Shown one piece after another: positions 1 through 64,000 of a stretch of DNA of 64,000 nucleotides. The first letter of the stretch is position 1; each line of letters opens with the position of its first letter. The DNA comes from Shinella granuli. Lineage in GTDB: Bacteria > Pseudomonadota > Alphaproteobacteria > Rhizobiales > Rhizobiaceae. The notes beneath the pieces were generated by a model. The model saw nothing but the letters and a program-made list of their open reading frames with translations. It ran no database searches and was not told the DNA's origin. The DNA lies in contig NZ_SLVX01000005.1 of assembly GCF_004341885.1 (NCBI RefSeq), forward strand, positions 1 to 64,000. Direction: 5' to 3'. A program made the translations under genes and the position numbers.

Positions 1-55
1 CGCTCGGGCTTAAGCCCTCCCGGCGGTCTCAGGCCGGCGCCGCAGTGGCCGACTT

Positions 56-460
56 TTGCTCCGCCCCGTGGCCGGTTTTTACTCCGCCGTTGACAGCGAT
101 CCGACGCCGAACGGCTACAGCACGGCGGTCATCGTGCCTGCCGGTGCCAAAATTGCCTATATTTCGGGACAGGGCGGCCAGGACAGCATGGGAGCATTGT
201 CACCCGACTTCGCGGCCCAGGTGAAACAAGCCTATGTAAATTTGCGCGCCGCCCTCGAAGCGCTCGGCGCCAAGCCGGACCAGGTCGCCAAACTCACCGT
301 TTTCGTGGTCGATCACGATATGTCAAAGCTTGGGGTACTGACCCGGAACGTCACGGAAATGTTCGGTGACAGGCTGCCCGCGCAGACCTTGGTTCCAGTT
401 CCCAAGCTGGCAATAGACCCCATGCTTTTCGAGGTGGAAGCCGTGGTCGTTCTGAACTAG
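56..460 (+). CDS. RidA (YjgF/YER057c/UK114) family protein
   Basis: About 134 residues, the usual RidA length. The family typically hydrolyses reactive enamine/imine intermediates released by PLP enzymes in the cytosol. Visible family features are the YISGQGG strand near residue 36, the DFAAQVKQAYVNLRAALEALGA helix region near 51-72, the KLTVFVVD strand near 79-86 and a C-terminal hydrophobic strand ending in VEAVVVLN. An in-frame stop lies at 11-13 and the only usable start before the conserved part is a TTG at 56, so the extreme N-terminus may differ from relatives or be slightly eroded. Its stop shares a CTAG with the stop of a small opposing ORF. No PLP enzyme is adjacent inside the window, so the substrate context is unknown. 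Confidence 0.8.
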   Translation: MLRPVAGFYSAVDSDPTPNGYSTAVIVPAGAKIAYISGQGGQDSMGALSPDFAAQVKQAYVNLRAALEALGAKPDQVAKLTVFVVDHDMSKLGVLTRNVTEMFGDRLPAQTLVPVPKLAIDPMLFEVEAVVVLN

Positions 461-630
461 CGGTCCCGCCACAGGGCCGCGCGAGCGGCCCGAACAGCCG
501 CGCTTGCCGTCGCGAAACTTCCAAGACCGCGACGGCTTTCTTCATCGTACAACAGGAATTTTCGCGACGGCTGCATGCGGTAGATGCCGGGCATGTCACC
601 CAAAAGGAAGTCCCTGGGCCGTAGGCACAT
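457..630 (-). CDS. Small hypothetical protein
   Basis: An unrecognised 57-residue reading frame starting at the ATG at 630, preceded on its strand by GGGAGG about nine bases upstream. It is basic, with a central stretch KFLLYDEESRRGLGSF and an Ala/Arg-rich C-terminal helix. It converges on the RidA gene and the two stop codons share the tetranucleotide CTAG at 457-460. The frame could be extended to a GTG at 663, but the ribosome-binding site favours the ATG. There is no domain I can name, and it could be a chance frame in a 400-base gap; the ribosome-binding site and the exact abutment to the neighbour argue mildly for a real gene. Confidence 0.35.
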   Translation of the reverse strand: MCLRPRDFLLGDMPGIYRMQPSRKFLLYDEESRRGLGSFATASAAVRAARAALWRDR

Positions 631-679
631 CTCGTAAACCGCCTCCCGGCCGGGGCGTGACACGATCCCAAAACGACTT

Positions 680-709
680 GGGCCCTCTACGTGCCAGGGT
701 CCCTTTTTT
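680..709 (+). terminator. Possible rho-independent terminator
   Basis: GGGCCCT (680-686) pairs with AGGG-T-CCC (696-703) with one bulged base, followed by six T residues (704-709). It lies 220 bases after the RidA stop and before the iron transport operon. It would end plus-strand transcription. The stem is short, so confidence is limited. Confidence 0.45.
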
Positions 710-781
710 CAGGGGAGGAACGATACATCGGCGATCCAGGCGTCCAACGCGTCATCGGATGCTGGACATGCATCGATAACT

Positions 782-796
782 TGAATACGAAGCTCA
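782..796. promoter_or_regulatory. Putative iron-responsive operator (IRO-box form)
   Basis: TGA-N9-TCA, the palindromic form described for the rhizobial iron regulator RirA, lies 63 bases upstream of the ATG of the iron-transport binding protein. Only six bases are fixed, so a match in a 150-base leader can arise by chance at the level of a few percent. The position and gene function make it plausible; regulation by RirA is inference. Confidence 0.4.
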
Positions 797-859
797 TAAT
801 ATCGGTTCCAAGGCATGTCGCAACATCTGTCAGCCCTCCGAAGCGCAAGGAAGCAAACC

Positions 860-1927
860 ATGTTTAGCCGCCTGATAATCTCATCCGTATTGGCCGGGTC
901 CGCTCTCATCTCAATGCCGGCCGCCTCTCAGGCGGAAAACGCCTTCGTCGATCATCGCGGCAAGACGATCACTTTCGCCAAGCCGCCGGAACGCGTCGTC
1001 ACGATCGTTCGTTCGGCGCCGATCATCTATCGCGCCATCGATGAGAAGGCGGATCACATCATCGGCATGAACAAGGATTCTCTGGTGCGCTATTTCACCA
1101 AGGGGATCTACGCCGAGCTGCTTCCGGAAATGGCGAAGATCGACACCAGCGCCGCCCAGGATGGCTTCGTGCCGAATGTCGAGGCCATTCTTGCGCAGAA
1201 GCCCGACGCCGTTATCCAGTGGGCGCATGACGAAAAGATCATCGAGCCGCTGGAGCGTGTCGGCCTCACCGTCGTGGCCTGGAAGTGCTGCACGGAGCAG
1301 GATCGTCTCGACTATCTCACCCTGACCGGCCAGATGACCGGTCGCGATGACCGCGCGCAGGCCATTTTGAAGGCCCAGTCCGACACGCTGGCATCGCTCG
1401 ATGCCAAGGTTGCGCAGCTCGATGCCGCCAAGCTCCCGACGGTGCTGCACATCGACAAGGTGGCCGACCAGATCCAGGTCATCGCGAATGGCTCGCAGAA
1501 CCTGGCCCTTAGCGGCGTGACCAATCCCGCGGCCGACAATACCGGGGAATGGTGGCGGACGGTGGATTTCGAACAACTGCTCGTCTGGAACCCCGACATC
1601 ATCGTCATCCCGGCCTATGCAGATGATCTCAACCCGAAGGATTTCTTCGACAATCCGGTTCTGGCCAGCCTCAAGGCGGTCAAGGAAAAGCGCGTCTACA
1701 AGCAGCCGGTCTTCGCCCGCACGCCCGACGCGCCGGAAATCTTCCTGACCTCCGAATGGCTCGCCGCCATCGCCCATGGCACCGATTTCGCGCCCGACTT
1801 CAAGACGCAGATCGCAAGCGTCTATGAACTGCTCTACGGGGCGAAGTTGACGGACGATCAGGTCAAGGCGATCCTCGAATCCGAACGCAACGCGCCCGCG
1901 GACAAGTATGTCGACATATTCGGCTAG
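860..1927 (+). CDS. Periplasmic iron/siderophore-type ABC substrate-binding protein
   Basis: A 355-residue FecB/BtuF-class (helical-backbone) binding protein that should deliver a ferric chelate, or a related metal chelate, to the permease encoded next. Residues 1-25 form a signal peptide with a hydrophobic core and an ASQA cleavage site. The mature protein opens with the family pattern (VDHRGKTITFAKPPERVVTI), and the second lobe carries WNPDIIVIPAY. I chose the ATG at 860 over the upstream in-frame ATG at 815 because AAGGAAG sits seven bases before it and the signal peptide then starts correctly. It is the first gene of a four-gene operon. The transported ligand cannot be read from the sequence. 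Confidence 0.85.
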   Translation: MFSRLIISSVLAGSALISMPAASQAENAFVDHRGKTITFAKPPERVVTIVRSAPIIYRAIDEKADHIIGMNKDSLVRYFTKGIYAELLPEMAKIDTSAAQDGFVPNVEAILAQKPDAVIQWAHDEKIIEPLERVGLTVVAWKCCTEQDRLDYLTLTGQMTGRDDRAQAILKAQSDTLASLDAKVAQLDAAKLPTVLHIDKVADQIQVIANGSQNLALSGVTNPAADNTGEWWRTVDFEQLLVWNPDIIVIPAYADDLNPKDFFDNPVLASLKAVKEKRVYKQPVFARTPDAPEIFLTSEWLAAIAHGTDFAPDFKTQIASVYELLYGAKLTDDQVKAILESERNAPADKYVDIFG

Positions 1928-1928
1928 A

Positions 1929-2978
1929 ATGCCCCAGCCAGCAACGAAAGGACGGAATCTCGGCGCGGTTTCCGTTCTCTCGATCCTCACCTGTCTGCTC
2001 GTCGCGGCGATCCTCTACTCGGTGACGATCGGGCGCTACGACCTCTCCGTGCGCGATGTCGCCTATATCCTGATCGACAACGTTCATCCCCTGGTCGTTC
2101 CCTACTGGGATCCGGTGCACGAAGTCGTGGTCGAGCAGGTACGCCTGCCGCGCATCATGGCCGCCGTCATCATCGGCTTCGGCCTTTCCGTGTCAGGCGC
2201 CGCCCTGCAGGGCCTCTTCCGCAATCCGCTCGTCGATCCCGGCGTCATCGGCGTGACGTCGGGCGCGGGTTTCGGCGGCACGCTCGCAATTCTCATGGGA
2301 TTGCAGGGCTACATCCTGCTGGCGATGGCCTTTCTCTTCGGCATCGGCAGCGTGCTTCTGGTCAAGCTGCTCTCGACCGTCCGCGGCCGGACAAGCATGC
2401 TGACACTCGTCCTTGCCGGCGTGGTCATCTCGGCCTTCTTCTCGGCGGCGATCTCCATCGCCAAGCTCCTTGCCGATCCTTTCCAGAAACTGCCCGCCAT
2501 CACCTACTGGCTGATGGGCAGCATCGCCTCGAGCAACTATCTCGACGTTCTGCTTCTGGTCGCGGCAGTCGGGCCATCCGCGGCCGCGATCTACCTCTTG
2601 CGCTTCCAGATCAACATCCTTTCGCTCGGCGAGGAGAAGGCCCGGGCGCTCGGAACGAAGGTCGTGCTGGTACAGTGGATCATCCTTGTCGCCTCGGCCC
2701 TGATTTCGGCCGGTGTCGTCGCAACATCCGGCATCATCGGCTGGGTGGGCCTGGTCATTCCGCATGTCGGCCGTGCGCTTGTCGGCGCCTCCCACCAGCG
2801 CCTGCTGCCGGTCTCCGGCGTTCTGGGCGCCATCTACCTTCTGCTTGTCGACGATCTCGCGCGCACCGTGACGACCGCGGAAATCCCGCTCGGCATCATT
2901 ACCGCACTGATCGGCGTTCCCGTCTTCGCGGTGATCCTGCGCCGCCTCCATGCCAGGGGAGGCTGGTCCAGTGATTGA
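1929..2978 (+). CDS. FecCD-family ABC transporter permease
   Basis: About 349 residues with the many hydrophobic segments expected of a FecCD/BtuC permease, which forms the homodimeric inner-membrane channel for iron chelates or cobalamin. Family landmarks include RLPRIMAAVIIGFGLSVSGA near residue 75 to 95, the GLFRNPLVDPGVIGVTSGAG loop just after it, and the cytoplasmic GWVGLVIPHVGRALVG coupling region near 275. The ATG at 1929 begins one base after the binding-protein stop; an in-frame ATG at 1908 would overlap that gene by 20 bases and is the alternative. The gene overlaps the following ATPase by eight bases, so the two are translationally coupled. Confidence 0.87.
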   Translation: MPQPATKGRNLGAVSVLSILTCLLVAAILYSVTIGRYDLSVRDVAYILIDNVHPLVVPYWDPVHEVVVEQVRLPRIMAAVIIGFGLSVSGAALQGLFRNPLVDPGVIGVTSGAGFGGTLAILMGLQGYILLAMAFLFGIGSVLLVKLLSTVRGRTSMLTLVLAGVVISAFFSAAISIAKLLADPFQKLPAITYWLMGSIASSNYLDVLLLVAAVGPSAAAIYLLRFQINILSLGEEKARALGTKVVLVQWIILVASALISAGVVATSGIIGWVGLVIPHVGRALVGASHQRLLPVSGVLGAIYLLLVDDLARTVTTAEIPLGIITALIGVPVFAVILRRLHARGGWSSD

Positions 2979-3732
2979 GGCAAGCAACCTCACCGTCGAA
3001 CGTGGCGGCAGGACCATCCTGCAGGACTACAGTATCACGCTCGATCGCGGGCGAACCCTTGCCGTGCTCGGCGCCAACGGCGTCGGCAAGACGACCCTTA
3101 TCAGCACCCTGATCGGCGTGTTGAAGCCGAGGTCCGGCAGGCTGCGGATCGGCGGGCAGGTCGGTTTCGTGCCGCAGCTCTTCGAGGCACCCTTCTCCTA
3201 CTCCGCGCTCGACATCGCGCTGATGGGGCGGGCACGCCACCTTGGCCTTTTCGGTGCGCCGGGGCGGCGAGACTACGAGATCACACGTCATTATCTTGGC
3301 CTCCTCGGCATTCACCATCTGGAACCGCAGGCCTTCAATTCGCTGAGCGGCGGCCAGCGGCAACTCGTCATGATCGCCCAGGCGCTGGCGTCGGAGTGCG
3401 AATTGCTGGTGCTCGACGAGCCCTGCGCGGCGCTCGACTACAAGAACCAGGACAAGGTCCTTGGGCTCCTCGAACATCTCAGGCAAGCCCATGGAATGAC
3501 GATCGTCTTCTCGACGCACATGCCCCAGCATGCGGTGGAAATCGCAAGCGACGTGCTGCTGATGACGAGCGGAAGCAGCTATATCTGTGGGCCGGCGGCT
3601 AACGCGCTCAGCGCCGAGAACCTCACCGTGCTCTACGATCTGCCGATCGCGCGGGCGGATTTTGCCGGCGTCGGCAAACACACCTATGCACCTCTGTTCC
3701 GTCATGATGGAGCACACCACGATGCTGGATAA
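2971..3732 (+). CDS. Iron-chelate ABC transporter ATP-binding protein
   Basis: About 253 residues forming the cytoplasmic ATPase of the importer. Walker A is GANGVGKTT near residues 34-42, the ABC signature LSGGQRQ near 125-131, and Walker B ELLVLDEP near 144-151, followed by the switch-histidine strand IVFSTHMPQHA. I chose the GTG at 2971 over the ATG at 2950 because GGGGAGG lies nine bases before the GTG, giving an eight-base overlap with the permease. It overlaps the next gene by 11 bases, which ties that unknown gene to the transporter at the translational level. Confidence 0.87.
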   Translation: MIEASNLTVERGGRTILQDYSITLDRGRTLAVLGANGVGKTTLISTLIGVLKPRSGRLRIGGQVGFVPQLFEAPFSYSALDIALMGRARHLGLFGAPGRRDYEITRHYLGLLGIHHLEPQAFNSLSGGQRQLVMIAQALASECELLVLDEPCAALDYKNQDKVLGLLEHLRQAHGMTIVFSTHMPQHAVEIASDVLLMTSGSSYICGPAANALSAENLTVLYDLPIARADFAGVGKHTYAPLFRHDGAHHDAG

Positions 3733-5020
3733 AACCACGACCGGCAAGGGCATTGCCTATGTTCACTGGGGCAATAGCTGGCAGTTGAGAAGCTTCCAGG
3801 ACTTCAATCACTATATCGACGACCTCGTCTACATCCACGACCTGCCGTCCGTCGACCTTTCGGCCTATGCGGCTGTCATCATGCCGGATGCGATGGACGC
3901 GGAGGCGCCGCGGCCCTACGCGCGGCAATTGAACGCCTATCTGCAGGGCGGCGGCTTCCTCATCGTGTGCCTGCAAGGCCATGCCGACTGGCTCGACATT
4001 CCGGAACTGACCTGGCAGCCCGGAAACTGCCGCGACTGGCTGTGGTGGACGAAGGGCGAGAAGCTGGAGGTGACGCTTTCCGCCCCGCATCACCCGATCA
4101 CCGAAAGCATGCCGCTCTCGCATATGAGCTGGCATTGGGGCGGCTCCTACAATGTACCGGACGGCGCAAGATCGATCGTCGAGATCGAGGGCGCCGGACG
4201 CAGCCTTTTTCTCGACTTCCCATCGCTTGCCGGCGGCGGTCGGCTGATGCTCGCGACGCTGGACCCGCACTCGCACAACGGCCAGCGCTTCATGCCCGCG
4301 ACGACGCGCTTTCTGCAATCCTTCTACCCCTGGCTCAATCGCGAGCTTGGCATCGAGCGGCCGGCAAGAAACCGCTTCACCTACCTGCAGTGCTCGCATG
4401 TTCCGTCGGAATGGCGTCCGGACTGGATCGAGGACGGCCTAAGCCGCGCAGGCTTCGAACTCACCTTCGCGCCGCTCGACCGGCTCGGTCCGGACCTCTT
4501 GGAGACAACCGACACGCTCTATATTCCCAGCAGCCATGACGAGGTCTTCCTCAAGCGCCGATCAGCCGATCTCCTGGCGTTTCTGGCAGGCGGCGGCAAC
4601 CTCATCATCTGCGCGGAGCCCTGCCAGCCCTGGCTCGACTTCATGGCGCCGTTCCACGCCGTTTCGCCGCGGCCGTTCACCAACATCAAGGTCCGCGTGC
4701 GCAACGACCGGTTTGGCATCTTCGGTGATCTCGGGGAGGATTTCGACGGTTGGCAGGGCGTCTTCGGCCAGTATGCCCGCGGTTGGACCGACCCGCCTCC
4801 CGGGGCGATCTGGCTGACGGACGTAGGCCCGCCAAACGACCCAAAACCGGCGGACTGGATCTGGCGCTATCCGACGACGGCGGGACGCGGTGGGTTCGTC
4901 TTCATGCACAATGGCGACAACATGACCCGCTATCCGGACCACGGACCCAAAAAGGAGGCGCTTGTGGCAAACATCGCTGTCGCGCTTCGGCGGCTTTCAC
5001 TGGGTGAGTTGCTGTTTTAG
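3722..5020 (+). CDS. Unrecognised protein with duplicated amidotransferase-like halves
   Basis: A 432-residue protein with no signal peptide or membrane segment that I cannot assign to a named family. It looks internally duplicated. The first half has NAYLQGGGFLIVC followed by WLD (about residues 70-95), and the second has LAFLAGGGNLIIC followed by WLD (about 285-305), each preceded by a short strand ending in IMPDA or YIPSS. Such alternating strands with a GGG turn and Cys after a strand resemble class I glutamine-amidotransferase/ThuA-like folds; this is inference. The ATG at 3722 has GGAG eight bases upstream and the gene overlaps the iron-transport ATPase by 11 bases. It may process the imported chelate or sense it. 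The function is unknown. Confidence 0.75.
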   Translation: MLDKTTTGKGIAYVHWGNSWQLRSFQDFNHYIDDLVYIHDLPSVDLSAYAAVIMPDAMDAEAPRPYARQLNAYLQGGGFLIVCLQGHADWLDIPELTWQPGNCRDWLWWTKGEKLEVTLSAPHHPITESMPLSHMSWHWGGSYNVPDGARSIVEIEGAGRSLFLDFPSLAGGGRLMLATLDPHSHNGQRFMPATTRFLQSFYPWLNRELGIERPARNRFTYLQCSHVPSEWRPDWIEDGLSRAGFELTFAPLDRLGPDLLETTDTLYIPSSHDEVFLKRRSADLLAFLAGGGNLIICAEPCQPWLDFMAPFHAVSPRPFTNIKVRVRNDRFGIFGDLGEDFDGWQGVFGQYARGWTDPPPGAIWLTDVGPPNDPKPADWIWRYPTTAGRGGFVFMHNGDNMTRYPDHGPKKEALVANIAVALRRLSLGELLF

Positions 5021-5178
5021 AGCATTCCGCGGATGGAATAAGCTGCCGGCCGAACGGAACCGCATCGATCCGGGCTTGGACAAGAGCCAACCGCTTTGAT
5101 CATCGTCGGATCACGAGGATGGCACAAGGTCGAATGCCGAAGGAAGGTTGCGGCGCCAATCGACGCAGGTCTTAAAGG
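5021..5178. other. Gap without a recognised gene
   Basis: Between the duplicated unknown gene and the HNH-like gene. It begins with a short AGAGCATTCCGC sequence similar to the ends of the dispersed palindromic repeats elsewhere in the window but lacks the matching arm. I see no open frame with a convincing start. Confidence 0.4.
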
Positions 5179-5430
5179 TCAGCCTCTGACAGGAAACATG
5201 TCTTCGCCATAGTGGTGAAGCCTCGTGTGATGCCGACGGCATAACCACCGAACCTTCAAAGGCTCATCATATCGATCGTGATGAGCATCGACCGCTTCCG
5301 CCCCGCAAACCTCGCAGGTTTGCTTTGCCAGCTCGCCTGACTTCACCGCTCGCTGCACGGCGAGGTGCGCGTCGTATTTGCCGGGATTGGCACGACGCCA
5401 ATTTGCTTGGCGGGTATCGGTTTTCAGCAT
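5179..5430 (-). CDS. Small HNH-like zinc-motif protein
   Basis: An 83-residue basic protein. It has the pattern CEVCG (Cys39, Cys42), AHH (His50-51), C64, and paired histidines at 67-68 and 72-73, matching the treble-clef zinc and HNH-nuclease-like small proteins often found in phage and mobile DNA. The middle helix KYDAHLAVQRAVKSGEL is typical of that group. The frame stays open upstream to 5631, but the region before the ATG at 5430 has no family resemblance. The neighbouring DNA is less codon-biased than the rest of the window, which suggests a decayed mobile or phage fragment. Nuclease activity is inferred only from the motif. Confidence 0.6.
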   Translation of the reverse strand: MLKTDTRQANWRRANPGKYDAHLAVQRAVKSGELAKQTCEVCGAEAVDAHHDRYDEPLKVRWLCRRHHTRLHHYGEDMFPVRG

Positions 5431-5788
5431 CGCTGCGCTTTCACTCAAGGTTGGCCTGCCGTTCCAGGGTAGCCGATACCATGGCGGCGAGGATGTTGCC
5501 TCTCTCCCCACAATAGAGTTGGTCGTCGCGACGTCAACGCTTTGCGTCGTCAAGAGGCAGGCGACAGCACCAAGAGAGGTAAATGCTGCCCTCCTCCTCG
5601 TGGATTCGTCGATTCGTGACGTTCGCGCCATCGCGCCGGAACGAGACCGAAGGGATCACCCCTCGGCAGTCTGGCTCAAGTGCAAGGCGCTCTGCTGCGG
5701 CACTACTGTCGTGATCAAGCCTGCGGCCACAAGCCGCAGCATTACAAGCGTGTTCCGCCACAGGAAGCGCGCACCCTGCTCAAGCAGT
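5431..5788. other. Gene-poor stretch, possibly degraded mobile DNA
   Basis: About 358 bases between the HNH-like gene and the XRE-type regulator. Base composition and codon pattern look unlike the flanking genes. One plus-strand frame remains open from about 5641 to a stop near 5800, giving a Cys- and His-containing tail, but without a start or recognisable domain. It is probably remnant sequence. Confidence 0.35.
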
Positions 5789-6583
5789 TCATGCCTCATT
5801 GAACGGAATGGAAATGGCGGGGTTTTCGCTTGCGTCGAGGAATTCGCGCACCGTCGGGGGAAGCTGCCGCGAGCCCGGCTGCAGCACGCCGCAGCGGGAC
5901 AGCAATTGGCGCCGGTCGGTATCCGTGCCGAGGTGGCGCCAGATGACGCGCGAGGCATAGGGAAGGTTCTGCTTCCGCCAGGAAACACCCATCGTCATGC
6001 CCTTCAGATAGATGCGCTGGTGCGTTTCGAAGGGCGTCAGGATCGTCTGCGCGATCATCGGCTCAGGCCCGGTGCTGCGCTCGACGACGAAGATGCGGTT
6101 GCGGAGAAACGAGGCGAGGCCGACATATTTCGAGAACTGGCGGATTTCATGCGGCCGGTCCTGGATGCGTTCGATGGATTTCACGCGCACCGCACCTTCG
6201 TGCTCGTCCAGCCGGGCACAGGAGCAGACGATCATGCCCGGCCACGAGAGCGAGACGTGATAGGTCTGGTAGTAGCCGAGATGCCGGCGAAGCGACGGCA
6301 GGTTGCCGGGAAAGCAGGTATGCAGCACGTCGGTGCCGAAGGCCCCGCCGGCCGCGCTCACGAGGCGCAGCTCGAACTGGGCCGGGTCGAGCGAAAAGTC
6401 GGCCGGCCTGACGCCGAAGAAGGCCGCGATCCGCGCCAGATTGTGCGGCGAGGGAACCGCCTCGCCGTTCACATAGCGGTTGAACTGCTGGCGGTTGACG
6501 CCGAGTTGGCGGCAGATTTCCGACACCGACTTGCGGGTGCTGCAGGCATGCCGGAGATTGATCGGGAAAGACGTCGGCTGCAT
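5789..6583 (-). CDS. XRE-family (Cro/CI-type HTH) transcriptional regulator
   Basis: 264 residues. The first 60 form a Cro/CI helix-turn-helix: SVSEICRQLGVNRQQFNRYVNGEAVPSPHNL is the classic scan, recognition and capping pattern. The remaining 200 residues are an effector or oligomerisation domain with no fold I can name; it contains HLGYYQTYHVSLSWPGMIVC and a conserved-looking IYLKGMTMGVSWRKQNLPYASRVIW stretch. It is divergent from the peptide-binding-protein and hydrolase pair. Phased direct repeats lie just upstream of its start, so it most likely controls that pair and itself. The inducer is unknown. Confidence 0.8.
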   Translation of the reverse strand: MQPTSFPINLRHACSTRKSVSEICRQLGVNRQQFNRYVNGEAVPSPHNLARIAAFFGVRPADFSLDPAQFELRLVSAAGGAFGTDVLHTCFPGNLPSLRRHLGYYQTYHVSLSWPGMIVCSCARLDEHEGAVRVKSIERIQDRPHEIRQFSKYVGLASFLRNRIFVVERSTGPEPMIAQTILTPFETHQRIYLKGMTMGVSWRKQNLPYASRVIWRHLGTDTDRRQLLSRCGVLQPGSRQLPPTVREFLDASENPAISIPFNEA

Positions 6584-6603
6584 GGTTCACTCCAGGAAAC
6601 AAG

Positions 6604-6640
6604 AGCGTAAAGCAGCGTAAAATCGCGTCAAGTCGTGAAA
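6604..6640. promoter_or_regulatory. Phased direct repeats, candidate XRE operator
   Basis: The sequence GCGTAAA recurs at 6605-6611 and 6615-6621, then GCGTCAA at 6625-6631 and the related CGTGAAA at 6634-6640. The spacing is close to ten bases, one helical turn, so the copies face the same side of the helix. They lie 21 bases from the regulator ATG and 85 bases from the divergent binding-protein ATG. Direct-repeat operators are compatible with an HTH protein binding cooperatively. Ownership by the adjacent XRE regulator is inference. Confidence 0.5.
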
Positions 6641-6724
6641 TTCTCACCAGCCCCCATCTTCGCTACGATTTCCTCGAAAGCTCCGGTGGATGTCCGGGGC
6701 CGCACAAAATGGGGAACCCACGAC

Positions 6725-8308
6725 ATGACGCGCATCTGGAAGCCTGATGTAAATTCCACCGGCGGCCTCAAGCGCCGCGAGTTCCTCGGCGGTGCAGCCG
6801 CCCTCGGCGTGCTCGCCGCAACAGCGGCGACCCTTGCATCGGGGCGCGCGCTCGCGCAGGAGCCGAAGCGCGGCGGGCATCTGAAGCTCGGCCTGAAGGG
6901 CGGCGCTGCGACGGATACGCTTGATCCGGCAGGCTACAGCGCCGGTGTCGCCTTCGTGACGGGCCGTTGCTGGGGAGATACGCTGGTCGAATCCCATCCT
7001 GATACCGGCGTCGCCGTCCCGGCCCTTGCCGAATCCTGGGAAGCCTCCGCCGATGCCGCGACCTGGACCTTCAAGATCCGCAAGGGCGTCACGTTCCACG
7101 ACGGCAGCCCGATGACCATCGCCGACGTGCTCGCCACGCTGAAGCGGCACTCCGATGCCGGCTCCAAGTCGGGCGCGCTCGGGCTTCTCGGCTCGATCAG
7201 GTCCTTCGAGGACAAGGCGGGCGACCTGGTGATCACGCTCGCCGAAGGCAATGCCGACCTGCCGCTGATCCTCTCGGACTACCACCTGATCATCCAGCCG
7301 GGCGGAGGCGTGGAAAACCCCAATGCGGCGATCGGCACCGGCCCCTACAAGCTGGCCTCCTTCGAGGCGGGCGTGCGTACGACCTTCGAGAAGAACGCGA
7401 ACGACTGGCGTTCTGACCGCGGCTTCGTCGACAGCGTCGAGATCATCGTCATGAACGACACGACCGCGCGCATCGCGGCGCTGTCGTCCGGTCAGGTCCA
7501 CTTCATCAGCGCGGTGGAGCCCAAGACCGTCGAACTCCTGAAGCGCGCGCCGATCGTCGAAATCCTCCAGACCGGCGGCAAGGGCTTCTACAGTTTCCTG
7601 ATGCATTGCGACACGGCACCGTTCGACAACAACGATCTGCGCCTCGCGCTGAAATACGCCATCGACCGCCAGGAGATCCTCGACCGGGCGCTCAGCGGCT
7701 ACGGCACGCTCGGCAACGATTATCCGGTCAATGCGGCCTATGCCCTCGCCCCTGACGGTATCGAGCAGCGCACCTTCGACCCGGACAAGGCCGCCTTCCA
7801 CTACAAGAAATCCGGCCATTCCGGCCCGATCCTCCTGCGCACCGCCGAAGCCGCCTTTCCCGGCGCGGTCGATGCCGCCGTGCTCTTCCAGGAGAGCGCC
7901 AAGAAGGCCGGCATCGCCATCGACGTCAAGCGCGAGCCGGATGACGGCTACTGGACGAACGTCTGGAACGTCCAGCCCTTCTCCGCGTCCTACTGGGGCG
8001 GGCGCCCGACACAGGATTCACGCTATTCCACCTCCTATGTCTCCAATGCCGAATGGAACGACACGCGCTTCAAGCGGCCGGATTTCGACAAGCTGGTCCT
8101 CCAGGCAAGGGCCGAGCTCGACGAAACCAAGCGCCGCGCGCTCTACAAGACCATGGCGCTCATCGTGCGCGACGAGGGCGGCCTGATCCTGCCGGTCTTC
8201 AACGACTACCTCAACGCCTGCTCCAAACAGGTGAAGGGCTATGTCCACGACATCGGCAACGACGTCTCCAACGGCTATGTCGCAAGCCGGGTCTGGCTCG
8301 ACGCCTGA
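6725..8308 (+). CDS. Tat-exported peptide-type ABC substrate-binding protein (SBP_bac_5)
   Basis: 527 residues of the dipeptide/oligopeptide/nickel-binding family 5. The N-terminus is a twin-arginine signal (KRREFLGG at residues 16-23, hydrophobic stretch, ALA before Gln45), so it is exported folded. Family features include TLDPAGYSAG, the LAESWEASADAATWTFKIRKG region near 105-125 and FHDGSPMT after it. It normally partners two permeases and one or two ATPases, yet none is encoded here. It is followed 92 bases later by a CocE-type hydrolase and is divergent from an XRE regulator. The likely role is capture of a peptide-like or acylated compound, with membrane components supplied from elsewhere. 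Confidence 0.83.
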   Translation: MTRIWKPDVNSTGGLKRREFLGGAAALGVLAATAATLASGRALAQEPKRGGHLKLGLKGGAATDTLDPAGYSAGVAFVTGRCWGDTLVESHPDTGVAVPALAESWEASADAATWTFKIRKGVTFHDGSPMTIADVLATLKRHSDAGSKSGALGLLGSIRSFEDKAGDLVITLAEGNADLPLILSDYHLIIQPGGGVENPNAAIGTGPYKLASFEAGVRTTFEKNANDWRSDRGFVDSVEIIVMNDTTARIAALSSGQVHFISAVEPKTVELLKRAPIVEILQTGGKGFYSFLMHCDTAPFDNNDLRLALKYAIDRQEILDRALSGYGTLGNDYPVNAAYALAPDGIEQRTFDPDKAAFHYKKSGHSGPILLRTAEAAFPGAVDAAVLFQESAKKAGIAIDVKREPDDGYWTNVWNVQPFSASYWGGRPTQDSRYSTSYVSNAEWNDTRFKRPDFDKLVLQARAELDETKRRALYKTMALIVRDEGGLILPVFNDYLNACSKQVKGYVHDIGNDVSNGYVASRVWLDA

Positions 8309-8400
8309 CCTTATGCCTCTATGTCCATGACCGGGGGATGCAGCGCCCCGCGCTGCATCCCCCGATGAAACCCGCCTCTCCCGCCAAACGGACGCCCGCC

Positions 8401-10398
8401 ATGCCTCGCCCCTTCACCGTCATCGAAAACCAGTGGATCACGCTTGCCGACGGCACGCGGCTTGCCGCCCGCATCTGGATGCCGGACGGGGCCGACGCGG
8501 ATCCCGTGCCCGCCGTCTTCGAATTTCTGCCCTACCGCAAGCGCGACGGCACGTGCACGCGCGATGAATCGACCTATCCCGTCTTCGCCGCCGCCGGCAT
8601 TGCCGGCGTGCGCGTCGATATCCGCGGCTCGGGCGAATCCGACGGCGTCATCGACGGCGAATACACGCCGCTGGAGCTGGCGAATGCCTGCGAGCTCATC
8701 GGCTGGATCGCGGCACAGCCCTGGTCGAACGGGTCGGTCGGCATGATGGGCATCTCCTGGGGTGGCTTCAACTGCCTGCAGGTCGCCGCGCTGAAGCCAC
8801 CGGCGCTGAAGGCAGTCATCTCCATCGCCTCAACCGTCGACCGCTACAACGACGACATCCACTACAAGAACGGCACCCACCTTTCCGCCCAGCTCTCCTG
8901 GGCCGCCACCATGCTCGCCTACCAGTCCCGCTCGCCCGACCCCGATATCGTCGGCGAACGCTGGAAGGCCATGTGGCTGGAGCGGCTGGAGAGCGAACCC
9001 TTCTTCATGGAAGAATGGCTGCAGCACCAGCGCCGCGACGCCTTCTGGAAACACGGTTCCATCTGCGAGGATTTCGCCGGCTTCCCCGTCCCCGCCCTCG
9101 TCATCGCCGGCTGGGCGGACGGCTATCGCAGCACGCCGCTCAAGGCCGTCGAGGGTCTTGGCGACAAGGCCAAGGCGCTGATCGGCCCCTGGGTCCACAA
9201 ATACCCACACTTCGCCTGGCCGAAGCCGCGCATGGATTTCCATGCCGAGGCCATCGCCTGGTGGAACCGCTGGCTGCGCGGCGAAGAGAACGGCGCGGAG
9301 GCAACGCCGCAGGTGCGCGCCTATATCCAGGACGCCGCCCGCCCGGCGCTGCGCCGCGAGGCCGATCCCGGCTTCTGGATCGCCAAGGATCGCTGGGAGA
9401 CGCCCGACATGGCGACCTTCTATGTCGAGCAATATGGCGCGCTGGCGCCCGGCATGCCGATCGCCGGCGCCAGCGGCCACGACCGCTATCTCAAATCGCC
9501 GCTCGACACCGGCATCATGGCCGGCGAATGGTTCACGCTGAAGCCGGACGCGGAAATGGCGCTCGACCAGCGCCTCGACGATGCCGGCTCGCTGGTGATC
9601 GAGACCGCGCCGCTCGTGGAAGCCCAGGACTTCCTCGGCCAGCCGGTGCTGGAGCTCGACATCGCGACGGACGCCGAGATTGCCAATCTCTGCGCCCGCC
9701 TCGTCGATATCCACCCGGACGGCACGGCGACGCGCGTCACCTTCGGCGTGCTCAACCTCGCCCACCGCGGCGGCAACGCCGAACCGAAGGCGATGCCCAG
9801 GGGACAGAAGATCCGCATCCGCCTCGTGCTCGACGCCATGGGCTACCGCTTCCGCGCCGGCCACCGCATCCGCCTGTCGCTCTCGACATCCTATTGGCCG
9901 ATGGTGCTGCCGCCGCCGACGGATGCCGGAGTGACGATCGATCTCGCCTCGCTCGGCCTCGCCTTGCCGAAACTCGGCGCACACCGCGTCATCGCGCTTC
10001 CAGAGCCGGCCAATCCCGACCCGCTGCCGAAATACACCGAGCTTGCCCCGGCCGAGACCGCCCGCGGCGTCGAGCGCGACCTCACCAACGGCCTCACCGA
10101 ATACACGATCTACGAGGACACCGGCCTCACCGAGCATCCCGGCACGGGCCTTGCCACCCGGCAGGTGCGCGACGAACTCTGGTCGATCGCCGGGAACGAT
10201 CCGCTCTCGATGACCGGCACCGCCGTCTGGACCTGCGATATGCAGCGCCCCGGCTGGTTCGTGCGCACCGTCTCGACCGCGACCATCGCCTGCACCGCGA
10301 CGGACTGGCTGATCTCGGCCAGCATACGCGCCTTCGAGGACGAGGTGCAGATCTTCGAGAAGACGTTCGAGAAAGCGGTCCCGCGCGACTTCATGTAG
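8401..10398 (+). CDS. CocE/NonD family hydrolase (X-Pro dipeptidyl-peptidase S15-like)
   Basis: 665 residues. The N-terminal alpha/beta-hydrolase domain has the nucleophile elbow GISWGG (Ser119), the acid region GWADGYRS (Asp near 238) and the histidine region GPWVHKYPH (His near 265). The C-terminal half (from about 420) is the beta-sandwich domain of X-Pro dipeptidyl-peptidase C-terminal type. Relatives are cocaine esterase, glutaryl-7-ACA acylase and alpha-amino-acid ester hydrolases, so it should cleave an ester or amide bond. There is no signal peptide. An in-frame ATG at 8368 is an alternative start, but similarity begins at 8401 (PFTVIENQWITLADGTRLAA). It probably processes the ligand of the upstream binding protein. 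Confidence 0.85.
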   Translation: MPRPFTVIENQWITLADGTRLAARIWMPDGADADPVPAVFEFLPYRKRDGTCTRDESTYPVFAAAGIAGVRVDIRGSGESDGVIDGEYTPLELANACELIGWIAAQPWSNGSVGMMGISWGGFNCLQVAALKPPALKAVISIASTVDRYNDDIHYKNGTHLSAQLSWAATMLAYQSRSPDPDIVGERWKAMWLERLESEPFFMEEWLQHQRRDAFWKHGSICEDFAGFPVPALVIAGWADGYRSTPLKAVEGLGDKAKALIGPWVHKYPHFAWPKPRMDFHAEAIAWWNRWLRGEENGAEATPQVRAYIQDAARPALRREADPGFWIAKDRWETPDMATFYVEQYGALAPGMPIAGASGHDRYLKSPLDTGIMAGEWFTLKPDAEMALDQRLDDAGSLVIETAPLVEAQDFLGQPVLELDIATDAEIANLCARLVDIHPDGTATRVTFGVLNLAHRGGNAEPKAMPRGQKIRIRLVLDAMGYRFRAGHRIRLSLSTSYWPMVLPPPTDAGVTIDLASLGLALPKLGAHRVIALPEPANPDPLPKYTELAPAETARGVERDLTNGLTEYTIYEDTGLTEHPGTGLATRQVRDELWSIAGNDPLSMTGTAVWTCDMQRPGWFVRTVSTATIACTATDWLISASIRAFEDEVQIFEKTFEKAVPRDFM

Positions 10399-10470
10399 AG
10401 GGAACGGCCTGTACGACGCGGAAAAATCCCGCGCAATCCAGGAATTTGCGCGACGGTCCTACAAACAGAC

Positions 10471-10509
10471 AGAGCGTTTTCGCGATTCGACGAAAAGCGG
10501 AAATGCTCT
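10471..10509. repeat. Dispersed palindromic repeat (hairpin copy)
   Basis: AGAGCGTTTTCGC (10471-10483) is nearly complementary to GCGGAAATGCTCT (10497-10509), forming a hairpin between two convergent genes. Its last two bases fall in the dnaE2 stop codon. The same sequence family occurs at 26930-26966. It may help terminate both transcripts, although no T-run follows. Confidence 0.55.
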
Positions 10510-13500
10510 AATGGAAGTCGCGGGATTTGACGCGGATGGTCTGCACGGCCTCGCGGGTTTCCGGCTGCGCGGCGTCGCCGCGCCGGCCGATGGTGGCGAA
10601 GTCGGCGGAGAGATCGGTGAGGTGCTGCACGACGATATGCACCACCTCGCCCTCCCGTTGGATATAGCCTTTGACGCCGATCATCGGCGCGCCCATCACG
10701 ATGGGACGATAGGCGAGGAAGACCTTGCGCCAGACGACGAGGTTGGCGATGCCCGTCTCGTCCTCGATCGTCACGAAGATGACGCCCTTGGCCGAGCCCG
10801 GCTGCTGGCGGACGAGCACGATGCCGGCCGTCTCGACCTTCTGGCGATCGCGAAGCCGCGTCGCGTCGGCGCAGGAAAGCAGGCGGCGGCGGGCGAGGCC
10901 CTCCCGCAGGAAGCTCACCGGATGGGCCCGGAGCGTCAGGCCGACGCGGCCATAATCCTCCACCACCTCGCCGCCTGTCGCCATGGGCCGCAATGCCACC
11001 ACCGGTTCCGTCAATTCCGGCAGGGCCGCTGCCTCCCGCTCGGCCGCCGCGGAAAACAGCGGCAGCGGCTCGTCCCGCAAGCCGCGGATCGCCCATAGCG
11101 CCTCGCGGCGGGAGAGCCCGAGCGATGGCCGGAAGGCATCCGCCTCGGCAAGGCGCACCAGCGTGTCGGATGCGAGTTTCGTGCGGCGCCAGAGGTCATC
11201 GACCGAGGCAAATGGCGCCTCGCCCCTTGCTGCAAGAAAATCGCCCATCTCCTTGTTGTCGAGGCCCTTGACCATCCGCAGCCCGAGCCGCACGGCAAGC
11301 CGTCCCTCCTCGTCCGTCGGCTCCAGCGTGCAATCCCAGCGGCTGGCATTGATGCAGACCGGCCGCACCTCCACCCCGTGCTCGCGCGCATCGCGCACGA
11401 TCTGTGCCGGGGCGTAGAACCCCATCGGCTGGGAATTGAGCAGGGCGGCGCAGAAGACGTCCGGGTGATGGCATTTCATCCAGGCGGAGGCATAGGCGAT
11501 GATCGCGAAACTGTAGGCGTGGCTTTCCGGAAAACCGTAGGAGCCGAACCCTTCGAGCTGGCGGCAGATGCGTTCGGCGAAATCGCGGGGGTAGTGATTC
11601 TTGACCATGCCTTCGATCAGTTCGTCGCGAAACTTGTCCACACCGCCGGTCTGCTTGAAGGTCGCCATCGCCCGGCGCAACTGGTCGGCTCGTCCTGGCT
11701 TGAAACTAGCACAGTCGATGGCGACCTGCATGGCCTGCTCCTGGAACAGCGGCACGCCAAGGGTGCGTTCGAGAACCTTTCGAAAGGCCGGGTTCGGATA
11801 ATCGACATCCTCTAGTTTTTGCCGACGCTTCAGATAAGGATGCACCATGTCGCCCTGGATCGGCCCCGGCCGCACGATTGCCACCTGGATGACGATATCG
11901 TAGAACGTCTGCGGTTTCAGGCGTGGCAACATGGACATCTGCGCCCGGCTCTCGATCTGGAACGTACCGATCGTATCGGCCTTCGAGATCATCTCGAACG
12001 TCGCCTTGTCCTTGGCAGGGATGGTGGTGAGGTCGTAGTCGATCCCCTTGTGCTCTCGAAGGAAATCCAGCGCACGGCGCATGCACGACAGCATGCCGAG
12101 CGCCAGTACGTCGACCTTCATGAAGTGCAGATATTCGATATCGTCCTTGTCCCATTCGATCACCTGCCGCTTGTCCATCGCCGCCGGTTCGATCGGGACC
12201 AGATCGTCCAGCCGGTCACGCGTCAGCACGAAACCGCCCGGATGCTGCGAGAGGTGGCGCGGGGCGTTGATCAACTGACGCGCGAGATCGAACAGCAGCC
12301 GGATACGGCGGTCGTCCACATTGAGCCCGGCCGAAACCGCATGGCTCTGCGGCACATCGTTGGACCAGCCCCAGACCTGTGAGGACAACGCTTTCAGCAC
12401 ATCCTCCGGCATGCCGAGCGCCCGACCGACATCGCGCATCGCCGCCCGGGAGCGATAGCGGATGACCGTCGCGCAGAGCGCGGACCGATCCCATCCGTAG
12501 GTATCGTAGATCCAGCCGATCACCTCTTCCCGCCGCTCGTGCTCGAAATCCACATCGATATCAGGTGGCTCGTCGCGCTCCTCGGAAACGAAGCGCTCGA
12601 AGAGAAGATGGCTCCGCTCCGGATCGATCGCGGTGATCCCGAGAACGAAGCAGACGGCGCTGTTGGCAGCCGAACCACGCCCCTGACAGAGTATGCCGAT
12701 GGAGCGTGCATGGCGCACGATCGCGTTGACCGTCAGGAAATAGGGCGCGTATTGCTTCTTTTCGATCAACGCCAATTCATGGTCGAGCCTTTCCCGCAAC
12801 GTCTCCGGCAAACCGGCCGGATAGCGCTCGATAACGGCCTGGCGAACGAAGGCCTCCAAGGTTTCCTGCGAGCTCGTGTCAGGATGGGACGTTTCGTCCG
12901 GATACTGGTACATCAGCTTGTCCAGCGAGAACCGGCAGCGCTCGACGATCTCCAGCGTCCGCCGCAGCGCCTCCGGGTAACGCGCGAAGAGACGGTGCAT
13001 TTCCTCCGGGGGCTTGAGGTAGCGGTCGGCGTGGCGTTCGCGCAGGAAGCCGGCATTGTCGATGGCGACGTTGTGACGGATGCAGGTGACGATGTCCTGC
13101 AGCATGCGCCGGGCGGGCGCATGGTAGAGCACGTCGTTGGTGACGACGGTGGGCACGCCATGGCGGGCGGCGAGATTGGAGAGGTCGAACAGCCGCAACT
13201 GGTCGTTTGGCCGGCGGCGGAGCGTGAGGGCGAGATAGCAGCGCTCCTTGAAATGCTCGCGCAGGCGGCGCAACTGGAAGGCGGCGGTCTCGTCCGCCTC
13301 GTCGGGCACCAGCACGGCGAGAAGGCCCTCGCTCCATTCAACGACGTCGGACCAGTCGAGATGGCACCTGCCCTTGCCGGCCCTCTTCTTGCCGATGGTG
13401 AGCAGGCGGCAGAGACGGCCATAGGCGGCGCGGTCGGTCGGATAGACGAGCAGCGACATGCCATCGACAAGGTCGAGCCGGCAGCCGACCACTAGCCGCA

Positions 13501-13696
13501 CCGACGGGGCATCCTCCGGAAGCTCCCGCGACGCCTTGAAGGCCTGGACGACGCCGGCAAGGCTGTTGCGATCGACGACGGCAAGCGCCTCGATGCCAAG
13601 GGCGCTCGCCTGCGCGAACAGGTCCGCACAGCTGCTCGCCCCGCGCAGGAACGAGAAGTGGGACGTCACCTGAAGCTCGGCGTAGCGCGGTTTCAT
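10508..13696 (-). CDS. dnaE2: Error-prone DNA polymerase III alpha-like subunit DnaE2 (ImuC)
   Basis: 1062 residues, the usual length for DnaE2. It is the catalytic polymerase of the SOS mutasome and performs mutagenic translesion synthesis with ImuA and ImuB. Domain order is an N-terminal PHP domain ([14 protein letters not shown] at the start), the PolIII catalytic palm with the Asp-x-Asp of [15 protein letters not shown] near residue 385 and [12 protein letters not shown] before it, the fingers and HhH region ([16 protein letters not shown] near 745), and a C-terminal OB-fold ([20 protein letters not shown]). It is the third gene of the operon, and its ATG overlaps the imuB stop by the ATGA arrangement at 13693-13696. 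It should be induced by DNA damage through the LexA box upstream of imuA. Confidence 0.95.
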
Positions 13697-15216
13697 GCGA
13701 AAATCCCGTGCAGGAACCAGCGGCCGACCCCGCTTGCCGCCTGCTCTTCATTGCCGGAACGGAAGAGCCAGAAGCGTTCCCCCTCGGTGTCCTCGACCTG
13801 GAAATAATCCCGCACGGCCGCCAGCTCGGCATCGCGCTTCCACCATTCGCCGAAGATACGCTCCGGCCCATCGGCCCGCTTGACCAGCCGTCGCACGCCG
13901 CGCCAGGTGAAGGAGGCGGGCGGATGATCCGGCAGGAGGGCCATGACCTCCACCGGCTCCGGCCGGGCCAGGAGACGGGCGGGACGCGGCCAGCGGCTTG
14001 GCCAGGTCGTGCCCGTCTCGGGCGAAAGCGGCGGAATGCGGCGGAAGGAGCGCTCCGGCACGTCGCTTTCGACCGGGGCGATGCGATAGAGGCGCGCGGC
14101 ACCGATGCGGTTGACGATCACGTCGACGAGACCGGCAAGGTCCGCCTCCTCCGCCTCGATCAGGGAGGAGGCGGCCTGCTGCAGGACGAGCGGTTCGGCC
14201 AGCGTCGCGGTCAGGTCCATGATCTCGATGCCGAAGCCGGGATCGATCGTCTCGATGCGGTCCGTCAGGAGCCGGATGAGCTGCCTTTCGTCGCGCGCAG
14301 GCCGCGCCGTGCCGATGCGAATCGCCTGCAGGGAATTGTCGACACGATGGAAGAGGAGATCGAGCCGGCGGGCGCCGAGGCCACGTTTTTCCAGCGCCGC
14401 GCAGAGATCGTGCACGAGGCCGGCCGTGTAGCGCGCGATGGTCTCTGGGGCCCCGATCGGCTCGCCGAAAACCTTGCGGACCGTGACGAGCTCCGGGTCG
14501 CGCAGCGGATCGACGGGTTCGGAAATCCTGCCCTGGAGCTGGTCGAGCCGGCGGCCGAGAAGCGGGCCGAAGCGCAGGACGAGCGGTGCGCGCGGCACGG
14601 CCAGCACATCGCCGATCGTGGAGAAGCCGAGCACATGAAGGCCCGTCACGGTTTCCGGCGGTATCCGCAATCCCGCGACCGGCAGGGGCGACACGGCCTC
14701 GCCGGCCTTGCCCGGCGGGAGGACGCATACGGGATCGGCGAGGAAGCGGGCGGCGGCATGGGCCGCGCCCCAGCTGTCGGCGACGGCGGCACGGGCAAAG
14801 ATGCCGGAGGCGGAAAGACGGTTGACGAGGCCGGTCAGCATGCGCGCCTCGCCGCCGTGCAGGTGGTCGGCACCGGTCGTGTCGATGACGAGGCCATCGG
14901 GCGGGTCCGGGGCAACGATGGGCGCATAGTGCTGCAGGGCCCAGAGCGCGAGGCGGCCGAGGGCGGCGGCATCGGCCGCGGGGTCGGCGGGCATGGTGAG
15001 GACGCCCGGCAGCAGCGCATGGGCCTTGGTGAGCGGCATGCCGACGCGCAGGCCCGCCTGCTCGGCCGGCCGGCTCACCGCCGTCAGGATGCGGCGCGCC
15101 CCGTCGCGGCCGACGAGCACGAGCCGGCTATCCGGCGGCGGCGCCGAAACGCCGAGCGCCCGCCGCAGGCGATCGATCGGCCAGCCGGGAAGAAAAAGCG
15201 ATACGACCCTCGGCAT
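13693..15216 (-). CDS. imuB: ImuB, Y-family polymerase-like mutasome hub
   Basis: 507 residues. ImuB is a catalytically dead relative of Y-family polymerases that bridges the beta clamp, ImuA and DnaE2. The N-terminus [18 protein letters not shown] replaces the acidic catalytic motif of active Y polymerases, in agreement with a structural role. The Y-family helix-hairpin-helix region reads [19 protein letters not shown], and the little-finger-like part follows to about 360. I chose the ATG at 15216 because [19 protein letters not shown] is the conserved start; this gives an 89-base overlap with imuA. The tail carries [24 protein letters not shown], characteristic of ImuB C-termini. Confidence 0.93.
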
Positions 15217-15889
15217 CGGTGGCCTCCACGTCAAAGTCCGCCGCCTCGCCGGCCCGGCAGCGGGCCAGTTCCAGCAGCCATTGCGCCCGGCCGACACCCG
15301 GCACGGGAAGGGGAGCGGAGGGCCGCACAGAGACCCGCCAGCGCGTCACCGCGGCAGAGGGCTGCGCAAGGGCATCCGCCTCCTTGCGGTGACGGAAACG
15401 GCGCAGGGCAAGGCCGAGCGTGCCGCCGGCCTCCGCGGCGAGCTGCAGGCGGCGCGAGGCGGTCATCGACAGGCGCGCCACCTCGGCAACGACGGCGCCG
15501 AGCCCACCATGGCGCAATCCCTCCTCGAAACAGAGCAGCAGGCTCTTCTCGTCGGCCGCCTCCACATAGAGGACGCGGCCGGGCGCAAGCCCCGCCTGCG
15601 CCAGCGCCGGCGCGAAAAGATCGGGCCGCGTGAGGCACCAGAGCACCTGTCCCTTCGTGCGCGCGGCGATGCCGGCGGCAAAGAGCATGGCGGCGCTGGC
15701 CTCGACGGCATCGTTGCCGCCGCCGCAGATCTCGTGCAGGCTGGCCAGCGCCAGCCCGCCGCCCGGCAGCCGCTCGTCGATCTCCGGCACGCCGAAGGGC
15801 AGCACCGCCCGGTCGCGCTGGGCGCGGCCGTCGAACTGCCGGATGCGGTCGCGCAGATCGGCGACAACGGCATGCACGGAGGCGGACAT
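15128..15889 (-). CDS. imuA: ImuA, RecA/SulA-like mutasome accessory protein
   Basis: 253 residues, first gene of the SOS mutasome operon. ImuA is a RecA-fold accessory that interacts with RecA and ImuB. The sequence shows LPFGVPEIDERLPGGGLALASLHEICG near residues 31-57, the family hallmark at the degenerate P-loop position, followed by hydrophobic strands LWCLTRPDLFAPAL and VLYVEAADEKSLL. I prefer the ATG at 15889, with GGGGAG upstream; a TTG at 15919 in the same frame is the alternative. A perfect LexA box lies 34 bases upstream of the ATG. The 3' end overlaps imuB by 89 bases. Confidence 0.9.
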   Translation of the reverse strand: MSASVHAVVADLRDRIRQFDGRAQRDRAVLPFGVPEIDERLPGGGLALASLHEICGGGNDAVEASAAMLFAAGIAARTKGQVLWCLTRPDLFAPALAQAGLAPGRVLYVEAADEKSLLLCFEEGLRHGGLGAVVAEVARLSMTASRRLQLAAEAGGTLGLALRRFRHRKEADALAQPSAAVTRWRVSVRPSAPLPVPGVGRAQWLLELARCRAGEAADFDVEATDAEGRIAFSSRLADRSPAAGARRFGAAAG

Positions 15890-15922
15890 CGGCTTGGCGG
15901 GCTCCCCATTGAAAGACAATAT

Positions 15923-15937
15923 GTTCTTTATTTGTTC
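15923..15937. promoter_or_regulatory. LexA (SOS) box
   Basis: GTTCTTTATTTGTTC is a perfect GTTC-N7-GTTC direct repeat, the LexA operator of alphaproteobacteria. It lies directly upstream of imuA, in an AT-rich patch that fits a core promoter. This predicts LexA repression and DNA-damage induction of imuA-imuB-dnaE2. Confidence 0.9.
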
Positions 15938-16063
15938 TCAAATTCCGCAAGAGTCAATCGCCCGGTCGCGTCGGAAAGATCACAGTTTGAATCATCGGCG
16001 GGAACCAAGTGGCGCGGCAAAAGTTCTCCTTTCGCCATTCCATCAAATCCAGGAGACATGTCC

Positions 16064-16369
16064 ATGGCTGACGAAAAGAGCACCGGCAAACGCACGCTCG
16101 GCGTCGTTGAAGGGCGCGACAGCATTTCGGAAGATGCCAGCGCTGCGGCGGCAGAAGCAACGGTGAGCGAACAGATCGAGGCGCTGAAGGCGGAAATCAG
16201 CCGGCTGAAGGAATCCGCGGGGCTGATCGCCGAAGGAACCGGCCAACTGGCGGTCGCCAAGGCGGAATCGCTGCGTGACGAGGTACGCCAGACGATCCAG
16301 GCCAACCCGCTCGCCGCGCTGGCCGGCGCCGCCTTCATCGGCTATCTGTTCGGCCTTCGCCACCGGTGA
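16064..16369 (+). CDS. DUF883-like (ElaB/YqjD type) membrane-anchored small protein
   Basis: 101 residues. An N-terminal disordered stretch is followed by a coiled-coil (VSEQIEALKAEISRLKESAG near 36-55), an amphipathic section, and a C-terminal transmembrane segment (NPLAALAGAAFIGYLFGL) ending in Arg-His-Arg. This is the layout of ElaB/YgaM/YqjD proteins, inner-membrane tail-anchored proteins that in E. coli can bind ribosomes. AGGAG at 16051 favours the ATG at 16064 over the one at 16058. It converges on a second protein of the same layout, and the two share a terminator. The family assignment is from architecture rather than a close match. Confidence 0.7.
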   Translation: MADEKSTGKRTLGVVEGRDSISEDASAAAAEATVSEQIEALKAEISRLKESAGLIAEGTGQLAVAKAESLRDEVRQTIQANPLAALAGAAFIGYLFGLRHR

Positions 16370-16452
16370 CATGCGCATCCCCGGGCCAGGCCCGGGGATG
16401 CGGAGAAAATCAAGGAAACCCGCATCCTGCATCCGTTTCCTCACAGCATGAA

Positions 16453-16475
16453 AAAGCCCGGCAATGCCGGGCTTT
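16453..16475. terminator. Bidirectional rho-independent terminator
   Basis: AAAGCCCGGC (16453-16462) and GCCGGGCTTT (16466-16475) form a perfect ten-base stem with an AAT loop. A-rich and T-rich flanks on the two sides let it end transcription from both convergent DUF883-like genes. Confidence 0.85.
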
Positions 16476-16482
16476 CGTTTGC

Positions 16483-16806
16483 TCAGAACCAGCGCTGGCG
16501 GCGGGGCGGTTCGCTTTCGAGCGAGCCGAGCAGGTAGCCGATGACGACGCCGGCAAGGCCTGCGGTCAGGACGACCGTAGAAAGTGCCGCGGGATGCTCG
16601 CGCGCGGCCTGCGCGACGGCGGCGCCTTCGTTGCGCACATATTTCGTTGCCGAGCGGACGGCCGGCCCGGCAGCCTCCACGGCATTGCCGGCGCGATCGC
16701 GGATGGCCTCGTAGGCCTCGCTGCCGCGTTCGCCAAGATCCTTCTGGAGCTGGGCGATCTCTGCGCGCAGGGCGGAAATCTGGGATTGGACGTCGTTGCT
16801 TGCCAT
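16483..16806 (-). CDS. DUF883-like membrane-anchored small protein
   Basis: 107 residues with the same plan as its convergent neighbour: a coiled-coil start (VQSQISALRAEIAQLQKDLGERG), an Ala-rich helix with a Tyr (YEAIRDRAGNAVEAAG), the conserved REHPAAL turn and a C-terminal transmembrane segment (LTAGLAGVVIGYLLGSL) followed by an Arg-rich tail. Proteins of this family sit in the inner membrane with the N-terminus in the cytoplasm. The sequence is clearly divergent from the neighbour, so the pair is either an old duplication or two independent members brought together. The ATG at 16806 is preceded by AAGGAGAC. Confidence 0.72.
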   Translation of the reverse strand: MASNDVQSQISALRAEIAQLQKDLGERGSEAYEAIRDRAGNAVEAAGPAVRSATKYVRNEGAAVAQAAREHPAALSTVVLTAGLAGVVIGYLLGSLESEPPRRQRWF

Positions 16807-16881
16807 TGCGGTCTCCTTGTCAGCAATGGAGACCGAACGGTTTTCGCGCGGCTTGGTTCCCGGGGCCGGGCGATTTGCCCC

Positions 16882-17901
16882 TCAGCCGGCCTGGCGGCGG
16901 CCGTCGCGGCGGATCTGCGAGGGCGTATCGCCGAAAGCGGCACGGAAGCGGCGGGTGAAGTGCGACAGGCTCTCGAAACCGGTCTCCAGCGCGATCTCGA
17001 TCAGCGGCTTGTTGGTGCGCATCACCATGGTGAGCGCCGCGGCCATGCGGATCTTCATGTAGATCGCGCTCGGCGAGGCGCCCATGTCGCCCTCGAACAG
17101 CCGCTCGAGCTGGCGGCGCGAGACGCCCGTCATGGTGGCGATGCTGTCGATCGACAGGAGGTCCTCGGTGTGCTGTTCCATCATCATGATGGCGAGGTGC
17201 ACGCGACGGTCGCGGGCCTCGAGGCCGAGCGGGTTGCGCGGCTGCACGTCGGTCGCATCGCGCCGGTGGCGGATCTGCAGGATTTCCAGCGCGTTGCGCT
17301 CGGCCGCCTCGCCGACATGGTGGCGCACGAGCGTCGCGGCGAGATCGGCGACGCTGCTGCCGCCGGCACAGGTGGCGACCTTGCCGTCGAAGCGGAAGAT
17401 CTGCTCCGACGTCGCCTCGATATCGGGAAAACGGCCGCGGAAATCGCGGTGGTGCAGCCAGCTGACGCAGGCCGTGTGTCCCTTCAGAAGGCCCGCCTCG
17501 GCCAGGATGAAGCTGCCCGTACAGAGGCCGATCAGGCCGACGCCGGCCTGGGCGGCCTTGCGCAGATAGGCCTGGGCATAGCTGTCGATGGGTTCCTCCA
17601 CCGACAGGAGGCCGCCGACGACGGCGATGTAGTCGAAACAGGCGGGATCGGCAAAGGGAGCGGTCGGGGCGACCTGGATGCCGCTCGACGAGGTGATGAA
17701 GTTGCGCGTGCTGCTCAGCACGTCCCAGTCGCAGTGGACGCGGCGCGAACGGTCCTCGCTGTCGCTGGCCAGCCGCAGCGTATCGACGAACAGCGCGAAG
17801 GCCGACAGCGTGAAACTTTTCGACAGGATGAAGCCGACGCGCAGCGCCTTCGGCGCAAGGGCCCCGTTCATCTCCTTCGACGTGCGAACATCTGCCGCCA
17901 T
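16882..17901 (-). CDS. GlxA family transcriptional regulator (DJ-1/PfpI plus AraC HTH)
   Basis: 339 residues. The N-terminal half is a class I amidotransferase-like (DJ-1/PfpI) domain with RVGFILSKSFTLSAFALFVDTLRLA at its start and GLIGLCTGSFILAEAGLL around the nucleophile-elbow Cys. The C-terminal third is an AraC/XylS DNA-binding domain with two helix-turn-helices (LSIDSIATMTGVSRRQLERLF and PLIEIALETGFESLSHFTRRFRAAFG). Relatives activate choline/carnitine, arginine or other amine catabolism genes. I chose the ATG at 17901, which has GGGAG upstream; 17871 is also possible. The same-strand EamA transporter lies 189 bases upstream. The target is not evident. Confidence 0.85.
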   Translation of the reverse strand: MAADVRTSKEMNGALAPKALRVGFILSKSFTLSAFALFVDTLRLASDSEDRSRRVHCDWDVLSSTRNFITSSSGIQVAPTAPFADPACFDYIAVVGGLLSVEEPIDSYAQAYLRKAAQAGVGLIGLCTGSFILAEAGLLKGHTACVSWLHHRDFRGRFPDIEATSEQIFRFDGKVATCAGGSSVADLAATLVRHHVGEAAERNALEILQIRHRRDATDVQPRNPLGLEARDRRVHLAIMMMEQHTEDLLSIDSIATMTGVSRRQLERLFEGDMGASPSAIYMKIRMAAALTMVMRTNKPLIEIALETGFESLSHFTRRFRAAFGDTPSQIRRDGRRQAG

Positions 17902-18036
17902 CCAGCTCTCCCAGGCCGTTCCGCCGGACACTATCGTCGAAGGCACGAACCGCTGGCAAGAGCCATAGCAGATTTCGCGCGCCGTCTCCATTCCCCGAAC
18001 GCCGCCGGCTGCCGGTCCTGCGCAGGTCGGCCGGAT

Positions 18037-18090
18037 TTGCCCTACGCAATTCCGAACGCAAAACCGCTTCACACTTTTGCTGGAATTGCT
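18037..18090. repeat. Dispersed intergenic repeat (inverted copy)
   Basis: Reading on the minus strand, this begins AGCAATTCCAGCAAAAGTG and continues GAAGCGGTTTTGCGT. It matches 26873-26928 nearly base for base over about 55 bases, in the opposite orientation. It lies right after the EamA stop codon. The two copies show that a dispersed non-coding repeat family is present. Confidence 0.65.
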
Positions 18091-18966
18091 TTAGCGGGCA
18101 AATTTGCGGGCGCCGGCCACGCAAAGCACGATGGCGAGCGTCGTGGCCAGCATCAGCGGGCTCACGCGCTCATGCAGCAGGACGGCGGCGAGCAGGAGGC
18201 CGAAGAAGGGCTGGAGCAGTTGCAACTGGCCCACCGCCGCGATGCCGCCGAGCGCGAGGCCCCGATACCAGAAGACGAAGCCGATCAGCATGCTGAAGAC
18301 CGAGACATAGGCGAGCCCCGCCCAGGCGCCGCCATCGATGCCGGCGAAGGTCTCGGGCAGCGAGACGAGCGCGATGATCGCCATCAGCGGCAGGGAGAGG
18401 ATCAGCGCCCAGGAAATGACCTGCCAGCCGCCGAGCCTGCGCGAGAGCTTGGCGCCTTCCGCATAACCAAGGCCGCAGGCGACGATGGCCGCGACCATCA
18501 GGAGATCGCCGAAGAGCGAGACTTCGCCGCCCGAATTCAGCGCGAAGCCCACCACCGTTGCGCTGCCGATGCCGGAGAACAGCCAGAACAGCGGCTTCGG
18601 CCGCTCCCCGCCGCGCAGCACGCCGAAGATGGCGGTCGCCAGCGGCAACAGCCCGACGAAGACGATGGAATGGGCCGAGGTGATGTATTGCAGCGCCAGC
18701 GCCGTCAGCAGGGGGAAGCCGACGACGACGCCGAGCGCGACGATCGCCAGCGAAAGAAGCGTATCGCGCGATGGCCTCGGCTGGCGCAGGGCAAGGAGCA
18801 GCGCCGCGCCCAGCAGCGCGGCGATGACCGCGCGGGCCGACGTCAGGAAGAGCGGCGAGAAATCCGCCACCGCCACGCGGGTCGCCGGCAGCGAGCCGCT
18901 GAAAATGACGACGCCGGCAAGCCCGCTGCCCCAGGCTTCCATGGATGTTTTCATTGGCCCTCGCAT
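18091..18966 (-). CDS. EamA/DMT superfamily transporter
   Basis: 291 residues made almost entirely of hydrophobic helices, about ten, arranged as two EamA repeats. The first repeat contains FSGSLPATRVAVADFSPLFLTSARAV and the second FSMLIGFVFWYRGLALGGIA and QLLQPFFGLLLAAVLLHE, typical of the drug/metabolite transporter superfamily and usually linked to export of amino acids or similar metabolites. It is divergent from a MocR-type PLP regulator, a common genomic pairing that suggests control by that regulator. Starts at 18966 and 18954 both have purine-rich upstream sequence; I use the longer. Confidence 0.83.
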   Translation of the reverse strand: MRGPMKTSMEAWGSGLAGVVIFSGSLPATRVAVADFSPLFLTSARAVIAALLGAALLLALRQPRPSRDTLLSLAIVALGVVVGFPLLTALALQYITSAHSIVFVGLLPLATAIFGVLRGGERPKPLFWLFSGIGSATVVGFALNSGGEVSLFGDLLMVAAIVACGLGYAEGAKLSRRLGGWQVISWALILSLPLMAIIALVSLPETFAGIDGGAWAGLAYVSVFSMLIGFVFWYRGLALGGIAAVGQLQLLQPFFGLLLAAVLLHERVSPLMLATTLAIVLCVAGARKFAR

Positions 18967-19087
18967 TCATCCCCTTTTTACGCCAGGAGGGCTGGCGAAG
19001 ACAGGGGAGGAGCGATACAATTGAAAAGAACTGTACTGGTTCAATATACAATACAGATTGGGCAATTCTCCATGGGCAAGGCGGCCG

Positions 19088-19226
19088 CCCCTCACCCTAA
19101 CCCTCTCCCCGCAAGCGGGGAGAGGGGACGTGCCTCATGAACGGCCATTGTTTGAGGAAAACGGCACGGCATATCCCCTTCGCCCCGCTTGCGGGGAGAA
19201 GGTGGCCGGCAGGCCGGATGAGGGGG
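19088..19226. repeat. Intergenic mosaic repeat element, copy 1
   Basis: Bounded by CCCCTCACC at 19088 and GGATGAGGGG at the right end, so the ends are roughly inverted. Inside are two hairpins: CTCTCCCCGC-AA-GCGGGGAGAG on the left, and CCCCGCTTGCGGGG followed by AGAAGGTGGCCGGCAGGCCGG on the right. It fits the GC-rich mosaic intergenic elements (RIME type) common in rhizobia. A second copy is at 23753-23913. The rest of the 303-base gap between the divergent EamA and MocR genes should carry their promoters. Confidence 0.75.
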
Positions 19227-19269
19227 ACAAGCGCTTCATCAGCCCGCCTACCGCCCCTTCCAGGGAAGA

Positions 19270-20688
19270 ATGCCGGATACGAAGAGCGAGGACATGACCG
19301 AAAGCACGAGCCGGATTTCCGAGGTCATGGCGGCGATCAGCGGCCGCATCGCCGGCCGGGCTCTCGCGCCCGGCGACCGCCTGCCCTCCATCCGCCGCTT
19401 CGCCGCCGCCATGGGCGTTTCGCCCTCCACGGTGGTGGAGGCCTATGACCGGCTTGCGGCGGAGGGGCTGATCCGGGCGCAACGCGGCTCCGGCTTCTAT
19501 GTCTCTCAAATCGCCCTGCCCCCGCTGAAGCTTACCGAGGCGGAGACGCCGAAGGCGCGGGCGGTCGATCCGTTCTGGGTGTCACGCCAGTCGCTCGACG
19601 CCGATGCCGCAATGCTGAAACCCGGCTGCGGCTGGCTGCCGGCGGACTGGATGCCGGACGCGGCGCTGCGCCGCGCGATGCGGAGCCTGGCGAAGAGCGA
19701 CGGCGACCTCCTGTCCTATTACGGCAGCACGCGCGGCTCCTCGTTCCTGCGGCGGCTGCTGCTCGGGCGCCTCACGGAGGAAGGCATTTCGGCCGCGCCG
19801 GAGCACCTGATGCTGACGAGCACGGGCACGCAGGCGCTCGACCTGATCGGCCGCTTCCTGCTGCGCCCCGGCGACACGGTGCTGGTGGACGATCCCTGCT
19901 ACTTCAATTTCCAGGCGCTGCTGAAGGCGCATCAGGTGACGGTCGTCGGCGTGCCCTATACGCCGTCAGGCCCCGACATCGCAGCCTTCAAGACCGTGCT
20001 CGCGGCAGAGCGTCCGAGGCTCTACGTGACCAATTCGGCCATCCACAACCCGACGGGCGCGACCCTGTCGCCGCAGGTGGCGCACCGCCTGCTCAACGCT
20101 GCCGCCGGCAACGAGACGATCATCGTCGAGGACGACATCTTTGCCGATTTCGAGCCGGAGCCCTCCACCCGGCTTGCCGCACTCGACGGGCTCGACCGCG
20201 TCATCCGCATCGGCAGTTTCTCCAAGACGCTCTCCGCCTCCGCGCGCTGCGGCTATATCGCCGCGCGGCCGGATTGGGTCGAGGGGCTGGTCGACCTGCA
20301 GATCGCCACCAATTTCGGCGGGCCGAGCCCGATCTCCAGCGAGATCATCGCCCATATGCTCGCCGGCGGCGGCTACCGCAAGCACATGGAGGAGCTGCGC
20401 CGCAAGCTGGTACGTGCCCGGCGCGAGGTGGCGGAGCGGCTTTTTCGGCTCGGCATCACGCCCTGGCTCCAGCCACGCGGCGGCTTCAATCTCTGGTGCC
20501 GGCTGCCGGAGGGGCTGGATTCCGGCGAGGTCGCGCAGGCCGCCCTTGCCGAAGGCCTCGTGCTCGCCCCCGGCAACGTCTTCAGCGTGTCGCAGAGTGC
20601 GACCGGCTTCATGCGGTTCAACGTGGCGCACATGCTGGAACCGCGCGTCTACCAGGTCCTCGCCGATGCGCTGAAGCGAACAGCCTAG
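19270..20688 (+). CDS. MocR-type regulator (GntR HTH fused to class I aminotransferase domain)
   Basis: 472 residues. The N-terminal 80 form a winged GntR helix-turn-helix (LAPGDRLPSIRRFAAAMGVSPSTVVEAYDRLAAEGLI). The rest is a fold-type I aminotransferase domain with the PLP lysine in SFSKTLSASARCGY (about Lys319), the IHNPTGATLSP motif and the Asp-containing VEDDIFADF motif. MocR proteins use PLP or its adduct with an amino acid as effector rather than acting as enzymes. It is divergent from the EamA transporter, the likely target. The stop shares CTAG with the stop of the convergent permease. GGGAAGA precedes the ATG at 19270; 19294 is an alternative. Confidence 0.87.
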   Translation: MPDTKSEDMTESTSRISEVMAAISGRIAGRALAPGDRLPSIRRFAAAMGVSPSTVVEAYDRLAAEGLIRAQRGSGFYVSQIALPPLKLTEAETPKARAVDPFWVSRQSLDADAAMLKPGCGWLPADWMPDAALRRAMRSLAKSDGDLLSYYGSTRGSSFLRRLLLGRLTEEGISAAPEHLMLTSTGTQALDLIGRFLLRPGDTVLVDDPCYFNFQALLKAHQVTVVGVPYTPSGPDIAAFKTVLAAERPRLYVTNSAIHNPTGATLSPQVAHRLLNAAAGNETIIVEDDIFADFEPEPSTRLAALDGLDRVIRIGSFSKTLSASARCGYIAARPDWVEGLVDLQIATNFGGPSPISSEIIAHMLAGGGYRKHMEELRRKLVRARREVAERLFRLGITPWLQPRGGFNLWCRLPEGLDSGEVAQAALAEGLVLAPGNVFSVSQSATGFMRFNVAHMLEPRVYQVLADALKRTA

Positions 20689-21467
20689 CGCCGCTTCGCC
20701 AGCATGGAGCGCGACAGCACCACGATGAGGCCGATCACGACCGTCGCGGCGATGAAGAGGAAGGCGGCGGCGGCGATGGCGGGGCTGATGTTCTCCCGGA
20801 TGCTGGAAAACATCTGCCGGGCCAGCGTGCGCTGGTTGGGGCCGGCGACGAAGAGCGTCAGCACCACCTCGTCGAGCGACGTGGCGAAGGCGAGCACAGC
20901 GCCCGAGAGCACGCCCGGCATGGCGAGCGGCAGCGTCACGCGCCGGAAGACCGTGGCAGGCGGTGCGCCGAGGCTTTGGGCCGCAAGCTCCACCCGCTCG
21001 TCGATGCCGGCGAGCGCCCCGGTGACGCTGACCACCACGAAGGGCACGGCGACGACCGTATGGGCGATGATCACGCCAGCATAGCTGTTCGTCAGGCCGA
21101 AGCCAGCGAGCAGCACCTGCATGCCGACGCCGAGCACGACCGCCGGCACCACCATCGGCAGCAGGAAGAGCGTGCGCATGGAGCCGCGGAAGAAGAGGAG
21201 CCGGTTGCGCAGACCCAGCGAGGCGGCCGTGCCGAGCACCGTGGCAAGCAGCGTCGTGCCGGTGCCGATGATTAGGCTGTTGACGATCGCCCGCCGCCAG
21301 GCATCGGCGGTGAACAGCTCCTCGAACCAGCGCAGCGACCAAGAGGGGACCGGATAGGTAAGGATGACGCTCGAGGTGAAGGCGAGCGGCAGGATGGCGA
21401 TGAGCGGCGCGACGAGGAACAGGATCGTCAGCGCGGCGAAGGCGGTCCTGGCGAGCTTCATCGGCAT
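20685..21467 (-). CDS. PotC-like ABC transporter permease
   Basis: 260 residues with about six transmembrane helices, second permease of a spermidine/putrescine-type importer. The conserved cytoplasmic EAA loop reads AAQSLGAPPATVFRRVTLPLAMPGVLSGAVLAF near residues 160-192, and SLDEVVLTLFVAGP follows, characteristic of PotC/YdcV proteins. It is the last gene of the operon; its start lies three bases after the stop of the first permease. The gene ends tail-to-tail with the MocR regulator. Confidence 0.88.
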   Translation of the reverse strand: MPMKLARTAFAALTILFLVAPLIAILPLAFTSSVILTYPVPSWSLRWFEELFTADAWRRAIVNSLIIGTGTTLLATVLGTAASLGLRNRLLFFRGSMRTLFLLPMVVPAVVLGVGMQVLLAGFGLTNSYAGVIIAHTVVAVPFVVVSVTGALAGIDERVELAAQSLGAPPATVFRRVTLPLAMPGVLSGAVLAFATSLDEVVLTLFVAGPNQRTLARQMFSSIRENISPAIAAAAFLFIAATVVIGLIVVLSRSMLAKRR

Positions 21468-21470
21468 GGC

Positions 21471-22649
21471 CTATCGCCTCCCCGGTTCATCGGCGGAGAG
21501 CCGCGCATAGACACTGTAGAGCAGCAGCGTCGCGACGAGCAGCACGACGCCGAGCGCGCCGGCCATGCCCCAGTTCGCCGAGCCCGTGGCGTAGAAGGCG
21601 ATGATGGACGAGATCATCTGGTCGCCCGGCCCGCCGATCAGCGCCGGCGTGATGTAGTAGCCGATCGCCGAGATGAAGACGAGCAGGCTGCCGGAGGCAA
21701 CGCCGCGCAGGCTGAGCGGCAGAAGCACGCGCAGGAACGCCCGCCAGGGCGGCGCGCCGAGCGAGGCGGCGGCCGGCATCAGGTTCTTCGGAATGGTGAT
21801 CAGCACGGAGTAGATCGGCAGCACCATGAAGGGCAGCAGCACATGGGTCATGGCGATGATGACGCCGGTGCGGTTGAAGATCAGCGGCAGCGGCGCGTCG
21901 ATGATGCGCAGCCAGCGCAGGAGATCGTTGATCAGCCCCTGTTCCTGCAGGAGGATGAACCAGGCGGCGGTGCGCACCAGGAGCGAGGTCCACAGCGGCA
22001 ACAGCACGGCGCCGAGCATCAGGTCGCGCTTCCAGCCGGTCAGCGAGGCGGCGATGATCGCATAGGGAAAGCCGATGCAGGCGCAGGCGAAGGTGACGAG
22101 CGCAGCGATCCAGAAGGTCCGCACGAGGATCACCCGGTTGACGGACTGGTCGGCCGGCAGGTGCTCGATGCTGCCCGCGGCATTGCGGCCGAGATCGACG
22201 GCGGCGAGCAGGTTGCGGTCGGTATAGGGCGAGAGCGCATCGGCGATCGCCAGCCAGAATTCCGGCCGCTCCCAGCGCTGGTCGATGGAGACGAGGTCGG
22301 CGGGCGGATTGGCCGTGTCTGCAAGCGCGCTCGTCGTCTTCGCCATCAGCGTGCGGAAGCCGGAGCGGGCGCTGTTGAGGCGGCGCACCATGTCGCCGAG
22401 CGCCTGGTCGTCGTCGACGGCCTTGAGGTCTTCGATCAACGCGGCCTGCATGGGCATGGTCGGCGGCGAGGCGCGATCCCAGTCGGCCAGCACCGCGGCG
22501 CTGCGCGGCAGGAGGCGCAGCACGGCCGGATCCGACACGGCCTGCGACATCATGCTGATCAGCGGCCAGACGAAGAAGCCGACGAGGAAGAGAAGCAGCG
22601 GCGCCAGCAGGAGGAGCGACCGGCCGGTCCGGGAGGCGCCCGCACTCAT
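21471..22649 (-). CDS. PotB-like ABC transporter permease with large periplasmic insertion
   Basis: 392 residues, about 100 more than typical PotB permeases. The first membrane helix is at about residues 11-33; a hydrophilic segment of about 140 residues, rich in Ala, Asp and Arg, then precedes the second helix (VRTFWIAALVTFACACIGF, about 175-195). The EAA loop reads AAASLGAPPWRAFLRVLLPLSLRGVASG near 290-317. The insertion should face the periplasm and may contact the binding protein. The start overlaps the ATPase stop (ATGA, 22646-22649). Extended first loops are known in some polyamine/opine permeases of Rhizobiales. Confidence 0.87.
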   Translation of the reverse strand: MSAGASRTGRSLLLLAPLLLFLVGFFVWPLISMMSQAVSDPAVLRLLPRSAAVLADWDRASPPTMPMQAALIEDLKAVDDDQALGDMVRRLNSARSGFRTLMAKTTSALADTANPPADLVSIDQRWERPEFWLAIADALSPYTDRNLLAAVDLGRNAAGSIEHLPADQSVNRVILVRTFWIAALVTFACACIGFPYAIIAASLTGWKRDLMLGAVLLPLWTSLLVRTAAWFILLQEQGLINDLLRWLRIIDAPLPLIFNRTGVIIAMTHVLLPFMVLPIYSVLITIPKNLMPAAASLGAPPWRAFLRVLLPLSLRGVASGSLLVFISAIGYYITPALIGGPGDQMISSIIAFYATGSANWGMAGALGVVLLVATLLLYSVYARLSADEPGRR

Positions 22650-23719
22650 GGCGCGATGACCCGGCAGTCGCCGGCCGAAAAGCCCGCATAGACCCGCGTG
22701 CCCGGCGGGAATTCACGCGACCGGCGGCCGAGCTTGGCGATCAGCGGATGGGCGGCGTTCTGCAACTGCACGCGCAGGTGGTCGCCCTGATAGACGCTGT
22801 CGGTGACCTGCGTCTCCAGGCAGTTGCGCGCATCGCCCCGCGTCTCGCTGAGGTCGACCCGCTCCGGCCGGATGGAAAGGAAGACGGGCTGGCCGGAGGA
22901 GACGCTGCCGGAAACCGCCGAGACGATCTGCGCCCCGGACGGCAGGCGCACGGTCGCCTCCTCCCCCTCGACCGCCTCGACCACGCCCTCGACCAGGTTG
23001 GTCTCGCCGATGAACTCGGCGACGAAGCGCGTCGCCGGCTCGTCATAGACCTGCCGGGGCGTGCCGATCTGCTCGATCTTGCCCTTGTTGAAGACGGCGA
23101 CGCGGTCCGACATGGTCAGCGCCTCCGACTGGTCGTGCGTGACGAAGACGATCGTCAGGCCGAGGCGGCGGTGCAGGTCGCGGATATCGAGCTGCATCTG
23201 CTCGCGCAATTGTTTGTCGAGCGCGCCGAGCGGCTCGTCCATCAAGACGACGCGCGGCTCGAAGACCAGCGCGCGCGACAGCGCCACGCGCTGCTGCTGG
23301 CCGCCGGAAAGCTGCGAGGGGCGCCGGTCGGCGAAGGCCGAAAGCTGCACCATGTCCAGCGCCCGCTTGACGCGCCCCTCGATCTCCGCCCTGCCCATGC
23401 CGCGCATCTGCAGCGGAAAGGCGACGTTCTCGCCGACCGACATGTGCGGGAAGAGCGCGTAGCTCTGGAAGACGACGCCCATGTCCCGCCTGTGGGTCGG
23501 CACGTCGTTGATCGCGGTGCCGTCGAGCAGGATGTTGCCCGATGTCGGCTGCTCGAAACCGGCGAGCATCATCAGGAGCGTCGTCTTGCCGGAACCGGAC
23601 GGGCCGAGCAGGCTGACGAACTCGCCCTTGTCGATGCCGAGATCGAGATTTTCGACCACGCAGAGCGGGCCGTAGAATTTGGTGATGCGGTCGAAACGGA
23701 TGAATTCGGCCAAGGTCAT
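22646..23719 (-). CDS. PotA-like ABC transporter ATP-binding protein
   Basis: 357 residues. Walker A is GPSGSGKTT near residues 40-48, the Q-loop is VVFQSYALFPHMSV, the signature is LSGGQQQR near 140, and Walker B is VVLMDEPLGALD near 160-171. The C-terminal 110 residues are a TOBE domain (VFLSIRPERVDLSE). This is the CUT/PotA class that energises polyamine-, iron- or opine-type importers. I start at the ATG at 23719 (MTLAEFIRFDRITKFYG), since the longer frame reaches into the mosaic repeat side. The gene sits between the binding protein, separated from it by the mosaic repeat, and the first permease, with which it overlaps. Confidence 0.9.
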   Translation of the reverse strand: MTLAEFIRFDRITKFYGPLCVVENLDLGIDKGEFVSLLGPSGSGKTTLLMMLAGFEQPTSGNILLDGTAINDVPTHRRDMGVVFQSYALFPHMSVGENVAFPLQMRGMGRAEIEGRVKRALDMVQLSAFADRRPSQLSGGQQQRVALSRALVFEPRVVLMDEPLGALDKQLREQMQLDIRDLHRRLGLTIVFVTHDQSEALTMSDRVAVFNKGKIEQIGTPRQVYDEPATRFVAEFIGETNLVEGVVEAVEGEEATVRLPSGAQIVSAVSGSVSSGQPVFLSIRPERVDLSETRGDARNCLETQVTDSVYQGDHLRVQLQNAAHPLIAKLGRRSREFPPGTRVYAGFSAGDCRVIAP

Positions 23720-23752
23720 GACTCCATCGGAACGGTCGCTGGCGGGCAAGCG

Positions 23753-23913
23753 CCCCTCATCCGCCTGCCGGCACCGTCTCCCCGCAGACGGGAAGAAGGG
23801 GGTGTTGCACCGTTTTCCTCAACATATGCCTGCAGGCCTGTTTGTGCCCGATCCTTGCCGGGATTGTCTTCTCCCCGCCTGCGGGGAGAAGGTCGCGGCA
23901 GCGGGATGAGGGG
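23753..23913. repeat. Intergenic mosaic repeat element, copy 2
   Basis: Bounded by CCCCTCATCCG on the left and CGGGATGAGGGGC on the right, nearly inverted ends. The interior holds CCGGCACCGTCTCCCCGC on the left and CTTCTCCCCGCCTGCGGGGAGAAGG on the right, the same modules as copy 1 at 19088-19226. It splits the binding-protein gene from the ATPase gene of the polyamine-type operon and may act on the transcript, for example by stabilising the upstream part. Confidence 0.75.
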
Positions 23914-23938
23914 CCGTTCCGCCCCGCAAGCAGCAGCC

Positions 23939-24991
23939 TTACTGCGCCAGCCAGGCGTTGAAGCGCTGGGTCAGCGTTTCCGCATTGTCGATCCAGAAAT
24001 CGACATCGAGGGCGATCGAGTCCGTCAGGTTGGCCGGATCGGTCGGCAGGTCCTTGGCGAACTCGGCCGGAACCTTGGCCGCCGCTTCCTTGACCGGCAG
24101 GCCGTAGGCCACGAATTCCGGCAGCTTCGCCTGGTTGTCGGGCTCGCTGGCAAAGGCGATGAAGTCCTGCGCGGCGTCCTTGTTCTCCGCGTCCTTCAGC
24201 ACTACCCAACTGTCGACAGCGTAGATGCTGCCCGGGAAGACGACCTTGAAGTTCTTGCCTTCCGTGCGGTTGATGCCGGTGATGCGGCCGTTATAGGCCG
24301 ACGTCATCGCCACTTCGCCGGAGGCGAGGAACTGCAGCGGCTGGGCGCCCGATTCCCACCAGACAATGTTCGCCTTCAATTCGTCGAGCTTCTTGAAGGC
24401 GCGTTCGACGCCCTCTTCCGTGCCGAGCACGTCATAGAGCTCGTCCTTGGAGACGCCGTCGGCGAGAAGCGCGAATTCGAGCGTGTATTTCGGCCCCTTG
24501 CGCAGCGAGCGCTTGCCCGGGAACTTTTCGACGTTCCAGAAGTCCGCCCAGGACGCCGGGCCTTCCGCCAGCTTGTCGCCGTCATAGGCGATCGCCGTGG
24601 ACCAGACGATCGCGCCAACGCCACAGTCATTGACCGCGCTGTCGAGGAACCTGTCCTTGCCGCCCATCTTGTCCCAATCGATCTTCTCGTAGAGGCCGTC
24701 GGCGCAGCCGAGCGCCAGTTCCTCCGCCTCCACCTGCACGGCATCCCAGTTCGGCGCGCCGGCCTTGACCTTCGACTGGATGACGCCGATGCCGCCGTCC
24801 CAGGCTTCGTCGAGCACCGGCTTGCCGGACTTTTCCGCGAAGGGCTTGAAGTAGATGTCGCGCTGCGCGTCCTGGTAGTTGCCGCCCCAGGAGACGATGG
24901 TGAGGTCGCGCGCGAGCGACGGCGCGGCAAGGCCTGCCGACAGCACGATGGCCGCGGCCGTGAGCATTCCGGATTGAAAGACAGTCTTCAT
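23939..24991 (-). CDS. PotD-like periplasmic binding protein
   Basis: 350 residues with a signal peptide (residues 1-27, ending PSLA before Arg-Asp). The mature start DLTIVSWGGNYQDAQRDIYFKPF is the characteristic first strand of the spermidine/putrescine (family 1/8) binding proteins. Further landmarks are DAVQVEAEELALGCADGL and SAYNGRITGINRTEGKN. The ATG at 24991 is preceded by AAGGGGAG. The ligand is probably a polyamine, opine or hydroxy-amino-acid derivative, given the neighbouring aminotransferase and kinase; this is inference. The mosaic repeat lies downstream of its stop. Confidence 0.87.
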   Translation of the reverse strand: MKTVFQSGMLTAAAIVLSAGLAAPSLARDLTIVSWGGNYQDAQRDIYFKPFAEKSGKPVLDEAWDGGIGVIQSKVKAGAPNWDAVQVEAEELALGCADGLYEKIDWDKMGGKDRFLDSAVNDCGVGAIVWSTAIAYDGDKLAEGPASWADFWNVEKFPGKRSLRKGPKYTLEFALLADGVSKDELYDVLGTEEGVERAFKKLDELKANIVWWESGAQPLQFLASGEVAMTSAYNGRITGINRTEGKNFKVVFPGSIYAVDSWVVLKDAENKDAAQDFIAFASEPDNQAKLPEFVAYGLPVKEAAAKVPAEFAKDLPTDPANLTDSIALDVDFWIDNAETLTQRFNAWLAQ

Positions 24992-25202
24992 TGCACTCCC
25001 CTTTTCTTCGTTTGTGAAGGAGCCGGATGGCCCGGTCCCCGATGACGATCCTTTGTCGGACTGCCGGCCCGCCCCGGCCTTTGGCCTGTCGGCGCTGCTT
25101 GCAGCCTCTCCGGTCGTCGCACCCTTTCCCCTGGGCGTTACGACCGATTGATGCATTCCAGGTCTTCCCGGTCAACGGGATATTTTCCCCGATTGACGGT
25201 CG
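24992..25202. promoter_or_regulatory. Leader of the binding-protein gene with a partial GntR-type site
   Basis: A 211-base gap within the polyamine-type operon. It contains TTGATGCAT at 25148-25156, the core of the sequence that recurs upstream of the dehydrogenase and of the GntR gene. This suggests an internal promoter under the same regulator. I see no gene here. Confidence 0.4.
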
Positions 25203-25943
25203 TCAGACGTGCTGCCCTCCGTTGATGTGGATTTCCGCGCCGTTGATGTAGGAGGACGGCTCGGTGCAGAGGAAATAGATGGTTTCCGCGACTTCGCGCG
25301 GTTCGCCCAGCCGTCCCATCGGCACTTCCGCCGCAACCAGTTCGTCGGTTCCCGGCGAGAGGATCGAGGTCTCGATCTCCCCCGGCGCAATCGCATTGGC
25401 CCGCACGCCGCGGCGGCCGAATTCATGCGCCATCTCGCGCGTCAGCGAGGCCAGCGCCGCCTTGGAGGCGGCATAGGCGACGCCCGCGAAGGGATGCACG
25501 CGGGAACCGGCGATCGAGGTGACATTGACGATCGAGCCCTTCGCCGCTTCCAGCTCCGGCATCAGCGCGCGGGCGATCAGCGCCGTCGAGACGAGGTTGA
25601 CATTGAGCACCTGCGTCCAGACGTCGGCATCCGTATCGAGCACGCCGAGGCGGCTCCTGCCCGGCCCCTTGGGCGAAATGCCGGCATTGTTGACGAGCGC
25701 GTGCAGCCGGCCGTTCGGCAGCCGCTCGCGCACCGTCGCGGCCAGCCGGTCGATCTGCGAAAGGTCGGCAAGGTCCGCCTGGATATGGCTTTCACGGGCG
25801 GACGGCCAGGCGCATTCCTCGGAAAAGGGCTGGCGGGAGACGGTCAGGATGCGCCAGCCCTTTGCCTGGAAGAGCTTGACCGTCGCATGGCCGATGCCGC
25901 GGCTCGCTCCCGTCAGCAGCATGTAGCGGCGTTCTTCGGTCAT
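25203..25943 (-). CDS. SDR family oxidoreductase
   Basis: 246 residues of the classical short-chain dehydrogenase fold. The nucleotide-binding glycine motif is TGASRGIG near residues 11-18, NNAG follows near 85, and the catalytic Ser and YAASK are at about 135 and 148. The C-terminal SSYINGAEIHINGGQHV is the usual closing segment. It oxidises or reduces a hydroxyl/carbonyl substrate with NAD(P). GGAG eight bases upstream supports the ATG at 25943; the longer frame to 25997 has no support. It is first in the minus-strand operon with the ABC importer and is preceded by a candidate GntR operator. Confidence 0.85.
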   Translation of the reverse strand: MTEERRYMLLTGASRGIGHATVKLFQAKGWRILTVSRQPFSEECAWPSARESHIQADLADLSQIDRLAATVRERLPNGRLHALVNNAGISPKGPGRSRLGVLDTDADVWTQVLNVNLVSTALIARALMPELEAAKGSIVNVTSIAGSRVHPFAGVAYAASKAALASLTREMAHEFGRRGVRANAIAPGEIETSILSPGTDELVAAEVPMGRLGEPREVAETIYFLCTEPSSYINGAEIHINGGQHV

Positions 25944-25957
25944 GCGCGATCTCCATT

Positions 25958-25972
25958 GATGCTTGATACATC
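25958..25972. promoter_or_regulatory. Candidate GntR operator, copy 1
   Basis: GATGCTTGATACATC lies 15 bases upstream of the dehydrogenase ATG. It matches 26725-26739 (GATACTTGATGCATC) at 13 of 15 positions, and the two differences are compensatory purine swaps. The outer GAT and ATC triplets are inverted. Shared by the GntR gene and this operon, it is the likely binding site of that repressor. Confidence 0.6.
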
Positions 25973-26015
25973 GTAATAGGCCATTTTTGAATTGCAAGCC
26001 CTCCCGCGTGAAAGG

Positions 26016-26696
26016 CTATGCCCGGCGCGCCTCCCGCTCCCCGACCCCTTCGATACGCTCCAAGATCGGCTTGCCGCCCAGCAGGATATCGTCGACGATC
26101 GCCATCGAGGCTGCCGCCGGATCGTGGCGCTTCAGCGCTTCCACGACCGGATAGTGATGATCGATCATCGCCCGGCCGCCGGCGATGTAGGCGTCGGAAA
26201 TGTGCGGCCCCATCTGCAGCCAGAGCCGCCGCAGGATGGTGGTCAGCACCGGAAGCCCGGCGATCTGCGGCAGAAGGAAGTGAAAGGCCTGGTTGAGCTG
26301 CGTGCCCTTTAACCGATCCCCGGCCGCGATTGCCTGCTCGTTTTCCCGCAGGATCTGCTCCAGCGCCTGGATATCCGCGCTGGTCGCCACCTGCGCGGCG
26401 GTTTCCGCCGCCAGCCCCTCCAGACGGATGCGGATCGCCCGGATCTCCCGGTAGCGGCTTTCGCTGAGGCCTGGAATGCGGATGTCGCGCGGCGAGCGGA
26501 AGGTGATCGCCTCGTCATTGGCCAGCCGCAGGATGGCGTCGCGGATCGGCGTGACGCTGGTGCCGAACTGCTCGGCGAGATCGCGGATCTTCAGCCGGTC
26601 GCCGGGCTGGAACCGGCCCTGCATCAGCGCGTCGCACAGCGCGCCATAGACGACCCTGTTGAGGTTTTCGTGTTCCAGTGTCGTAAATTCAGCCAT
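26016..26696 (-). CDS. GntR family transcriptional regulator (FadR/FCD subfamily)
   Basis: 226 residues. A winged GntR helix-turn-helix occupies residues 5-70 (YGALCDALMQGRFQPGDRLKIRDLAEQFGTSVTPIRDAILRLANDEAI), and the FCD ligand domain follows, with metal-binding histidines expected around HFLLPQIAG and HYPVVEALKRHD. FCD regulators usually sense small organic acids and repress the adjacent catabolic operon. The ATG at 26696 fits the domain start; the longer frame to 26738 would run through the candidate operator. The gene lies upstream of the dehydrogenase/ABC operon on the same strand, and candidate operators precede both. Confidence 0.87.
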   Translation of the reverse strand: MAEFTTLEHENLNRVVYGALCDALMQGRFQPGDRLKIRDLAEQFGTSVTPIRDAILRLANDEAITFRSPRDIRIPGLSESRYREIRAIRIRLEGLAAETAAQVATSADIQALEQILRENEQAIAAGDRLKGTQLNQAFHFLLPQIAGLPVLTTILRRLWLQMGPHISDAYIAGGRAMIDHHYPVVEALKRHDPAAASMAIVDDILLGGKPILERIEGVGEREARRA

Positions 26697-26724
26697 GGAA
26701 CTGATCCACAAAATCGAGTAATAA

Positions 26725-26739
26725 GATACTTGATGCATC
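26725..26739. promoter_or_regulatory. Candidate GntR operator, copy 2
   Basis: GATACTTGATGCATC, 28 bases upstream of the GntR ATG, near-identical to 25958-25972. With flanks it forms AAGAT-N9-ATCTT (23-41 of the 26700 block), so the site is a longer imperfect palindrome. Position suggests autoregulation, and possibly control of the divergent kinase/aminotransferase operon. Confidence 0.6.
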
Positions 26740-26872
26740 TTTTTTGACGTGTTTCAAGTATCACCTGCCCCGGGCATCATCCGCCAAACGCCGTACGAGG
26801 GCAATGTCACCGGCGCGACCATCGGCAGGCGACGCGGAAGGAGCGGCAAAACCAGCGGGAAACCGCGCCCGG

Positions 26873-26966
26873 AGCAATTCCAGCAAAAGTGCGAAGCGGT
26901 TTTGCGTCTGGAGTTGCGTAGAACAAACAGAGCATTTTCGCGATTCGAAGAAAGGCGGAAATGCTC
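26873..26966. repeat. Dispersed intergenic repeat with hairpin
   Basis: The left part (26873-26928, AGCAATTCCAGCAAAAGTG onward) matches 18037-18090 in reverse orientation. The right part (26930-26966) is a hairpin, GAGCATTTTCGC pairing with GCGGAAATGCTC, and matches 10471-10509. This copy therefore joins the two modules seen separately elsewhere. It lies just upstream of the phosphotransferase gene. Confidence 0.65.
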
Positions 26967-26978
26967 CAGGGAGCAAGC

Positions 26979-28028
26979 ATGACGCAGCCAGCGCCGGCAA
27001 CCAAGAAGACGGATTCGATGTCGGCGACCTGGAGCGCGACGGCGCTCCCCGATGCCGAGGCCGCCGTCGCCGCGGTCTATGGGCTCTCCGGCGCGGTGAA
27101 ACGGCTTTCCAGCGAGCGGGACGAGACGTTCCTCTTCACAAGGGCGGACGGCACGGACTTCGTCCTGAAGATCGCCAACCCGGCGGAAGACCCCGCGGCG
27201 CTGGAATTCCAGGACGGCGCGCTGCTGCACCTTGCCGCCGCCGCCCCGGCCGTGCCCGTGCCGCGGCTCGTTCCCACGAAGGCGGGCGGGCCGAGCCATA
27301 CGCTTGCCACCGCCGACGGCCCGCGCATCATGCGCCTCCTCACCTTCCTCGATGGCGAGTTGCAGTACCGCACGCCCGTCTCCGAGGCGCAGAGCCGCAA
27401 TGTCGGCCGCGCGCTCGCCGAACTCGGTCTCGGCCTCGCGAACTACGACGGCCGCCCGCCGGCCGGAAAGCTGATGTGGGACATTTCCCACACGCTCGAC
27501 CTTTGCGCGGTCGTCGACCATGTCGCGCCCGAACGGCGGGCGCAGGTGGAAACCGTGCTTGCCGAATTCGAGCGCGCCCTTCCCGCCATCACCGGCCTCA
27601 CGCGGCGGCAGATCATCCACAACGACTTCAACCCGCACAACATCCTGCTCGATCCGGCGGAGCCGACGCGGGTGGTGGGCATCATCGATTTCGGCGACAT
27701 GGTGCATGCGCCGCTGGTCAACGACATCGCCGTCGCCCTCTCCTATCACCTGGCGACGGACAACTGGGCGGCGCGCACCGGCGCCTTCCTCGCCGGCTTC
27801 CTGTCGGCGCGCGCGCTGGAACCCGGCGAGATCGAGCTGCTGCCGCTCCTGACGCGCAGCCGGCTGGCCATGTCGGTCATCATCGCCGAATGGCGCTCCG
27901 CCCGCTTCCCGGAAAACCGGGACTACATCATGCGCAACCACGCCACCGCCTGGCGCGGCCTGCAGAACATAGGCGATCTCACCCCCGCCGGGCTGAAGAG
28001 GCTCGTGCCCAACCTTTCCGAGGCCTGA
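26979..28028 (+). CDS. Aminoglycoside-phosphotransferase-fold kinase, hydroxylysine-kinase-like
   Basis: 349 residues of the APH/choline-kinase fold. Kinase landmarks are the N-lobe Lys in FVLKIANPAED, the catalytic loop IIHNDFNPHNILLD near residues 210-224, and the metal-binding Asp in VVGIIDFGDMVHAP near 232-245. Its pairing with a class III aminotransferase matches the hydroxylysine kinase (AGPHD1) plus phospho-lyase arrangement rather than antibiotic resistance. The ATG at 26979 has GGGAG eight bases upstream; an earlier ATG at 26961 falls inside the repeat hairpin. It is followed after two bases by the aminotransferase. A role in phosphorylating a hydroxy-amine before phospho-elimination is inference. 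Confidence 0.8.
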   Translation: MTQPAPATKKTDSMSATWSATALPDAEAAVAAVYGLSGAVKRLSSERDETFLFTRADGTDFVLKIANPAEDPAALEFQDGALLHLAAAAPAVPVPRLVPTKAGGPSHTLATADGPRIMRLLTFLDGELQYRTPVSEAQSRNVGRALAELGLGLANYDGRPPAGKLMWDISHTLDLCAVVDHVAPERRAQVETVLAEFERALPAITGLTRRQIIHNDFNPHNILLDPAEPTRVVGIIDFGDMVHAPLVNDIAVALSYHLATDNWAARTGAFLAGFLSARALEPGEIELLPLLTRSRLAMSVIIAEWRSARFPENRDYIMRNHATAWRGLQNIGDLTPAGLKRLVPNLSEA

Positions 28029-28030
28029 TC

Positions 28031-29347
28031 ATGTCGATGGTGAATGCATTTTCGCGCGAGGATTTCGAACGGCTCAGCGAGACCGAACGGGCGCTGATCG
28101 CCCGCCGGGAAAAGGTGCTCGGTCCCGCCTATCGCCTGTTCTACGAAAAGCCGCTGCACCTCGTGCTCGGCGAAGGCGTCTTCCTCTATGACGCTGCGGG
28201 CGAAAGATACCTCGACGCTTATAACAACGTCGCCTCGGTCGGCCATTGCCATCCGCGCGTCGTGGAGGCGATCACCCGCCAGACCGCCGTGCTCAACACC
28301 CATACGCGCTACCTGCACGAAGGCATCGTCGACTATGCCGAGGCGCTGACCGCCACCTTCCCCGGCGACCTCAGCCAGGCCATGTTCACCTGTACGGGCA
28401 GCGAGGCGAACGACCTTGCCGTGCGCATCGCCCGCTTCGTCACCGGCGGCACCGGCATCATCGCGACGGAGCTTGCCTATCACGGCCTGACGAGCGCGGT
28501 CGCCGAATTCTCGCCCTCGCTCGGCGAGGCCGTGACGCTCGGAGCCCATGTGCGCACCGTGCCGGCGCCGGACAGCTACCGCCATTCGCCGGAAGAAATG
28601 ATGGAGAAATTCGGCCGCGATGTCAGCGCCGCCATCGCCGACCTGAAGCGCCACGGCATAAAGCCGGCCATGCTGATCACCGACACGATCTTTTCCAGCG
28701 ACGGTATCTTCGCCGGTCCGAAAGGCTTCCTGAAGCCGGCGGTGGATGCGATCCATGCCGCGGGCGGCCTCTTCGTCGCCGACGAGGTGCAGCCCGGCTT
28801 CGGCCGCACCGGCGAGGCCATGTGGGGCTTCGAGCGCCACGGCGTCTCCCCCGACATGGTGACGATCGGCAAGCCGATGGGCAACGGCTACCCGATGGCC
28901 GGCATCGTGCTGCGCCCGGACGTGGTCGCCGAGTTCGGCCCCCGCGCCCGCTACTTCAACACCTTCGGCGGCAACCCGGTCGCCGCCGCCGCAGGCAAGG
29001 CCGTGCTCGACACGATCCGAACGGAAGGCCTGCAGCAGAACGCCCTGGAGGTCGGCCAGTGCCTGATGGACGGTCTGAAAGGCCTCTCCGACCGCTACCC
29101 CGCCCTCGGCGACATCCGCGGCTCCGGCCTCTTCATCGGCGTCGAGATCGTCGCCGACCCCGCGACGAAGCAGCCCGACGCCGCCCTGACAACCCGCATC
29201 GTCAACGGCCTGCGCGAGCGCCGCGTCCTGATCAGTGCCTCCGGCCCCAACGCCAACATCCTGAAAATCCGTCCGCCCCTCGTCTTCTCCCGCGAGAATG
29301 CCGACATGCTGGTGGCTGCGCTGGGCGACACCCTGAAGACGCTGTAA
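28031..29347 (+). CDS. Class III aminotransferase, phospho-lyase (AGXT2L)-like
   Basis: 438 residues of the fold-type I, class III PLP family. Landmarks are YLDAYNNVASVGHCHPRVVEA near 58-78, FTCTGSEANDLAVRIAR near 119-135, VADEVQPGFGRTG near 248-260, and the PLP lysine in TIGKPMGNGYP (Lys281). The QPGFGRTG and NNVASVGHCHP wording is shared with ethanolamine-phosphate and 5-phosphohydroxylysine phospho-lyases (AGXT2L1/2). It is translationally adjacent to the kinase. Together they could convert a phosphorylated hydroxy-amine to an aldehyde, ammonia and phosphate. A simple transaminase remains possible. Confidence 0.83.
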   Translation: MSMVNAFSREDFERLSETERALIARREKVLGPAYRLFYEKPLHLVLGEGVFLYDAAGERYLDAYNNVASVGHCHPRVVEAITRQTAVLNTHTRYLHEGIVDYAEALTATFPGDLSQAMFTCTGSEANDLAVRIARFVTGGTGIIATELAYHGLTSAVAEFSPSLGEAVTLGAHVRTVPAPDSYRHSPEEMMEKFGRDVSAAIADLKRHGIKPAMLITDTIFSSDGIFAGPKGFLKPAVDAIHAAGGLFVADEVQPGFGRTGEAMWGFERHGVSPDMVTIGKPMGNGYPMAGIVLRPDVVAEFGPRARYFNTFGGNPVAAAAGKAVLDTIRTEGLQQNALEVGQCLMDGLKGLSDRYPALGDIRGSGLFIGVEIVADPATKQPDAALTTRIVNGLRERRVLISASGPNANILKIRPPLVFSRENADMLVAALGDTLKTL

Positions 29348-29351
29348 CGAA

Positions 29352-29383
29352 AAAGCCGGGACTGCGTCGGCAGCCCCGGCTTT
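29352..29383. terminator. Rho-independent terminator (bidirectional)
   Basis: AAAGCCGGG (29352-29360) pairs with CCCGGCTTT (29375-29383), and the interior adds CTGC pairing with GCAG around a GTCG loop. It lies between the convergent aminotransferase and RidA genes and can end both transcripts. Confidence 0.85.
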
Positions 29384-29401
29384 CACTTTTCGTCACAAGG
29401 C

Positions 29402-29740
29402 TCAGACGAGCGCGGTGACCTGGATTTCGACCAGCAGTTCCGGCGCGGCGAGGCGGGCCTCGATCGTTGCGCGGACCGGCAGGTTGTCCGGATCGACCCA
29501 CTGGTCCCAGACGTCGTTCATCTGGGCGAAATGGGCGATGTCGCGCAGCCAGATGTTGGCGCTGATCAGCTTGGCCTTGGAAGTGCCGGCCTCGGCCAGA
29601 AGGCCGTCGATCGTGGCCAGGATGTCGCGGGTCTGGGCGACCGTGTCGGCGCCACTGCCGGTGACGCCGGCCGTGGTGACGACGCCGTTGACGACGACGG
29701 CCTGGCAGAAGCGCTTGCCGGGCTTGATACGCTGGATCAT
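29402..29740 (-). CDS. RidA family protein
   Basis: 112 residues, slightly short for RidA. It retains the family strands (VNGVVTTAGVTG, KAKLISANIWLRDIAHFAQMNDVWDQWVD) and the C-terminal RATIEARLAAPELLVEIQVTALV with the conserved Arg91 that binds the substrate carboxylate. RidA proteins hydrolyse imine/enamine products of PLP enzymes, so its position facing the phospho-lyase gene across a shared terminator makes functional sense, although it is transcribed separately. The ATG at 29740 is preceded by GGGAGA. Confidence 0.83.
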   Translation of the reverse strand: MIQRIKPGKRFCQAVVVNGVVTTAGVTGSGADTVAQTRDILATIDGLLAEAGTSKAKLISANIWLRDIAHFAQMNDVWDQWVDPDNLPVRATIEARLAAPELLVEIQVTALV

Positions 29741-29937
29741 GAAAAATCTCCCATGGTGTTGATCACAGATTGGTTTTGCCGAAAGCCGACGGGATGAAGC
29801 CGGCGCATTCCGCGCCGATCGGCGATGGCAGCGCGGCATCAATGCCCGAAACGCCGGGCGAGCGCAACTTGCCACTGAGCCTCGCCATTTCCAGAGCTGG
29901 CAAAGGCTCGCGCCGCCCTGCCACCGGCGGCCAGACA
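29741..29937. other. Gap without a recognised gene
   Basis: About 197 bases between the RidA start and the end of the lipid operon. It contains several GC-rich partial inverted repeats (GCCGGCGCATTCCGCGCCGA) but no convincing terminator with a T-run and no ORF with a start. It presumably holds the RidA promoter and the 3' end of the lipid operon. Confidence 0.4.
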
Positions 29938-30867
29938 CTACGTCCAGGCATAACGCACGATGTGAAAGAAGACGGGGGCGGCGAAGACGAGGCTGTCGGC
30001 GCGGTCGAGCATGCCGCCATGGCCCTCGATCATGTGGCCCCAGTCCTTCACCCCGCGGTCGCGCTTGATGGCGGAGGCGACGAGACCGCCGAAGAAGCCC
30101 ATGATGCAGGCGAGCGCCGCAAGCGCGCCGGCTTCGAGCGGCGAGAACGGCGTCAGCCAGTAGAGCCCGGCACCGAGCAGCGAGGCGCTGGCAATGCCGC
30201 CGATCAGCCCTTCCCAGGTCTTCGACGGCGAGATGCTCGGCGCCACCTTGTGCCTGCCGAAGAGCTTTCCGAAAATGTACTGCAGCACGTCGCTGCCCTG
30301 CACGGTGGCGATGAGGAAGGCGATGAGCAGCAGGCCCCGCCCCTCGTTGCCGGGAATGGGCAGCGTCACCAGCGCCGGCACATGGCTGATGCAATAGACC
30401 GACAGCATGATGCCCCATTGCTGCTCGCTGACCCGTTCGAGGAAGCGGGACGTGTCGCCGCGCATGGCCGTCAGCGCCGGCATGGCGAGGAAACAGTAGA
30501 CGGGGATGAAGATCGAATAGAGCCCGTACCAGTCGATCCAGATCAGGTAGTACTGCGCCGGAACGATGATCAGGAACATGCCGAGCAGCGTCCAGCGGTC
30601 GGCATGGCGCGTGTTGGTGAGGGTGACGTATTCGCGCAGCGCCGCGAAGGAGACGAAGGCGAAGAGCAGGATCACGCCGCCCGTGCCGAACAGGAAGGCG
30701 AGGCTGATGCCCGCCACCATGATCCACCAGGCCTTGATGCGGGCATTCAGGTTTTCGAGCGTTGCCGGCAGCGGTTTCTCGCTGCGCCAGGAAAGCACGC
30801 CGGCAACGAGGCTCGCGATGACGAGCACCGAGGCGAGGCCGAGGAAAAGACGCGTGTCGTCGCTCAT
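29938..30867 (-). CDS. Phosphatidate cytidylyltransferase (CdsA family, YnbB-like)
   Basis: 309 residues with about eight transmembrane helices. The C-terminal signature SAIKRDRGVKDWGHMIEGHGG followed by MLDRADSL (about 260-290) is the CDP-diglyceride synthase motif, and SPSKTWEGLIGG precedes it. The enzyme makes CDP-diacylglycerol from phosphatidate and CTP. It is the last gene of a six-gene lipid cluster and overlaps the acyltransferase by ATGA at 30864-30867 or so. This cannot be the housekeeping CdsA by context, which usually sits beside uppS and dxr. In E. coli the matching uncharacterised gene is ynbB. Regulation is presumably with the whole operon. Confidence 0.87.
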   Translation of the reverse strand: MSDDTRLFLGLASVLVIASLVAGVLSWRSEKPLPATLENLNARIKAWWIMVAGISLAFLFGTGGVILLFAFVSFAALREYVTLTNTRHADRWTLLGMFLIIVPAQYYLIWIDWYGLYSIFIPVYCFLAMPALTAMRGDTSRFLERVSEQQWGIMLSVYCISHVPALVTLPIPGNEGRGLLLIAFLIATVQGSDVLQYIFGKLFGRHKVAPSISPSKTWEGLIGGIASASLLGAGLYWLTPFSPLEAGALAALACIMGFFGGLVASAIKRDRGVKDWGHMIEGHGGMLDRADSLVFAAPVFFHIVRYAWT

Positions 30868-31520
30868 CAGCGGGTTCCATCCTTTCGGGGCGCAAGGGCG
30901 AGAAGCGCCGCGCGGGCGCGCTCGAGGAAGGCTTTTCGCTCCTCCCCTTCCTCCAGCACCAGCGGGGCGCCGAAGACGACGCGGCAGAGCAGCGGGACCG
31001 GCAACAGCGCACCCTTCGGCAGGACGCGCGACATGTTCTCGATCCAGCAGGGCACCAGCTCGACATCCGGGCGAAGCGCCGCGAGATTGTAGAGGCCGGA
31101 GCGGAAGCGCAGGAGCGGCTCCTCCGTCATGTTGCGCGTGCCCTCGGGAAAGAAGATCAGGGACTGGCCTGCATCGAGCGCGGCGAGCATCACCTGCATC
31201 GGATCGGCGGTGCGCTCCACCCAGTTGCGCTCGACGAGCACCGTGCGCAGCATCCTGCCGGAAATGAAGCGGCGAATCGGGCCGGCATTCCAGTAGTCCG
31301 CCCCGGCGACGGCGGCCGTGCGGCGGCGTTCGGCGAAGGGCAGGCAGGTGGAGACCAGGATGAAATCGCCATGGCTCGCATGGTTGGCGAAATAGATGCG
31401 TTGCCGGCCGTAGGGCGCCGAGCCGGCCCAGATCGGCCGCACGCCGGTGACGGCGCGCGAAAGGCCGGCGAGCATCGCGCCGGATACCGTCTGCAACAGG
31501 GATGCGTCGTTCGCGCTCAT
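30867..31520 (-). CDS. PlsC-like 1-acyl-glycerol-3-phosphate acyltransferase
   Basis: 217 residues of the PlsC/LPLAT superfamily. The catalytic block NHASHGD (His and Asp of the HX4D motif) is near residues 46-52, and the substrate-binding FFPEGTRN is near 124-131. An Arg-rich stretch RRFISGRMLRTVLVERNWVER lies between. The enzyme transfers an acyl chain to a lysophosphatidate-like or other hydroxylated lipid acceptor at the inner face of the membrane. The ATG at 31520 overlaps the upstream small gene by ATGA. No acyltransferase belongs to the E. coli ynbABCD set, so this is an extension of the rhizobial version. Confidence 0.85.
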   Translation of the reverse strand: MSANDASLLQTVSGAMLAGLSRAVTGVRPIWAGSAPYGRQRIYFANHASHGDFILVSTCLPFAERRRTAAVAGADYWNAGPIRRFISGRMLRTVLVERNWVERTADPMQVMLAALDAGQSLIFFPEGTRNMTEEPLLRFRSGLYNLAALRPDVELVPCWIENMSRVLPKGALLPVPLLCRVVFGAPLVLEEGEERKAFLERARAALLALAPRKDGTR

Positions 31521-31954
31521 GCCCCGCCTCCCTCCATCCCGTCGAGGAGCAGGATGAGGTAGAGCACGACGGCGACCGCCAATGCGATCCGCTGCAGCCA
31601 GAGCAGCCGCCGGCATCCCCGGAGGCGTTCCGGCAGCGTTGCCGAAACGCCGCCCCTGGCGCGAAGTCCCATGCGCGCCAGAACGTCATCGATGGCCGCA
31701 AGCCCCGCCGCTTCCCCGTCATGGGAGGCCGCGAGCTGGAAGAGCGCGGCATCGAACAGGAGATGCAGCGAAAGCGCCAGCGGCACGAGGCAGAAGGCGA
31801 GCAGCAGCCCCCAGGCGAGCGGCCCGGAAAAACCATGGGCGCCGGCCGTTGGCGGCGCCGCGGCGAGGATCAGCAGCGCCGCCGCCCCGCCGGCAAGGCC
31901 GTTGCGCCTCAGGCGCCGGACGGCATCCGCGACGATCGTCCGCCAGTCGGTCAT
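31517..31954 (-). CDS. Small multi-pass membrane protein of the lipid operon
   Basis: 145 residues I do not recognise. It has about three hydrophobic helices: one near 20-38 (GGAAALLILAAAPP), one near 45-70 (SGPLAWGLLLAFCLVPLALSLHLLFDAALF) and one near the C-terminus (IALAVAVVLYLILLLDGM). A cytoplasmic or periplasmic loop with several Arg lies between the second and third. ATGA overlaps at both ends (31517-31520 and 31951-31954) show that it is translated as part of the lipid operon. It could be a subunit or scaffold of the membrane enzymes. No catalytic motif is visible. Confidence 0.75.
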   Translation of the reverse strand: MTDWRTIVADAVRRLRRNGLAGGAAALLILAAAPPTAGAHGFSGPLAWGLLLAFCLVPLALSLHLLFDAALFQLAASHDGEAAGLAAIDDVLARMGLRARGGVSATLPERLRGCRRLLWLQRIALAVAVVLYLILLLDGMEGGGA

Positions 31955-33285
31955 CGCGCCGCCTCCTCGATCGCGGCATAGGTTTCCAGCGCAAGATGCA
32001 CCGGCCGCCCCTTCGCCCGGATCTGGGCGACGGCTGCGGCGGCACTGGCCGCAAGCCCCTTCCGCATCAGGACGCAGGCGGCGACGAGCGCGCTGCGCTG
32101 GAAGCCGAGCGCGCAGCAGACGAGCACCGGCCCATGCCGTCCCGCTTCCTCGGCGGCGAGCGCCGCGTCGCGGATGCGGGCGGCGGAGAGTGGCAGCAGA
32201 TCGAGCGTCGGGAAGGCGCGCCAGGAAAGGCCGGGAACGGCAAGGCCCGGCAGTTCCGCCGTCATGTCGATGACGGCGGCATAGGTCGAAAGGGCACGCC
32301 GCGTCGGCACCCGGCCGAGGAAGACGCCGTCGGCAATCTCGACGGCATCAGGCAGGCGCCGCGTCCACCACCAGGCGTTCACCCGCGCCCCCAGCCTGTA
32401 GGGCATCAGCAGCCAGCGGCTTGCGAAGCTGATGCGGCCATCGCCCTGTTTCTGGAACACATCCGGCCCGGCGCCGGCATAGGCGAGCGCGACGATGGCG
32501 AGGGCAAGCGCCGGCCAGAGCAGCAGCAACCCCGCCCCGGATCCAAACGTCGCCCACACCGCAAGGAACAGGAAGACCAGCGCACCGGCGGCATAATAGA
32601 GGGCGAGCCGCCGCGCCTTCCGATCGACCGTCAGGCGGAACCCTGCCAGCGGCGACGGCCGGCCGGCCGGGAACAGCCAGAGGGCGAAGAGGCCGAGCAG
32701 CGCGCCGGTCGGGATATCGATGCCGTGATGCTGCCAGGTGGTGAGGACGGAGACGCCGATCAGGACGCACCAGACATGCCAGACCGCCAGCATCGTTCCC
32801 CGTAGCCGCCCGCTCCAGTGATCCCAGATGATCACCAGCAGGGCGACATGCAGCGAAGGGGCCTGGTTGAACGGCTTGTCGAAGCCACCGAGCACGTCGA
32901 ACAGGAAACCCGGCAGCCCCTGCGTCTCCGGCCGCACGAAGATCGCCTGCAGCGGAAAGGCGATGAAGCAGAGAACGGCGAAGACCTGCGCCGTGAGGTA
33001 GCGCCGCGCCAGCCGGCCGACCTCCGCCGGCGTCTCGTTGACGAAGAGCGAGAGCGCATAGAAGGCGTTGATCGACCAGTAGGGCAGGATCGTCCAGGCG
33101 AGGAAGGGGATGTGCCGCTCCCAGCCGAAGGCAAGATTGGGCACGTCCGCCCGCTGCGCGGCCAGCCAGTTGGAAAAACCGTAGGTCAGGTAGAAGAACG
33201 GCGCCAGGAAGACGAGCCACAGCGCCGCGGCGCGAAAAACCGCGCGGCGATCGACGGCAAGGACAGATGCGACGCCCTCCCCCAT
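31951..33285 (-). CDS. PAP2 phosphatase fused to dual-specificity phosphatase domain (YnbD-like)
   Basis: 444 residues. The N-terminal 250 are a membrane PAP2 domain with PSLHVALLVIIWDHW near 140 and TWQHHGIDIPTGALLG near 183-198, matching the second and third PAP2 motifs. The C-terminal 120 form a cytosolic dual-specificity phosphatase with the Cys-X5-Arg loop VLVCCALGFQRSA near 395; the usual His before the catalytic Cys is replaced by Cys. This fusion matches E. coli YnbD. It could remove phosphate from a lipid phosphate intermediate, while the second domain acts on a head-group phosphate or regulates. It begins seven bases after the end of the hydrolase/methyltransferase gene. Confidence 0.85.
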   Translation of the reverse strand: MGEGVASVLAVDRRAVFRAAALWLVFLAPFFYLTYGFSNWLAAQRADVPNLAFGWERHIPFLAWTILPYWSINAFYALSLFVNETPAEVGRLARRYLTAQVFAVLCFIAFPLQAIFVRPETQGLPGFLFDVLGGFDKPFNQAPSLHVALLVIIWDHWSGRLRGTMLAVWHVWCVLIGVSVLTTWQHHGIDIPTGALLGLFALWLFPAGRPSPLAGFRLTVDRKARRLALYYAAGALVFLFLAVWATFGSGAGLLLLWPALALAIVALAYAGAGPDVFQKQGDGRISFASRWLLMPYRLGARVNAWWWTRRLPDAVEIADGVFLGRVPTRRALSTYAAVIDMTAELPGLAVPGLSWRAFPTLDLLPLSAARIRDAALAAEEAGRHGPVLVCCALGFQRSALVAACVLMRKGLAASAAAAVAQIRAKGRPVHLALETYAAIEEAAR

Positions 33286-33292
33286 GGCCGCC

Positions 33293-35029
33293 TCAGATGC
33301 GCTCGGCCAGCGAGACGGTGAAGATGCCCCATTTGTCGATGCGCTGCTCGACCTTGCGGAAGCCGGCGGCCGCCACGAGCTGGTCCATCTCCTGCTGGGT
33401 GCGCCGGCGCATGATCCAGGCCTCGCCGTCGCGATGCGAGGTCAGCGCCCGGGCGATCATTTCGAGCTGCGGATGCCAGGGCTGGCCGGTATAGAGGAGC
33501 AGCGCCCCCGGCTCCATCGCCCGCGCGAGGCCGGCCAGCGAGGCCTCGATCAGGGCATTGTCCGGGAAGAGCTCGTAGAGGCCGGAGACGATGGCGAGCG
33601 TCGGCCGCGGGGTGATCGCGGCAAGTCCCTCCGTGTCGAAGGCGTCCGCCCGGTGGAATTCCGCCACGGCCGAGAGGCCGCGCCCGGCGATCAGCGCCGT
33701 GCCCTTCTCCACGTTGATCGGCGAATAGTCCTGCAGGCGGATGCTCTCCGGCTTCGCCTCGGACGCCGCGACCGCATCGAGCACGTAGCGCCCGTGGCCG
33801 GCGGCGATGTCGAGCACGCGCAGCGGCCGTCCCTCGGCCTTCAGGCGTGCCAGCGCCTTGCCGATCAGTTCCTCCAGATGGACCTTGCGCTGGCGGATGC
33901 CGCGCCAGCCGATCGCGTCGAGGAACTGCCGGTCGATCAGCCGTCCGCCGGGGCCGAGGCCGCGGGCCTCGTCCTCATAGACATAGTCGAGCGTCGAGCC
34001 GGAATCGAAGCCGGTGCGCAAACCCGTCTCGATGCCCCCGGAGAAGAGGCCGCCGAGGCGGATCGAGGCGCGCGTCAGCGCCCAGTAGAGCCCGCGCGGG
34101 GAGAGCAGCGACAGCGGCGTCGCCAGCCGGTCGGCCTCGTCGCGGGTATGGCCGGAAAGATGCGCGCGCCGCAGATCCGCCACCACGGGCGGCTCGGCGA
34201 AACGCTGGAGGAGGAAGGTCCGCACCTTTTCGAGCGCCTTCGCCCGGTCCCGCTCGCCGAGCGTGTCATGATAGAAGCCGGGCAGCACATGGCGCTCCTT
34301 GATCGTGCTGCCGAGATTTTCGAAGAAGCGGTGCTGCGGCGCATGGCGCACGACGAAATCGCTGCCGGAGACGAGAAGCTGCGTCGGCACCGTGATGGCA
34401 CGCGCATCGGCGACCACCCGGTCCGCCGCCTCGTAGAGTTCCAGGAGGATGTTGGAGGCGATGGGGCGGGTGATCAGCGGATCGGCCTCGAAGGAGGCGA
34501 TGCGCTCCGGATCATGCGTCAGGAAACGGGCCTTGACGTAGGAATTGACGAAGAACGTGCCCTTGAGCTTCTGCCAGAGCGCAATGCCCTCCCTGGCGAA
34601 GGGCACGTAGAGCTTCACGTCGAAGGCGGGCGAGGCCAGCACCAGCGCACGGATATCCGGCGCATAGTCATGCACCCAGGTGGAGGCCAGCACGGCGCCG
34701 ACGCTCTGGGCGACGACGGCGACCTGGTCCATGGAAAAGCCGCCGGTCTCGCTTATATGGCGGACGAAGCAGTCGAGATCGCGTACCGAATGGGCGAAGG
34801 ACGGCGAATGGCCGCGCTCGCCGGGCGACCGGCCATGGCCGCGCGCATCCCAGGCGTAGAAGGCGAAGTCGTCGAGCCCGAGCTCCTCGGCGATATGCGC
34901 CACCCGGCCGCTGTGCTCATGGCCCCGGTGCAGCAGAACGACCGCGCCTTTCGCCGCGCCGGACCGGGCGGGCCAGGCACGGTAGAAAAGCTCCACGCCG
35001 TCATGGCTCGCAAAGGCGGATTCGATCAT
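33293..35029 (-). CDS. Bifunctional alpha/beta hydrolase and SAM-dependent methyltransferase (YnbC-like)
   Basis: 578 residues. Residues 1-290 are a monoacylglycerol-lipase-like alpha/beta hydrolase: RGHEHSGRVAHIAEEL, WDARGHGRSPGERG, a nucleophile elbow AQSVGA (Ser near 109), an acid in VSGSDFVV and the histidine in GFYHDTLGE. Residues from about 350 on are a class I methyltransferase with motif I VLDIAAGHGRYVLD and IRLQDYSPINVEKG. The same fusion is E. coli YnbC. It may deacylate a lipid and methylate the head group or product. It is the first gene of the minus-strand lipid operon, divergent from the CDP-alcohol phosphotransferase. Confidence 0.85.
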   Translation of the reverse strand: MIESAFASHDGVELFYRAWPARSGAAKGAVVLLHRGHEHSGRVAHIAEELGLDDFAFYAWDARGHGRSPGERGHSPSFAHSVRDLDCFVRHISETGGFSMDQVAVVAQSVGAVLASTWVHDYAPDIRALVLASPAFDVKLYVPFAREGIALWQKLKGTFFVNSYVKARFLTHDPERIASFEADPLITRPIASNILLELYEAADRVVADARAITVPTQLLVSGSDFVVRHAPQHRFFENLGSTIKERHVLPGFYHDTLGERDRAKALEKVRTFLLQRFAEPPVVADLRRAHLSGHTRDEADRLATPLSLLSPRGLYWALTRASIRLGGLFSGGIETGLRTGFDSGSTLDYVYEDEARGLGPGGRLIDRQFLDAIGWRGIRQRKVHLEELIGKALARLKAEGRPLRVLDIAAGHGRYVLDAVAASEAKPESIRLQDYSPINVEKGTALIAGRGLSAVAEFHRADAFDTEGLAAITPRPTLAIVSGLYELFPDNALIEASLAGLARAMEPGALLLYTGQPWHPQLEMIARALTSHRDGEAWIMRRRTQQEMDQLVAAAGFRKVEQRIDKWGIFTVSLAERI

Positions 35030-35100
35030 GCTGTCATCTCTCCTGCGGAAACCTCAGCACCTATACGGATGAGGACGCATGTTTGCAGTTGATTTCATGT

Positions 35101-35133
35101 CGATTGCATCCTCTTTTGTTGCACGCAATCGAG
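35101..35133. promoter_or_regulatory. Inverted repeat in the divergent lipid-operon promoter
   Basis: TCGATTGC (35101-35108) and GCAATCGA (35126-35133) form a perfect eight-base inverted repeat in the 119-base gap between the divergent YnbC-like and YnbA-like genes. A single bound regulator could control both directions. No regulator gene lies nearby. Confidence 0.4.
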
Positions 35134-35148
35134 CGGATTCGAGCTGAC

Positions 35149-35745
35149 ATGTCGATCTATAAACTGAAATCGTCCTTCCAGAACCTGCTTCGCCCGCTGG
35201 TGGGGCGGCTGGCGGCCATGGGCGTCACGGCCAACCAGGTGACGCTGATCGCCGCGCTCGTCTCGGTGGGGATCGGCGCGCTGCTCCTCGTCAATCCGGC
35301 GCCCGCCCTTTTCGCGCTCGTTCCCGTCTGGATGCTGCTGCGCATGGGGCTCAACGCCATCGACGGCATGCTCGCCCGCGAACACGGCCAGAAGAGCCCG
35401 CTCGGCGGCTATCTCAACGAGATCACCGATGTCGTCTCCGATGCCGCGCTCTACCTGCCCTTCGCGCTGGTGGCGCCCTTTTCCCTGCCGTGGTTCACCG
35501 CCATCGTCTTCCTCGCGGCGCTGACGGAGTTCGCCGGCGTGCTCGGCGTCGCCCATGGCAACGGCCGCAGCTACGAGGGGCCGATGGGCAAGAGCGACCG
35601 GGCCCTCCTCTTCGGCGCGCTCGGCGCCCTCGTCGCCGGTTTCGGCACGCTGCCGGCCTGGACATGGCATATCCAGCCGATCGCCTGCGTGCTGCTCGCC
35701 TGGACGGTCGCCAACCGGGTGCGGGCCGGCCTCACCGGACCGTAG
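35149..35745 (+). CDS. CDP-alcohol phosphatidyltransferase family protein (YnbA-like)
   Basis: 198 residues with about six transmembrane helices. It should transfer a phosphatidyl group from CDP-diacylglycerol to an alcohol. The family motif D-x2-DG-x2-AR-x8-G-x3-D-x3-D appears as NAIDGMLAR, eight residues, then GGYLNEITD near residues 68-94, so the first and third Asp are Asn here while the second and fourth are kept. The flanking sequence otherwise fits the family. The ATG at 35149 (MSIYKLKSSFQNLLRP) is the conserved start. It is divergent from the rest of the lipid cluster and resembles E. coli YnbA. The acceptor alcohol is unknown. Confidence 0.85.
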   Translation: MSIYKLKSSFQNLLRPLVGRLAAMGVTANQVTLIAALVSVGIGALLLVNPAPALFALVPVWMLLRMGLNAIDGMLAREHGQKSPLGGYLNEITDVVSDAALYLPFALVAPFSLPWFTAIVFLAALTEFAGVLGVAHGNGRSYEGPMGKSDRALLFGALGALVAGFGTLPAWTWHIQPIACVLLAWTVANRVRAGLTGP

Positions 35746-35748
35746 CCG

Positions 35749-37065
35749 TCAGCGCTTCTCGCCGAAGCGGCGCGGCGTCGGCCGGCCGGTGACCTGGTCC
35801 CAGTGCTCGTCGGCCCGCCGCTCGAAGGTCCCCGCCTCTCGGGCGTCGCTCTGGTAGAAGGCGCCGCGCGGAACATCCGGCGCGTAGACCTGCTCGCTCC
35901 AGCCCCGCCCGTCGTCATGAGGGAAGGCATAACCGACATGGCCGAGCGCCGCCGCGCCCTTGTAATGCGCATCGCGCAGATGCATCGGCACCGCCGACGG
36001 CGCCTCATTCGCCACATGGGCGAGCGCCAGCGAAATGCCGCGGCAGGCGGAGTTCGACTTCGGCGCCCGGGCGACGTGCAGGGCGGCATGGGCAAGGATG
36101 ATCTGCGCCTCGGGGTAACCGATCTTCTCCACCGCATGCAGCGCGGCCACCGCCGTCTGCAGCGCTGTGTTGTCGGCAAGGCCGACATCCTCGGAGGCAT
36201 GGATCATGATGCGGCGCGCGATGTAGCGCGGGTCCTCGCCGCCATGGATCAGCCGGGCAAGCCAGTAGAGCGTCGCATCGGGATCGGAGCCGCGCATCGA
36301 TTTCACGAAAGCCGAGACCACGTCGTAATGCGCATCGCCCGACCGGTCGTGGTTGACGGGCGCGGCTGCATAGGCCTCCTCGACCATCGCCTCGGTGATG
36401 ATGACGGGTTTTCCCGGCGCGTGCCCGACGGCAAGGCTTTCGAGAACCGTCAGCGCCCGCCGCGCGTCGCCGCCGGAGCGGCCCGCGATGCGGCGCAACT
36501 GGGCGGGCTCCAGTTCCACCGCGATGCCCCGCGCCGCCAGATGGCGAAGCCCCCGCCGCACCACTTCCTCCATCTCTTCCAGCGTCAGCGGCTCCAGCTT
36601 CAGGATGGTCGAACGGGAGATGAGCGCGGGCGTCAGCGTGTGGTAGGGATTGCCGGTCGTCGCGCCGATGAAGTCGGCGACGCCTTCCTCGCAGAGCGCA
36701 AGGAGATGGTCCTGCTGCGTCGCGCTGAAGCGATGCACCTCGTCCGCGAAGAGCAGGGTCGGCCGCATGCGCGCCTCGTCGGCGATCTTGCGGATGTCGG
36801 CCACGTTGTTGTGCGCGGCGTGCAGCGGGCGAAAGTTCTTGCCGAGCATGTTGCCGATGGCGCGCGCGATCGACGTCTTGCCGAGGCCGGGCGGGCCGTA
36901 GAGCACGATGCTGCCGAGCCGTCCGGCCGCGATGCGCCGGCGCAGCATGGTGCCCTCGCCGATGATCTTCTCCTGGCCGATCACGTCGTCCAGGCTCGCC
37001 GGGCGCAGCTCTGCGGCGAGCGGCATGGCGCCGGGGCGCGGCGCGGCGTCGAAAAGATCGGTCAT
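35749..37065 (-). CDS. rarA: Replication-associated recombination protein A (MgsA/RarA AAA+ ATPase)
   Basis: 438 residues, the usual RarA length. It is a clamp-loader-like AAA+ ATPase that acts at stalled replication forks. The N-terminus AAELRPASLDDVIGQEKII is the family start. Walker A is YGPPGLGKTS near 56-65, Walker B is LLFADEVHRF near 104-113, sensor 1 is FIGATTGNP, and the C-terminal tetramerisation region includes HASEDVGLADNTAL and ALAHVANEAPSAVPMHLRDAHYKGA. It ends three bases from the YnbA-like stop, tail-to-tail. The upstream sulfonate operon ends at a strong terminator, so it should have its own promoter in the 129-base gap. Confidence 0.95.
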   Translation of the reverse strand: MTDLFDAAPRPGAMPLAAELRPASLDDVIGQEKIIGEGTMLRRRIAAGRLGSIVLYGPPGLGKTSIARAIGNMLGKNFRPLHAAHNNVADIRKIADEARMRPTLLFADEVHRFSATQQDHLLALCEEGVADFIGATTGNPYHTLTPALISRSTILKLEPLTLEEMEEVVRRGLRHLAARGIAVELEPAQLRRIAGRSGGDARRALTVLESLAVGHAPGKPVIITEAMVEEAYAAAPVNHDRSGDAHYDVVSAFVKSMRGSDPDATLYWLARLIHGGEDPRYIARRIMIHASEDVGLADNTALQTAVAALHAVEKIGYPEAQIILAHAALHVARAPKSNSACRGISLALAHVANEAPSAVPMHLRDAHYKGAAALGHVGYAFPHDDGRGWSEQVYAPDVPRGAFYQSDAREAGTFERRADEHWDQVTGRPTPRRFGEKR

Positions 37066-37117
37066 GGCATCCTCCGGTCTTGAACGGTCCTGTCCAACCC
37101 GGCGGCCTGACGCAAAA

Positions 37118-37168
37118 GCCCGCCTGCCCGGCCGGATGACGTTCGTCTATCGGCCGGAGCAGGCGGGG
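37118..37168 (-). terminator. Rho-independent terminator of the sulfonate-type operon
   Basis: GCCCGCCTGC plus CCGGCCG (37118-37134) pairs with CGGCCGG-A-GCAGGCGGG (37151-37167), a long stem with a 16-base loop. On the minus strand it is followed by CTTTTGCG. It lies 27 bases past the ATPase stop and before rarA. Confidence 0.75.
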
Positions 37169-37194
37169 TCAAAGGCAATCGTGCACGATCGCGG

Positions 37195-37965
37195 TCAGTG
37201 CAGGCCGAAGAGGGTCAGCAGTTCCTCGCGATGGCGCACGAATTCCGGCGCGCTGCGGTCGCGCGGGCGCGGCAGGTCGATCTCGATCAGCCGCGGCGCG
37301 GCGTTCTTCTCGCGCGGCAGGATGAGGATGCGGTCGGCAAGGTAGATCGCCTCCTCCAGGTCGTGCGTCACGAGGATGGTCGTCACGTCCTCGTCGCGCC
37401 AGATGCGCGTCAGCTCCTGCTGCATGCCGATCTTCGTCATGGCGTCGAGCGCGCCGAGCGGTTCGTCGAGCAGCAGGATCTCCGGCTGGACGGCAAGCGC
37501 CCGGGCAATGCCGACGCGCTGCGCCATGCCGCCGGAGAGCTGGCGCGGATAGGCGTTCTCGAAGGATTGCAGGCCGACGAGCTGAACGTAGCGCCGCGCG
37601 CGGGCTTTCGCCTCCTCGCGGGAAACACCGCGCGTATCGAGGCCGAAGGCGACGTTTTCGAGCACCGTCAGCCAGGGCAGCAGGCGCGGCTCCTGGAAGA
37701 TGACCGCCCGTTCCGCGCCGACGCCCGAGACGGCCTTGCCATCGATCAGCACCTCGCCGCCATCGGCATCCTCCAGCCCGGCGAGGATGCGCAGCAGCGT
37801 CGTCTTGCCGGAGCCGCTGGCGCCGACGATGGCAAGGCTCTCGCCCGAGCGGATCTTCAGGTTGATGTTGTCGAGAACCGGCAGCGGCCGGCCATCGAGC
37901 GTGTAGGATTTCGAGAGGTGACGGATTGTCACCTCTCCACGGATCGTCGCGGGAGCAAGGCTCAT
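37195..37965 (-). CDS. Sulfonate/nitrate/taurine-type ABC ATP-binding protein
   Basis: 256 residues of the SsuB/TauB class. Walker A is GASGSGKTT near 48-56, the Q-loop is VIFQEPRLLPWLTV, the signature is LSGGMAQR near 142, and Walker B is ILLLDEPLGALD near 162-173. The SGGMAQR variant and LLPWLTVLENV are typical of the aliphatic-sulfonate and nitrate transport ATPases. It is the last gene of a five-gene operon running flavin reductase, monooxygenase, permease, binding protein, ATPase. It starts eight bases after the binding-protein stop. Confidence 0.88.
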   Translation of the reverse strand: MSLAPATIRGEVTIRHLSKSYTLDGRPLPVLDNINLKIRSGESLAIVGASGSGKTTLLRILAGLEDADGGEVLIDGKAVSGVGAERAVIFQEPRLLPWLTVLENVAFGLDTRGVSREEAKARARRYVQLVGLQSFENAYPRQLSGGMAQRVGIARALAVQPEILLLDEPLGALDAMTKIGMQQELTRIWRDEDVTTILVTHDLEEAIYLADRILILPREKNAAPRLIEIDLPRPRDRSAPEFVRHREELLTLFGLH

Positions 37966-37973
37966 TGTGGGCC

Positions 37974-38948
37974 TCAGTTCGTTGCCGCGTCGGGCGAATA
38001 GAGCACGTCCTTGGCCGCGAGCTGGCCTTCCTTCAGCTTGCCTTCGCGCACCAGCACGTCGATCCAGAACTGCACGTCGCGCTCGACCGGAAGACCGCCG
38101 GCACGAACGCCATAGCCGCGGAAATACTGTGCGATGTCAGGGTTCTCGCCGCGTTCCTGCAAGGCCTTTGCCAGGATCTTGCGGGTTTCCTCGGGGTGTT
38201 CACGGGCATAGTCGAGTGCGCGGGCGGACTGTTCCACGAAGGTCTTCGCCGCCTCGGGATGCGCCTTGACGAAATCGCGGCGCAGCACCACGAAGCCGCC
38301 GGCGATCTCGCCGAGCACGTCCGTATCGCCGAAGATCGCGCGCAGGCCGCCGTTCTTGCTGGCCGCGCCCTCGAAGGTCGTCTGCCAGTAGCCGAAGGCC
38401 GAGATGTCGACCTGGCCGGAGCGCAGAACCTGCTCGAGCTGCGGGCCGGGCACGACGACCTGGTTGGCCGCATCCGTCGGCAGGCCGGCCGAATGCAGCG
38501 CCTCGCGGATCGTGTAGTCGAGATGGGCGCCGAGCGTGTTGACGGCGATGCTCTTGCCGGCAATGTCCTTGATCTCCTTGATCGGGCTGTCCTCCAGCAC
38601 GTAGAAGATCGACTGGACCTCGGCATTGATGCCGTTCGAGGGATAGGCGGCGACGAAGTCGTTGCCGCTGATGATCGAGTTCAGCACGGCGGAGGTGGCC
38701 GCACTGCCGAGCTCCACGTCGCCGGAGGCGAGCGCGATCAGCGAGGCCGGGCCGCCGGCCGCGTAGCCGACATTTTCCAGCGTGATGCCGGTTCCCTCGA
38801 AATAGCCGAGTTCGGCGGCAAGCTCATGGGCGGTCAGGCCGCCCTGGCTGGCGAGGTAACGCAGGTTGACGTCTTCCGCGGAAGCCGCGCCGGCAAGGCC
38901 GAGCACGAAGGCGGCGGAGAGGAGAAGCTTCTTCGAATGGAAGGTCAT
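37974..38948 (-). CDS. SsuA-like sulfonate ABC substrate-binding protein
   Basis: 324 residues with a signal peptide (SKKLLLSAAFVLGLAGAASA, about 1-23). The mature part begins VNLRYLASQGGLTAHELAAELGYFEGTGI, the family pattern, followed by ASGDVELGSAATSAVLNSI and VPGPQLEQVLRSGQVDISAF. The family binds aliphatic sulfonates, taurine, nitrate or related anions in the periplasm. AAGGAC nine bases before the ATG at 38948 supports that start over 38966. The monooxygenase upstream suggests an organosulfur or aminocarboxylate ligand. Confidence 0.87.
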   Translation of the reverse strand: MTFHSKKLLLSAAFVLGLAGAASAEDVNLRYLASQGGLTAHELAAELGYFEGTGITLENVGYAAGGPASLIALASGDVELGSAATSAVLNSIISGNDFVAAYPSNGINAEVQSIFYVLEDSPIKEIKDIAGKSIAVNTLGAHLDYTIREALHSAGLPTDAANQVVVPGPQLEQVLRSGQVDISAFGYWQTTFEGAASKNGGLRAIFGDTDVLGEIAGGFVVLRRDFVKAHPEAAKTFVEQSARALDYAREHPEETRKILAKALQERGENPDIAQYFRGYGVRAGGLPVERDVQFWIDVLVREGKLKEGQLAAKDVLYSPDAATN

Positions 38949-38980
38949 GACGGTGTCCTTTGACAAAGAGAATGAGGAAT

Positions 38981-39832
38981 TCAGGCGTTGGGCTGCGACC
39001 AGCGGCAGAGTTTCTTCTGGAGGAGGACCAGCACCGCATTGGCGATGAGACCGAGCAGCGCCAAAAGCAGGATGGCGGCGAACATCAGCGGGATCTGGAA
39101 ATTGTACTGGGCGTTCATCACCTGGAAGCCGATGCCCTTGTTGGCGCCGATCATCTCGGCGGCGATGAGGAGCAGCAGCGCCGTGGTGGCCGAGAGGCGC
39201 AGGCCGACGAAGATCGCGGGAACCGAGGCCGGCAGGATGACGCGGCGGAAGATCGTCAGCCGCCCTGCGCCATAGGTCCGCGCCATCTCGACAAGCTTGC
39301 CGTCGACCTCCTTCACGCCGCCGATCGTGGCGAGCAGGATCGGGAAGAGCGTCGCCCAGAAGATGACGAAGACCTTCGAGGTTTCGCCGAGCCCGAGCAG
39401 CAGGATAAAGACGGGATAGAGCGCGAGCGCCGAGGTCTGGCGGAAGAACTGCAGCAGCGGGTCGAGCGCCTGCTCGACGATCTTGGCCTGCCCCATGACG
39501 AGGCCGAGCGGGATGCCGATCACGACGGCGGCGGCAAAGGCGATGCCGGAGCGCTGGAGGCTGATGGCGATGTCATCGAGCAGCGCGCCGCTGGCAAGGC
39601 TGTCCCAAAGGGCCACGACGATGGTGTGGAGCGGCGGGAAGACGGCAGGGTTGACCCAGCCCTGCGTGCTCGAAATCTGCCAGAGCGCCAGGAAGGCCAG
39701 AACCAGGCCATAGCGGGCGAGGAACGACGGCAGCAGCGCATTCAGCCGCGACGTCACCCTTGGCGCCGCCGGTGGGCGGCTGGCCAGGCGAAAATCCGCG
39801 CCGAGGGTGGAGTTGACGTTCTCATAGGACAT
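38981..39832 (-). CDS. SsuC-like ABC transporter permease
   Basis: 283 residues with about six membrane helices. The EAA loop reads MARTYGAGRLTIFRRVILPASVPAIFVGLRLSATTALLLLIAAEMIG near 185-230, where LPASVPAIF-GLR is the hallmark of the SsuC/TauC/NrtB permease family. The N-terminal 30 residues are hydrophilic. It lies ten bases after the monooxygenase gene and 32 bases before the binding-protein ATG, so the genes are co-transcribed. Confidence 0.88.
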   Translation of the reverse strand: MSYENVNSTLGADFRLASRPPAAPRVTSRLNALLPSFLARYGLVLAFLALWQISSTQGWVNPAVFPPLHTIVVALWDSLASGALLDDIAISLQRSGIAFAAAVVIGIPLGLVMGQAKIVEQALDPLLQFFRQTSALALYPVFILLLGLGETSKVFVIFWATLFPILLATIGGVKEVDGKLVEMARTYGAGRLTIFRRVILPASVPAIFVGLRLSATTALLLLIAAEMIGANKGIGFQVMNAQYNFQIPLMFAAILLLALLGLIANAVLVLLQKKLCRWSQPNA

Positions 39833-39841
39833 GGTCGTCTC

Positions 39842-41194
39842 CTATTCGGCGGCCTGGACGGCGGCGCGTGCGCCGGCCCAGCGGTTGACGGGAAACGGCA
39901 GGCCGAGGTTTTCGCGCAATGTCGTGCCCTCGTAGGCGGTGCGGAACAGGCCGCGGCGCTGGAGCTCGGGGATGACCAGGTCGACGAAATCGTCGAGCGC
40001 GGTGGGCAGCCACGGCGGCAGGATGTTGAAGCCGTCGGCCGCCTCGTTCTCGAACCATTCCTGCAGCGTGTCGACGATCGTCTCGGGCGTGCCGACGATG
40101 GTGTAGTGGCCGCGGGCGGAGGCGATCCACTGGTAGAGCTGGCGGATGGTGAAATTGTTCTCGTCGGCGATCTGGCGGATCAGCGCCTGGCGGCTCTTCA
40201 TACCCTCGGTCGGCGGGGCGGGCGGCAGCGGGCCGTCGAGGTCGTAGCCCCTGAGGTCCAGCGTGCCTCCGGTGAGCCCGTTGAGGAGACCGACGCCGTC
40301 CTCTTCGACGATCAGTGCGGTCAGGCGGTCGTATTTCTCACGCGCCTCCTCCAGCGTGCGGCCGACGAAGGGCGAAACGCCGGGCATGACGAGGATATGG
40401 TCCGGATTGCGGCCGAGGCCGCGGGCGCGCGCCTTGATGTCACGGTAGAATTCCTGCGCCGTCCCGATATGCTGGTGGGCGGTGAAGATCACTTCCGCCG
40501 TGGCGGCGGCAAGCCCGCGGCCGTCATCCGACTGGCCGGCCTGCACGATGACCGGATGGCCCTGCGGCGAGCGGGAGACGTTGAGCGGTCCGCGCACCTG
40601 GAAATGCTCGCCGCGGTGGTCGCTCTCATGCAGCTTTTCCGGATCGTAGAAGACGCCGCGCTCCTTGTCGCGCAGGAAGGCGTCGTCCTCGAAACTGTCC
40701 CAGAGCTTCTTGACCACCTCGACATGCTCGGCGGCACGGCGGTAGCGCGCGGCGTGGGGCAGTTGGGTCTCGCGGTTGAAGTTCTGCGCGGTCGGATCGC
40801 CCGTCGTGGTGACGACGTTCCAGCCGGCGCGGCCGCCGGAAATGAGGTCGAGCGAAGCGAACTTGCGCGCCGTGTTATAGGGCTCCTCGTAGGTCGTCGA
40901 GGCGGTGGCGATGAAGCCGAGATTCTTGGTGAAGGGTGCGAGCGCGGAAAACAGCGTCACCGGCTCGAAACCGGCAACGCGGGCATTGCCCCCTTCCCGG
41001 GCGCCACCGAAACCGATGGCGAGGTTATCCGCCAGGAAATAGGCGTCGAACAGGCCGCGTTCGGCGGTCTGGGCAAGCTGCTTGTGGAACTCGAAGCTGG
41101 TGGCACCGTCCGCCGGCTGGTCCGGGTGGCGCCAGGAAGCGACGTGCTGGCCGCCGCCGGGAAGGAATGCGCCAAGCCTGATCTTGCGTGTCAT
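39842..41194 (-). CDS. FMN-dependent monooxygenase of the NtaA/SnaA/DszA family
   Basis: 450 residues of the bacterial-luciferase-like class. The start RKIRLGAFLPGGGQHVASWRH is the NtaA/SoxA/DszA-type N-terminus. Further landmarks are TAERGLFDAYFLADNLAI, GRAGWNVVTTTGDPTAQNF near 133-151 and HPVIVQAGQSDDGRGLAAATAEVIFTAHQ near 225-253. These enzymes use reduced FMN to oxidise xenobiotics, aminocarboxylates such as NTA, or organosulfur compounds. It lies in an operon with a flavin reductase and a sulfonate-type importer. AAAGGAA precedes the ATG at 41194. The exact substrate is unknown. Confidence 0.88.
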   Translation of the reverse strand: MTRKIRLGAFLPGGGQHVASWRHPDQPADGATSFEFHKQLAQTAERGLFDAYFLADNLAIGFGGAREGGNARVAGFEPVTLFSALAPFTKNLGFIATASTTYEEPYNTARKFASLDLISGGRAGWNVVTTTGDPTAQNFNRETQLPHAARYRRAAEHVEVVKKLWDSFEDDAFLRDKERGVFYDPEKLHESDHRGEHFQVRGPLNVSRSPQGHPVIVQAGQSDDGRGLAAATAEVIFTAHQHIGTAQEFYRDIKARARGLGRNPDHILVMPGVSPFVGRTLEEAREKYDRLTALIVEEDGVGLLNGLTGGTLDLRGYDLDGPLPPAPPTEGMKSRQALIRQIADENNFTIRQLYQWIASARGHYTIVGTPETIVDTLQEWFENEAADGFNILPPWLPTALDDFVDLVIPELQRRGLFRTAYEGTTLRENLGLPFPVNRWAGARAAVQAAE

Positions 41195-41318
41195 CGTGTT
41201 TCCTTTCATCGCGTCTGGAAAGGGCCGCGTCGGCCACGGGGTCTCGATCCCGCCCGCGGCGGGGGATGGCAGTGCATGGATGGGGAAGTCGGTGCGGTGG
41301 GGCGCCGCTCAGCAGGCG

Positions 41319-41858
41319 TCAGGACAGGGCATGGTAGCGGCCGTCCTGGTAGAGCAGCGAATGGCCGGCGCCGAGGCGGATCGCCAGAACCTTGCCGATG
41401 ACGATGACGTGGCTGTGCCGTTCGATGGCTTCCTCCACGACGCAATCAATCGCCGCCACGGCATCGACCAGGAGCGGCGCGCCGCTGACGGCGGTGGTCC
41501 ACTCCGCGCCGCGATAGCGATCGGCGCCGCGAAGGCCGCCGCGGCCGGCGAACTGGTTGGCGAGCGCCTCATGGGTGCTGCCGACGATGTTGATGCCGAG
41601 ATGGCCGTAGCGCTCGACGACGGGCCAGGTGGAGGAGGAGCGGTTGAGGGACACCAGCATGCGCGCCGGCTCGACGGAAAGCGCCGTCGCAGAGGTGACG
41701 GTGGCGCCGGTGCGGGCCTCGCCCTCGCCGGCCGTGATGATGCTGACGCCGCCGCCGAGGGTGCGCAGCGCCGCCTTCAACGTGTCGGCATCGGCAGGCT
41801 GCTCGATCACCGACGTGCCGTGAAGGTTGAAATGCGTGTTTTCGACATGGGCATTCAT
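41319..41858 (-). CDS. Flavin reductase family protein (HpaC-like)
   Basis: 179 residues. It supplies reduced flavin to the two-component monooxygenase encoded downstream. The family pattern ALRTLGGGVSIITAG near 30-44, ATVTSATALSVEPARMLVSLNRSSSTWPVV near 51-80, NIVGSTHEALANQFAG, and the C-terminal HSHVIVIGKVLAI and LLYQDGRYHAL segments are all present. The N-terminal 27 residues are extra and hydrophilic. The ATG at 41858 begins at the first methionine before the domain. It is the first gene of the operon. Confidence 0.87.
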   Translation of the reverse strand: MNAHVENTHFNLHGTSVIEQPADADTLKAALRTLGGGVSIITAGEGEARTGATVTSATALSVEPARMLVSLNRSSSTWPVVERYGHLGINIVGSTHEALANQFAGRGGLRGADRYRGAEWTTAVSGAPLLVDAVAAIDCVVEEAIERHSHVIVIGKVLAIRLGAGHSLLYQDGRYHALS

Positions 41859-41939
41859 CGTTCCCGCTCCGCTTGAGACCCTTGATGGTGATAGGGATAA
41901 CAAGCGAAAGTCGGGGACAGCAGGCACGCCATTTCTTAT

Positions 41940-41965
41940 TTCACTATTTTTATAGAAAATATGAA
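41940..41965. promoter_or_regulatory. AT-rich imperfect inverted repeat upstream of the monooxygenase operon
   Basis: On the plus strand TTCACTATTTT and AAAATATGAA are imperfect inverted arms around TATAG, in the most AT-rich part of the 200-base gap between the flavin reductase and the RidA end. LysR-type sulfur regulators use AT-rich sites of this general kind, but no specific consensus is matched. It is a candidate promoter/operator only. Confidence 0.3.
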
Positions 41966-42057
41966 TTTGGATTGCCCGGCGCCTGCAGGAGCATTTGCCG
42001 ACGGGCGAAAAGGCAGCCGGACGCACCAGGAAGCAGGACGGTGCGTCCGGCATGAGC

Positions 42058-42450
42058 TCAGGCGCGCCTGCGCCGCGCCGCCATCGCCGTCACCTCGACG
42101 CGCATGCCGGGATCGGCGAGCGCGGCGACGCCCACGGCGCAGCGCACCGGATAGGGCTTCTTGAAATAGGCGCAGTAGACCTCGTTGAAGGCCGGGCGCT
42201 CGGCCATGTCGGTGAGGTAGATCGTCAGGTGGATCACGTCGGCAAGGCTGCTGCCGGCCTTTTCCAGCGAGGCCTTCAGGCTCTCCAGCGTCGCCACGCT
42301 CTGCGTCTTGATATCGCCGGTCTCCAGCGATCCGTCGGCGCGCAGCGGGATATGCGTGGTGACGAGAAGGTTGCCGAGGCCGGCGGTGTCGGAGGAGATC
42401 TCCGTCTCGTCGGTGTCCTCGATGAAGAAGGGGGCGTCGTTTTCAGCCAT
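42058..42450 (-). CDS. RidA family protein
   Basis: 130 residues, standard length. Family strands are visible (NLLVTTHIPLRADGSLETGD, DIKTQSVATLESLKASLEKAGSSLADVIHLTIYLTDM, PVRCAVGVAALADPGMRVEVTAMAAR), including the C-terminal Arg that contacts the substrate carboxylate. It is the last gene of an operon with a D-threonine-aldolase-like PLP enzyme and two dehydrogenases, which fits removal of enamine/imine products. AGGAGA lies ahead of the ATG at 42450. Confidence 0.85.
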   Translation of the reverse strand: MAENDAPFFIEDTDETEISSDTAGLGNLLVTTHIPLRADGSLETGDIKTQSVATLESLKASLEKAGSSLADVIHLTIYLTDMAERPAFNEVYCAYFKKPYPVRCAVGVAALADPGMRVEVTAMAARRRRA

Positions 42451-42524
42451 GGCCGATTCTCCTTGAATGCGTTTGCCTTTCAGCACGAGCGGCTTTGCCG
42501 CGCGCCGTCAACCGAAATCCCGCC

Positions 42525-43613
42525 TCACCAGACCGTGCCGCGCGCGGCGACGTCCTCCACGCGGGTGACGACGCCACCGCGGTGGAAGACCATGCGGTCG
42601 AACAGGTTGCTGACGACGCAGGTGTGGTTCGGCACGATGCGCACCACGCTGCCGATGGCGGGGAATTCGTCCCGGCAATCCTTGAGGTCGACGACCGCAT
42701 GCTCCTCCGAGAGCGAGACGATGCGGGCGCCCTCGTGGCCCTCGATCTCGCCATAGTCGCTGAAACCGAGCAGGTCGGAGGTCAGCGCCTTGGAGCCGGC
42801 ATCCAGCACCGCGCGATCCTCCGCCGGGCGCGAGACGACGGTCGCAAGGATGTGCATGGCAAGATCCTGCCGCGTGCAATGGCCCGCGCGCACCATGCTG
42901 CGGTCGTTGTAGACATAGGTTCCCGCGCGGTGCTCGGTGGCGGAGGGCACGAGATGGGCCTTCCACAGGTCCGGCGAACCGCCACTGGAGCGCACCGGGC
43001 AATCGAGGCAACGGGCCGAAAGCAGGGCCATGGTCCCGGCCATGAAGGCCTCAACCGCGCTCGACCCGCCGGTTGCCGGATAGGTGAGGATGCCGCCGAA
43101 GCGGAGGGCGGGCGCAGCGGCGATCCGGGCCGCCAGTTCCGCCGCCGCCTCCGGCGTCTGCACGCCGCAGCGGCGCCCGCCCGTATCGCATTCCACGAGC
43201 ACGGTCAGCGGACGGGCGGCGTCGAAGGCGCCGGCAAGGCCGTCCACGGTCGCGGCGCTGTCGGCGACCACGGCAAGGCGCGGCACCCGCTCGTGCAGCG
43301 CGCGCAGGCGCTTGAGCTTTACCGCGCCGAGAATGTTGTAGGTGATCAGGATGTCCTCGAAACCGGCATCGGCGAAAACCTCGGCCTCGCTGATCTTCTG
43401 GCAGTTGAGGCCGGCGGCGCCGGCCACCCGCTGCGCCTCGGCGACCGCGACGATCTTGTGGGTCTTGATGTGCGGACGGAAGGCCTTGCCGTGCCCGTCG
43501 AAATAGGCCTGCGCGCGGGCGATGTTGGCGGCCAGCCGGTCCTCATCGATCACAGGCATGAGGGTGAGGATGTCTTCGAGCGGCGTGCCGGCGTCGGGCC
43601 AGGGATATGTCAT
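42525..43613 (-). CDS. D-threonine aldolase / D-serine dehydratase-like PLP enzyme
   Basis: 362 residues with a fold-type III (alanine racemase N-terminal) barrel and a C-terminal D-serine-dehydratase-like domain. The PLP lysine lies in RPHIKTHK (about Lys50), LVECDTGGRRCGV follows near 140, and the metal-binding PNHTCVV is near 330 with the His and Cys that bind a divalent metal in this family. Such enzymes cleave D-beta-hydroxy amino acids or dehydrate D-serine types. It is third in an operon after two SDRs and before RidA. The start at 43613 (MTYPWPDAGTPLEDI) matches domain onset. Confidence 0.83.
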   Translation of the reverse strand: MTYPWPDAGTPLEDILTLMPVIDEDRLAANIARAQAYFDGHGKAFRPHIKTHKIVAVAEAQRVAGAAGLNCQKISEAEVFADAGFEDILITYNILGAVKLKRLRALHERVPRLAVVADSAATVDGLAGAFDAARPLTVLVECDTGGRRCGVQTPEAAAELAARIAAAPALRFGGILTYPATGGSSAVEAFMAGTMALLSARCLDCPVRSSGGSPDLWKAHLVPSATEHRAGTYVYNDRSMVRAGHCTRQDLAMHILATVVSRPAEDRAVLDAGSKALTSDLLGFSDYGEIEGHEGARIVSLSEEHAVVDLKDCRDEFPAIGSVVRIVPNHTCVVSNLFDRMVFHRGGVVTRVEDVAARGTVW

Positions 43614-43722
43614 GGAAAACCTTCCAGTCTTGGCGCCTGCAGCGCCCGTTGGGGGTGCGGTCACTATGGTCAAAATGGCGGCGCGGTGAAACCGAAAATC
43701 CCGCGCCCGTCCTCGGCAGGGT

Positions 43723-44472
43723 TCAGGCCTTGCGCTCCTGGAGGATGTTGCCGCCGTCGACCACCAGCACCGCGCCGTTGATATAGCTCGCCTTCTGCGA
43801 GGCGAGGAAGGCGACGGCCGCGGCGACCTCGTCCGGCCGGCCCGCGCGGCCGCAGGGCGTCGCCCTGGCGGCGCGGCGCTCTTCCTCCGTGGAGGCGCCG
43901 GTGTCGATCCAGCCAGGCGCCACGGCATTGATGGTAACGCCATGCGGACCGGCTTCGAGGGCGAGCGCATGCGTCAGGCCCACCATGCCGGCCTTGGCGG
44001 CGGAATAGGCCGTCTCGCCGGGATTGGCGACATAGGGTCCCGTCACCGACGCCACATTGACGATGCGGCCGTAACCGTCCGCCAGCATGTCCGGCAGGTA
44101 GAGGCGGGTCGAAAGGAACGTCGTCTTGAGCGTGACGGAGATGCCGCGGTCCCAATCCGCCTCCTCCAGCATCGCGAAATCCCGCTGCAGCGCCGGCTGC
44201 GCGAGGCTGCCCATGCCGGCATTGTTGACGAGCACCGCGGCCGGCCCCGTCGCCTGCCGCAAGCGCTCGACCTCGGCCTTGACGGTAAGGTCGCAGACAT
44301 GGCCGGTCGCGGAAAACCCGGCACGCCTCAATTCCTCCGCGCGGGCAAAGATCCGTTCGCTCGTCGCCACGAGGTGGACGGCATGACCTTCCTCCGCCAG
44401 GCTCCGCGCGCAGGCAAAGCCGATGCCGTCCTCGGCCCCTGCTCCGGTGATGATCGCCGTCTTGCGCTGCAT
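43723..44472 (-). CDS. SDR family oxidoreductase
   Basis: 249 residues, classical SDR. The coenzyme motif is unusual, TGAGAEDGIG near 9-18 with two extra residues compared with TGxxxGIG. NNAGMG is near 85, the catalytic Ser in VASVTG near 140, and YSAAK near 155. The closing YINGAVLVVDGGNIL is typical. It lies ten bases downstream of another SDR and upstream of the PLP enzyme. Two dehydrogenases plus a D-hydroxy-amino-acid lyase imply a short pathway for a beta-hydroxy amino acid or a related polyol amine; the substrate is not deducible. Confidence 0.84.
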   Translation of the reverse strand: MQRKTAIITGAGAEDGIGFACARSLAEEGHAVHLVATSERIFARAEELRRAGFSATGHVCDLTVKAEVERLRQATGPAAVLVNNAGMGSLAQPALQRDFAMLEEADWDRGISVTLKTTFLSTRLYLPDMLADGYGRIVNVASVTGPYVANPGETAYSAAKAGMVGLTHALALEAGPHGVTINAVAPGWIDTGASTEEERRAARATPCGRAGRPDEVAAAVAFLASQKASYINGAVLVVDGGNILQERKA

Positions 44473-44482
44473 CCGTCCCTCC

Positions 44483-45256
44483 TCAATAACCGGCCGTCAC
44501 GCCGAAATCGATGGAGAGCGCGGCCCCGGTGATGGCCGCGGCATCCGGCTCGCAGAGATAGGCGACCATGCGGGCGATCTCCTCCGGCCGGATGAAGCGC
44601 GCCGCCGCCTGCTGGGGATAGTTGGACAGGAGTTTCGCCTTGTAACCGTCCGGGTCTCCGCCGCCATAGCGCTCGGCCTGGAACTCGATCATCGGCGTCG
44701 CGACATCGCCGGGGCACACGGCGTTGACGCGGATCCGGCGCGGAGCGAGTTCCAGCGCCAGCGCCTTGGTCAGCAGCACCAGTCCACCCTTCGAGGCACA
44801 GTAGATCGAAGCGCCGTTGTTGCCGACGAGGCCGGCGTCCGAGGCGATGTTGACGATGGAGGCACCGTTTTCCAGATGCGGAATGGCCGCCTGGATCAGA
44901 AAGAACGCCCCCTTGAGATTGACGTCGAGGACGATGTCCCAGTCCTCTTCCGTCATCGCCTCGGCCGCGCCCTCGCGCCAGACGCCTGCGGCATTGACGA
45001 CCACGTCGAGGCGCCCATGCCAGGCAAGCGCCTCCTTCACCGCAAAAGCACAGGAAGCGACCTTGCGCATGTCGAGCGGCACCGCAAGCGCCGCGCCGCC
45101 CCTGGCCCGCACCGCCTCCACCGCTGCCGTCAGACGTTCGGATTCGAGGTCCGCAAGGACGACGGCATAGCCATCGGCGGAAAGCCGTACGGCGATCGCC
45201 GCGCCCATGCCGCCGGCCCCGCCGGCAATGAGCGCTACTCGGGTCTGGTCGGTCAT
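44483..45256 (-). CDS. SDR family oxidoreductase
   Basis: 257 residues, classical SDR with AGGAGGMG near residues 11-18, NAAG near 88, the Ser in NIASDAG near 138 and YCASKGG near 153. The tail ITGAALSIDFGVTAGY closes the fold. The ATG at 45256 fits the coenzyme motif position; the longer frame to 45322 crosses the palindrome at 45281-45296. It is the first gene of the PLP-enzyme operon. Probably a sugar-alcohol or hydroxy-acid dehydrogenase. Confidence 0.85.
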   Translation of the reverse strand: MTDQTRVALIAGGAGGMGAAIAVRLSADGYAVVLADLESERLTAAVEAVRARGGAALAVPLDMRKVASCAFAVKEALAWHGRLDVVVNAAGVWREGAAEAMTEEDWDIVLDVNLKGAFFLIQAAIPHLENGASIVNIASDAGLVGNNGASIYCASKGGLVLLTKALALELAPRRIRVNAVCPGDVATPMIEFQAERYGGGDPDGYKAKLLSNYPQQAAARFIRPEEIARMVAYLCEPDAAAITGAALSIDFGVTAGY

Positions 45257-45280
45257 GGTTGCCTCTGCCTCGATGCGATG

Positions 45281-45296
45281 TCCTCTTCGAAGAGGA
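45281..45296. promoter_or_regulatory. Perfect 16-base palindrome, candidate operator
   Basis: TCCTCTTCGAAGAGGA is a perfect palindrome 25 bases upstream of the first gene of the SDR/PLP-enzyme operon. It could be a dimeric regulator site or, in RNA, a very tight hairpin in the leader. No regulator is encoded in the operon. Confidence 0.45.
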
Positions 45297-45434
45297 GGGG
45301 CCGCGGCGACGATAGTCAACACCGCAGTTCAGACAACCCACCGCTCAATGGTGACTGCCGCCGCCAGCCACACGCGCTTCGGGTCCACGCATGTCGCTAT
45401 CGCAAAACCGCCGCACATTCTTGCGTGACAAGCG

Positions 45435-46193
45435 TCAGAGCTGATGCAGCACGAAGGGTTTGTCCGCGATCGTCTCCACCCGCATGCGGAAGCCGAAGAC
45501 GGCCTCCAATGTTTCCGGCGTCAGGATCTCCGCCGGCGTGCCATCAGCGACGACACGGCCGCCCTTCATCGCGACGATGCGGTCTGCATGGGCGCTTGCC
45601 TGGTTGATGTCGTGCAGCACGATGACGACCGTCTTGCCCTTGCCGTCGGCGACGCTGCGCAGCGAGCGCATCAGTTCGCGGGCGTAATACATGTCGAGAT
45701 TGTTCAGCGGTTCGTCGAGCAGCAGGTAATCCGTGCCCTGCGCGAAGGCCATGGCGACCAGCGCGCGCTGGCGCTGGCCGCCGGACAGCGTCTCGATGAA
45801 GCGGTCGGCAAGGTCGGCAAGGTCGAACTGGGCGATGGCCGCGTCGATGATGGCGTGGTCGGCCTCGATGAGGCGGCCGCGGCCATGGGGAAAACGGCCG
45901 AAGCCGACGAGCTCGCGCACCTTGAGGCGGCTTGCCACCGTCGTGTCCTGCCGCAGGATGGCGACGACGCGGGCAAGCTCCCGGCCGGGCGTGGTATCCA
46001 CCGGCAGGCCGTCGATGTCGATGGCGCCTGCCTGGAGCGGCTGCAGCCGTGCGACGAGCGAAAGAAGCGAGGACTTGCCCGCGCCGTTCGGCCCGATCAG
46101 CGCCACGACGCCGCCCTTCGGGATCGTCAGGCTGACATCCGTGAGGATCGGCGTCGTTCGGTGCTTGAAGGAGACGTTTTCTATCCGGATCAT
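45435..46193 (-). CDS. Siderophore ABC transporter ATP-binding protein
   Basis: 252 residues, FepC/FecE class. Walker A is GPNGAGKSS near 35-43, the signature is LSGGQRQR near 137-144, and Walker B is YLLLDEPLNNLDMYY near 156-170, the last being typical of the FatE/YclP type ATPases. The switch histidine is in VLHDINQA. It is the final gene of the second iron-transport operon and overlaps the upstream permease (ATGA at 46190-46193). It powers import of a ferric siderophore across the inner membrane. Confidence 0.9.
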   Translation of the reverse strand: MIRIENVSFKHRTTPILTDVSLTIPKGGVVALIGPNGAGKSSLLSLVARLQPLQAGAIDIDGLPVDTTPGRELARVVAILRQDTTVASRLKVRELVGFGRFPHGRGRLIEADHAIIDAAIAQFDLADLADRFIETLSGGQRQRALVAMAFAQGTDYLLLDEPLNNLDMYYARELMRSLRSVADGKGKTVVIVLHDINQASAHADRIVAMKGGRVVADGTPAEILTPETLEAVFGFRMRVETIADKPFVLHQL

Positions 46194-47140
46194 TTGCGGC
46201 TCCCGAGGACCAGCAGCAGGAGGAAGACGAGCCCGCCGACGAATTCGATGACGACACCGAGCGCCGTCGCGTTTCCGAGCGCGTGCTGGAACAGCGTCTG
46301 CCCGCCGACGAGCACGACGATGCCGGCAAGGGCGGCCGCCGGCAGCAGCACGCCGTGGCGGCGGGTATCGACGATGCGCTCGGCCAGCGCCGCCACGAGA
46401 AGCCCGAAGAAGGCGACCGGCCCGACGAGCGCCGTGGAGACGGCGACCAGCGCGGAGACGAGCAGCAGCAGGCCCGTCACCGTGCCCGCCCAGCCGACGC
46501 CGAGGCCCGTTGCCGTATCCGGCCCGAGCGAGACGACGTCGAGCACGTGGCGCGCCCGCCAGGCGATGACGGCGGCGATGACCGTGACGATGGCGGCGAA
46601 GACCAGGAGGTCGGTGCGCACGGCATTGAAATTGGCGAAGCTCGCCGATTGCACGACGGAGAATTCGTTGGGGTCGATGAGGCGGGCGAGCAGCGAATGC
46701 AGGCTGCGGAACAGGACGCCGAAGACGACGCCGGCCAGCAGCATCAGCCCCATGTCGAGGCGGCTCTTCAGCATGGGCAGCAGCAGCGCAGAGGCGAGCG
46801 CCATCAGCACCAGCACCTCCAGGCCGAACTTCAGCTGCGGATCGAGCGCCACGTAACCGACCCCGCCGAGCAGGAAGACCATCAGCATCTGGCCGAAGAG
46901 ATAAAGCGCATCGAGCCCCATGATCGACGGCGTCAGGATGCGGTTGCCGGTGACGGTCTGGAAGATCACGGTGGAAATGGCGATCGCCACGCCCACCTGC
47001 ACCAGCGCCGCAAGCTTCAGCAGCCGCAGTTCCAGCACGAAGGCGATGTTGCCCTTGAGGCCGATCGCCAGGAACGCGACGGCGGCGGCCAGGGCCGCGG
47101 CGGCAAGGCCGAGAAGACGACGGTCACGCATGGGCGCCAC
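46190..47140 (-). CDS. Siderophore ABC transporter permease (FatC/YclO-like)
   Basis: 316 residues, about nine or ten membrane helices, FecCD family. Landmarks are TVTGNRILTPSIMGLDALYLFGQ near 63-85 and ALVGPVAFFGLLVAALAERIVDTRRHGVLLP near 240-270, the latter being the ATPase-contact loop. It forms a heterodimer with the permease encoded just upstream. The ATG at 47140 overlaps the neighbour by 17 bases; an internal ATG at 47131 is possible. The GLDALY variant resembles the FatC/YclO branch. Confidence 0.87.
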   Translation of the reverse strand: MAPMRDRRLLGLAAAALAAAVAFLAIGLKGNIAFVLELRLLKLAALVQVGVAIAISTVIFQTVTGNRILTPSIMGLDALYLFGQMLMVFLLGGVGYVALDPQLKFGLEVLVLMALASALLLPMLKSRLDMGLMLLAGVVFGVLFRSLHSLLARLIDPNEFSVVQSASFANFNAVRTDLLVFAAIVTVIAAVIAWRARHVLDVVSLGPDTATGLGVGWAGTVTGLLLLVSALVAVSTALVGPVAFFGLLVAALAERIVDTRRHGVLLPAAALAGIVVLVGGQTLFQHALGNATALGVVIEFVGGLVFLLLLVLGSRK

Positions 47141-48101
47141 GCCGGAAGAGCAGCCAGAGGAAGATCGCCCCGCCGACCACGCCCATCACCGTGCCAACGG
47201 GGATTTCGTAAGGATAGCGGATGAGGCGCCCGACGATGTCGCAGGCAAGAACCAGCCCCGCCCCGCCGGCGGCGACCCAGCCCAGCGTGCCGCGCACATT
47301 GTCGCCCATCAGGCGCGAGACGATGTTGGGCACGGCAAGGCCGACGAAGGGGATCATGCCGACGACCGCGACGGCCAGCGCCGTGATGACGGAGACGAGG
47401 ACGAGGCCGATCTGCATCATGCGGGCATAGTCGATGCCGAGCCCGATGCTCGCCTCGCGCCCGAGCGCCATGATGGTCAGCCGGTCGGCGACGAACCAGG
47501 CGATGGCGACCATCAGGGCCGAGATCCACAGCAGTTCGTAGCGCCCGCGCAGCACGCCGGAGAAGTCGCCATTGGTCCAGACGGCGAGGAACTGCAGGAG
47601 ATCCGCCTGCCAGGCCGCATAGGTCGCCGCCGCACCGATGACCCCGCCATAGACGATGCCGAAGAGCGGCACGAGGAAGGGCTGGGCGGGCGGCAGGCGA
47701 TGGGCGGTCGCCAGGAAAATCGAGGTGCCGAGCAGGGCCGCGCCGCCGGCAACGAGCGTCTTCACCGGCAGGGCGGCGGCGGGAAAGAGCAGCGTGACGA
47801 GGAGGATGCCGAGTTCGGCGCTCTGCGCCGTGCCGGCGGTCGCGGGCTCGACGAAGCGGTTGCGCGCCAGCGTCTGCATGATGAGGCCGGCGATTGCCAG
47901 TCCGGCGCCGCTGAGGATCGCTGCAAGCGTGCGCGGCAGGCGGCTGACGAGGAGAAGCTGGAGTGCTTCGGGATCGCTCAGCACCCGGCCGAGCGGCAGC
48001 GGGCTGACGCCGACGGCAAGGCTCAGCACGAAAAGGACCGCGAGCCCGAGGCCCGCGATCGTTCCGGTCCGCAAGGAGGGGTGCAGGACGCTGGCGCTCA
48101 T
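47124..48101 (-). CDS. Siderophore ABC transporter permease (FatD/YclN-like)
   Basis: 325 residues, FecCD family with about nine membrane helices. Landmarks are RLPRTLAAILSGAGLAIAGLIMQTLARNRFVEPATAGTAQSA near 52-93 and GMIPFVGLAVPNIVSRLMGDNVRGTLGW near 235-262. It pairs with the second permease. Its start overlaps the binding-protein stop (ATGA at 48098-48101), and its end overlaps the next permease. The MQTLARNRFVEPATAG wording is typical of the FatD/YclN branch. Confidence 0.88.
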   Translation of the reverse strand: MSASVLHPSLRTGTIAGLGLAVLFVLSLAVGVSPLPLGRVLSDPEALQLLLVSRLPRTLAAILSGAGLAIAGLIMQTLARNRFVEPATAGTAQSAELGILLVTLLFPAAALPVKTLVAGGAALLGTSIFLATAHRLPPAQPFLVPLFGIVYGGVIGAAATYAAWQADLLQFLAVWTNGDFSGVLRGRYELLWISALMVAIAWFVADRLTIMALGREASIGLGIDYARMMQIGLVLVSVITALAVAVVGMIPFVGLAVPNIVSRLMGDNVRGTLGWVAAGGAGLVLACDIVGRLIRYPYEIPVGTVMGVVGGAIFLWLLFRRGAHA

Positions 48102-49000
48102 TTCGCTGCGGAGAAGGCCTCCGTGATCGTCGCCAGCACGCGTTCGAGCGACTGCACGCCGCCGGCCGCGATGTAGAAATCCGGAGCCGGCAGGTAGACG
48201 ACCTGGCCCTTCTTCCATGCCGTCGTTGCCGCGACGAGCTCGTTGTCGAGCGTCACCTTCGCGGCCTGCTCGCTGGAGCCGATGGCGGCGGCGCGGTCGA
48301 GGACCAGCAGCCAGTCCGGATTCGCCTCGCGGATGAACTCGAAGGACACCGCCTCGCCATGGGTCGCCGTCTCGATCTCGGCGATCGCCGGCGGCAGGCC
48401 GAGCGCCGCATGCACCCAGCCGAAGCGCGAGCCGGGACCGTAGGAGGAGACCTTCGGCCCGTTGGTCATGACGATCAGCGCCGTGCCCTTGCCGGCGACC
48501 GCGGCCTTGGCGGCCGCAAGCTTCGCGTCGAGCTCGCCGGCAATCGCCTTTGCCTCTTCCACCTCGCCGAACAGGTCGCCATAGGTCTCAAGACGCAGCT
48601 TCGCCTGCCCGAACAGGTCGTCGCCGTCGATCGTCATGTCGATGGTCGGCGCGACCTTGGCCGTGACGTCCGCCTTGGCGGCGGACCGGCCGCCGACGAT
48701 GACAAGATCGGGACCGAGCGCGCTCAGCGCCTCGAGGTCAGGCTCGAACAACGTGCCGACCACCGTCGCGCCCGCCTTGATCGGCTCCAGCTCGGGAACG
48801 TAGAGCTTGTCCGGCACACCCGCCGGACGGATGCCGAGCCGGTCGAGCGTGTCGAGCGCGGCCATGTCGTAGACGGCGATGGTCTTCGGCACGCCGTCGA
48901 CCGCGACCGTTCCCTGCGCCGTCGCCACGTCCATGGCGCTGGCGGGCAGGATGGAAAGGGCAAGGGCGGCGAAGGCCGCGAGCGGATGGAACTGTTTCAT
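48098..49000 (-). CDS. Siderophore ABC substrate-binding protein (FatB/YclQ-like)
   Basis: 300 residues with a signal peptide (about 1-22, ILPASA). Without a nearby lipobox Cys it is a free periplasmic protein. The mature part shows TIAVYDMAALDTLDRLGI near 39-56, FEPDLEALSALGPDLVIVGGRSA near 86-108 and APDFYIAAGGVQSLERVL near the end, the pattern of catecholate/carboxylate siderophore-binding proteins CeuE/FatB/YclQ. It is the second gene of the operon, after the DUF2218 gene and divergent from the FecI-FecR-receptor set. Confidence 0.86.
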   Translation of the reverse strand: MKQFHPLAAFAALALSILPASAMDVATAQGTVAVDGVPKTIAVYDMAALDTLDRLGIRPAGVPDKLYVPELEPIKAGATVVGTLFEPDLEALSALGPDLVIVGGRSAAKADVTAKVAPTIDMTIDGDDLFGQAKLRLETYGDLFGEVEEAKAIAGELDAKLAAAKAAVAGKGTALIVMTNGPKVSSYGPGSRFGWVHAALGLPPAIAEIETATHGEAVSFEFIREANPDWLLVLDRAAAIGSSEQAAKVTLDNELVAATTAWKKGQVVYLPAPDFYIAAGGVQSLERVLATITEAFSAAK

Positions 49001-49033
49001 GGTCTACCTGTCATGCTGATGGGATGCGAAAGC

Positions 49034-49333
49034 TCAGACGGCCTTGTTCTGCCACTGCCAGTCGAGCGGCTGAAGCGCCTCGCGGAAGGCGAAGCGTGCA
49101 AGATGCGATTCGATGACCGACTGGGTCTGGGCAAGGTCCTCGCCGTTCCCGGCCCGGGCGGTCATGCGCAGGCCATCGTCATCGGCATCCAGAATGCCGA
49201 GGCCGCAGGCGAACCGGCACTCGCCGTGGTTTTCCGACGCGGTGACTTCGATCTTGTGCGCGAAATGCTTGCACAGTTGGGCCAGGTATTTCCGGCCGTG
49301 AGCGGTCTCCAGATAGGCGACGGATTCGAGCAT
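49034..49333 (-). CDS. DUF2218 domain-containing protein
   Basis: 99 residues matching the DUF2218 family in outline: VAYLETAHGRKYLAQLCKHFAHKIEV at the N-terminus, GLGILDADDDGLRMTARAGNGEDLA in the middle and VIESHLARFAFREAL near the end. Such genes lie beside siderophore transport or siderophore-interacting (ferric reductase) genes, which suggests a cytoplasmic role after iron-siderophore import; the activity is not established. AGGGAAGG precedes the ATG at 49333. It is the first gene of the siderophore importer operon. Confidence 0.78.
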   Translation of the reverse strand: MLESVAYLETAHGRKYLAQLCKHFAHKIEVTASENHGECRFACGLGILDADDDGLRMTARAGNGEDLAQTQSVIESHLARFAFREALQPLDWQWQNKAV

Positions 49334-49384
49334 GGCCTTCCCTTTCATCCTTGTTCGACGACCGGCCTGCCTGCCGGCAGCACC

Positions 49385-49413
49385 GAAAACATAACGTCCT
49401 TACTCATGTTTTC
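49385..49413. promoter_or_regulatory. Inverted repeat upstream of the DUF2218/siderophore operon
   Basis: GAAAACAT (49385-49392) and ATGTTTTC (49406-49413) are perfect eight-base arms separated by 13 bases, 52 bases upstream of the DUF2218 start. It is a candidate operator for the importer operon; the sequence does not match an IRO box. Confidence 0.4.
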
Positions 49414-49566
49414 CTGACAAGGGAAGCCGGCTGTCACAGCCGGTCCCCGGCGAAAAGCGCAATCAACCCGTCCGGAATGGCGCCTCGCCGGACCAGATCG
49501 TCGCGGCCGCCGGCAAGACCGCGACAGGGAACCGGCGTGGCAGACGGTCACGTTTCGCCGTTAAAC

Positions 49567-49596
49567 TTGACCCGATAAATCATGTTAAGCTATGTC
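49567..49596 (+). promoter_or_regulatory. Putative promoter with overlapping IRO-box-like operator
   Basis: TTGACC (49567-49572) and TATGTC (49591-49596), 18 bases apart, resemble a sigma-70 promoter reading toward the FecI-type gene. The -35 end overlaps TGA-N9-TCA at 49568-49582, the RirA operator form, so iron-replete repression is plausible. The remaining sequence of this 436-base divergent gap (49334-49769) holds the inverted repeat at 49385 and no other gene I can support. Confidence 0.45.
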
Positions 49597-49769
49597 TCAT
49601 GAATACACGGCCGCCGCCTGGGGCACGGCGATTCTGAAGGGTTGGAAATGGCGGCGACGCGCGGCGATGCCGAAAAGTGGACGGGAGAGGTTCTGGCATG
49701 CGGCCTGATGCGCCGGGGCAACGTTCCGCCCACCGCCTCCCGCTGGAGCCGCATCGAAGAGGCCGCGCC

Positions 49770-50282
49770 GTGAAGGAGGGAGATGCCACCTCGCTGCTCT
49801 ACGCCGCCCACCGCCCTGCCCTCGTCCGCTATGCGACGCGGATCCTCGGCTCGCGCGAGGCGGCGGAGGACATCGTGCAGGATGCCTTCCTGCGCTTTTC
49901 GCCGGCCAACACCTATGGCGCCTCCGCCAGCCAGACGCTCGCCTATCTCTACCGCATCGTGCGCAATCTCTGCCTCGACCTCATCAAGCGGCGCAGGATC
50001 GAGATGAGGGAACAGGACGGCGAGCCGCCGTTCTGGTCGATGCCCCGCGCCGTCGAGACGCCGGAGGAGACCGTGCTCGTCTCCGACGAGGTGCGGGCGA
50101 TCACCGAAGTGCTCGACCGGTTTCCACTGGATGTGCGCGTGGCGGTGGAGATGCACCGCTTCGGCGGCTACACTCTGGAGGAGGTCGCGACCCATCTCGG
50201 CATTTCCGTCGCCACCGCCCACCGCCATGTGCGCGCCGCGCTGGTGGAGATCGCGCTTCGGCTCGGCAATGACGCCCCGTGA
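49770..50282 (+). CDS. FecI-type ECF sigma factor
   Basis: About 170 residues. Sigma region 2 reads RYATRILGSREAAEDIVQDAFLRF near 20-43 and AYLYRIVRNLCLDLIKRRR near 58-76; region 4 reads FPLDVRVAVEMHRFGGYTLEEVATHLGISVATAHRHVRAAL near 118-158. This is the iron-starvation ECF group that directs transcription of TonB-dependent receptor genes. The start is a GTG at 49770 with GAGG upstream; in-frame ATGs at 49698 and 49677 would add a non-conserved Arg-rich tail. FecR and the receptor follow in order on the same strand. Confidence 0.87.
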   Translation: MKEGDATSLLYAAHRPALVRYATRILGSREAAEDIVQDAFLRFSPANTYGASASQTLAYLYRIVRNLCLDLIKRRRIEMREQDGEPPFWSMPRAVETPEETVLVSDEVRAITEVLDRFPLDVRVAVEMHRFGGYTLEEVATHLGISVATAHRHVRAALVEIALRLGNDAP

Positions 50283-50339
50283 AAAAAATCCGCGCGCAAA
50301 TCGTCCCTACGCAGCACTTTGATATTCGGCTAGAACGCC

Positions 50340-51356
50340 ATGCGCGGCATGGGGAGCCGGGGCACGGGTAAGAACTTGATCCAGGACGACAACGAAAAGC
50401 GCCGCACGCTCGAAGAGGCGATGGACTGGCTGTTGCGGCTGAAGGCCGACCCCGATTGTCCGCAGGTCGCGCGGGACATCGAGCACTGGCTCGCACGCGC
50501 AGAAAGCAACCGCACCGCCTGGCGCGACGCGCTCAAGGCATGGGAGGCTCTCGGCGAAGTTCCCCCGCGCCACGCGGACCTGTGGCCGCCCCGCCCGGTC
50601 GCGGTGGCCGCCCCGCCCCGCCGCCGTGGCCGCCGGGCCTTTGCGACGGGCGCCGCGCTTGCCCTCGCCGCCGTGCTCCTCCTCGTGCTCGCCGCCCCTG
50701 CCCTGATGATCTGGCTCCAGGCCGATTTCCGCACCGGCACCGGCGAAAGCCGGGTGGTGACGCTCGTCGATGGCAGCACCGTCAACCTTTCCGCCGACAG
50801 CGCCATCGATGTCGAGCTGACGCCCGAGGGCCGCCATGTGCGCCTCCTCTCCGGCCAGGCCTTCTTCGACGTGGCGCATGACGGCCGGCGCCCCTTCACC
50901 GTGGGGGCCGGCAATGCCCGCGTGGTCGTGCTCGGCACGGCCTTCGACGTGGCGCTCGACGATGCCGCGACGACGGTGCAGCTCGCCCGCGGCGTGGTTG
51001 GCATTTCCGGCGAGGGTGACGGGCAATCCGTCGCCGAAATGGCGCCCGGCGACATGGCGACGGTCGATGGCGCGACCGGCGCGATCACCCGCGCGACGGT
51101 TCCGCTGGAGGAGATCGGTGCCTGGCGGAGCGGCCTGCTCTTCGTCAACGACGTCACCGTCGACAGCGTCGTCGCGCGCCTGCAACGCTACCATTCCGCC
51201 TGGATCGGCGTGCCGGACCGCACGCTCGGCCGCCAGCGCGTGACCGGCCTCTACGACCTCCGCGATCCCGACCGGGCGCTGAAGGCGCTCGTCAAACCCC
51301 ATGGCGGCAAGGTGCGCTCGGTCTCCCCCTACGCGCGGATCGTCTCCCGTTATTGA
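50340..51356 (+). CDS. FecR-family anti-sigma/sensor protein
   Basis: 338 residues. The N-terminal cytoplasmic domain (DUF4880-like, EAMDWLLRLKADPDCPQVARDIEHWLARAESNRTAWRDALKAWEAL) binds the sigma factor; one membrane helix is near 104-125; the periplasmic FecR domain has FRTGTGESRVVTLVDGSTVNLSADSAI and GQAFFDVAHDGRRPFTVGAGNARVVVLGTAFDV near 170-205; a C-terminal secretin/TonB-like part interacts with the receptor. The start is uncertain: ATGs at 50340 and 50349 lack a clear ribosome site. It transmits receptor occupancy to FecI. Confidence 0.86.
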   Translation: MRGMGSRGTGKNLIQDDNEKRRTLEEAMDWLLRLKADPDCPQVARDIEHWLARAESNRTAWRDALKAWEALGEVPPRHADLWPPRPVAVAAPPRRRGRRAFATGAALALAAVLLLVLAAPALMIWLQADFRTGTGESRVVTLVDGSTVNLSADSAIDVELTPEGRHVRLLSGQAFFDVAHDGRRPFTVGAGNARVVVLGTAFDVALDDAATTVQLARGVVGISGEGDGQSVAEMAPGDMATVDGATGAITRATVPLEEIGAWRSGLLFVNDVTVDSVVARLQRYHSAWIGVPDRTLGRQRVTGLYDLRDPDRALKALVKPHGGKVRSVSPYARIVSRY

Positions 51357-51488
51357 GCCTTTCGAAAAGTTTTCCGAAAAATTCAGGAAATTTGCCGGGA
51401 GCGTGAAAAAGATTCCCGAGGCGATCGTCTCTGCACCGGGAATGCGCGCTTCAGGGGCGGCGCATCCCGAGGATATACCGGGGGTAAA

Positions 51489-53798
51489 ATGCGTTTGCAT
51501 ATCGATCGATCGACCACGTCGCGCGCCGGGGCGCGCACGCGCACCGTCTTCATGGCCAGGCTGATGGTCTCCACCGCGGCCGCGCTCGTCTTCAGCCTGC
51601 CGCAGGCGGTCCTGCAGCCGGCAGCCGCCCAGGCGAAATCCGCCCGCGTCGGCACCATGGTATTCGATATTCCCGCGCAGCCGCTGGCGGGCGCGCTCAA
51701 CGCCTTCGGCCGGCAATCCGGCCTGCAGGTCTCGCTTGCCGCCGCCACCTCGCGCGGGCTGACCTCCCGGCCGGTCAAGGGCACGTTCACGCCGCAGGAG
51801 GCGCTCTCCCGCCTTCTCGAAGGCACCGACACGCGCCATTCGGTCACCACCGACGGCACGGCGATCGTCACCGCCGCGCATCTCTCCCCGCTCGTCACCG
51901 GTTCCGTGGAAGACGGATCGACGACGCTCGACCGGATCACGGTCGAGGGCGAAAAGGTCGGCGATGGCGACGTCAGCGAGCTGAACATTTCCGCCAGGGA
52001 CCTGGAACGCAAGAACCCCGCCACCATCCAGGACGTCTTCCGCGAGGAGCCGAGCGTCAAGGTGGGCTCCTCTCTGCCCATGTCGCAGAAGGTCTATGTC
52101 AACGGCATCGAGGAGACCAACCTTGCGATCTCCATCGATGGCAGCCGCCAGAACAACAAGGTCTTCCACCACAATGCGACGACGCTGATCGACCCGACGT
52201 TGCTGAAGGCCGTCAGCGTCGACGAGGGCGTGGCGCCGGCCGATGCCGGCCCGGGCGCGCTTGCGGGCTCCATCGTCTACGAAACCAAGGATGTCGGCGA
52301 TTTCCTCGACGGCAACGGTTACGGCGGTTTCGTCAATTCCGGCTTCAACACCAACGGCAACATCTTCACCACGGGCCTTTCGACCTTCGGCAAGCAGGAC
52401 GGTTTCGAATATCTCGGCTATTTCAACATCGGCCGCGGCCAGGAGTTTTCCGCCGGCAATGGCGACCAGGTGCTCGGCACGCGCACGCATTTCCAGAGCG
52501 GCCTCGGCAAAATCGCCTATGAATTCGAGAGCGGCGACCGCATCGAGCTGAGCCACGAGGCGATCAAGGACAATGCGCCGCGCCCGTTCCGTGCCAATAT
52601 GGGCACCACCACCGGGGCAAAACCCTGGGAGCCGCTGGTGCGCGACTATGAGCTCAACCGCACCAACACGGTCTTCACCTACACGGACGCGACGCCCGAG
52701 GGCTGGTGGGATCCGAAGCTGGTGCTCGCCTATGGCCAGACGGAGGTCGGCACGACCGTCTATCTCAAGCCCGGCAGCACGCCGGAAACCTATCCGGTCA
52801 CCGGCATCACCGGCACGTTCAACGGCAAGTTCGAGAACCGCTTCCATTTCGACCTCGGCACGGTGACGGCCGGCGTCGACTTCTACAGCGACAAGGCGGA
52901 AGTGGAAGACCTCTACGAACCCGCCACCGAGAAGGCGCGCAATGTCGGCGCCTATCTGCAGGCGCGGCTGGAGCCCTTCGAGCGGGCGCGCCTCTCCTTC
53001 GGCGGCCGTGCGGACCGGCAATGGTTCACCGGCACCACGGGCGAGGAATGGGACAATTCCGGTCTCAGCGGCAACATTTCCGGCGAATACGACCTCATCG
53101 CGGATTTCCTGACCGCCAAGGCCGGCTACTCCCATGTCTGGGCCGGCATCCCGCTCGCCGAGAACTTCATCATGAACCCCGCCTGGGTCTATTCGCCCGA
53201 GCCGAAGCCGACGACGTCCGACAACTACACGGTCGGCCTCGTCGCGAAATATGCCGGCTTCTCGCTGGAGGGCTCCGTGTTCCGCACGGAAATGGAGAAT
53301 GCCCGCGCGGCGCGCTACAAATATGCCTTCGAGGGGCGGCATGTGGAATCGGAGGGTTTTTCGATCGGCGCCGGCTATGACTGGACCGACGGCTACATCC
53401 GCGTGAAATACGCCAATATCGACACGCTGATCGACGGCAAACCGGCCGATTCCGATACCGGCACCTACCTCACGACGCCGGTCGGCGAGATCATCACGGT
53501 CTCCGCCGCCCATACCTTCGCCGACTGGGGCCTCACCGTCGGCGGCGATATCGAGATCGCGCCGAAATACGACAAGGTCCCGGAGGGCAGCCCCGCCTTC
53601 AAGGCCTACCAGGTCGTCAACAGCTTCGTCGAATACAAGCCGCCGAGCCATCAGAACCTGACGCTGCGCGCCGAGGTGAAGAACATCTTCAACGAGACCT
53701 ATGCCGACCGCGCCACCTACGGCCAGGAATTCGGCGAGGTGAAGCCGCTCTACCAGCCGGGACGCGCGTTCCTGCTGAGCGTACGCGCCACGTTCTGA
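51489..53798 (+). CDS. TonB-dependent outer-membrane receptor with STN signalling domain
   Basis: 769 residues. After a long signal peptide (cleavage likely after AAAQA, about residue 49) comes an STN secretin/TonB domain (FDIPAQPLAGALNAFGRQSGLQVSL near 59-83) that signals to FecR. A TonB-box-like LDRITVEG lies near 147-154. The plug (NPATIQDVFREEPSVKVGS, VYVNGIEETNLAISIDGSRQ) and a 22-strand-type barrel follow, ending in Phe (SVRATF). The plug signature is of the haem/hemophore-siderophore receptor type. With FecI and FecR it forms a cell-surface signalling system, and the divergent importer is the likely inner-membrane partner. Confidence 0.88.
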   Translation: MRLHIDRSTTSRAGARTRTVFMARLMVSTAAALVFSLPQAVLQPAAAQAKSARVGTMVFDIPAQPLAGALNAFGRQSGLQVSLAAATSRGLTSRPVKGTFTPQEALSRLLEGTDTRHSVTTDGTAIVTAAHLSPLVTGSVEDGSTTLDRITVEGEKVGDGDVSELNISARDLERKNPATIQDVFREEPSVKVGSSLPMSQKVYVNGIEETNLAISIDGSRQNNKVFHHNATTLIDPTLLKAVSVDEGVAPADAGPGALAGSIVYETKDVGDFLDGNGYGGFVNSGFNTNGNIFTTGLSTFGKQDGFEYLGYFNIGRGQEFSAGNGDQVLGTRTHFQSGLGKIAYEFESGDRIELSHEAIKDNAPRPFRANMGTTTGAKPWEPLVRDYELNRTNTVFTYTDATPEGWWDPKLVLAYGQTEVGTTVYLKPGSTPETYPVTGITGTFNGKFENRFHFDLGTVTAGVDFYSDKAEVEDLYEPATEKARNVGAYLQARLEPFERARLSFGGRADRQWFTGTTGEEWDNSGLSGNISGEYDLIADFLTAKAGYSHVWAGIPLAENFIMNPAWVYSPEPKPTTSDNYTVGLVAKYAGFSLEGSVFRTEMENARAARYKYAFEGRHVESEGFSIGAGYDWTDGYIRVKYANIDTLIDGKPADSDTGTYLTTPVGEIITVSAAHTFADWGLTVGGDIEIAPKYDKVPEGSPAFKAYQVVNSFVEYKPPSHQNLTLRAEVKNIFNETYADRATYGQEFGEVKPLYQPGRAFLLSVRATF

Positions 53799-53830
53799 CG
53801 ACACGGCGCGGGCGGCACCTGGAGCATTCC

Positions 53831-53856
53831 ACACTCGGGCGATTCCGCCCGAGTGT
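53831..53856. terminator. Bidirectional hairpin terminator
   Basis: ACACTCGGGCG (53831-53841) and CGCCCGAGTGT (53846-53856) form a perfect 11-base stem with an ATTC loop between the convergent receptor and sugar-ATPase genes. It ends one base before the ATPase stop. There is no long T-run, so efficiency is uncertain. Confidence 0.65.
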
Positions 53857-53857
53857 G

Positions 53858-54922
53858 TCAGTTCAGGCGCTGCTCCGTCTCCGCATCGAAGACGTGGAAG
53901 GCGGCGGGCGCGACGGCAAGGGCAATCTCGTCGCCGGCCGCGATGCGGGTGGTCGCCGGCAGGGCGGCGACGAGGCGCTGGCTGCCCATCGCCGCCGTGA
54001 CGACCAGCTCCGGCCCGGTCAGCTCCGCGACCTCGCAGCGCGCCGTGAGCGGCACGCCCGCACCCGACCGTTCGATCGCCTCCGGCCGGATGCCGAGGAC
54101 GAGCCGGCGGCCCGGCGCGATACCGTCCAGATCAGGCACGGGCACGATGATGTCAGTGCCGTCGATCCGCAAGCCGCCCTCGCCCGCCGTCGCGGCCAAA
54201 AGGTTCATCGGCGGCGCGCCGACGAAGGTGGCGACGTAGAGCGTCGCCGGCCGGTTATAGATGTTCTCCGGCGTGTCGAGCTGTTCGATCCGGCCGCCAC
54301 GCATGACGGCGATGCGGGTGGCGAGCGTCATCGCCTCGATCTGGTCATGCGTGACATAGACGACGGTCGTCCTCGTCATCTGGTGCAGCCGCTTCAGCTC
54401 GGTGCGCATTTCCATGCGCAGCTTCGCATCGAGATTGGACAGCGGCTCGTCGAACAGGAAGATCTTCGGGTTGCGCACCAGCGCCCGGCCGATCGCCACG
54501 CGCTGGCGCTGGCCGCCGGAAAGCTGGCCGGGCTTGCGCTCCAGCAGGTTTTCGATCTGCAGCAGCTTCGCCGTCTCGCGCACGGCCCGGTCGCGTTCCG
54601 CCCTGTCCACCTTGCGCATTTCGAGGCCGAAACCGATGTTCCGGTGCACGGTGAGATTGGGATAGAGCGCGTAGGACTGGAACACCATGGCGATGTCCCT
54701 GTCCTTTGGATGCACGCCGACAATGGATCGGTCGTCGATGCGGATGTCGCCGCTCGTCGGCTCGGCAAGGCCGGCGATGATGTTGAGCAGCGTGGACTTG
54801 CCGCAGCCGGAGGCGCCGAGCAGCACGAGGAATTCCCCGCTTTCGAGCGCGATGTCGATGCCCTTCAGCGTCTCGACGGCGCCGTAGCTCTTGCGGATGG
54901 CGTCAATGGTCAGCGTGCTCAT
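53858..54922 (-). CDS. UgpC/MalK-type sugar ABC ATP-binding protein
   Basis: 354 residues. Walker A is GASGCGKST near 36-44, the Q-loop is MVFQSYALYPNLTV, the signature is LSGGQRQR near 133-140, and Walker B is IFLFDEPLSNLDAKLR near 153-168. The C-terminal 120 residues are the CUT1 TOBE/OB regulatory domain (VLGIRPEAIERSG). It powers the sugar importer encoded upstream. The ATG at 54922 overlaps the kinase stop (54919-54922). It is the last gene of the operon. Confidence 0.9.
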   Translation of the reverse strand: MSTLTIDAIRKSYGAVETLKGIDIALESGEFLVLLGASGCGKSTLLNIIAGLAEPTSGDIRIDDRSIVGVHPKDRDIAMVFQSYALYPNLTVHRNIGFGLEMRKVDRAERDRAVRETAKLLQIENLLERKPGQLSGGQRQRVAIGRALVRNPKIFLFDEPLSNLDAKLRMEMRTELKRLHQMTRTTVVYVTHDQIEAMTLATRIAVMRGGRIEQLDTPENIYNRPATLYVATFVGAPPMNLLAATAGEGGLRIDGTDIIVPVPDLDGIAPGRRLVLGIRPEAIERSGAGVPLTARCEVAELTGPELVVTAAMGSQRLVAALPATTRIAAGDEIALAVAPAAFHVFDAETEQRLN

Positions 54923-55842
54923 GCCGGAACGTCCTGCGCGGTCGGTGCGTAGCTTCGGGGATGGGTGGAAATGGCGCGCGAGGCCACCGCCGTGCCGGCG
55001 GCGAGGCTCGCCTGCAGCGCTTCCCCCGCCGCATGGGCAGCGAGGAAGGCGGCGTTGAAGACGTCGCCAGCGCCGATCGTATCGACGACCCGCACGACAG
55101 GCGCTGCAGCGTGGACAACCCGGTTGTCGGCATCCACGGCGATCGCCCCCTTCGGGCCGCACTTGACGACGACGATGCTTCCGTCCGGCATGCCCTGCCG
55201 CAGGATGCGCCCCGCCTCGGCGGGATCGGCAACGCCGGCCAGGCTGGTCGTCTCCACCTCGTTGAACAGCGCGATCCGGCAGCGCGACAGCCAGCCTTTC
55301 GCCGCCCGCCTGTTCGCTTCCGTCCAGCCGTCCAGCGGCCAGCCGGTATCGAGGGCGACGGCAATGTCGTGGCGATCCGCCCAGTCGAAGAACCGGTCGT
55401 AATCCTCCACCAGCTTCTCCGTCAGGAAGGAGCCGCACAGGAGCACGATGCCGCCGGCAAGCCGCGGCCCGTCGAGCACCGCGAAGACATCCTCCAGGCT
55501 GAACAGCGGCAGGTGCCCGCGCGTCGTGAAGAAGGTGCGCTCGCCGTCCGGATGGGTGATGCCGACGGAGAGCGTCGTACTGTCGCTGTGCACCGGCCAG
55601 GTGCTTGCGCGCGCGCCGAAACTTTCCGCGAGCCAGCGGCCGAACTGGTCGCGGCCGATGCTGGCGGCGATCTCGAAGGGCGTGCCGAGCGCCATCCAGG
55701 CGAGCGCGGCATTGCCCGCCGAACCGCCGACGCGCAGCTCGTCATGGTCGACGATGCTTTCCGTGCCCGGCTGCGGCCAGGGCGCGGCCGGGCCCATGAT
55801 CAGGTCGATATTGACGTTTCCGACGACGGCAAGCGGCTTCAC
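54919..55842 (-). CDS. PfkB-family carbohydrate kinase
   Basis: 307 residues, ribokinase/PfkB superfamily. The N-terminal GNVNIDLIM substrate Asp region, GGSAGNAALAWMALG near 39-53, and the C-terminal catalytic DTIGAGDVFNAAFLAA (about 250-265, catalytic Asp) are all present. The start is a GTG at 55842 that abuts the stop of the SIS gene. It phosphorylates a sugar, sugar amine or nucleoside; in context the product probably goes to the neighbouring SIS isomerase/deaminase. Confidence 0.86.
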   Translation of the reverse strand: MKPLAVVGNVNIDLIMGPAAPWPQPGTESIVDHDELRVGGSAGNAALAWMALGTPFEIAASIGRDQFGRWLAESFGARASTWPVHSDSTTLSVGITHPDGERTFFTTRGHLPLFSLEDVFAVLDGPRLAGGIVLLCGSFLTEKLVEDYDRFFDWADRHDIAVALDTGWPLDGWTEANRRAAKGWLSRCRIALFNEVETTSLAGVADPAEAGRILRQGMPDGSIVVVKCGPKGAIAVDADNRVVHAAAPVVRVVDTIGAGDVFNAAFLAAHAAGEALQASLAAGTAVASRAISTHPRSYAPTAQDVPA

Positions 55843-56859
55843 TCATTCACTCCGGGTAATCTTCGTCGAGCGCACCGGCGTGCCGGCATCGGCGACGCGC
55901 GCGGCGGCGAAGGCGATCATCAGCCGCTGCGCCGTCGGCAGCATGGCGAAGACGGCGGCAAGACCGGTCAACGGCGGGAAGGCGATCGTCGCCGCGCCCT
56001 CGACCGGCGGGCGGCCGGACGCATCGAACATGACGAGCTTCGCACCCGCCTCGACCACGGAGGTCGCCATCGCCGTCACGAGGTCCGTCGTCGCGTCGTC
56101 GCTGCGGAAGAGAACCACGCCCACATCGGGCGAGAGCATTTCCATCGGCCCGTGGCGCAACTGGCCGCCCTCCAGCGAGAAGCACGGCAGGCGCGACAGT
56201 TCCGTGAAGCCGAGCGCGATGGCCTCGGCGAGCCCTTGCAGCCGCCGCCCGGACGTCACGACGGAGCGCACGCCGGAAAGTTCGGCCAGCGCCGCGTCGA
56301 TGGCCGGCTCCCGCGGATTCTCCAGGGCATGGATCGCCTGCGCGACGTCCTCGCCGAGGGCGGCGAGGATCGCCAGATGCAGCGAGAAGCTCACCGTCAG
56401 GCTGCGGGTCGCGGCGAAGGCCTGCTCCGTGCCGCCATGGCCGATGAGAGAGGGTGCGGTGCGGGCGAGGAAGGAGCCGCCTTCGAGCGTGAAGCCGAAG
56501 GTTTCGTCATTGCCGCCGGTCTCCTCGAACCAGCGCAGCACCTCGGCGCTTTCCCCGGACTGCGAGGTGACGAAGACCGTGCGCCCGTCGAGGGCGAGCG
56601 GCGCGCCGAGCTGCTCGGAGAGCGGCAGGGCGATCGCCTCGATGCCGAGGCGGCGGTAGAGCGGCTCGACGGCGCGGCCGACGGCCTGCGAGCCGCCCAT
56701 GCCGAGCAGCAGCAGCCGGCCGGTGCGCTTCAGGCTGGCGGCGGCCCTTTCGGCCATCGCGCCATTGTTGCGGAAGGAGGCGAGCGCATCGGCATGCTGG
56801 CGCGCCATTTCCCGATCGATCGCCCTGAGGCCTTCCGGCCGGGATACAGTCGTGTTCAT
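55843..56859 (-). CDS. SIS-domain sugar isomerase/deaminase
   Basis: 338 residues with two SIS (sugar isomerase) domains, like the isomerase half of glucosamine-6-phosphate synthase and AgaS. Landmarks are LLLLGMGGSQAVGRAVEPLY near 50-69, VFVTSQSGESAEVLRWFEE near 96-114, and CFSLEGGQLRHGPMEMLSPD near 226-245. It likely isomerises or deaminates a sugar phosphate made by the adjacent kinase. I start at the ATG at 56859, which has AAAGG six bases upstream, rather than the ATG at 56865, which overlaps the permease stop. Confidence 0.84.
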   Translation of the reverse strand: MNTTVSRPEGLRAIDREMARQHADALASFRNNGAMAERAAASLKRTGRLLLLGMGGSQAVGRAVEPLYRRLGIEAIALPLSEQLGAPLALDGRTVFVTSQSGESAEVLRWFEETGGNDETFGFTLEGGSFLARTAPSLIGHGGTEQAFAATRSLTVSFSLHLAILAALGEDVAQAIHALENPREPAIDAALAELSGVRSVVTSGRRLQGLAEAIALGFTELSRLPCFSLEGGQLRHGPMEMLSPDVGVVLFRSDDATTDLVTAMATSVVEAGAKLVMFDASGRPPVEGAATIAFPPLTGLAAVFAMLPTAQRLMIAFAAARVADAGTPVRSTKITRSE

Positions 56860-56861
56860 CG

Positions 56862-57707
56862 TCATCCTTTCACACCGCCGCTGGTAAGGCCCGAGATCAG
56901 GGCCCGTTGCATGATGAGGCCGACAAGGACCGGCGGTAGCGCGGCAAGCACGCCAGCCGTCGCGATCAGCCCGTAGTCGGAAACCCGGCCGCCCGCGAGA
57001 TCGGCGATTGCGACCGTCAGCGTGCGGGCGCGCTGGTCCGAGGTGAAGAGCAGCGCATAGAAGAACTCGTCCCAGCCGAGCAGGAAGGCGAAGAGCGCCG
57101 CGGTGGCGACGATCGGCATGGCGAGCGGCAGGGTGATGATGCGCAGCGTGGCAAGAAGGCTCGCCCCGTCCATCATCGCCGCCTGCTCGATCTCGCGCGG
57201 AATGCCGTCGAAGCCGGACTTCATCAGCCAGGTGGTGAAGGGCGCGAGGATGGTGAGGTAGACGAGCGCCAGGCCGAAGACCGAATTGAGCAGCCCGAAG
57301 GCGGCGAGCGCCATGTAGAGCGGCACCGCGAGCGCGACGGGCGGCAGCATGTAGGTGGCGATGACCAGCGAGAGCGACCAGCCGACCGAGGGCGTGCGCG
57401 AGACCGCCCAGCCGGCCGGCACGGCAAGCAGGACGGCGGCGACCGTCGCCATGCCCGCCACGAGGATGCTGTTGAGAAGCGAGGCGACGAAATTGGCGCC
57501 CGCGCTGTTCGGGATGGTCGACAGCAGCGTGGCATAGCGCGAGAAATCGACCGTGCCCGGCCACCAGCGAAGCGGGCGCGCCACGAGGTCGGCAGCCGGC
57601 GAAATGCTCATCACGAAGAGCCAGAAGATCGGCGCGACGATGACGGCGGCGAGCAGCAGCGCGGCGGCGTGGATGAGGATCGAGGCGAGAAGGCTGCGGC
57701 GTTCCAT
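56862..57707 (-). CDS. MalG/UgpE-type sugar ABC permease
   Basis: 281 residues, about six membrane helices. The EAA loop reads QAAMMDGASLLATLRIITLPLAMPIVATAALFAFLLGWDEFFYALLF near 180-226, characteristic of CUT1 MalG permeases. Its start overlaps the upstream permease stop (57707). It is the second permease of the importer. Confidence 0.9.
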   Translation of the reverse strand: MERRSLLASILIHAAALLLAAVIVAPIFWLFVMSISPAADLVARPLRWWPGTVDFSRYATLLSTIPNSAGANFVASLLNSILVAGMATVAAVLLAVPAGWAVSRTPSVGWSLSLVIATYMLPPVALAVPLYMALAAFGLLNSVFGLALVYLTILAPFTTWLMKSGFDGIPREIEQAAMMDGASLLATLRIITLPLAMPIVATAALFAFLLGWDEFFYALLFTSDQRARTLTVAIADLAGGRVSDYGLIATAGVLAALPPVLVGLIMQRALISGLTSGGVKG

Positions 57708-58591
57708 CAGGCGGCACTCCCCGCCGTGCGGCGCACGAGCATGCCGTAGCCGATCGCCAGCACCGTCACGATGAGGGTGACGACGAGGGCGAGCGAGGCG
57801 CCGGAGCCGGCGCGCTGGAAGGAGAAGGCCTCCTGGTAGACGAGAATCGACAGGGTGCGCGTCGAATTGGCCGGGCCGCCGCGCGTCATCACCCAGATGA
57901 TGTCGAACACCTTGAAGGCCTCGATGGTGCGCAGCACCAGTGCCACCATCAGGGGGCCGGCGAGATAGGGCAGGATGACGAAGCGGAAGCGCGCGAAGGG
58001 GCCGGCGCCATCAACGAGCGAGGCGGAGGTGATGTCGCGCGGCACGGCTTGGAGGGCGGCGAGCGCGATGAGGGCGACGAGCGGAAAGTTCTTCCAGCAA
58101 TCGGCGATGATCAGCGCCGTCATGGCGGTGCCGGGCTCGCCGAGCCAGGACCGGTAGCTGTCGAGAAGGCCGACCTGCGTCAGCGCCGCGTTCAGCGCGC
58201 CGTATTCCGGATTGTAGATGAGCCGCCAGAGCGTCGCGTTGACCACCGTCGGCAGCGCCCAGGGCAGGATCAGCAGCGCACGCAGCACGGTGCGGCCATA
58301 GAACCGCTGGTTCAAAAGCAGGGCGGCCAGAACGCCGATCACCATCTCCGCCGTCACGGAGACGACGGCAAACCAGGTCGTGGCGTAGAGCGCCCGCTGG
58401 AAATTGTTGTTAGACAGCATTTTCAGATAGTTGTCGAAGCCGACGAAAGCGCCGCCGGAACCGATCAGCTTGGCGTCCGTAAAGGAAAGCCGCACGGTAT
58501 CGACCATCGGCCAGCCGATCACGGCGAGCATGATCACCAGCAGCGGCAGCATGAGAAGCCATGCCCGGGTCGTCATCCAGGTGCTGGACAT
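57707..58591 (-). CDS. MalF/UgpA-type sugar ABC permease
   Basis: 294 residues, about six membrane helices. The start shows WLLMLPLLVIMLAVIGWPMVDTVRLSFTDA; the EAA loop reads ITSASLVDGAGPFARFRFVILPYLAGPLMVALVLRTIEAFKVFDIIWVMTRGGP near 192-246, the CUT1 MalF pattern. The ATG at 58591 fits the first membrane helix; the longer frame to 58651 is unsupported. It lies 69 bases downstream of the binding-protein gene. Confidence 0.9.
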   Translation of the reverse strand: MSSTWMTTRAWLLMLPLLVIMLAVIGWPMVDTVRLSFTDAKLIGSGGAFVGFDNYLKMLSNNNFQRALYATTWFAVVSVTAEMVIGVLAALLLNQRFYGRTVLRALLILPWALPTVVNATLWRLIYNPEYGALNAALTQVGLLDSYRSWLGEPGTAMTALIIADCWKNFPLVALIALAALQAVPRDITSASLVDGAGPFARFRFVILPYLAGPLMVALVLRTIEAFKVFDIIWVMTRGGPANSTRTLSILVYQEAFSFQRAGSGASLALVVTLIVTVLAIGYGMLVRRTAGSAA

Positions 58592-58660
58592 AGCGTCCTC
58601 TTCATCGATTTCAGCAAGGGCGAGTGTGCGGGCGGCCGGCGCCGCCCGCAAGGCCGAACC

Positions 58661-59899
58661 TCAAAGGCCGCTGTTGTCCGCCGCCGACTTCAGCGCGTCC
58701 TCCGGCGTTGCCTGGTCGAGCAGGGCCTCCTGAATGGCCTGCTGGAGGGCGGTGGAGAGCTCCTGGTATTTCGGCGTGGTCGGCCGCGGATACATGGCGG
58801 CGAGGCCGAGCTTTGCGGCGGCGATCAGCTCTTCCTGGCCGGCGGTGACGGCGGCATCCTCGTAGGACGACGCCCAGATCGGCAGGCTGAGCTTGGCATA
58901 GGCGTTCTGCGTCTCCTGCGAGGTCATGTGCACGATATACTTCCAGGCCTCGTCCGGGCTCTTGCTGGTCGTGGTGATGCCGAGGCCCATCGAGCCGTTG
59001 ACCGCCGAGACCTCGCTCTTGCCTTCGACGCCCGGCGCGGGCACGACGCCGACCTTGCCGGCGACCTTGCTGTCCGCTTCGCTATTGGCCATGTTGTACA
59101 TATAGGTCCAGTTGAGCGCGAAGGCCGCCTCGCCGTTCTGGAAGACGTTGCGCACGTCCTCTTCGAGGAACTCCTTGGAGTTCGGGTTGGTGAGGCCGGA
59201 CTTGTAGCTGTCGACCATGTATGTCAGCGCATCGAGACCGCCGCCCTCGGCAAAGGCCGGCTTGCCGTCCTTCAGGAATTCGCCGCCATAGGCGCTGACG
59301 AGCGTGGTGTAGTCGCAGATCGCCGCCTCGGCCTGCGACCAGCTCCAGGCGATCGGCGTGGCCAGCAGGCCCTTGTCCTTGATGATCTTCGCCTGCTCGT
59401 TCAGCTCGGCCCAGGTCTTGGGCGGCGCCGAGATGCCGGCTTTTTCGAGGATTTCCTTGTTGTAGAACAGGTATTTGGTGTCGAGGATCCACGGCATGCC
59501 GTAGGACTTGCCGTCATAGTCGACGGTCGTCCAGGCGCCCGGCAGCACGCCCTTCTTCATCTCGTCGGTGATGCGGGACGAGACGTCGACCAAAACGTTG
59601 TTCGCCGCATATTCGGCGGGCCAGATCACGTCGAAGAGCACGACGTCATAACCGCTGCCGGAGCCCTGGGCGAGCACGGTCTTGTCGTGCAGGCCCTCGT
59701 AGGGAACGAATTCCAGGTTCACCTTGATGTCGGGGTTCGCCTTGGTGAAGGCGTCCGTCATGGCGCGCACATCCGCCTCGCTATAGGCGGCCTGCGCCAT
59801 GAAGAGTGCGTTGAGCGTCGTCTCCGCGAAGGCATGCGGGGCGGAAACGCCGGCAACCAGCGCCGCGCCGAGCAAGGTCTTCTTTATCGATTTCAACAT
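58661..59899 (-). CDS. Extracellular sugar-binding protein (family 1)
   Basis: 412 residues with a signal peptide (residues 1-25, ending HAFA before Glu). Landmarks are FTKANPDIKVNLEFVPYEGLHDKTVLAQGSGSGYDVVLFDVIWPAEYA near 52-98, VDYDGKSYGMPWILDTKYLFYNKEIL near 126-151 and a VNGSMGLGITTTSKSPDEAWKYIVHM stretch near 296-321. This is the CUT1 sugar-binding type. It is the first gene of the importer operon; the ROK regulator is divergent, with a strong palindrome in the gap. Confidence 0.88.
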   Translation of the reverse strand: MLKSIKKTLLGAALVAGVSAPHAFAETTLNALFMAQAAYSEADVRAMTDAFTKANPDIKVNLEFVPYEGLHDKTVLAQGSGSGYDVVLFDVIWPAEYAANNVLVDVSSRITDEMKKGVLPGAWTTVDYDGKSYGMPWILDTKYLFYNKEILEKAGISAPPKTWAELNEQAKIIKDKGLLATPIAWSWSQAEAAICDYTTLVSAYGGEFLKDGKPAFAEGGGLDALTYMVDSYKSGLTNPNSKEFLEEDVRNVFQNGEAAFALNWTYMYNMANSEADSKVAGKVGVVPAPGVEGKSEVSAVNGSMGLGITTTSKSPDEAWKYIVHMTSQETQNAYAKLSLPIWASSYEDAAVTAGQEELIAAAKLGLAAMYPRPTTPKYQELSTALQQAIQEALLDQATPEDALKSAADNSGL

Positions 59900-60025
59900 G
59901 ATTGCGTCCTCCTGTTTGGTTCATGCATCCGAAAGCGCCCTGCAGGCACCCCGGTCGTTGCGGGTTCATCGTCGGATCATGGCGGGAGACCCGCCGCCGT
60001 TCCCCGGAGCTCTTCGGCTCCTTAT

Positions 60026-60048
60026 TAAGTCAAACTTCTTGACTTAAA
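60026..60048. promoter_or_regulatory. Palindromic operator for the ROK regulator (candidate)
   Basis: TTAAGTCAA (60026-60034) and TTGACTTAA (60040-60048) are perfect nine-base arms around ACTTC in the divergent gap between the sugar-binding-protein gene and the ROK gene. The arms carry a TTGAC sequence, so the site could also cover a -35 element. It is the most likely binding site for the ROK repressor. Confidence 0.6.
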
Positions 60049-60087
60049 TGTTCTGTATTATTCAAATGGTGTCAAGAGGGGATGTCG

Positions 60088-61293
60088 ATGAACGAACTGC
60101 GGACGATCCGCGCCAAGAGCGGGACCAACCAGGAAGGCACCAGCGCCCATAACCGGCGCGTCATCATCGAGGCCATCCGGCTGAACGGACCGCTGTCGCG
60201 CGCCGATCTCGCCCGCGCCACGCGGCTGACCAAGCAGACCATTTCCAATCTCGTCGAAGGCCTCGAAGCGGATGGCCTCGTCGCCTCGGAGGAGGTGGTG
60301 CGCGGCGGCCGGGGCCAGCCCTCGACCCCCTACCGGCTCGTGCCGGAGGGCGCCTTCGCGCTCGGCGTGCAGATCGATCGGCACCTGACGCGTCTCGTCG
60401 CCGTCGACCTGATGGGACAGGAGGTCGCCCGGGCGGTGGCCAACCTTCCGCCGGGCGGGCCGGTCGAGGGCTGCAAGCTGATCCTTCGCCTCATCGAGAC
60501 GATGCGCGCCGACCTCACGCGGCGCATTCCCGAATCGGCGCACCGGCTGGCCGGGCTGGGCCTTGCCATGCCGGGGCCTTTCGGCCTTGCGCCCTCCGAC
60601 GACGAGACCTGGATGATGGCCGAGTGGCAAGCCTTTCCGCTCGTCGAAACGCTGGCGGCCGGCACGGGGCTGGCCACCAGCCTGCAGAACGACGCGACCG
60701 CCTGCGCGGCGGCGGAGCGCATGAACGGCTCGGCCGACGGCCTCGACCACGCCGTCTGCATCTATTTCGGCTACGGCATCGGCGCCGGCCTCATCCTCGG
60801 CGGGGAACTCTATACGGGCAGCAACCGCAATGCCGGGGAGATCGGCATGGTGCTGTTCTCGCGCGGCGGCGCCCCGTCGCCGCTGGAGCATCGTTCGTCG
60901 CTCGCCTCGCTGTTCCAGCATCTCGGCCTCGATTCGGCGACCACGGAGGCCTATGCGGAGGTCGAGCGGCGGACGCTCGCGGACGACCCGCGCATCCTCG
61001 ACTGGCTGGCGGGCGCGGCGGCCGACATGCGGCAGGCCGTGCACATGGTCGAGACCATCTTCGACCCGCAGACCGTCATCCTCTCCGGCAGCGCGCCGGA
61101 GCCGCTGGCAAAGCGGCTGTTCGACGCGATGTTCCCGCTCATCCCCTCCAATGCCGACCGGCCTGGCCGCACGTTGCCGCGCCTGCAACTCGGCATGATC
61201 GGCCCCTGGGCCGTCGCGCTGGGGGCGGCGGCCGAGCCGATCCGCCGCGCCTTCGACCCGCGCTTTTCCGCGATCCTAAAAACGGCGTCCTGA
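60088..61293 (+). CDS. ROK-family transcriptional repressor
   Basis: 401 residues. The N-terminal 80 form a MarR-like winged helix (HNRRVIIEAIRLNGPLSRADLARATRLTKQTISNLVEGLEADGLV). The rest is a ROK sugar-kinase fold with IYFGYGIGAGLILGGELYTGSNRNAGEIGM near 228-257. The usual Cys-rich zinc motif of NagC/Mlc-like and ROK kinases is absent after it (SRGGAPSPLEHRSSL). GAGGGG lies six bases before the ATG at 60088, so I prefer it to 60082. It likely senses the sugar or sugar phosphate handled by the divergent operon. Confidence 0.87.
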   Translation: MNELRTIRAKSGTNQEGTSAHNRRVIIEAIRLNGPLSRADLARATRLTKQTISNLVEGLEADGLVASEEVVRGGRGQPSTPYRLVPEGAFALGVQIDRHLTRLVAVDLMGQEVARAVANLPPGGPVEGCKLILRLIETMRADLTRRIPESAHRLAGLGLAMPGPFGLAPSDDETWMMAEWQAFPLVETLAAGTGLATSLQNDATACAAAERMNGSADGLDHAVCIYFGYGIGAGLILGGELYTGSNRNAGEIGMVLFSRGGAPSPLEHRSSLASLFQHLGLDSATTEAYAEVERRTLADDPRILDWLAGAAADMRQAVHMVETIFDPQTVILSGSAPEPLAKRLFDAMFPLIPSNADRPGRTLPRLQLGMIGPWAVALGAAAEPIRRAFDPRFSAILKTAS

Positions 61294-61536
61294 AGATTGC
61301 CTGTTTCGCAGGCAGCTTTCGCCCGCGCCGCGGCCAAAACGGCTGCATCTGCAGTTTATTTGCACGAGCGTACCGGAATCGCCGAATCAGACCTTCCCTG
61401 TGTTCCGGCAAAACCCTACTGGGATATCACTCGCGCAACCCGCGAGCTTCCCCGCGTCATTGGGAGCCAACCGTGGCGCTCGCTGCCCCGCTTCGTGCGG
61501 GGCCTCTTTTTTTCAGCCGCCGAAAAATCCGCCCGC
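61294..61536 (+). ncRNA. Gap with possible small RNA ending in a strong terminator
   Basis: 243 bases between the ROK gene and the convergent SDR gene. It ends in a strong hairpin at 61485-61503 with a T-run. The 150 bases before the hairpin contain several short pairings, including GCGCAACCCGCGAGC, and a pyrimidine-rich CCTTCCCTG tract, features found in rhizobial trans-acting small RNAs. No clear -35/-10 pair is visible. It may equally be the 3' UTR of the ROK transcript. Confidence 0.25.
61485..61513 (+). terminator. Rho-independent terminator
   Basis: GCCCCGC (61485-61491) pairs with GCGGGGC (61497-61503) around a TTCGT loop and is followed by CTCTTTTTTT. It acts on plus-strand transcription, 190 bases after the ROK stop. 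Confidence 0.85.
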
Positions 61537-62313
61537 TCAGGGGTGATGCAGCACGCTCATCCCGCCATCCACCGTCAGGCAGGTGGCGTTCATGAAGGGG
61601 CATTCGTCCGAGATCATGAAGAGCGCGGCCTTGGCGATCTCCTCCGGCGAGGCGATGCGCCCGCCGGGATGCAGCGTCATCGTCTGCGCTTCGGCGGCGA
61701 CGGGATCGGGAAAGCTGTTCCAGTATTCCACGGCCTTCTGCGTGCGCACATAGCCGGGCGCCAGCGCATTCACGCGAACGCCCTGTCCGGCATATTCAAG
61801 GCCAAGGGCCTTGGTCATGCCGATCAATGCGTGTTTCGCCACCGGATAGGGGAAGGTGTGCGGGATGATGGTGAAGGCATGGGTCGAGGCGATGTTGAGG
61901 ATGACGCCGCCGCCATCCTCGATCATGCCCGGCAGCACGGCCCTGCTGCAGTTCCACGCGCCCTTGAGGTTGATGTCGAAGCAGCGCTGCCAGTCGGCAT
62001 CCGAAAGCGCCAGCGGCTCGAAGAAGACGTTGACGCCGGCATTGTTGACGAGCGCGTTCGGCCGGCCGATCTCGCCCGCTGCTGCAGCCACCGCCCGCGC
62101 GATGGCGTCGGCATCGGTGATATCGGCCGCCGCATGGCCGATCCGGCCGCCGTCGGCACGAAGCCGCCCGGCTTCCGCAGCAAGCAGGTCGCCGTCGCGG
62201 TCGATGAGGAAGAGGCTCGCCCCTTCGGCAAGGAAGCATTCGGCCATGGCAAGGCCGATGCCCTGCGCCGCGCCGGTGACGACGATCCGTTTTCCGTCAA
62301 GACGTCCAGCCAT
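61537..62313 (-). CDS. SDR family dehydrogenase of the galactonate locus
   Basis: 258 residues, classical SDR. TGAAQGIG is near 14-21, NNAGVN near 89, the Ser in NIASTHA near 140 and YPVAKHA near 155; CLTVDGGMSVLHHP closes it. It lies just downstream of dgoD on the same strand, so the likely role is a sugar or aldonic-acid dehydrogenase, for example one making a lactone that leads to galactonate. The ATG at 62313 fits the coenzyme motif position better than 62331. Confidence 0.83.
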   Translation of the reverse strand: MAGRLDGKRIVVTGAAQGIGLAMAECFLAEGASLFLIDRDGDLLAAEAGRLRADGGRIGHAAADITDADAIARAVAAAAGEIGRPNALVNNAGVNVFFEPLALSDADWQRCFDINLKGAWNCSRAVLPGMIEDGGGVILNIASTHAFTIIPHTFPYPVAKHALIGMTKALGLEYAGQGVRVNALAPGYVRTQKAVEYWNSFPDPVAAEAQTMTLHPGGRIASPEEIAKAALFMISDECPFMNATCLTVDGGMSVLHHP

Positions 62314-62324
62314 CTGCGTTCTCC

Positions 62325-63473
62325 TCACCACTCGGCCACGCTGCCGTCTTCATGACGCCAGACGGGATTGCGCCAGCGATGGCCTTCCTTCGCCCGCTCG
62401 ATGACATAGGCCTCGTCCACCTCGATGCCGAGGCCCGGCCCCTGCGGGATCGACACGAAACCATCGGCGTAGTGGAACACCTCCTTGTTGGAGACGTAGT
62501 CGAGGATGTCGTTGCCCGTGTTGTAGTGGATGCCGAGGCTCTGTTCCTGGATGAAGGCATTGTAGGAGACGGCGTCCACCTGCAGGCAGGCGGCCAGCGC
62601 GATCGGACCCAGCGGGCAATGCGGCGCCAGCGCCACGTCATAGGCCTCCGCCATCGCCGCGATCTTGCGGCATTCCGTGATACCGCCGGCATGGGAAAGG
62701 TCCGGCTGGAGAATGTCGACATAGCCGTCCGACAGCACCGACTTGAAGTCCCAGCGCGAATAGAGCCGTTCCCCGAGCGCGATCGGCGTCGAGCAATGGT
62801 TGGCGATCTCCTTCAGCGCCTCACGGTTCTCCGACAGCACCGGCTCCTCGATGAACATCAGGTTGTAGGGCTGAAGTTCCCTGGCCAGTACCTTCGCCAT
62901 CGGCCGGTGCACGCGGCCGTGGAAATCGACGCCGATGCCGACATGCGGGCCGATCGCCTCGCGGATGACGGCGATGGTCTCCACCGCCTTCTCCACCTTG
63001 TCCCAACTGTCGACGATCTGCATCTCCTCGCAGCCGTTGAGCTTGATCGCCTTGAAGCCGCGGGAAACGACCTCGCGGGCATTGTTGGCGACGTCGGATG
63101 GCCGGTCGCCGCCGATCCAGGAATAGACCTTGATCCGGTCGCGCACCTGGCCGCCGAGCAGGGCATGGACGGGTTGGCCATAGGCCTTGCCCTTGATGTC
63201 CCACAGCGCCTGGTCGATGCCGGCGAGCGCCGACATGTGCACGGCGCCGCCGCGATAGAAGCCGGCGCGGTACATGACCTGCCAATGATCCTCGATGAGC
63301 AGCGGGTTCTTGCCGATGAGGTAATCGGAGAGTTCGTGCACGGCCGCTTCCACCGTCAGCGCGCGGCCTTCCACGACAGGCTCGCCCCAGCCGACGATGC
63401 CCTCGTCCGTCTCCACCTTCAGGAACAGCCAGCGCGGCGGCACGATATAGGTCGTAAGCTTCGTGATCTTCAT
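62325..63473 (-). CDS. dgoD: D-galactonate dehydratase
   Basis: 382 residues, the same length as E. coli DgoD as I remember it, and very close to it throughout the second half. Enolase/mandelate-racemase features are the metal-binding Asp in [16 protein letters not shown] near 183-198, Glu in [17 protein letters not shown] near 208-225 and Glu in [13 protein letters not shown] near 232-244, the acid-base His in [16 protein letters not shown] near 285, and the C-terminal [17 protein letters not shown]. It converts D-galactonate to 2-keto-3-deoxy-galactonate. It lies between the partial GntR gene and the SDR gene on the same strand. Confidence 0.94.
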
Positions 63474-63508
63474 GGACAGACTCGTCTGGGAACAGGAAAG
63501 GATATGGA

Positions 63509-64000
63509 TCAGGCGCCGGATGGCGCCGGATGGTTCTTGACGGCGATCGCGAGATCGCGCGCGGCCAGATCGAGCATCTGGAGCGAGCATTCGCGTGCCG
63601 CCGTCTTGTCGCGCAGGCGCAGCGCTTCCACGAGGCGCTTGTGGATCTCCACCGCCTCGTCGCAGGCCGCGGCCGCCTCGTTCGAGGCATGCAAGGAGAA
63701 TTCCAGCGCCGCCTGGATGATGCTGGCAAGCTGCATGAAGATCTGGTTGTGGCTGGCCTTCAGCAGCGCGGCATGGAAGGCGACGTCGGCCTGCGTGAAG
63801 GCTTCGAGATCGCCCGCCGCATCGCGCATGCGCTCCCAGGCCCGCTCGATTTCCGCGACGTCCTGCACGGTCGCGCGCTCGGCAGCGAATTCGGCGGCGA
63901 AGGGCTCGATGGCGCGGCGCGCATCGAGCACGCAGGTGAGCAGATCGAGCTCGAAGATGCGCGGGCCGATCCATTCCAGCACCTGCTGGTCGAGGATGTT
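63509..64000 (-). CDS. GntR/FCD regulator, C-terminal part (cut by window end)
   Basis: About 164 residues of the FCD domain are present: [52 protein letters not shown] and a helix [21 protein letters not shown], with the Asp and His that bind the metal in FCD domains (DVAFH, EIHKRL). The DNA-binding N-terminus lies beyond the window. Position 35 bases upstream of dgoD and the family suggest a DgoR-type galactonate-responsive repressor. Confidence 0.85.

Follow-up and report, generated by a model that had tools for sequence, protein, structure and literature searches.

Organization of the locus

Six genes, denoted here A, C, D, S, P and B, occupy positions 29938–35745 of the window, i.e., the whole 64,000-nucleotide stretch of Shinella granuli DNA that was analysed. 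All six are intact, with no internal stops, and are real and conserved. Gene content and synteny identify this locus as the arc1/ynb cluster of Shinella. Gene A (35149–35745, plus strand) encodes an arc1A/ynbA-like protein of 198 aa from the CDP-alcohol phosphotransferase family (CDP-OH_P_transf). It lies on the strand opposite to gene C, 119 bp away, and diverges from the five-gene run C-D-S-P-B, so the first-pass annotation was mistaken in drawing all these genes as one operon. The intergenic region separating the divergent genes (35030–35148) has 50% GC against 68% in the cluster and likely carries both predicted promoters. The tight ATGA overlaps reported earlier exist at D/S and S/P only, while P shares a single base with B, and 7 bp separate C from D. 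No Rfam match at the gathering threshold was found across the window.

Gene C (33293–35029, minus strand; 578 aa) is ynbC-like and codes for a monoglyceride-lipase-like hydrolase fused to a methyltransferase (Pfam Hydrolase_4 and Methyltransf_20, 497 and 238.7 bits). The hydrolase residues S109, D224 and H254 are invariant, and monoacylglycerol lipases are among the PDB matches of this half. For the methyltransferase domain, NCBIfam gave no informative match, and a search for anti-phage systems with PADLOC returned only a weak partial match to mad2 (22.9 bits) in the same part of the protein. At the other end of the run, ynbB-like gene B (29938–30867, minus strand; 309 aa) encodes a CdsA-like phosphatidate cytidylyltransferase (CTP_transf_1, PF01148, 232.3 bits; NCBIfam PRK11624 at 107 bits, below its cut-off), preceded by gene P (30867–31520, minus strand), whose 217-aa product is a PlsC-like lysophospholipid acyltransferase (PF01553, 62.4 bits). 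The small membrane protein encoded by gene S (31517–31954, minus strand; 145 aa) has no Pfam or NCBIfam match; an alignment of 14 sequences contains six invariant columns. E. coli YnbA, YnbC and YnbD share 45, 57 and 37% identity with A, C and D, respectively, and YnbB matches B by profile with 365 bits. The description of the locus as a ynbABCD-like set with two additions, an acyltransferase and a small membrane protein, is borne out.

Gene D (31951–33285, minus strand; 444 aa) is ynbD-like, combining a six-helix membrane domain of the PAP2 superfamily with a C-terminal dual-specificity phosphatase (DSP). For the Shinella protein itself, the DSP match was weak and did not reach the Pfam cut-off, and PAP2 gave no match; in the D family at E ≤ 1, however, PAP2_3 was found in 12 of 15 members and PAP2 in 11 of 15, and the PAP2-type membrane part is also visible in the AlphaFold model. 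In the membrane domain, the His-His-Asp set H146, H186 and D190 is invariant in the alignment. The DSP domain has the Cx5R motif, with C391, R397 and D362 invariant in 26 sequences, and we infer that D362 is the general-acid Asp. Searching PDB with the sequence of the membrane domain yielded nothing significant, the best matches being phospholipid phosphatase 1 (E 0.07) and designed proteins. The closest solved folds to the modelled domain were those of sphingomyelin synthase-related protein (SMSr) and the inositol-phosphorylceramide (IPC) synthase Aur1, with 188–203 residues covered, moderate scores and lipid phosphatases close behind. On this model, head-group transfer is a possible activity of D. 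In the fold search with the DSP domain, PTPMT1–PI(5)P headed the list, tied with others. Neither the sphingolipid-synthase-like fold modelled for D nor the altered active site of A was accessible to the first-pass annotation.

An altered metal site in gene A

Gene A matches Pfam PF01066 with 33.9 bits, above the curated cut-off of 22. Its best NCBIfam relatives are AIP and PIP synthases, at 70.5 bits against a cut-off of 180 and, for the PIPSynth model, 48.5 against 170. In an alignment with M. tuberculosis PgsA1, the motif NAIDGMLAREHGQKSPLGGYLNEITD has Asn at D1 (N69) and D3 (N90). In relatives of A, these two positions bind metal; in PgsA1, D1 is the first metal Asp and the D3 Asp bridges both magnesium ions. 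Hence, the family signature D1xxD2GxxAR...GxxxD3xxxD4, which PMC4634129 calls absolutely conserved, fails in A at D1 and D3. The remaining six positions are retained, including D2, D4 as the catalytic base and the residues that contact the nucleotide. An acidic residue, E91, directly follows N90. The PssA-type proteins compared have Asp at D1 and D3, according to strings read by eye.

Asn at both D1 and D3 was found in 125 of 125 A reads, representing 118 distinct core sequences (in seven pairs the two members do not differ, in some cases being one genome drawn twice); reads below 150 bits, L073 (69) and L161 (135), are excluded from the A counts, and the motif was unreadable in four loci (L242, L243, L244 and L254). 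At D4, the single exception in 125 is L161, whose A spans two frames. The same two Asn occur in a sister family, A' (10/10), and in E. coli YnbA. From its sequence, A is expected to bind at most one metal ion tightly. The equivalent of PgsA1 R94 is always K or R in PIP synthases, and critical (PMC6506517); of 28 A proteins, 28 have V, I or M there. The equivalent of R195 is R190 in A, and Arg is found there in 27 of 28 (the other being a gap from a truncated copy). As to the Arg at PgsA1 position 155, the profile alignment places R151 of A next to it, shifted by one residue.

Distribution and recurrent core

Homologues were drawn from whole genomes. Among 80 named loci selected for carrying C, 60 hold all six genes (P was scored present at ≥180 bits). 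Among 27 genomes of the phylum with C, A was present in 27 and the locus held all six genes in 23; the genes thus occur together beyond what chance would give, and the notion of a conserved, lipid-related cluster is well founded. Relative to C, A was co-directional in 51 of the 80 named loci, divergent in 26 and not found in three, and the order A C D S P B recurs in many loci. Within the genus, the genes are not scattered: C is present in 19 of 21 Shinella genomes, and in all 18 same-genus loci fetched the six genes are together (with C and P split in L071) and A is divergent. In other genera of the family, however, C occurs in 0/16 genomes in one set and in 4/16 among those listed in another, so the cluster is patchy there. 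More broadly, it is found across Proteobacteria, in some Acidobacteria assemblies and on enterobacterial plasmids. Such patchiness, together with the plasmids, hints at possible horizontal transfer of the cluster.

The recurrent core consists of A, the PlsC-like P and the CdsA-like B (32/37 A loci and 9/10 A' loci). In loci without the hydrolase, D or S, this trio is found alone, and also accompanied by just the methyltransferase half of C. Outside the cluster, the Shinella genome encodes further CDP-alcohol transferases, CdsA and PlsC proteins, including its own PgsA (assigned by motif and PF01066 rank); the cluster thus duplicates housekeeping steps.

What the cluster might make

In line with the first-pass annotation, no product of the arc1/ynb cluster was found in the literature searched. 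We consider it an even call that P, B and A form a line dedicated to an uncommon phospholipid, which is then completed by methylation and editing of its head group and makes membranes better able to withstand lipases. P would acylate lysophosphatidate (or another lysolipid) to phosphatidate, B would convert this to CDP-diacylglycerol, and A would transfer the phosphatidyl group to a polar acceptor. Since the Arg equivalent to PgsA1 R195 is retained, this acceptor is probably phosphorylated, though it would not be inositol phosphate. Methylation of the product of A would fall to the methyltransferase half of C, D would edit its head group through the sphingomyelin/IPC-synthase-like membrane domain and the DSP domain, and the lipase half of C would clear lysolipid or misacylated species, with S acting as a scaffold or regulator. 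The finished lipid would help membranes tolerate phospholipase attack from rival bacteria. Contrary to what had been proposed, such a pathway would not be self-contained, because the cluster has no gene for glycerol-3-phosphate acylation or for synthesis of the head-group acceptor.

It is also tempting to suppose, with a good deal more doubt, that A and A' belong together in a hitherto unrecognised branch of CDP-alcohol phosphotransferases, with two of the four Asp of the metal site gone (NxxDGxxA...GxxxN[E/D]xxD). With PlsC-like and CdsA-like partners dedicated to it and supplied in cis or in trans, this branch would constitute a modular lipid line making an undescribed methylated phospholipid that protects against lipases used as weapons. 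The acidic residue, shifted to the position following N90 and close to the PgsA1 acceptor pocket (A90), would suit an amine-bearing acceptor, which the methyltransferase could methylate.

A rather unlikely alternative is that the cluster clears and rebuilds damaged lipids. Lipases leave lysophospholipids and fatty acids; D would strip the lysolipid head group, acting as a phospholipase C or a transferase, the resulting monoglyceride would be broken by the monoglyceride-lipase half of C, P would re-acylate lysophosphatidate, B and A would rebuild an ordinary phospholipid, and the methyltransferase half of C would cap free fatty acids as methyl esters. This scheme explains the fold of the C hydrolase, the SMSr/Aur1-like domain of D, the acyltransferase P and the lipase-protection phenotype of arc1A in P. 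aeruginosa (PMC12663445). However, the loci in which A-B-P occurs without the hydrolase, D and S point to synthesis first, no atypical A would be required for an ordinary phospholipid, lysolipid control in P. aeruginosa is credited to arc3 and aas (PMC8926400), and Methyltransf_20 has no known methyl-ester activity.

The three other explanations rank low. B, the counterpart of the previously studied CdsA paralogue YnbB (PMC6362211), might make GlcNAc-PP-diacylglycerol as a backup for the glycolipid MPIase, the other genes extending or supporting this step. Overproduced E. coli YnbB is reported to raise MPIase and is proposed as a backup for MPIase, not for phospholipid synthesis (PMC6362211, PMC7018664); yet deletion of ynbB alone leaves MPIase unchanged (PMC6362211), and neither the lipase, the methyltransferase, D and P nor the consistent link with A would have a role, which makes this improbable. 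Redundant phosphatidylglycerol (PG) synthesis by a spare PgsA/PgpB route is suggested by Ting et al. likening four of the six arc1 products to PG-synthesis enzymes (PMC8926400), but we hold it very improbable: A lacks the PgsA active-site Asp pattern, the genome holds its own PgsA, and E. coli YnbD fails to complement a defect in either PGP phosphatase or C55-PP phosphatase (PMC7413402). Plain phosphatidylinositol synthesis, with A as a PIP synthase and the DSP domain of D as a PIP phosphatase, has the NCBIfam relatives of A, R190 and the tied PTPMT1–PI(5)P match in its favour but is barely plausible, given that A scores far under both cut-offs, that the critical K/R is replaced and that no myo-inositol-1-phosphate synthase was found in the Shinella genome.

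Overall, with the altered metal site of A, the P-B-A core and the possible head-group transferase D, what was a loosely defined "lipid operon" now points to a small number of assays. Should its product prove to be a lipid that resists lipases, this would account for a general defence of bacteria against lipases delivered by type VI secretion systems (T6SS) and reveal a new enzyme class for phospholipid synthesis.

Comparison with known systems

PIP and AIP synthases, of the same CDP-alcohol phosphotransferase class, are the nearest families to A by profile, and A keeps their D2, G, A, R, G and D4 and the R195 equivalent; it differs in the Asn at D1 and D3 and the hydrophobic R94 equivalent, in a genome without inositol-phosphate synthase. 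SMSr and Aur1, whose folds D approaches with its invariant His-His-Asp set, differ from D in its fusion to a DSP phosphatase, and the fold scores leave lipid phosphatases close to them.

The correspondence of PA2538–PA2541 and PA2536 of P. aeruginosa to individual cluster members is one that we presume. The annotation of PA2537 as a probable acyltransferase (PMC2246019) agrees with the order A C D S P B. In its six-gene form, the cluster has been described before, as arc1A-F (PA2541-PA2536) of P. aeruginosa, needed for resisting T6SS attack and lipase effectors (PMC8926400, PMC12663445). Five of the six arc1 genes encode lipid enzymes (PMC8926400), and the Shinella set, matched by this description and not by the PA sequences, also has six genes, five of them lipid-related. 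Unlike arc1, it does not form a single operon, A being divergent, and Gac/Rsm control, described as restricted to gammaproteobacteria (PMC8926400), would not be expected to apply. Protection against T6SS and lipase attack, demonstrated in P. aeruginosa alone (PMC8926400, PMC12663445), may extend to Shinella.

E. coli ynbABCD resembles the Shinella set in having homologues of A, B, C and D side by side but differs in the absence of adjoining P or S and in its order, A B C D, with all genes co-directional. This form of the cluster is present in most E. coli genomes, at least 80% of ynbABCD lying in one place in 4242 of 5426.

Gene Layout and Genomic Context

All six genes lie intact within 29938–35745 of the window. 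Gene A, a CDP-alcohol phosphotransferase, is on the forward strand; on the reverse strand are C (a hydrolase fused to a methyltransferase), D (a fusion of a PAP2-type membrane domain and a DSP phosphatase), S (a small membrane protein that matches no family), the PlsC-like P and the CdsA-like B. The first-pass annotation had taken this span for one operon with tight ATGA overlaps. Since A diverges from C-D-S-P-B, with 119 bp separating the starts of A and C, the arrangement reads as two transcription units rather than one. ATGA overlaps do occur at D/S and S/P; P and B share a single base, and a 7-bp gap separates C from D. The genes on either side of the cluster encode an endoribonuclease L-PSP (RidA-type; 29405–29830, reverse strand) and a MgsA/RarA-type AAA+ ATPase (35752–37065, reverse strand).

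The cluster is a parallel pathway beside other lipid enzymes of the genome, which comprise three further PF01066 proteins, one further CTP_transf_1 protein besides B and three PF01553 acyltransferases besides P. By their motifs, the three PF01066 proteins are presumably PgsA-, PssA- and Pcs-like.

Distribution and Mobility

PF12147, the methyltransferase half of C, served as a marker for C in genome surveys. It was present in 27 of 398 genomes sampled from the phylum and in 21 of 61 relatives. The latter survey found it in 19 of 21 Shinella genomes, in none of 16 from other genera of the family and in two of 24 order-level genomes, both with the methyltransferase only; in the phylum survey, four of the 16 genomes listed from other genera of the family carried it. 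All 27 phylum genomes with PF12147 also encoded A (at least 175 bits), with P and B at 24 of their loci, D and S at 25 and all six genes at 23. All six were likewise found in 60 of 80 named loci chosen for C. Several incomplete loci among the 80 are interrupted by contig ends; the variants include 11 Rhizobium loci with A-C-D-S but neither P nor B, and loci without D and S (L103), without S (L133) or without A (L163). Separately, one cluster carries a WG-repeat protein of 717 aa between C and D (L096:9008-11158), and in one Shinella genome (L071) C and P are each split into two frames, which suggests decay or sequence errors.

E. coli has A, B, C and D only, and at least 80% of this stretch was found in one place in 4242 of 5426 E. 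coli genomes. Each of the five best-listed matches (H35–H39) has an insertion sequence inside ynbABCD.

The nearest genome record to C is from Shinella yambaruensis (98%), and a Shinella sp. HZN7 plasmid record carries C at 99.3%. Because 13 of 34 PLSDB records with C-like sequence are from Shinella, the cluster in this genus is probably located on a large plasmid or chromid. A Citrobacter IncF plasmid bears all six genes, ordered A B P C D S. On a conjugative E. coli plasmid, transposon genes come directly after the run A B P C. The arc1-like clusters on enterobacterial plasmids L264 (NZ_CP027341) and L265 (NZ_CP053574), one of them typed conjugative, differ from the chromosomal ynb genes.

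The P-B-A Core and the Active Site of A

The profile of A gave 37 matches of at least 175 bits before a drop to 75.6 bits, and P and B were near A in 32 of the 37. Ten of these genomes lack C. In eight of the ten, A, B and P form a group; L218 retains only A and B, in truncated form, and in L219 A stands by itself. Ten weaker matches make up the sister family A' (L220–L229), with PlsC-like and CdsA-like genes adjoining in nine and the rest of arc1 missing (e.g., L223:2367-4648, L225:2335-4654). Two same-order loci (L072, L073) combine P, B and A with a methyltransferase-only C; TetR-family regulators adjoin both (L072:5042-5638, L073:8955-9560). At a minimal A-B-P locus, a VTT-domain (DedA-like) membrane protein gene, with a Pfam score below the curated cut-off, follows P (L214:861-1397). 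Two Rhizobium genomes with arc1 lacking P and B have relatives of both elsewhere: these adjoin A' in G103 and are paired in G311, with no recognisable A' within the 10 kb fetched. In the cluster-free Shinella genomes G005 and G016, P has no relative and B is matched only weakly. As a working view, we take A, P and B as the core and C, D and S as finishing steps.

The family signature, D1xxD2GxxAR...GxxxD3xxxD4, has eight residues called absolutely conserved, D1–D3 binding metal and D4 being the likely base (PMC4634129); in M. tuberculosis PgsA1, D3 contacts both magnesium ions, joined by D1 and D2 at Mg-1 and by D4 at Mg-2 (PMC6506517). The motif of A in the window is NAIDGMLAREHGQKSPLGGYLNEITD, with N at D1 and D3; both align opposite PgsA1 Asp in the PDB profile alignment. 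Both N were present in all 125 A reads of at least 150 bits (118 distinct). In an alignment of 28 A and ten A' sequences, N occupied D3 in 28/28 and D1 in 27/28 A, the lone divergent L219 having A (alanine) there, and both positions in 10/10 A'. Glu or Asp directly after N90 and Asp at D4 were found in all 38; the signature Arg is absent from A'. The controls were 30 further loci for CDP-alcohol transferases in relatives; a motif could be read in 25 of them at first and in one more separately, and 26/26 keep Asp at both positions. N/N is therefore a feature of the A branch, not of the host. We found no description of this site in the literature, though no search was aimed at it alone.

Possible Chemistry and Comparison with arc1 and ynb

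Our favoured reading, held with moderate confidence, is that P, B and A make an uncommon phospholipid, whose methylation and head-group editing would follow. What P and B do follows from what is known of their families; the molecules that serve as acceptors for A and for methylation, and the parts played by D and S, are inferred. Lysolipid clearing and rebuilding ranks next, as a tentative possibility. An MPIase backup is doubtful. In E. coli, MPIase rose on YnbB overproduction but was not lowered by ynbB deletion (PMC6362211). Redundant PG synthesis seems about as unlikely; the genome has its own PgsA-like protein. In E. coli, YnbD did not rescue PGP or C55-PP phosphatase mutants (PMC7413402). 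We consider PI synthesis the least probable, the genome giving no match to Inos-1-P_synth (PF01658).

In P. aeruginosa, PA2541-36 was named arc1A-F by Ting et al., being Gac/Rsm-induced, needed against B. thailandensis T6SS attack and tied to no single effector that they tested (PMC8926400). A 2025 paper found that resistance to lipase effectors is complete only with arc1A, which has an auxiliary part next to arc3A (PMC12663445). PA2537, listed as a probable acyltransferase, was also picked up by a screen of colony morphology and airway fitness (PMC2246019). With its atypical metal site in A, the A' sister branch and a core of P, B and A, the chemistry of the cluster is open to direct testing. 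By gene content, the Shinella cluster is an unexceptional copy of one already known, its likeness to P. aeruginosa arc1 being drawn from the published description of arc1.
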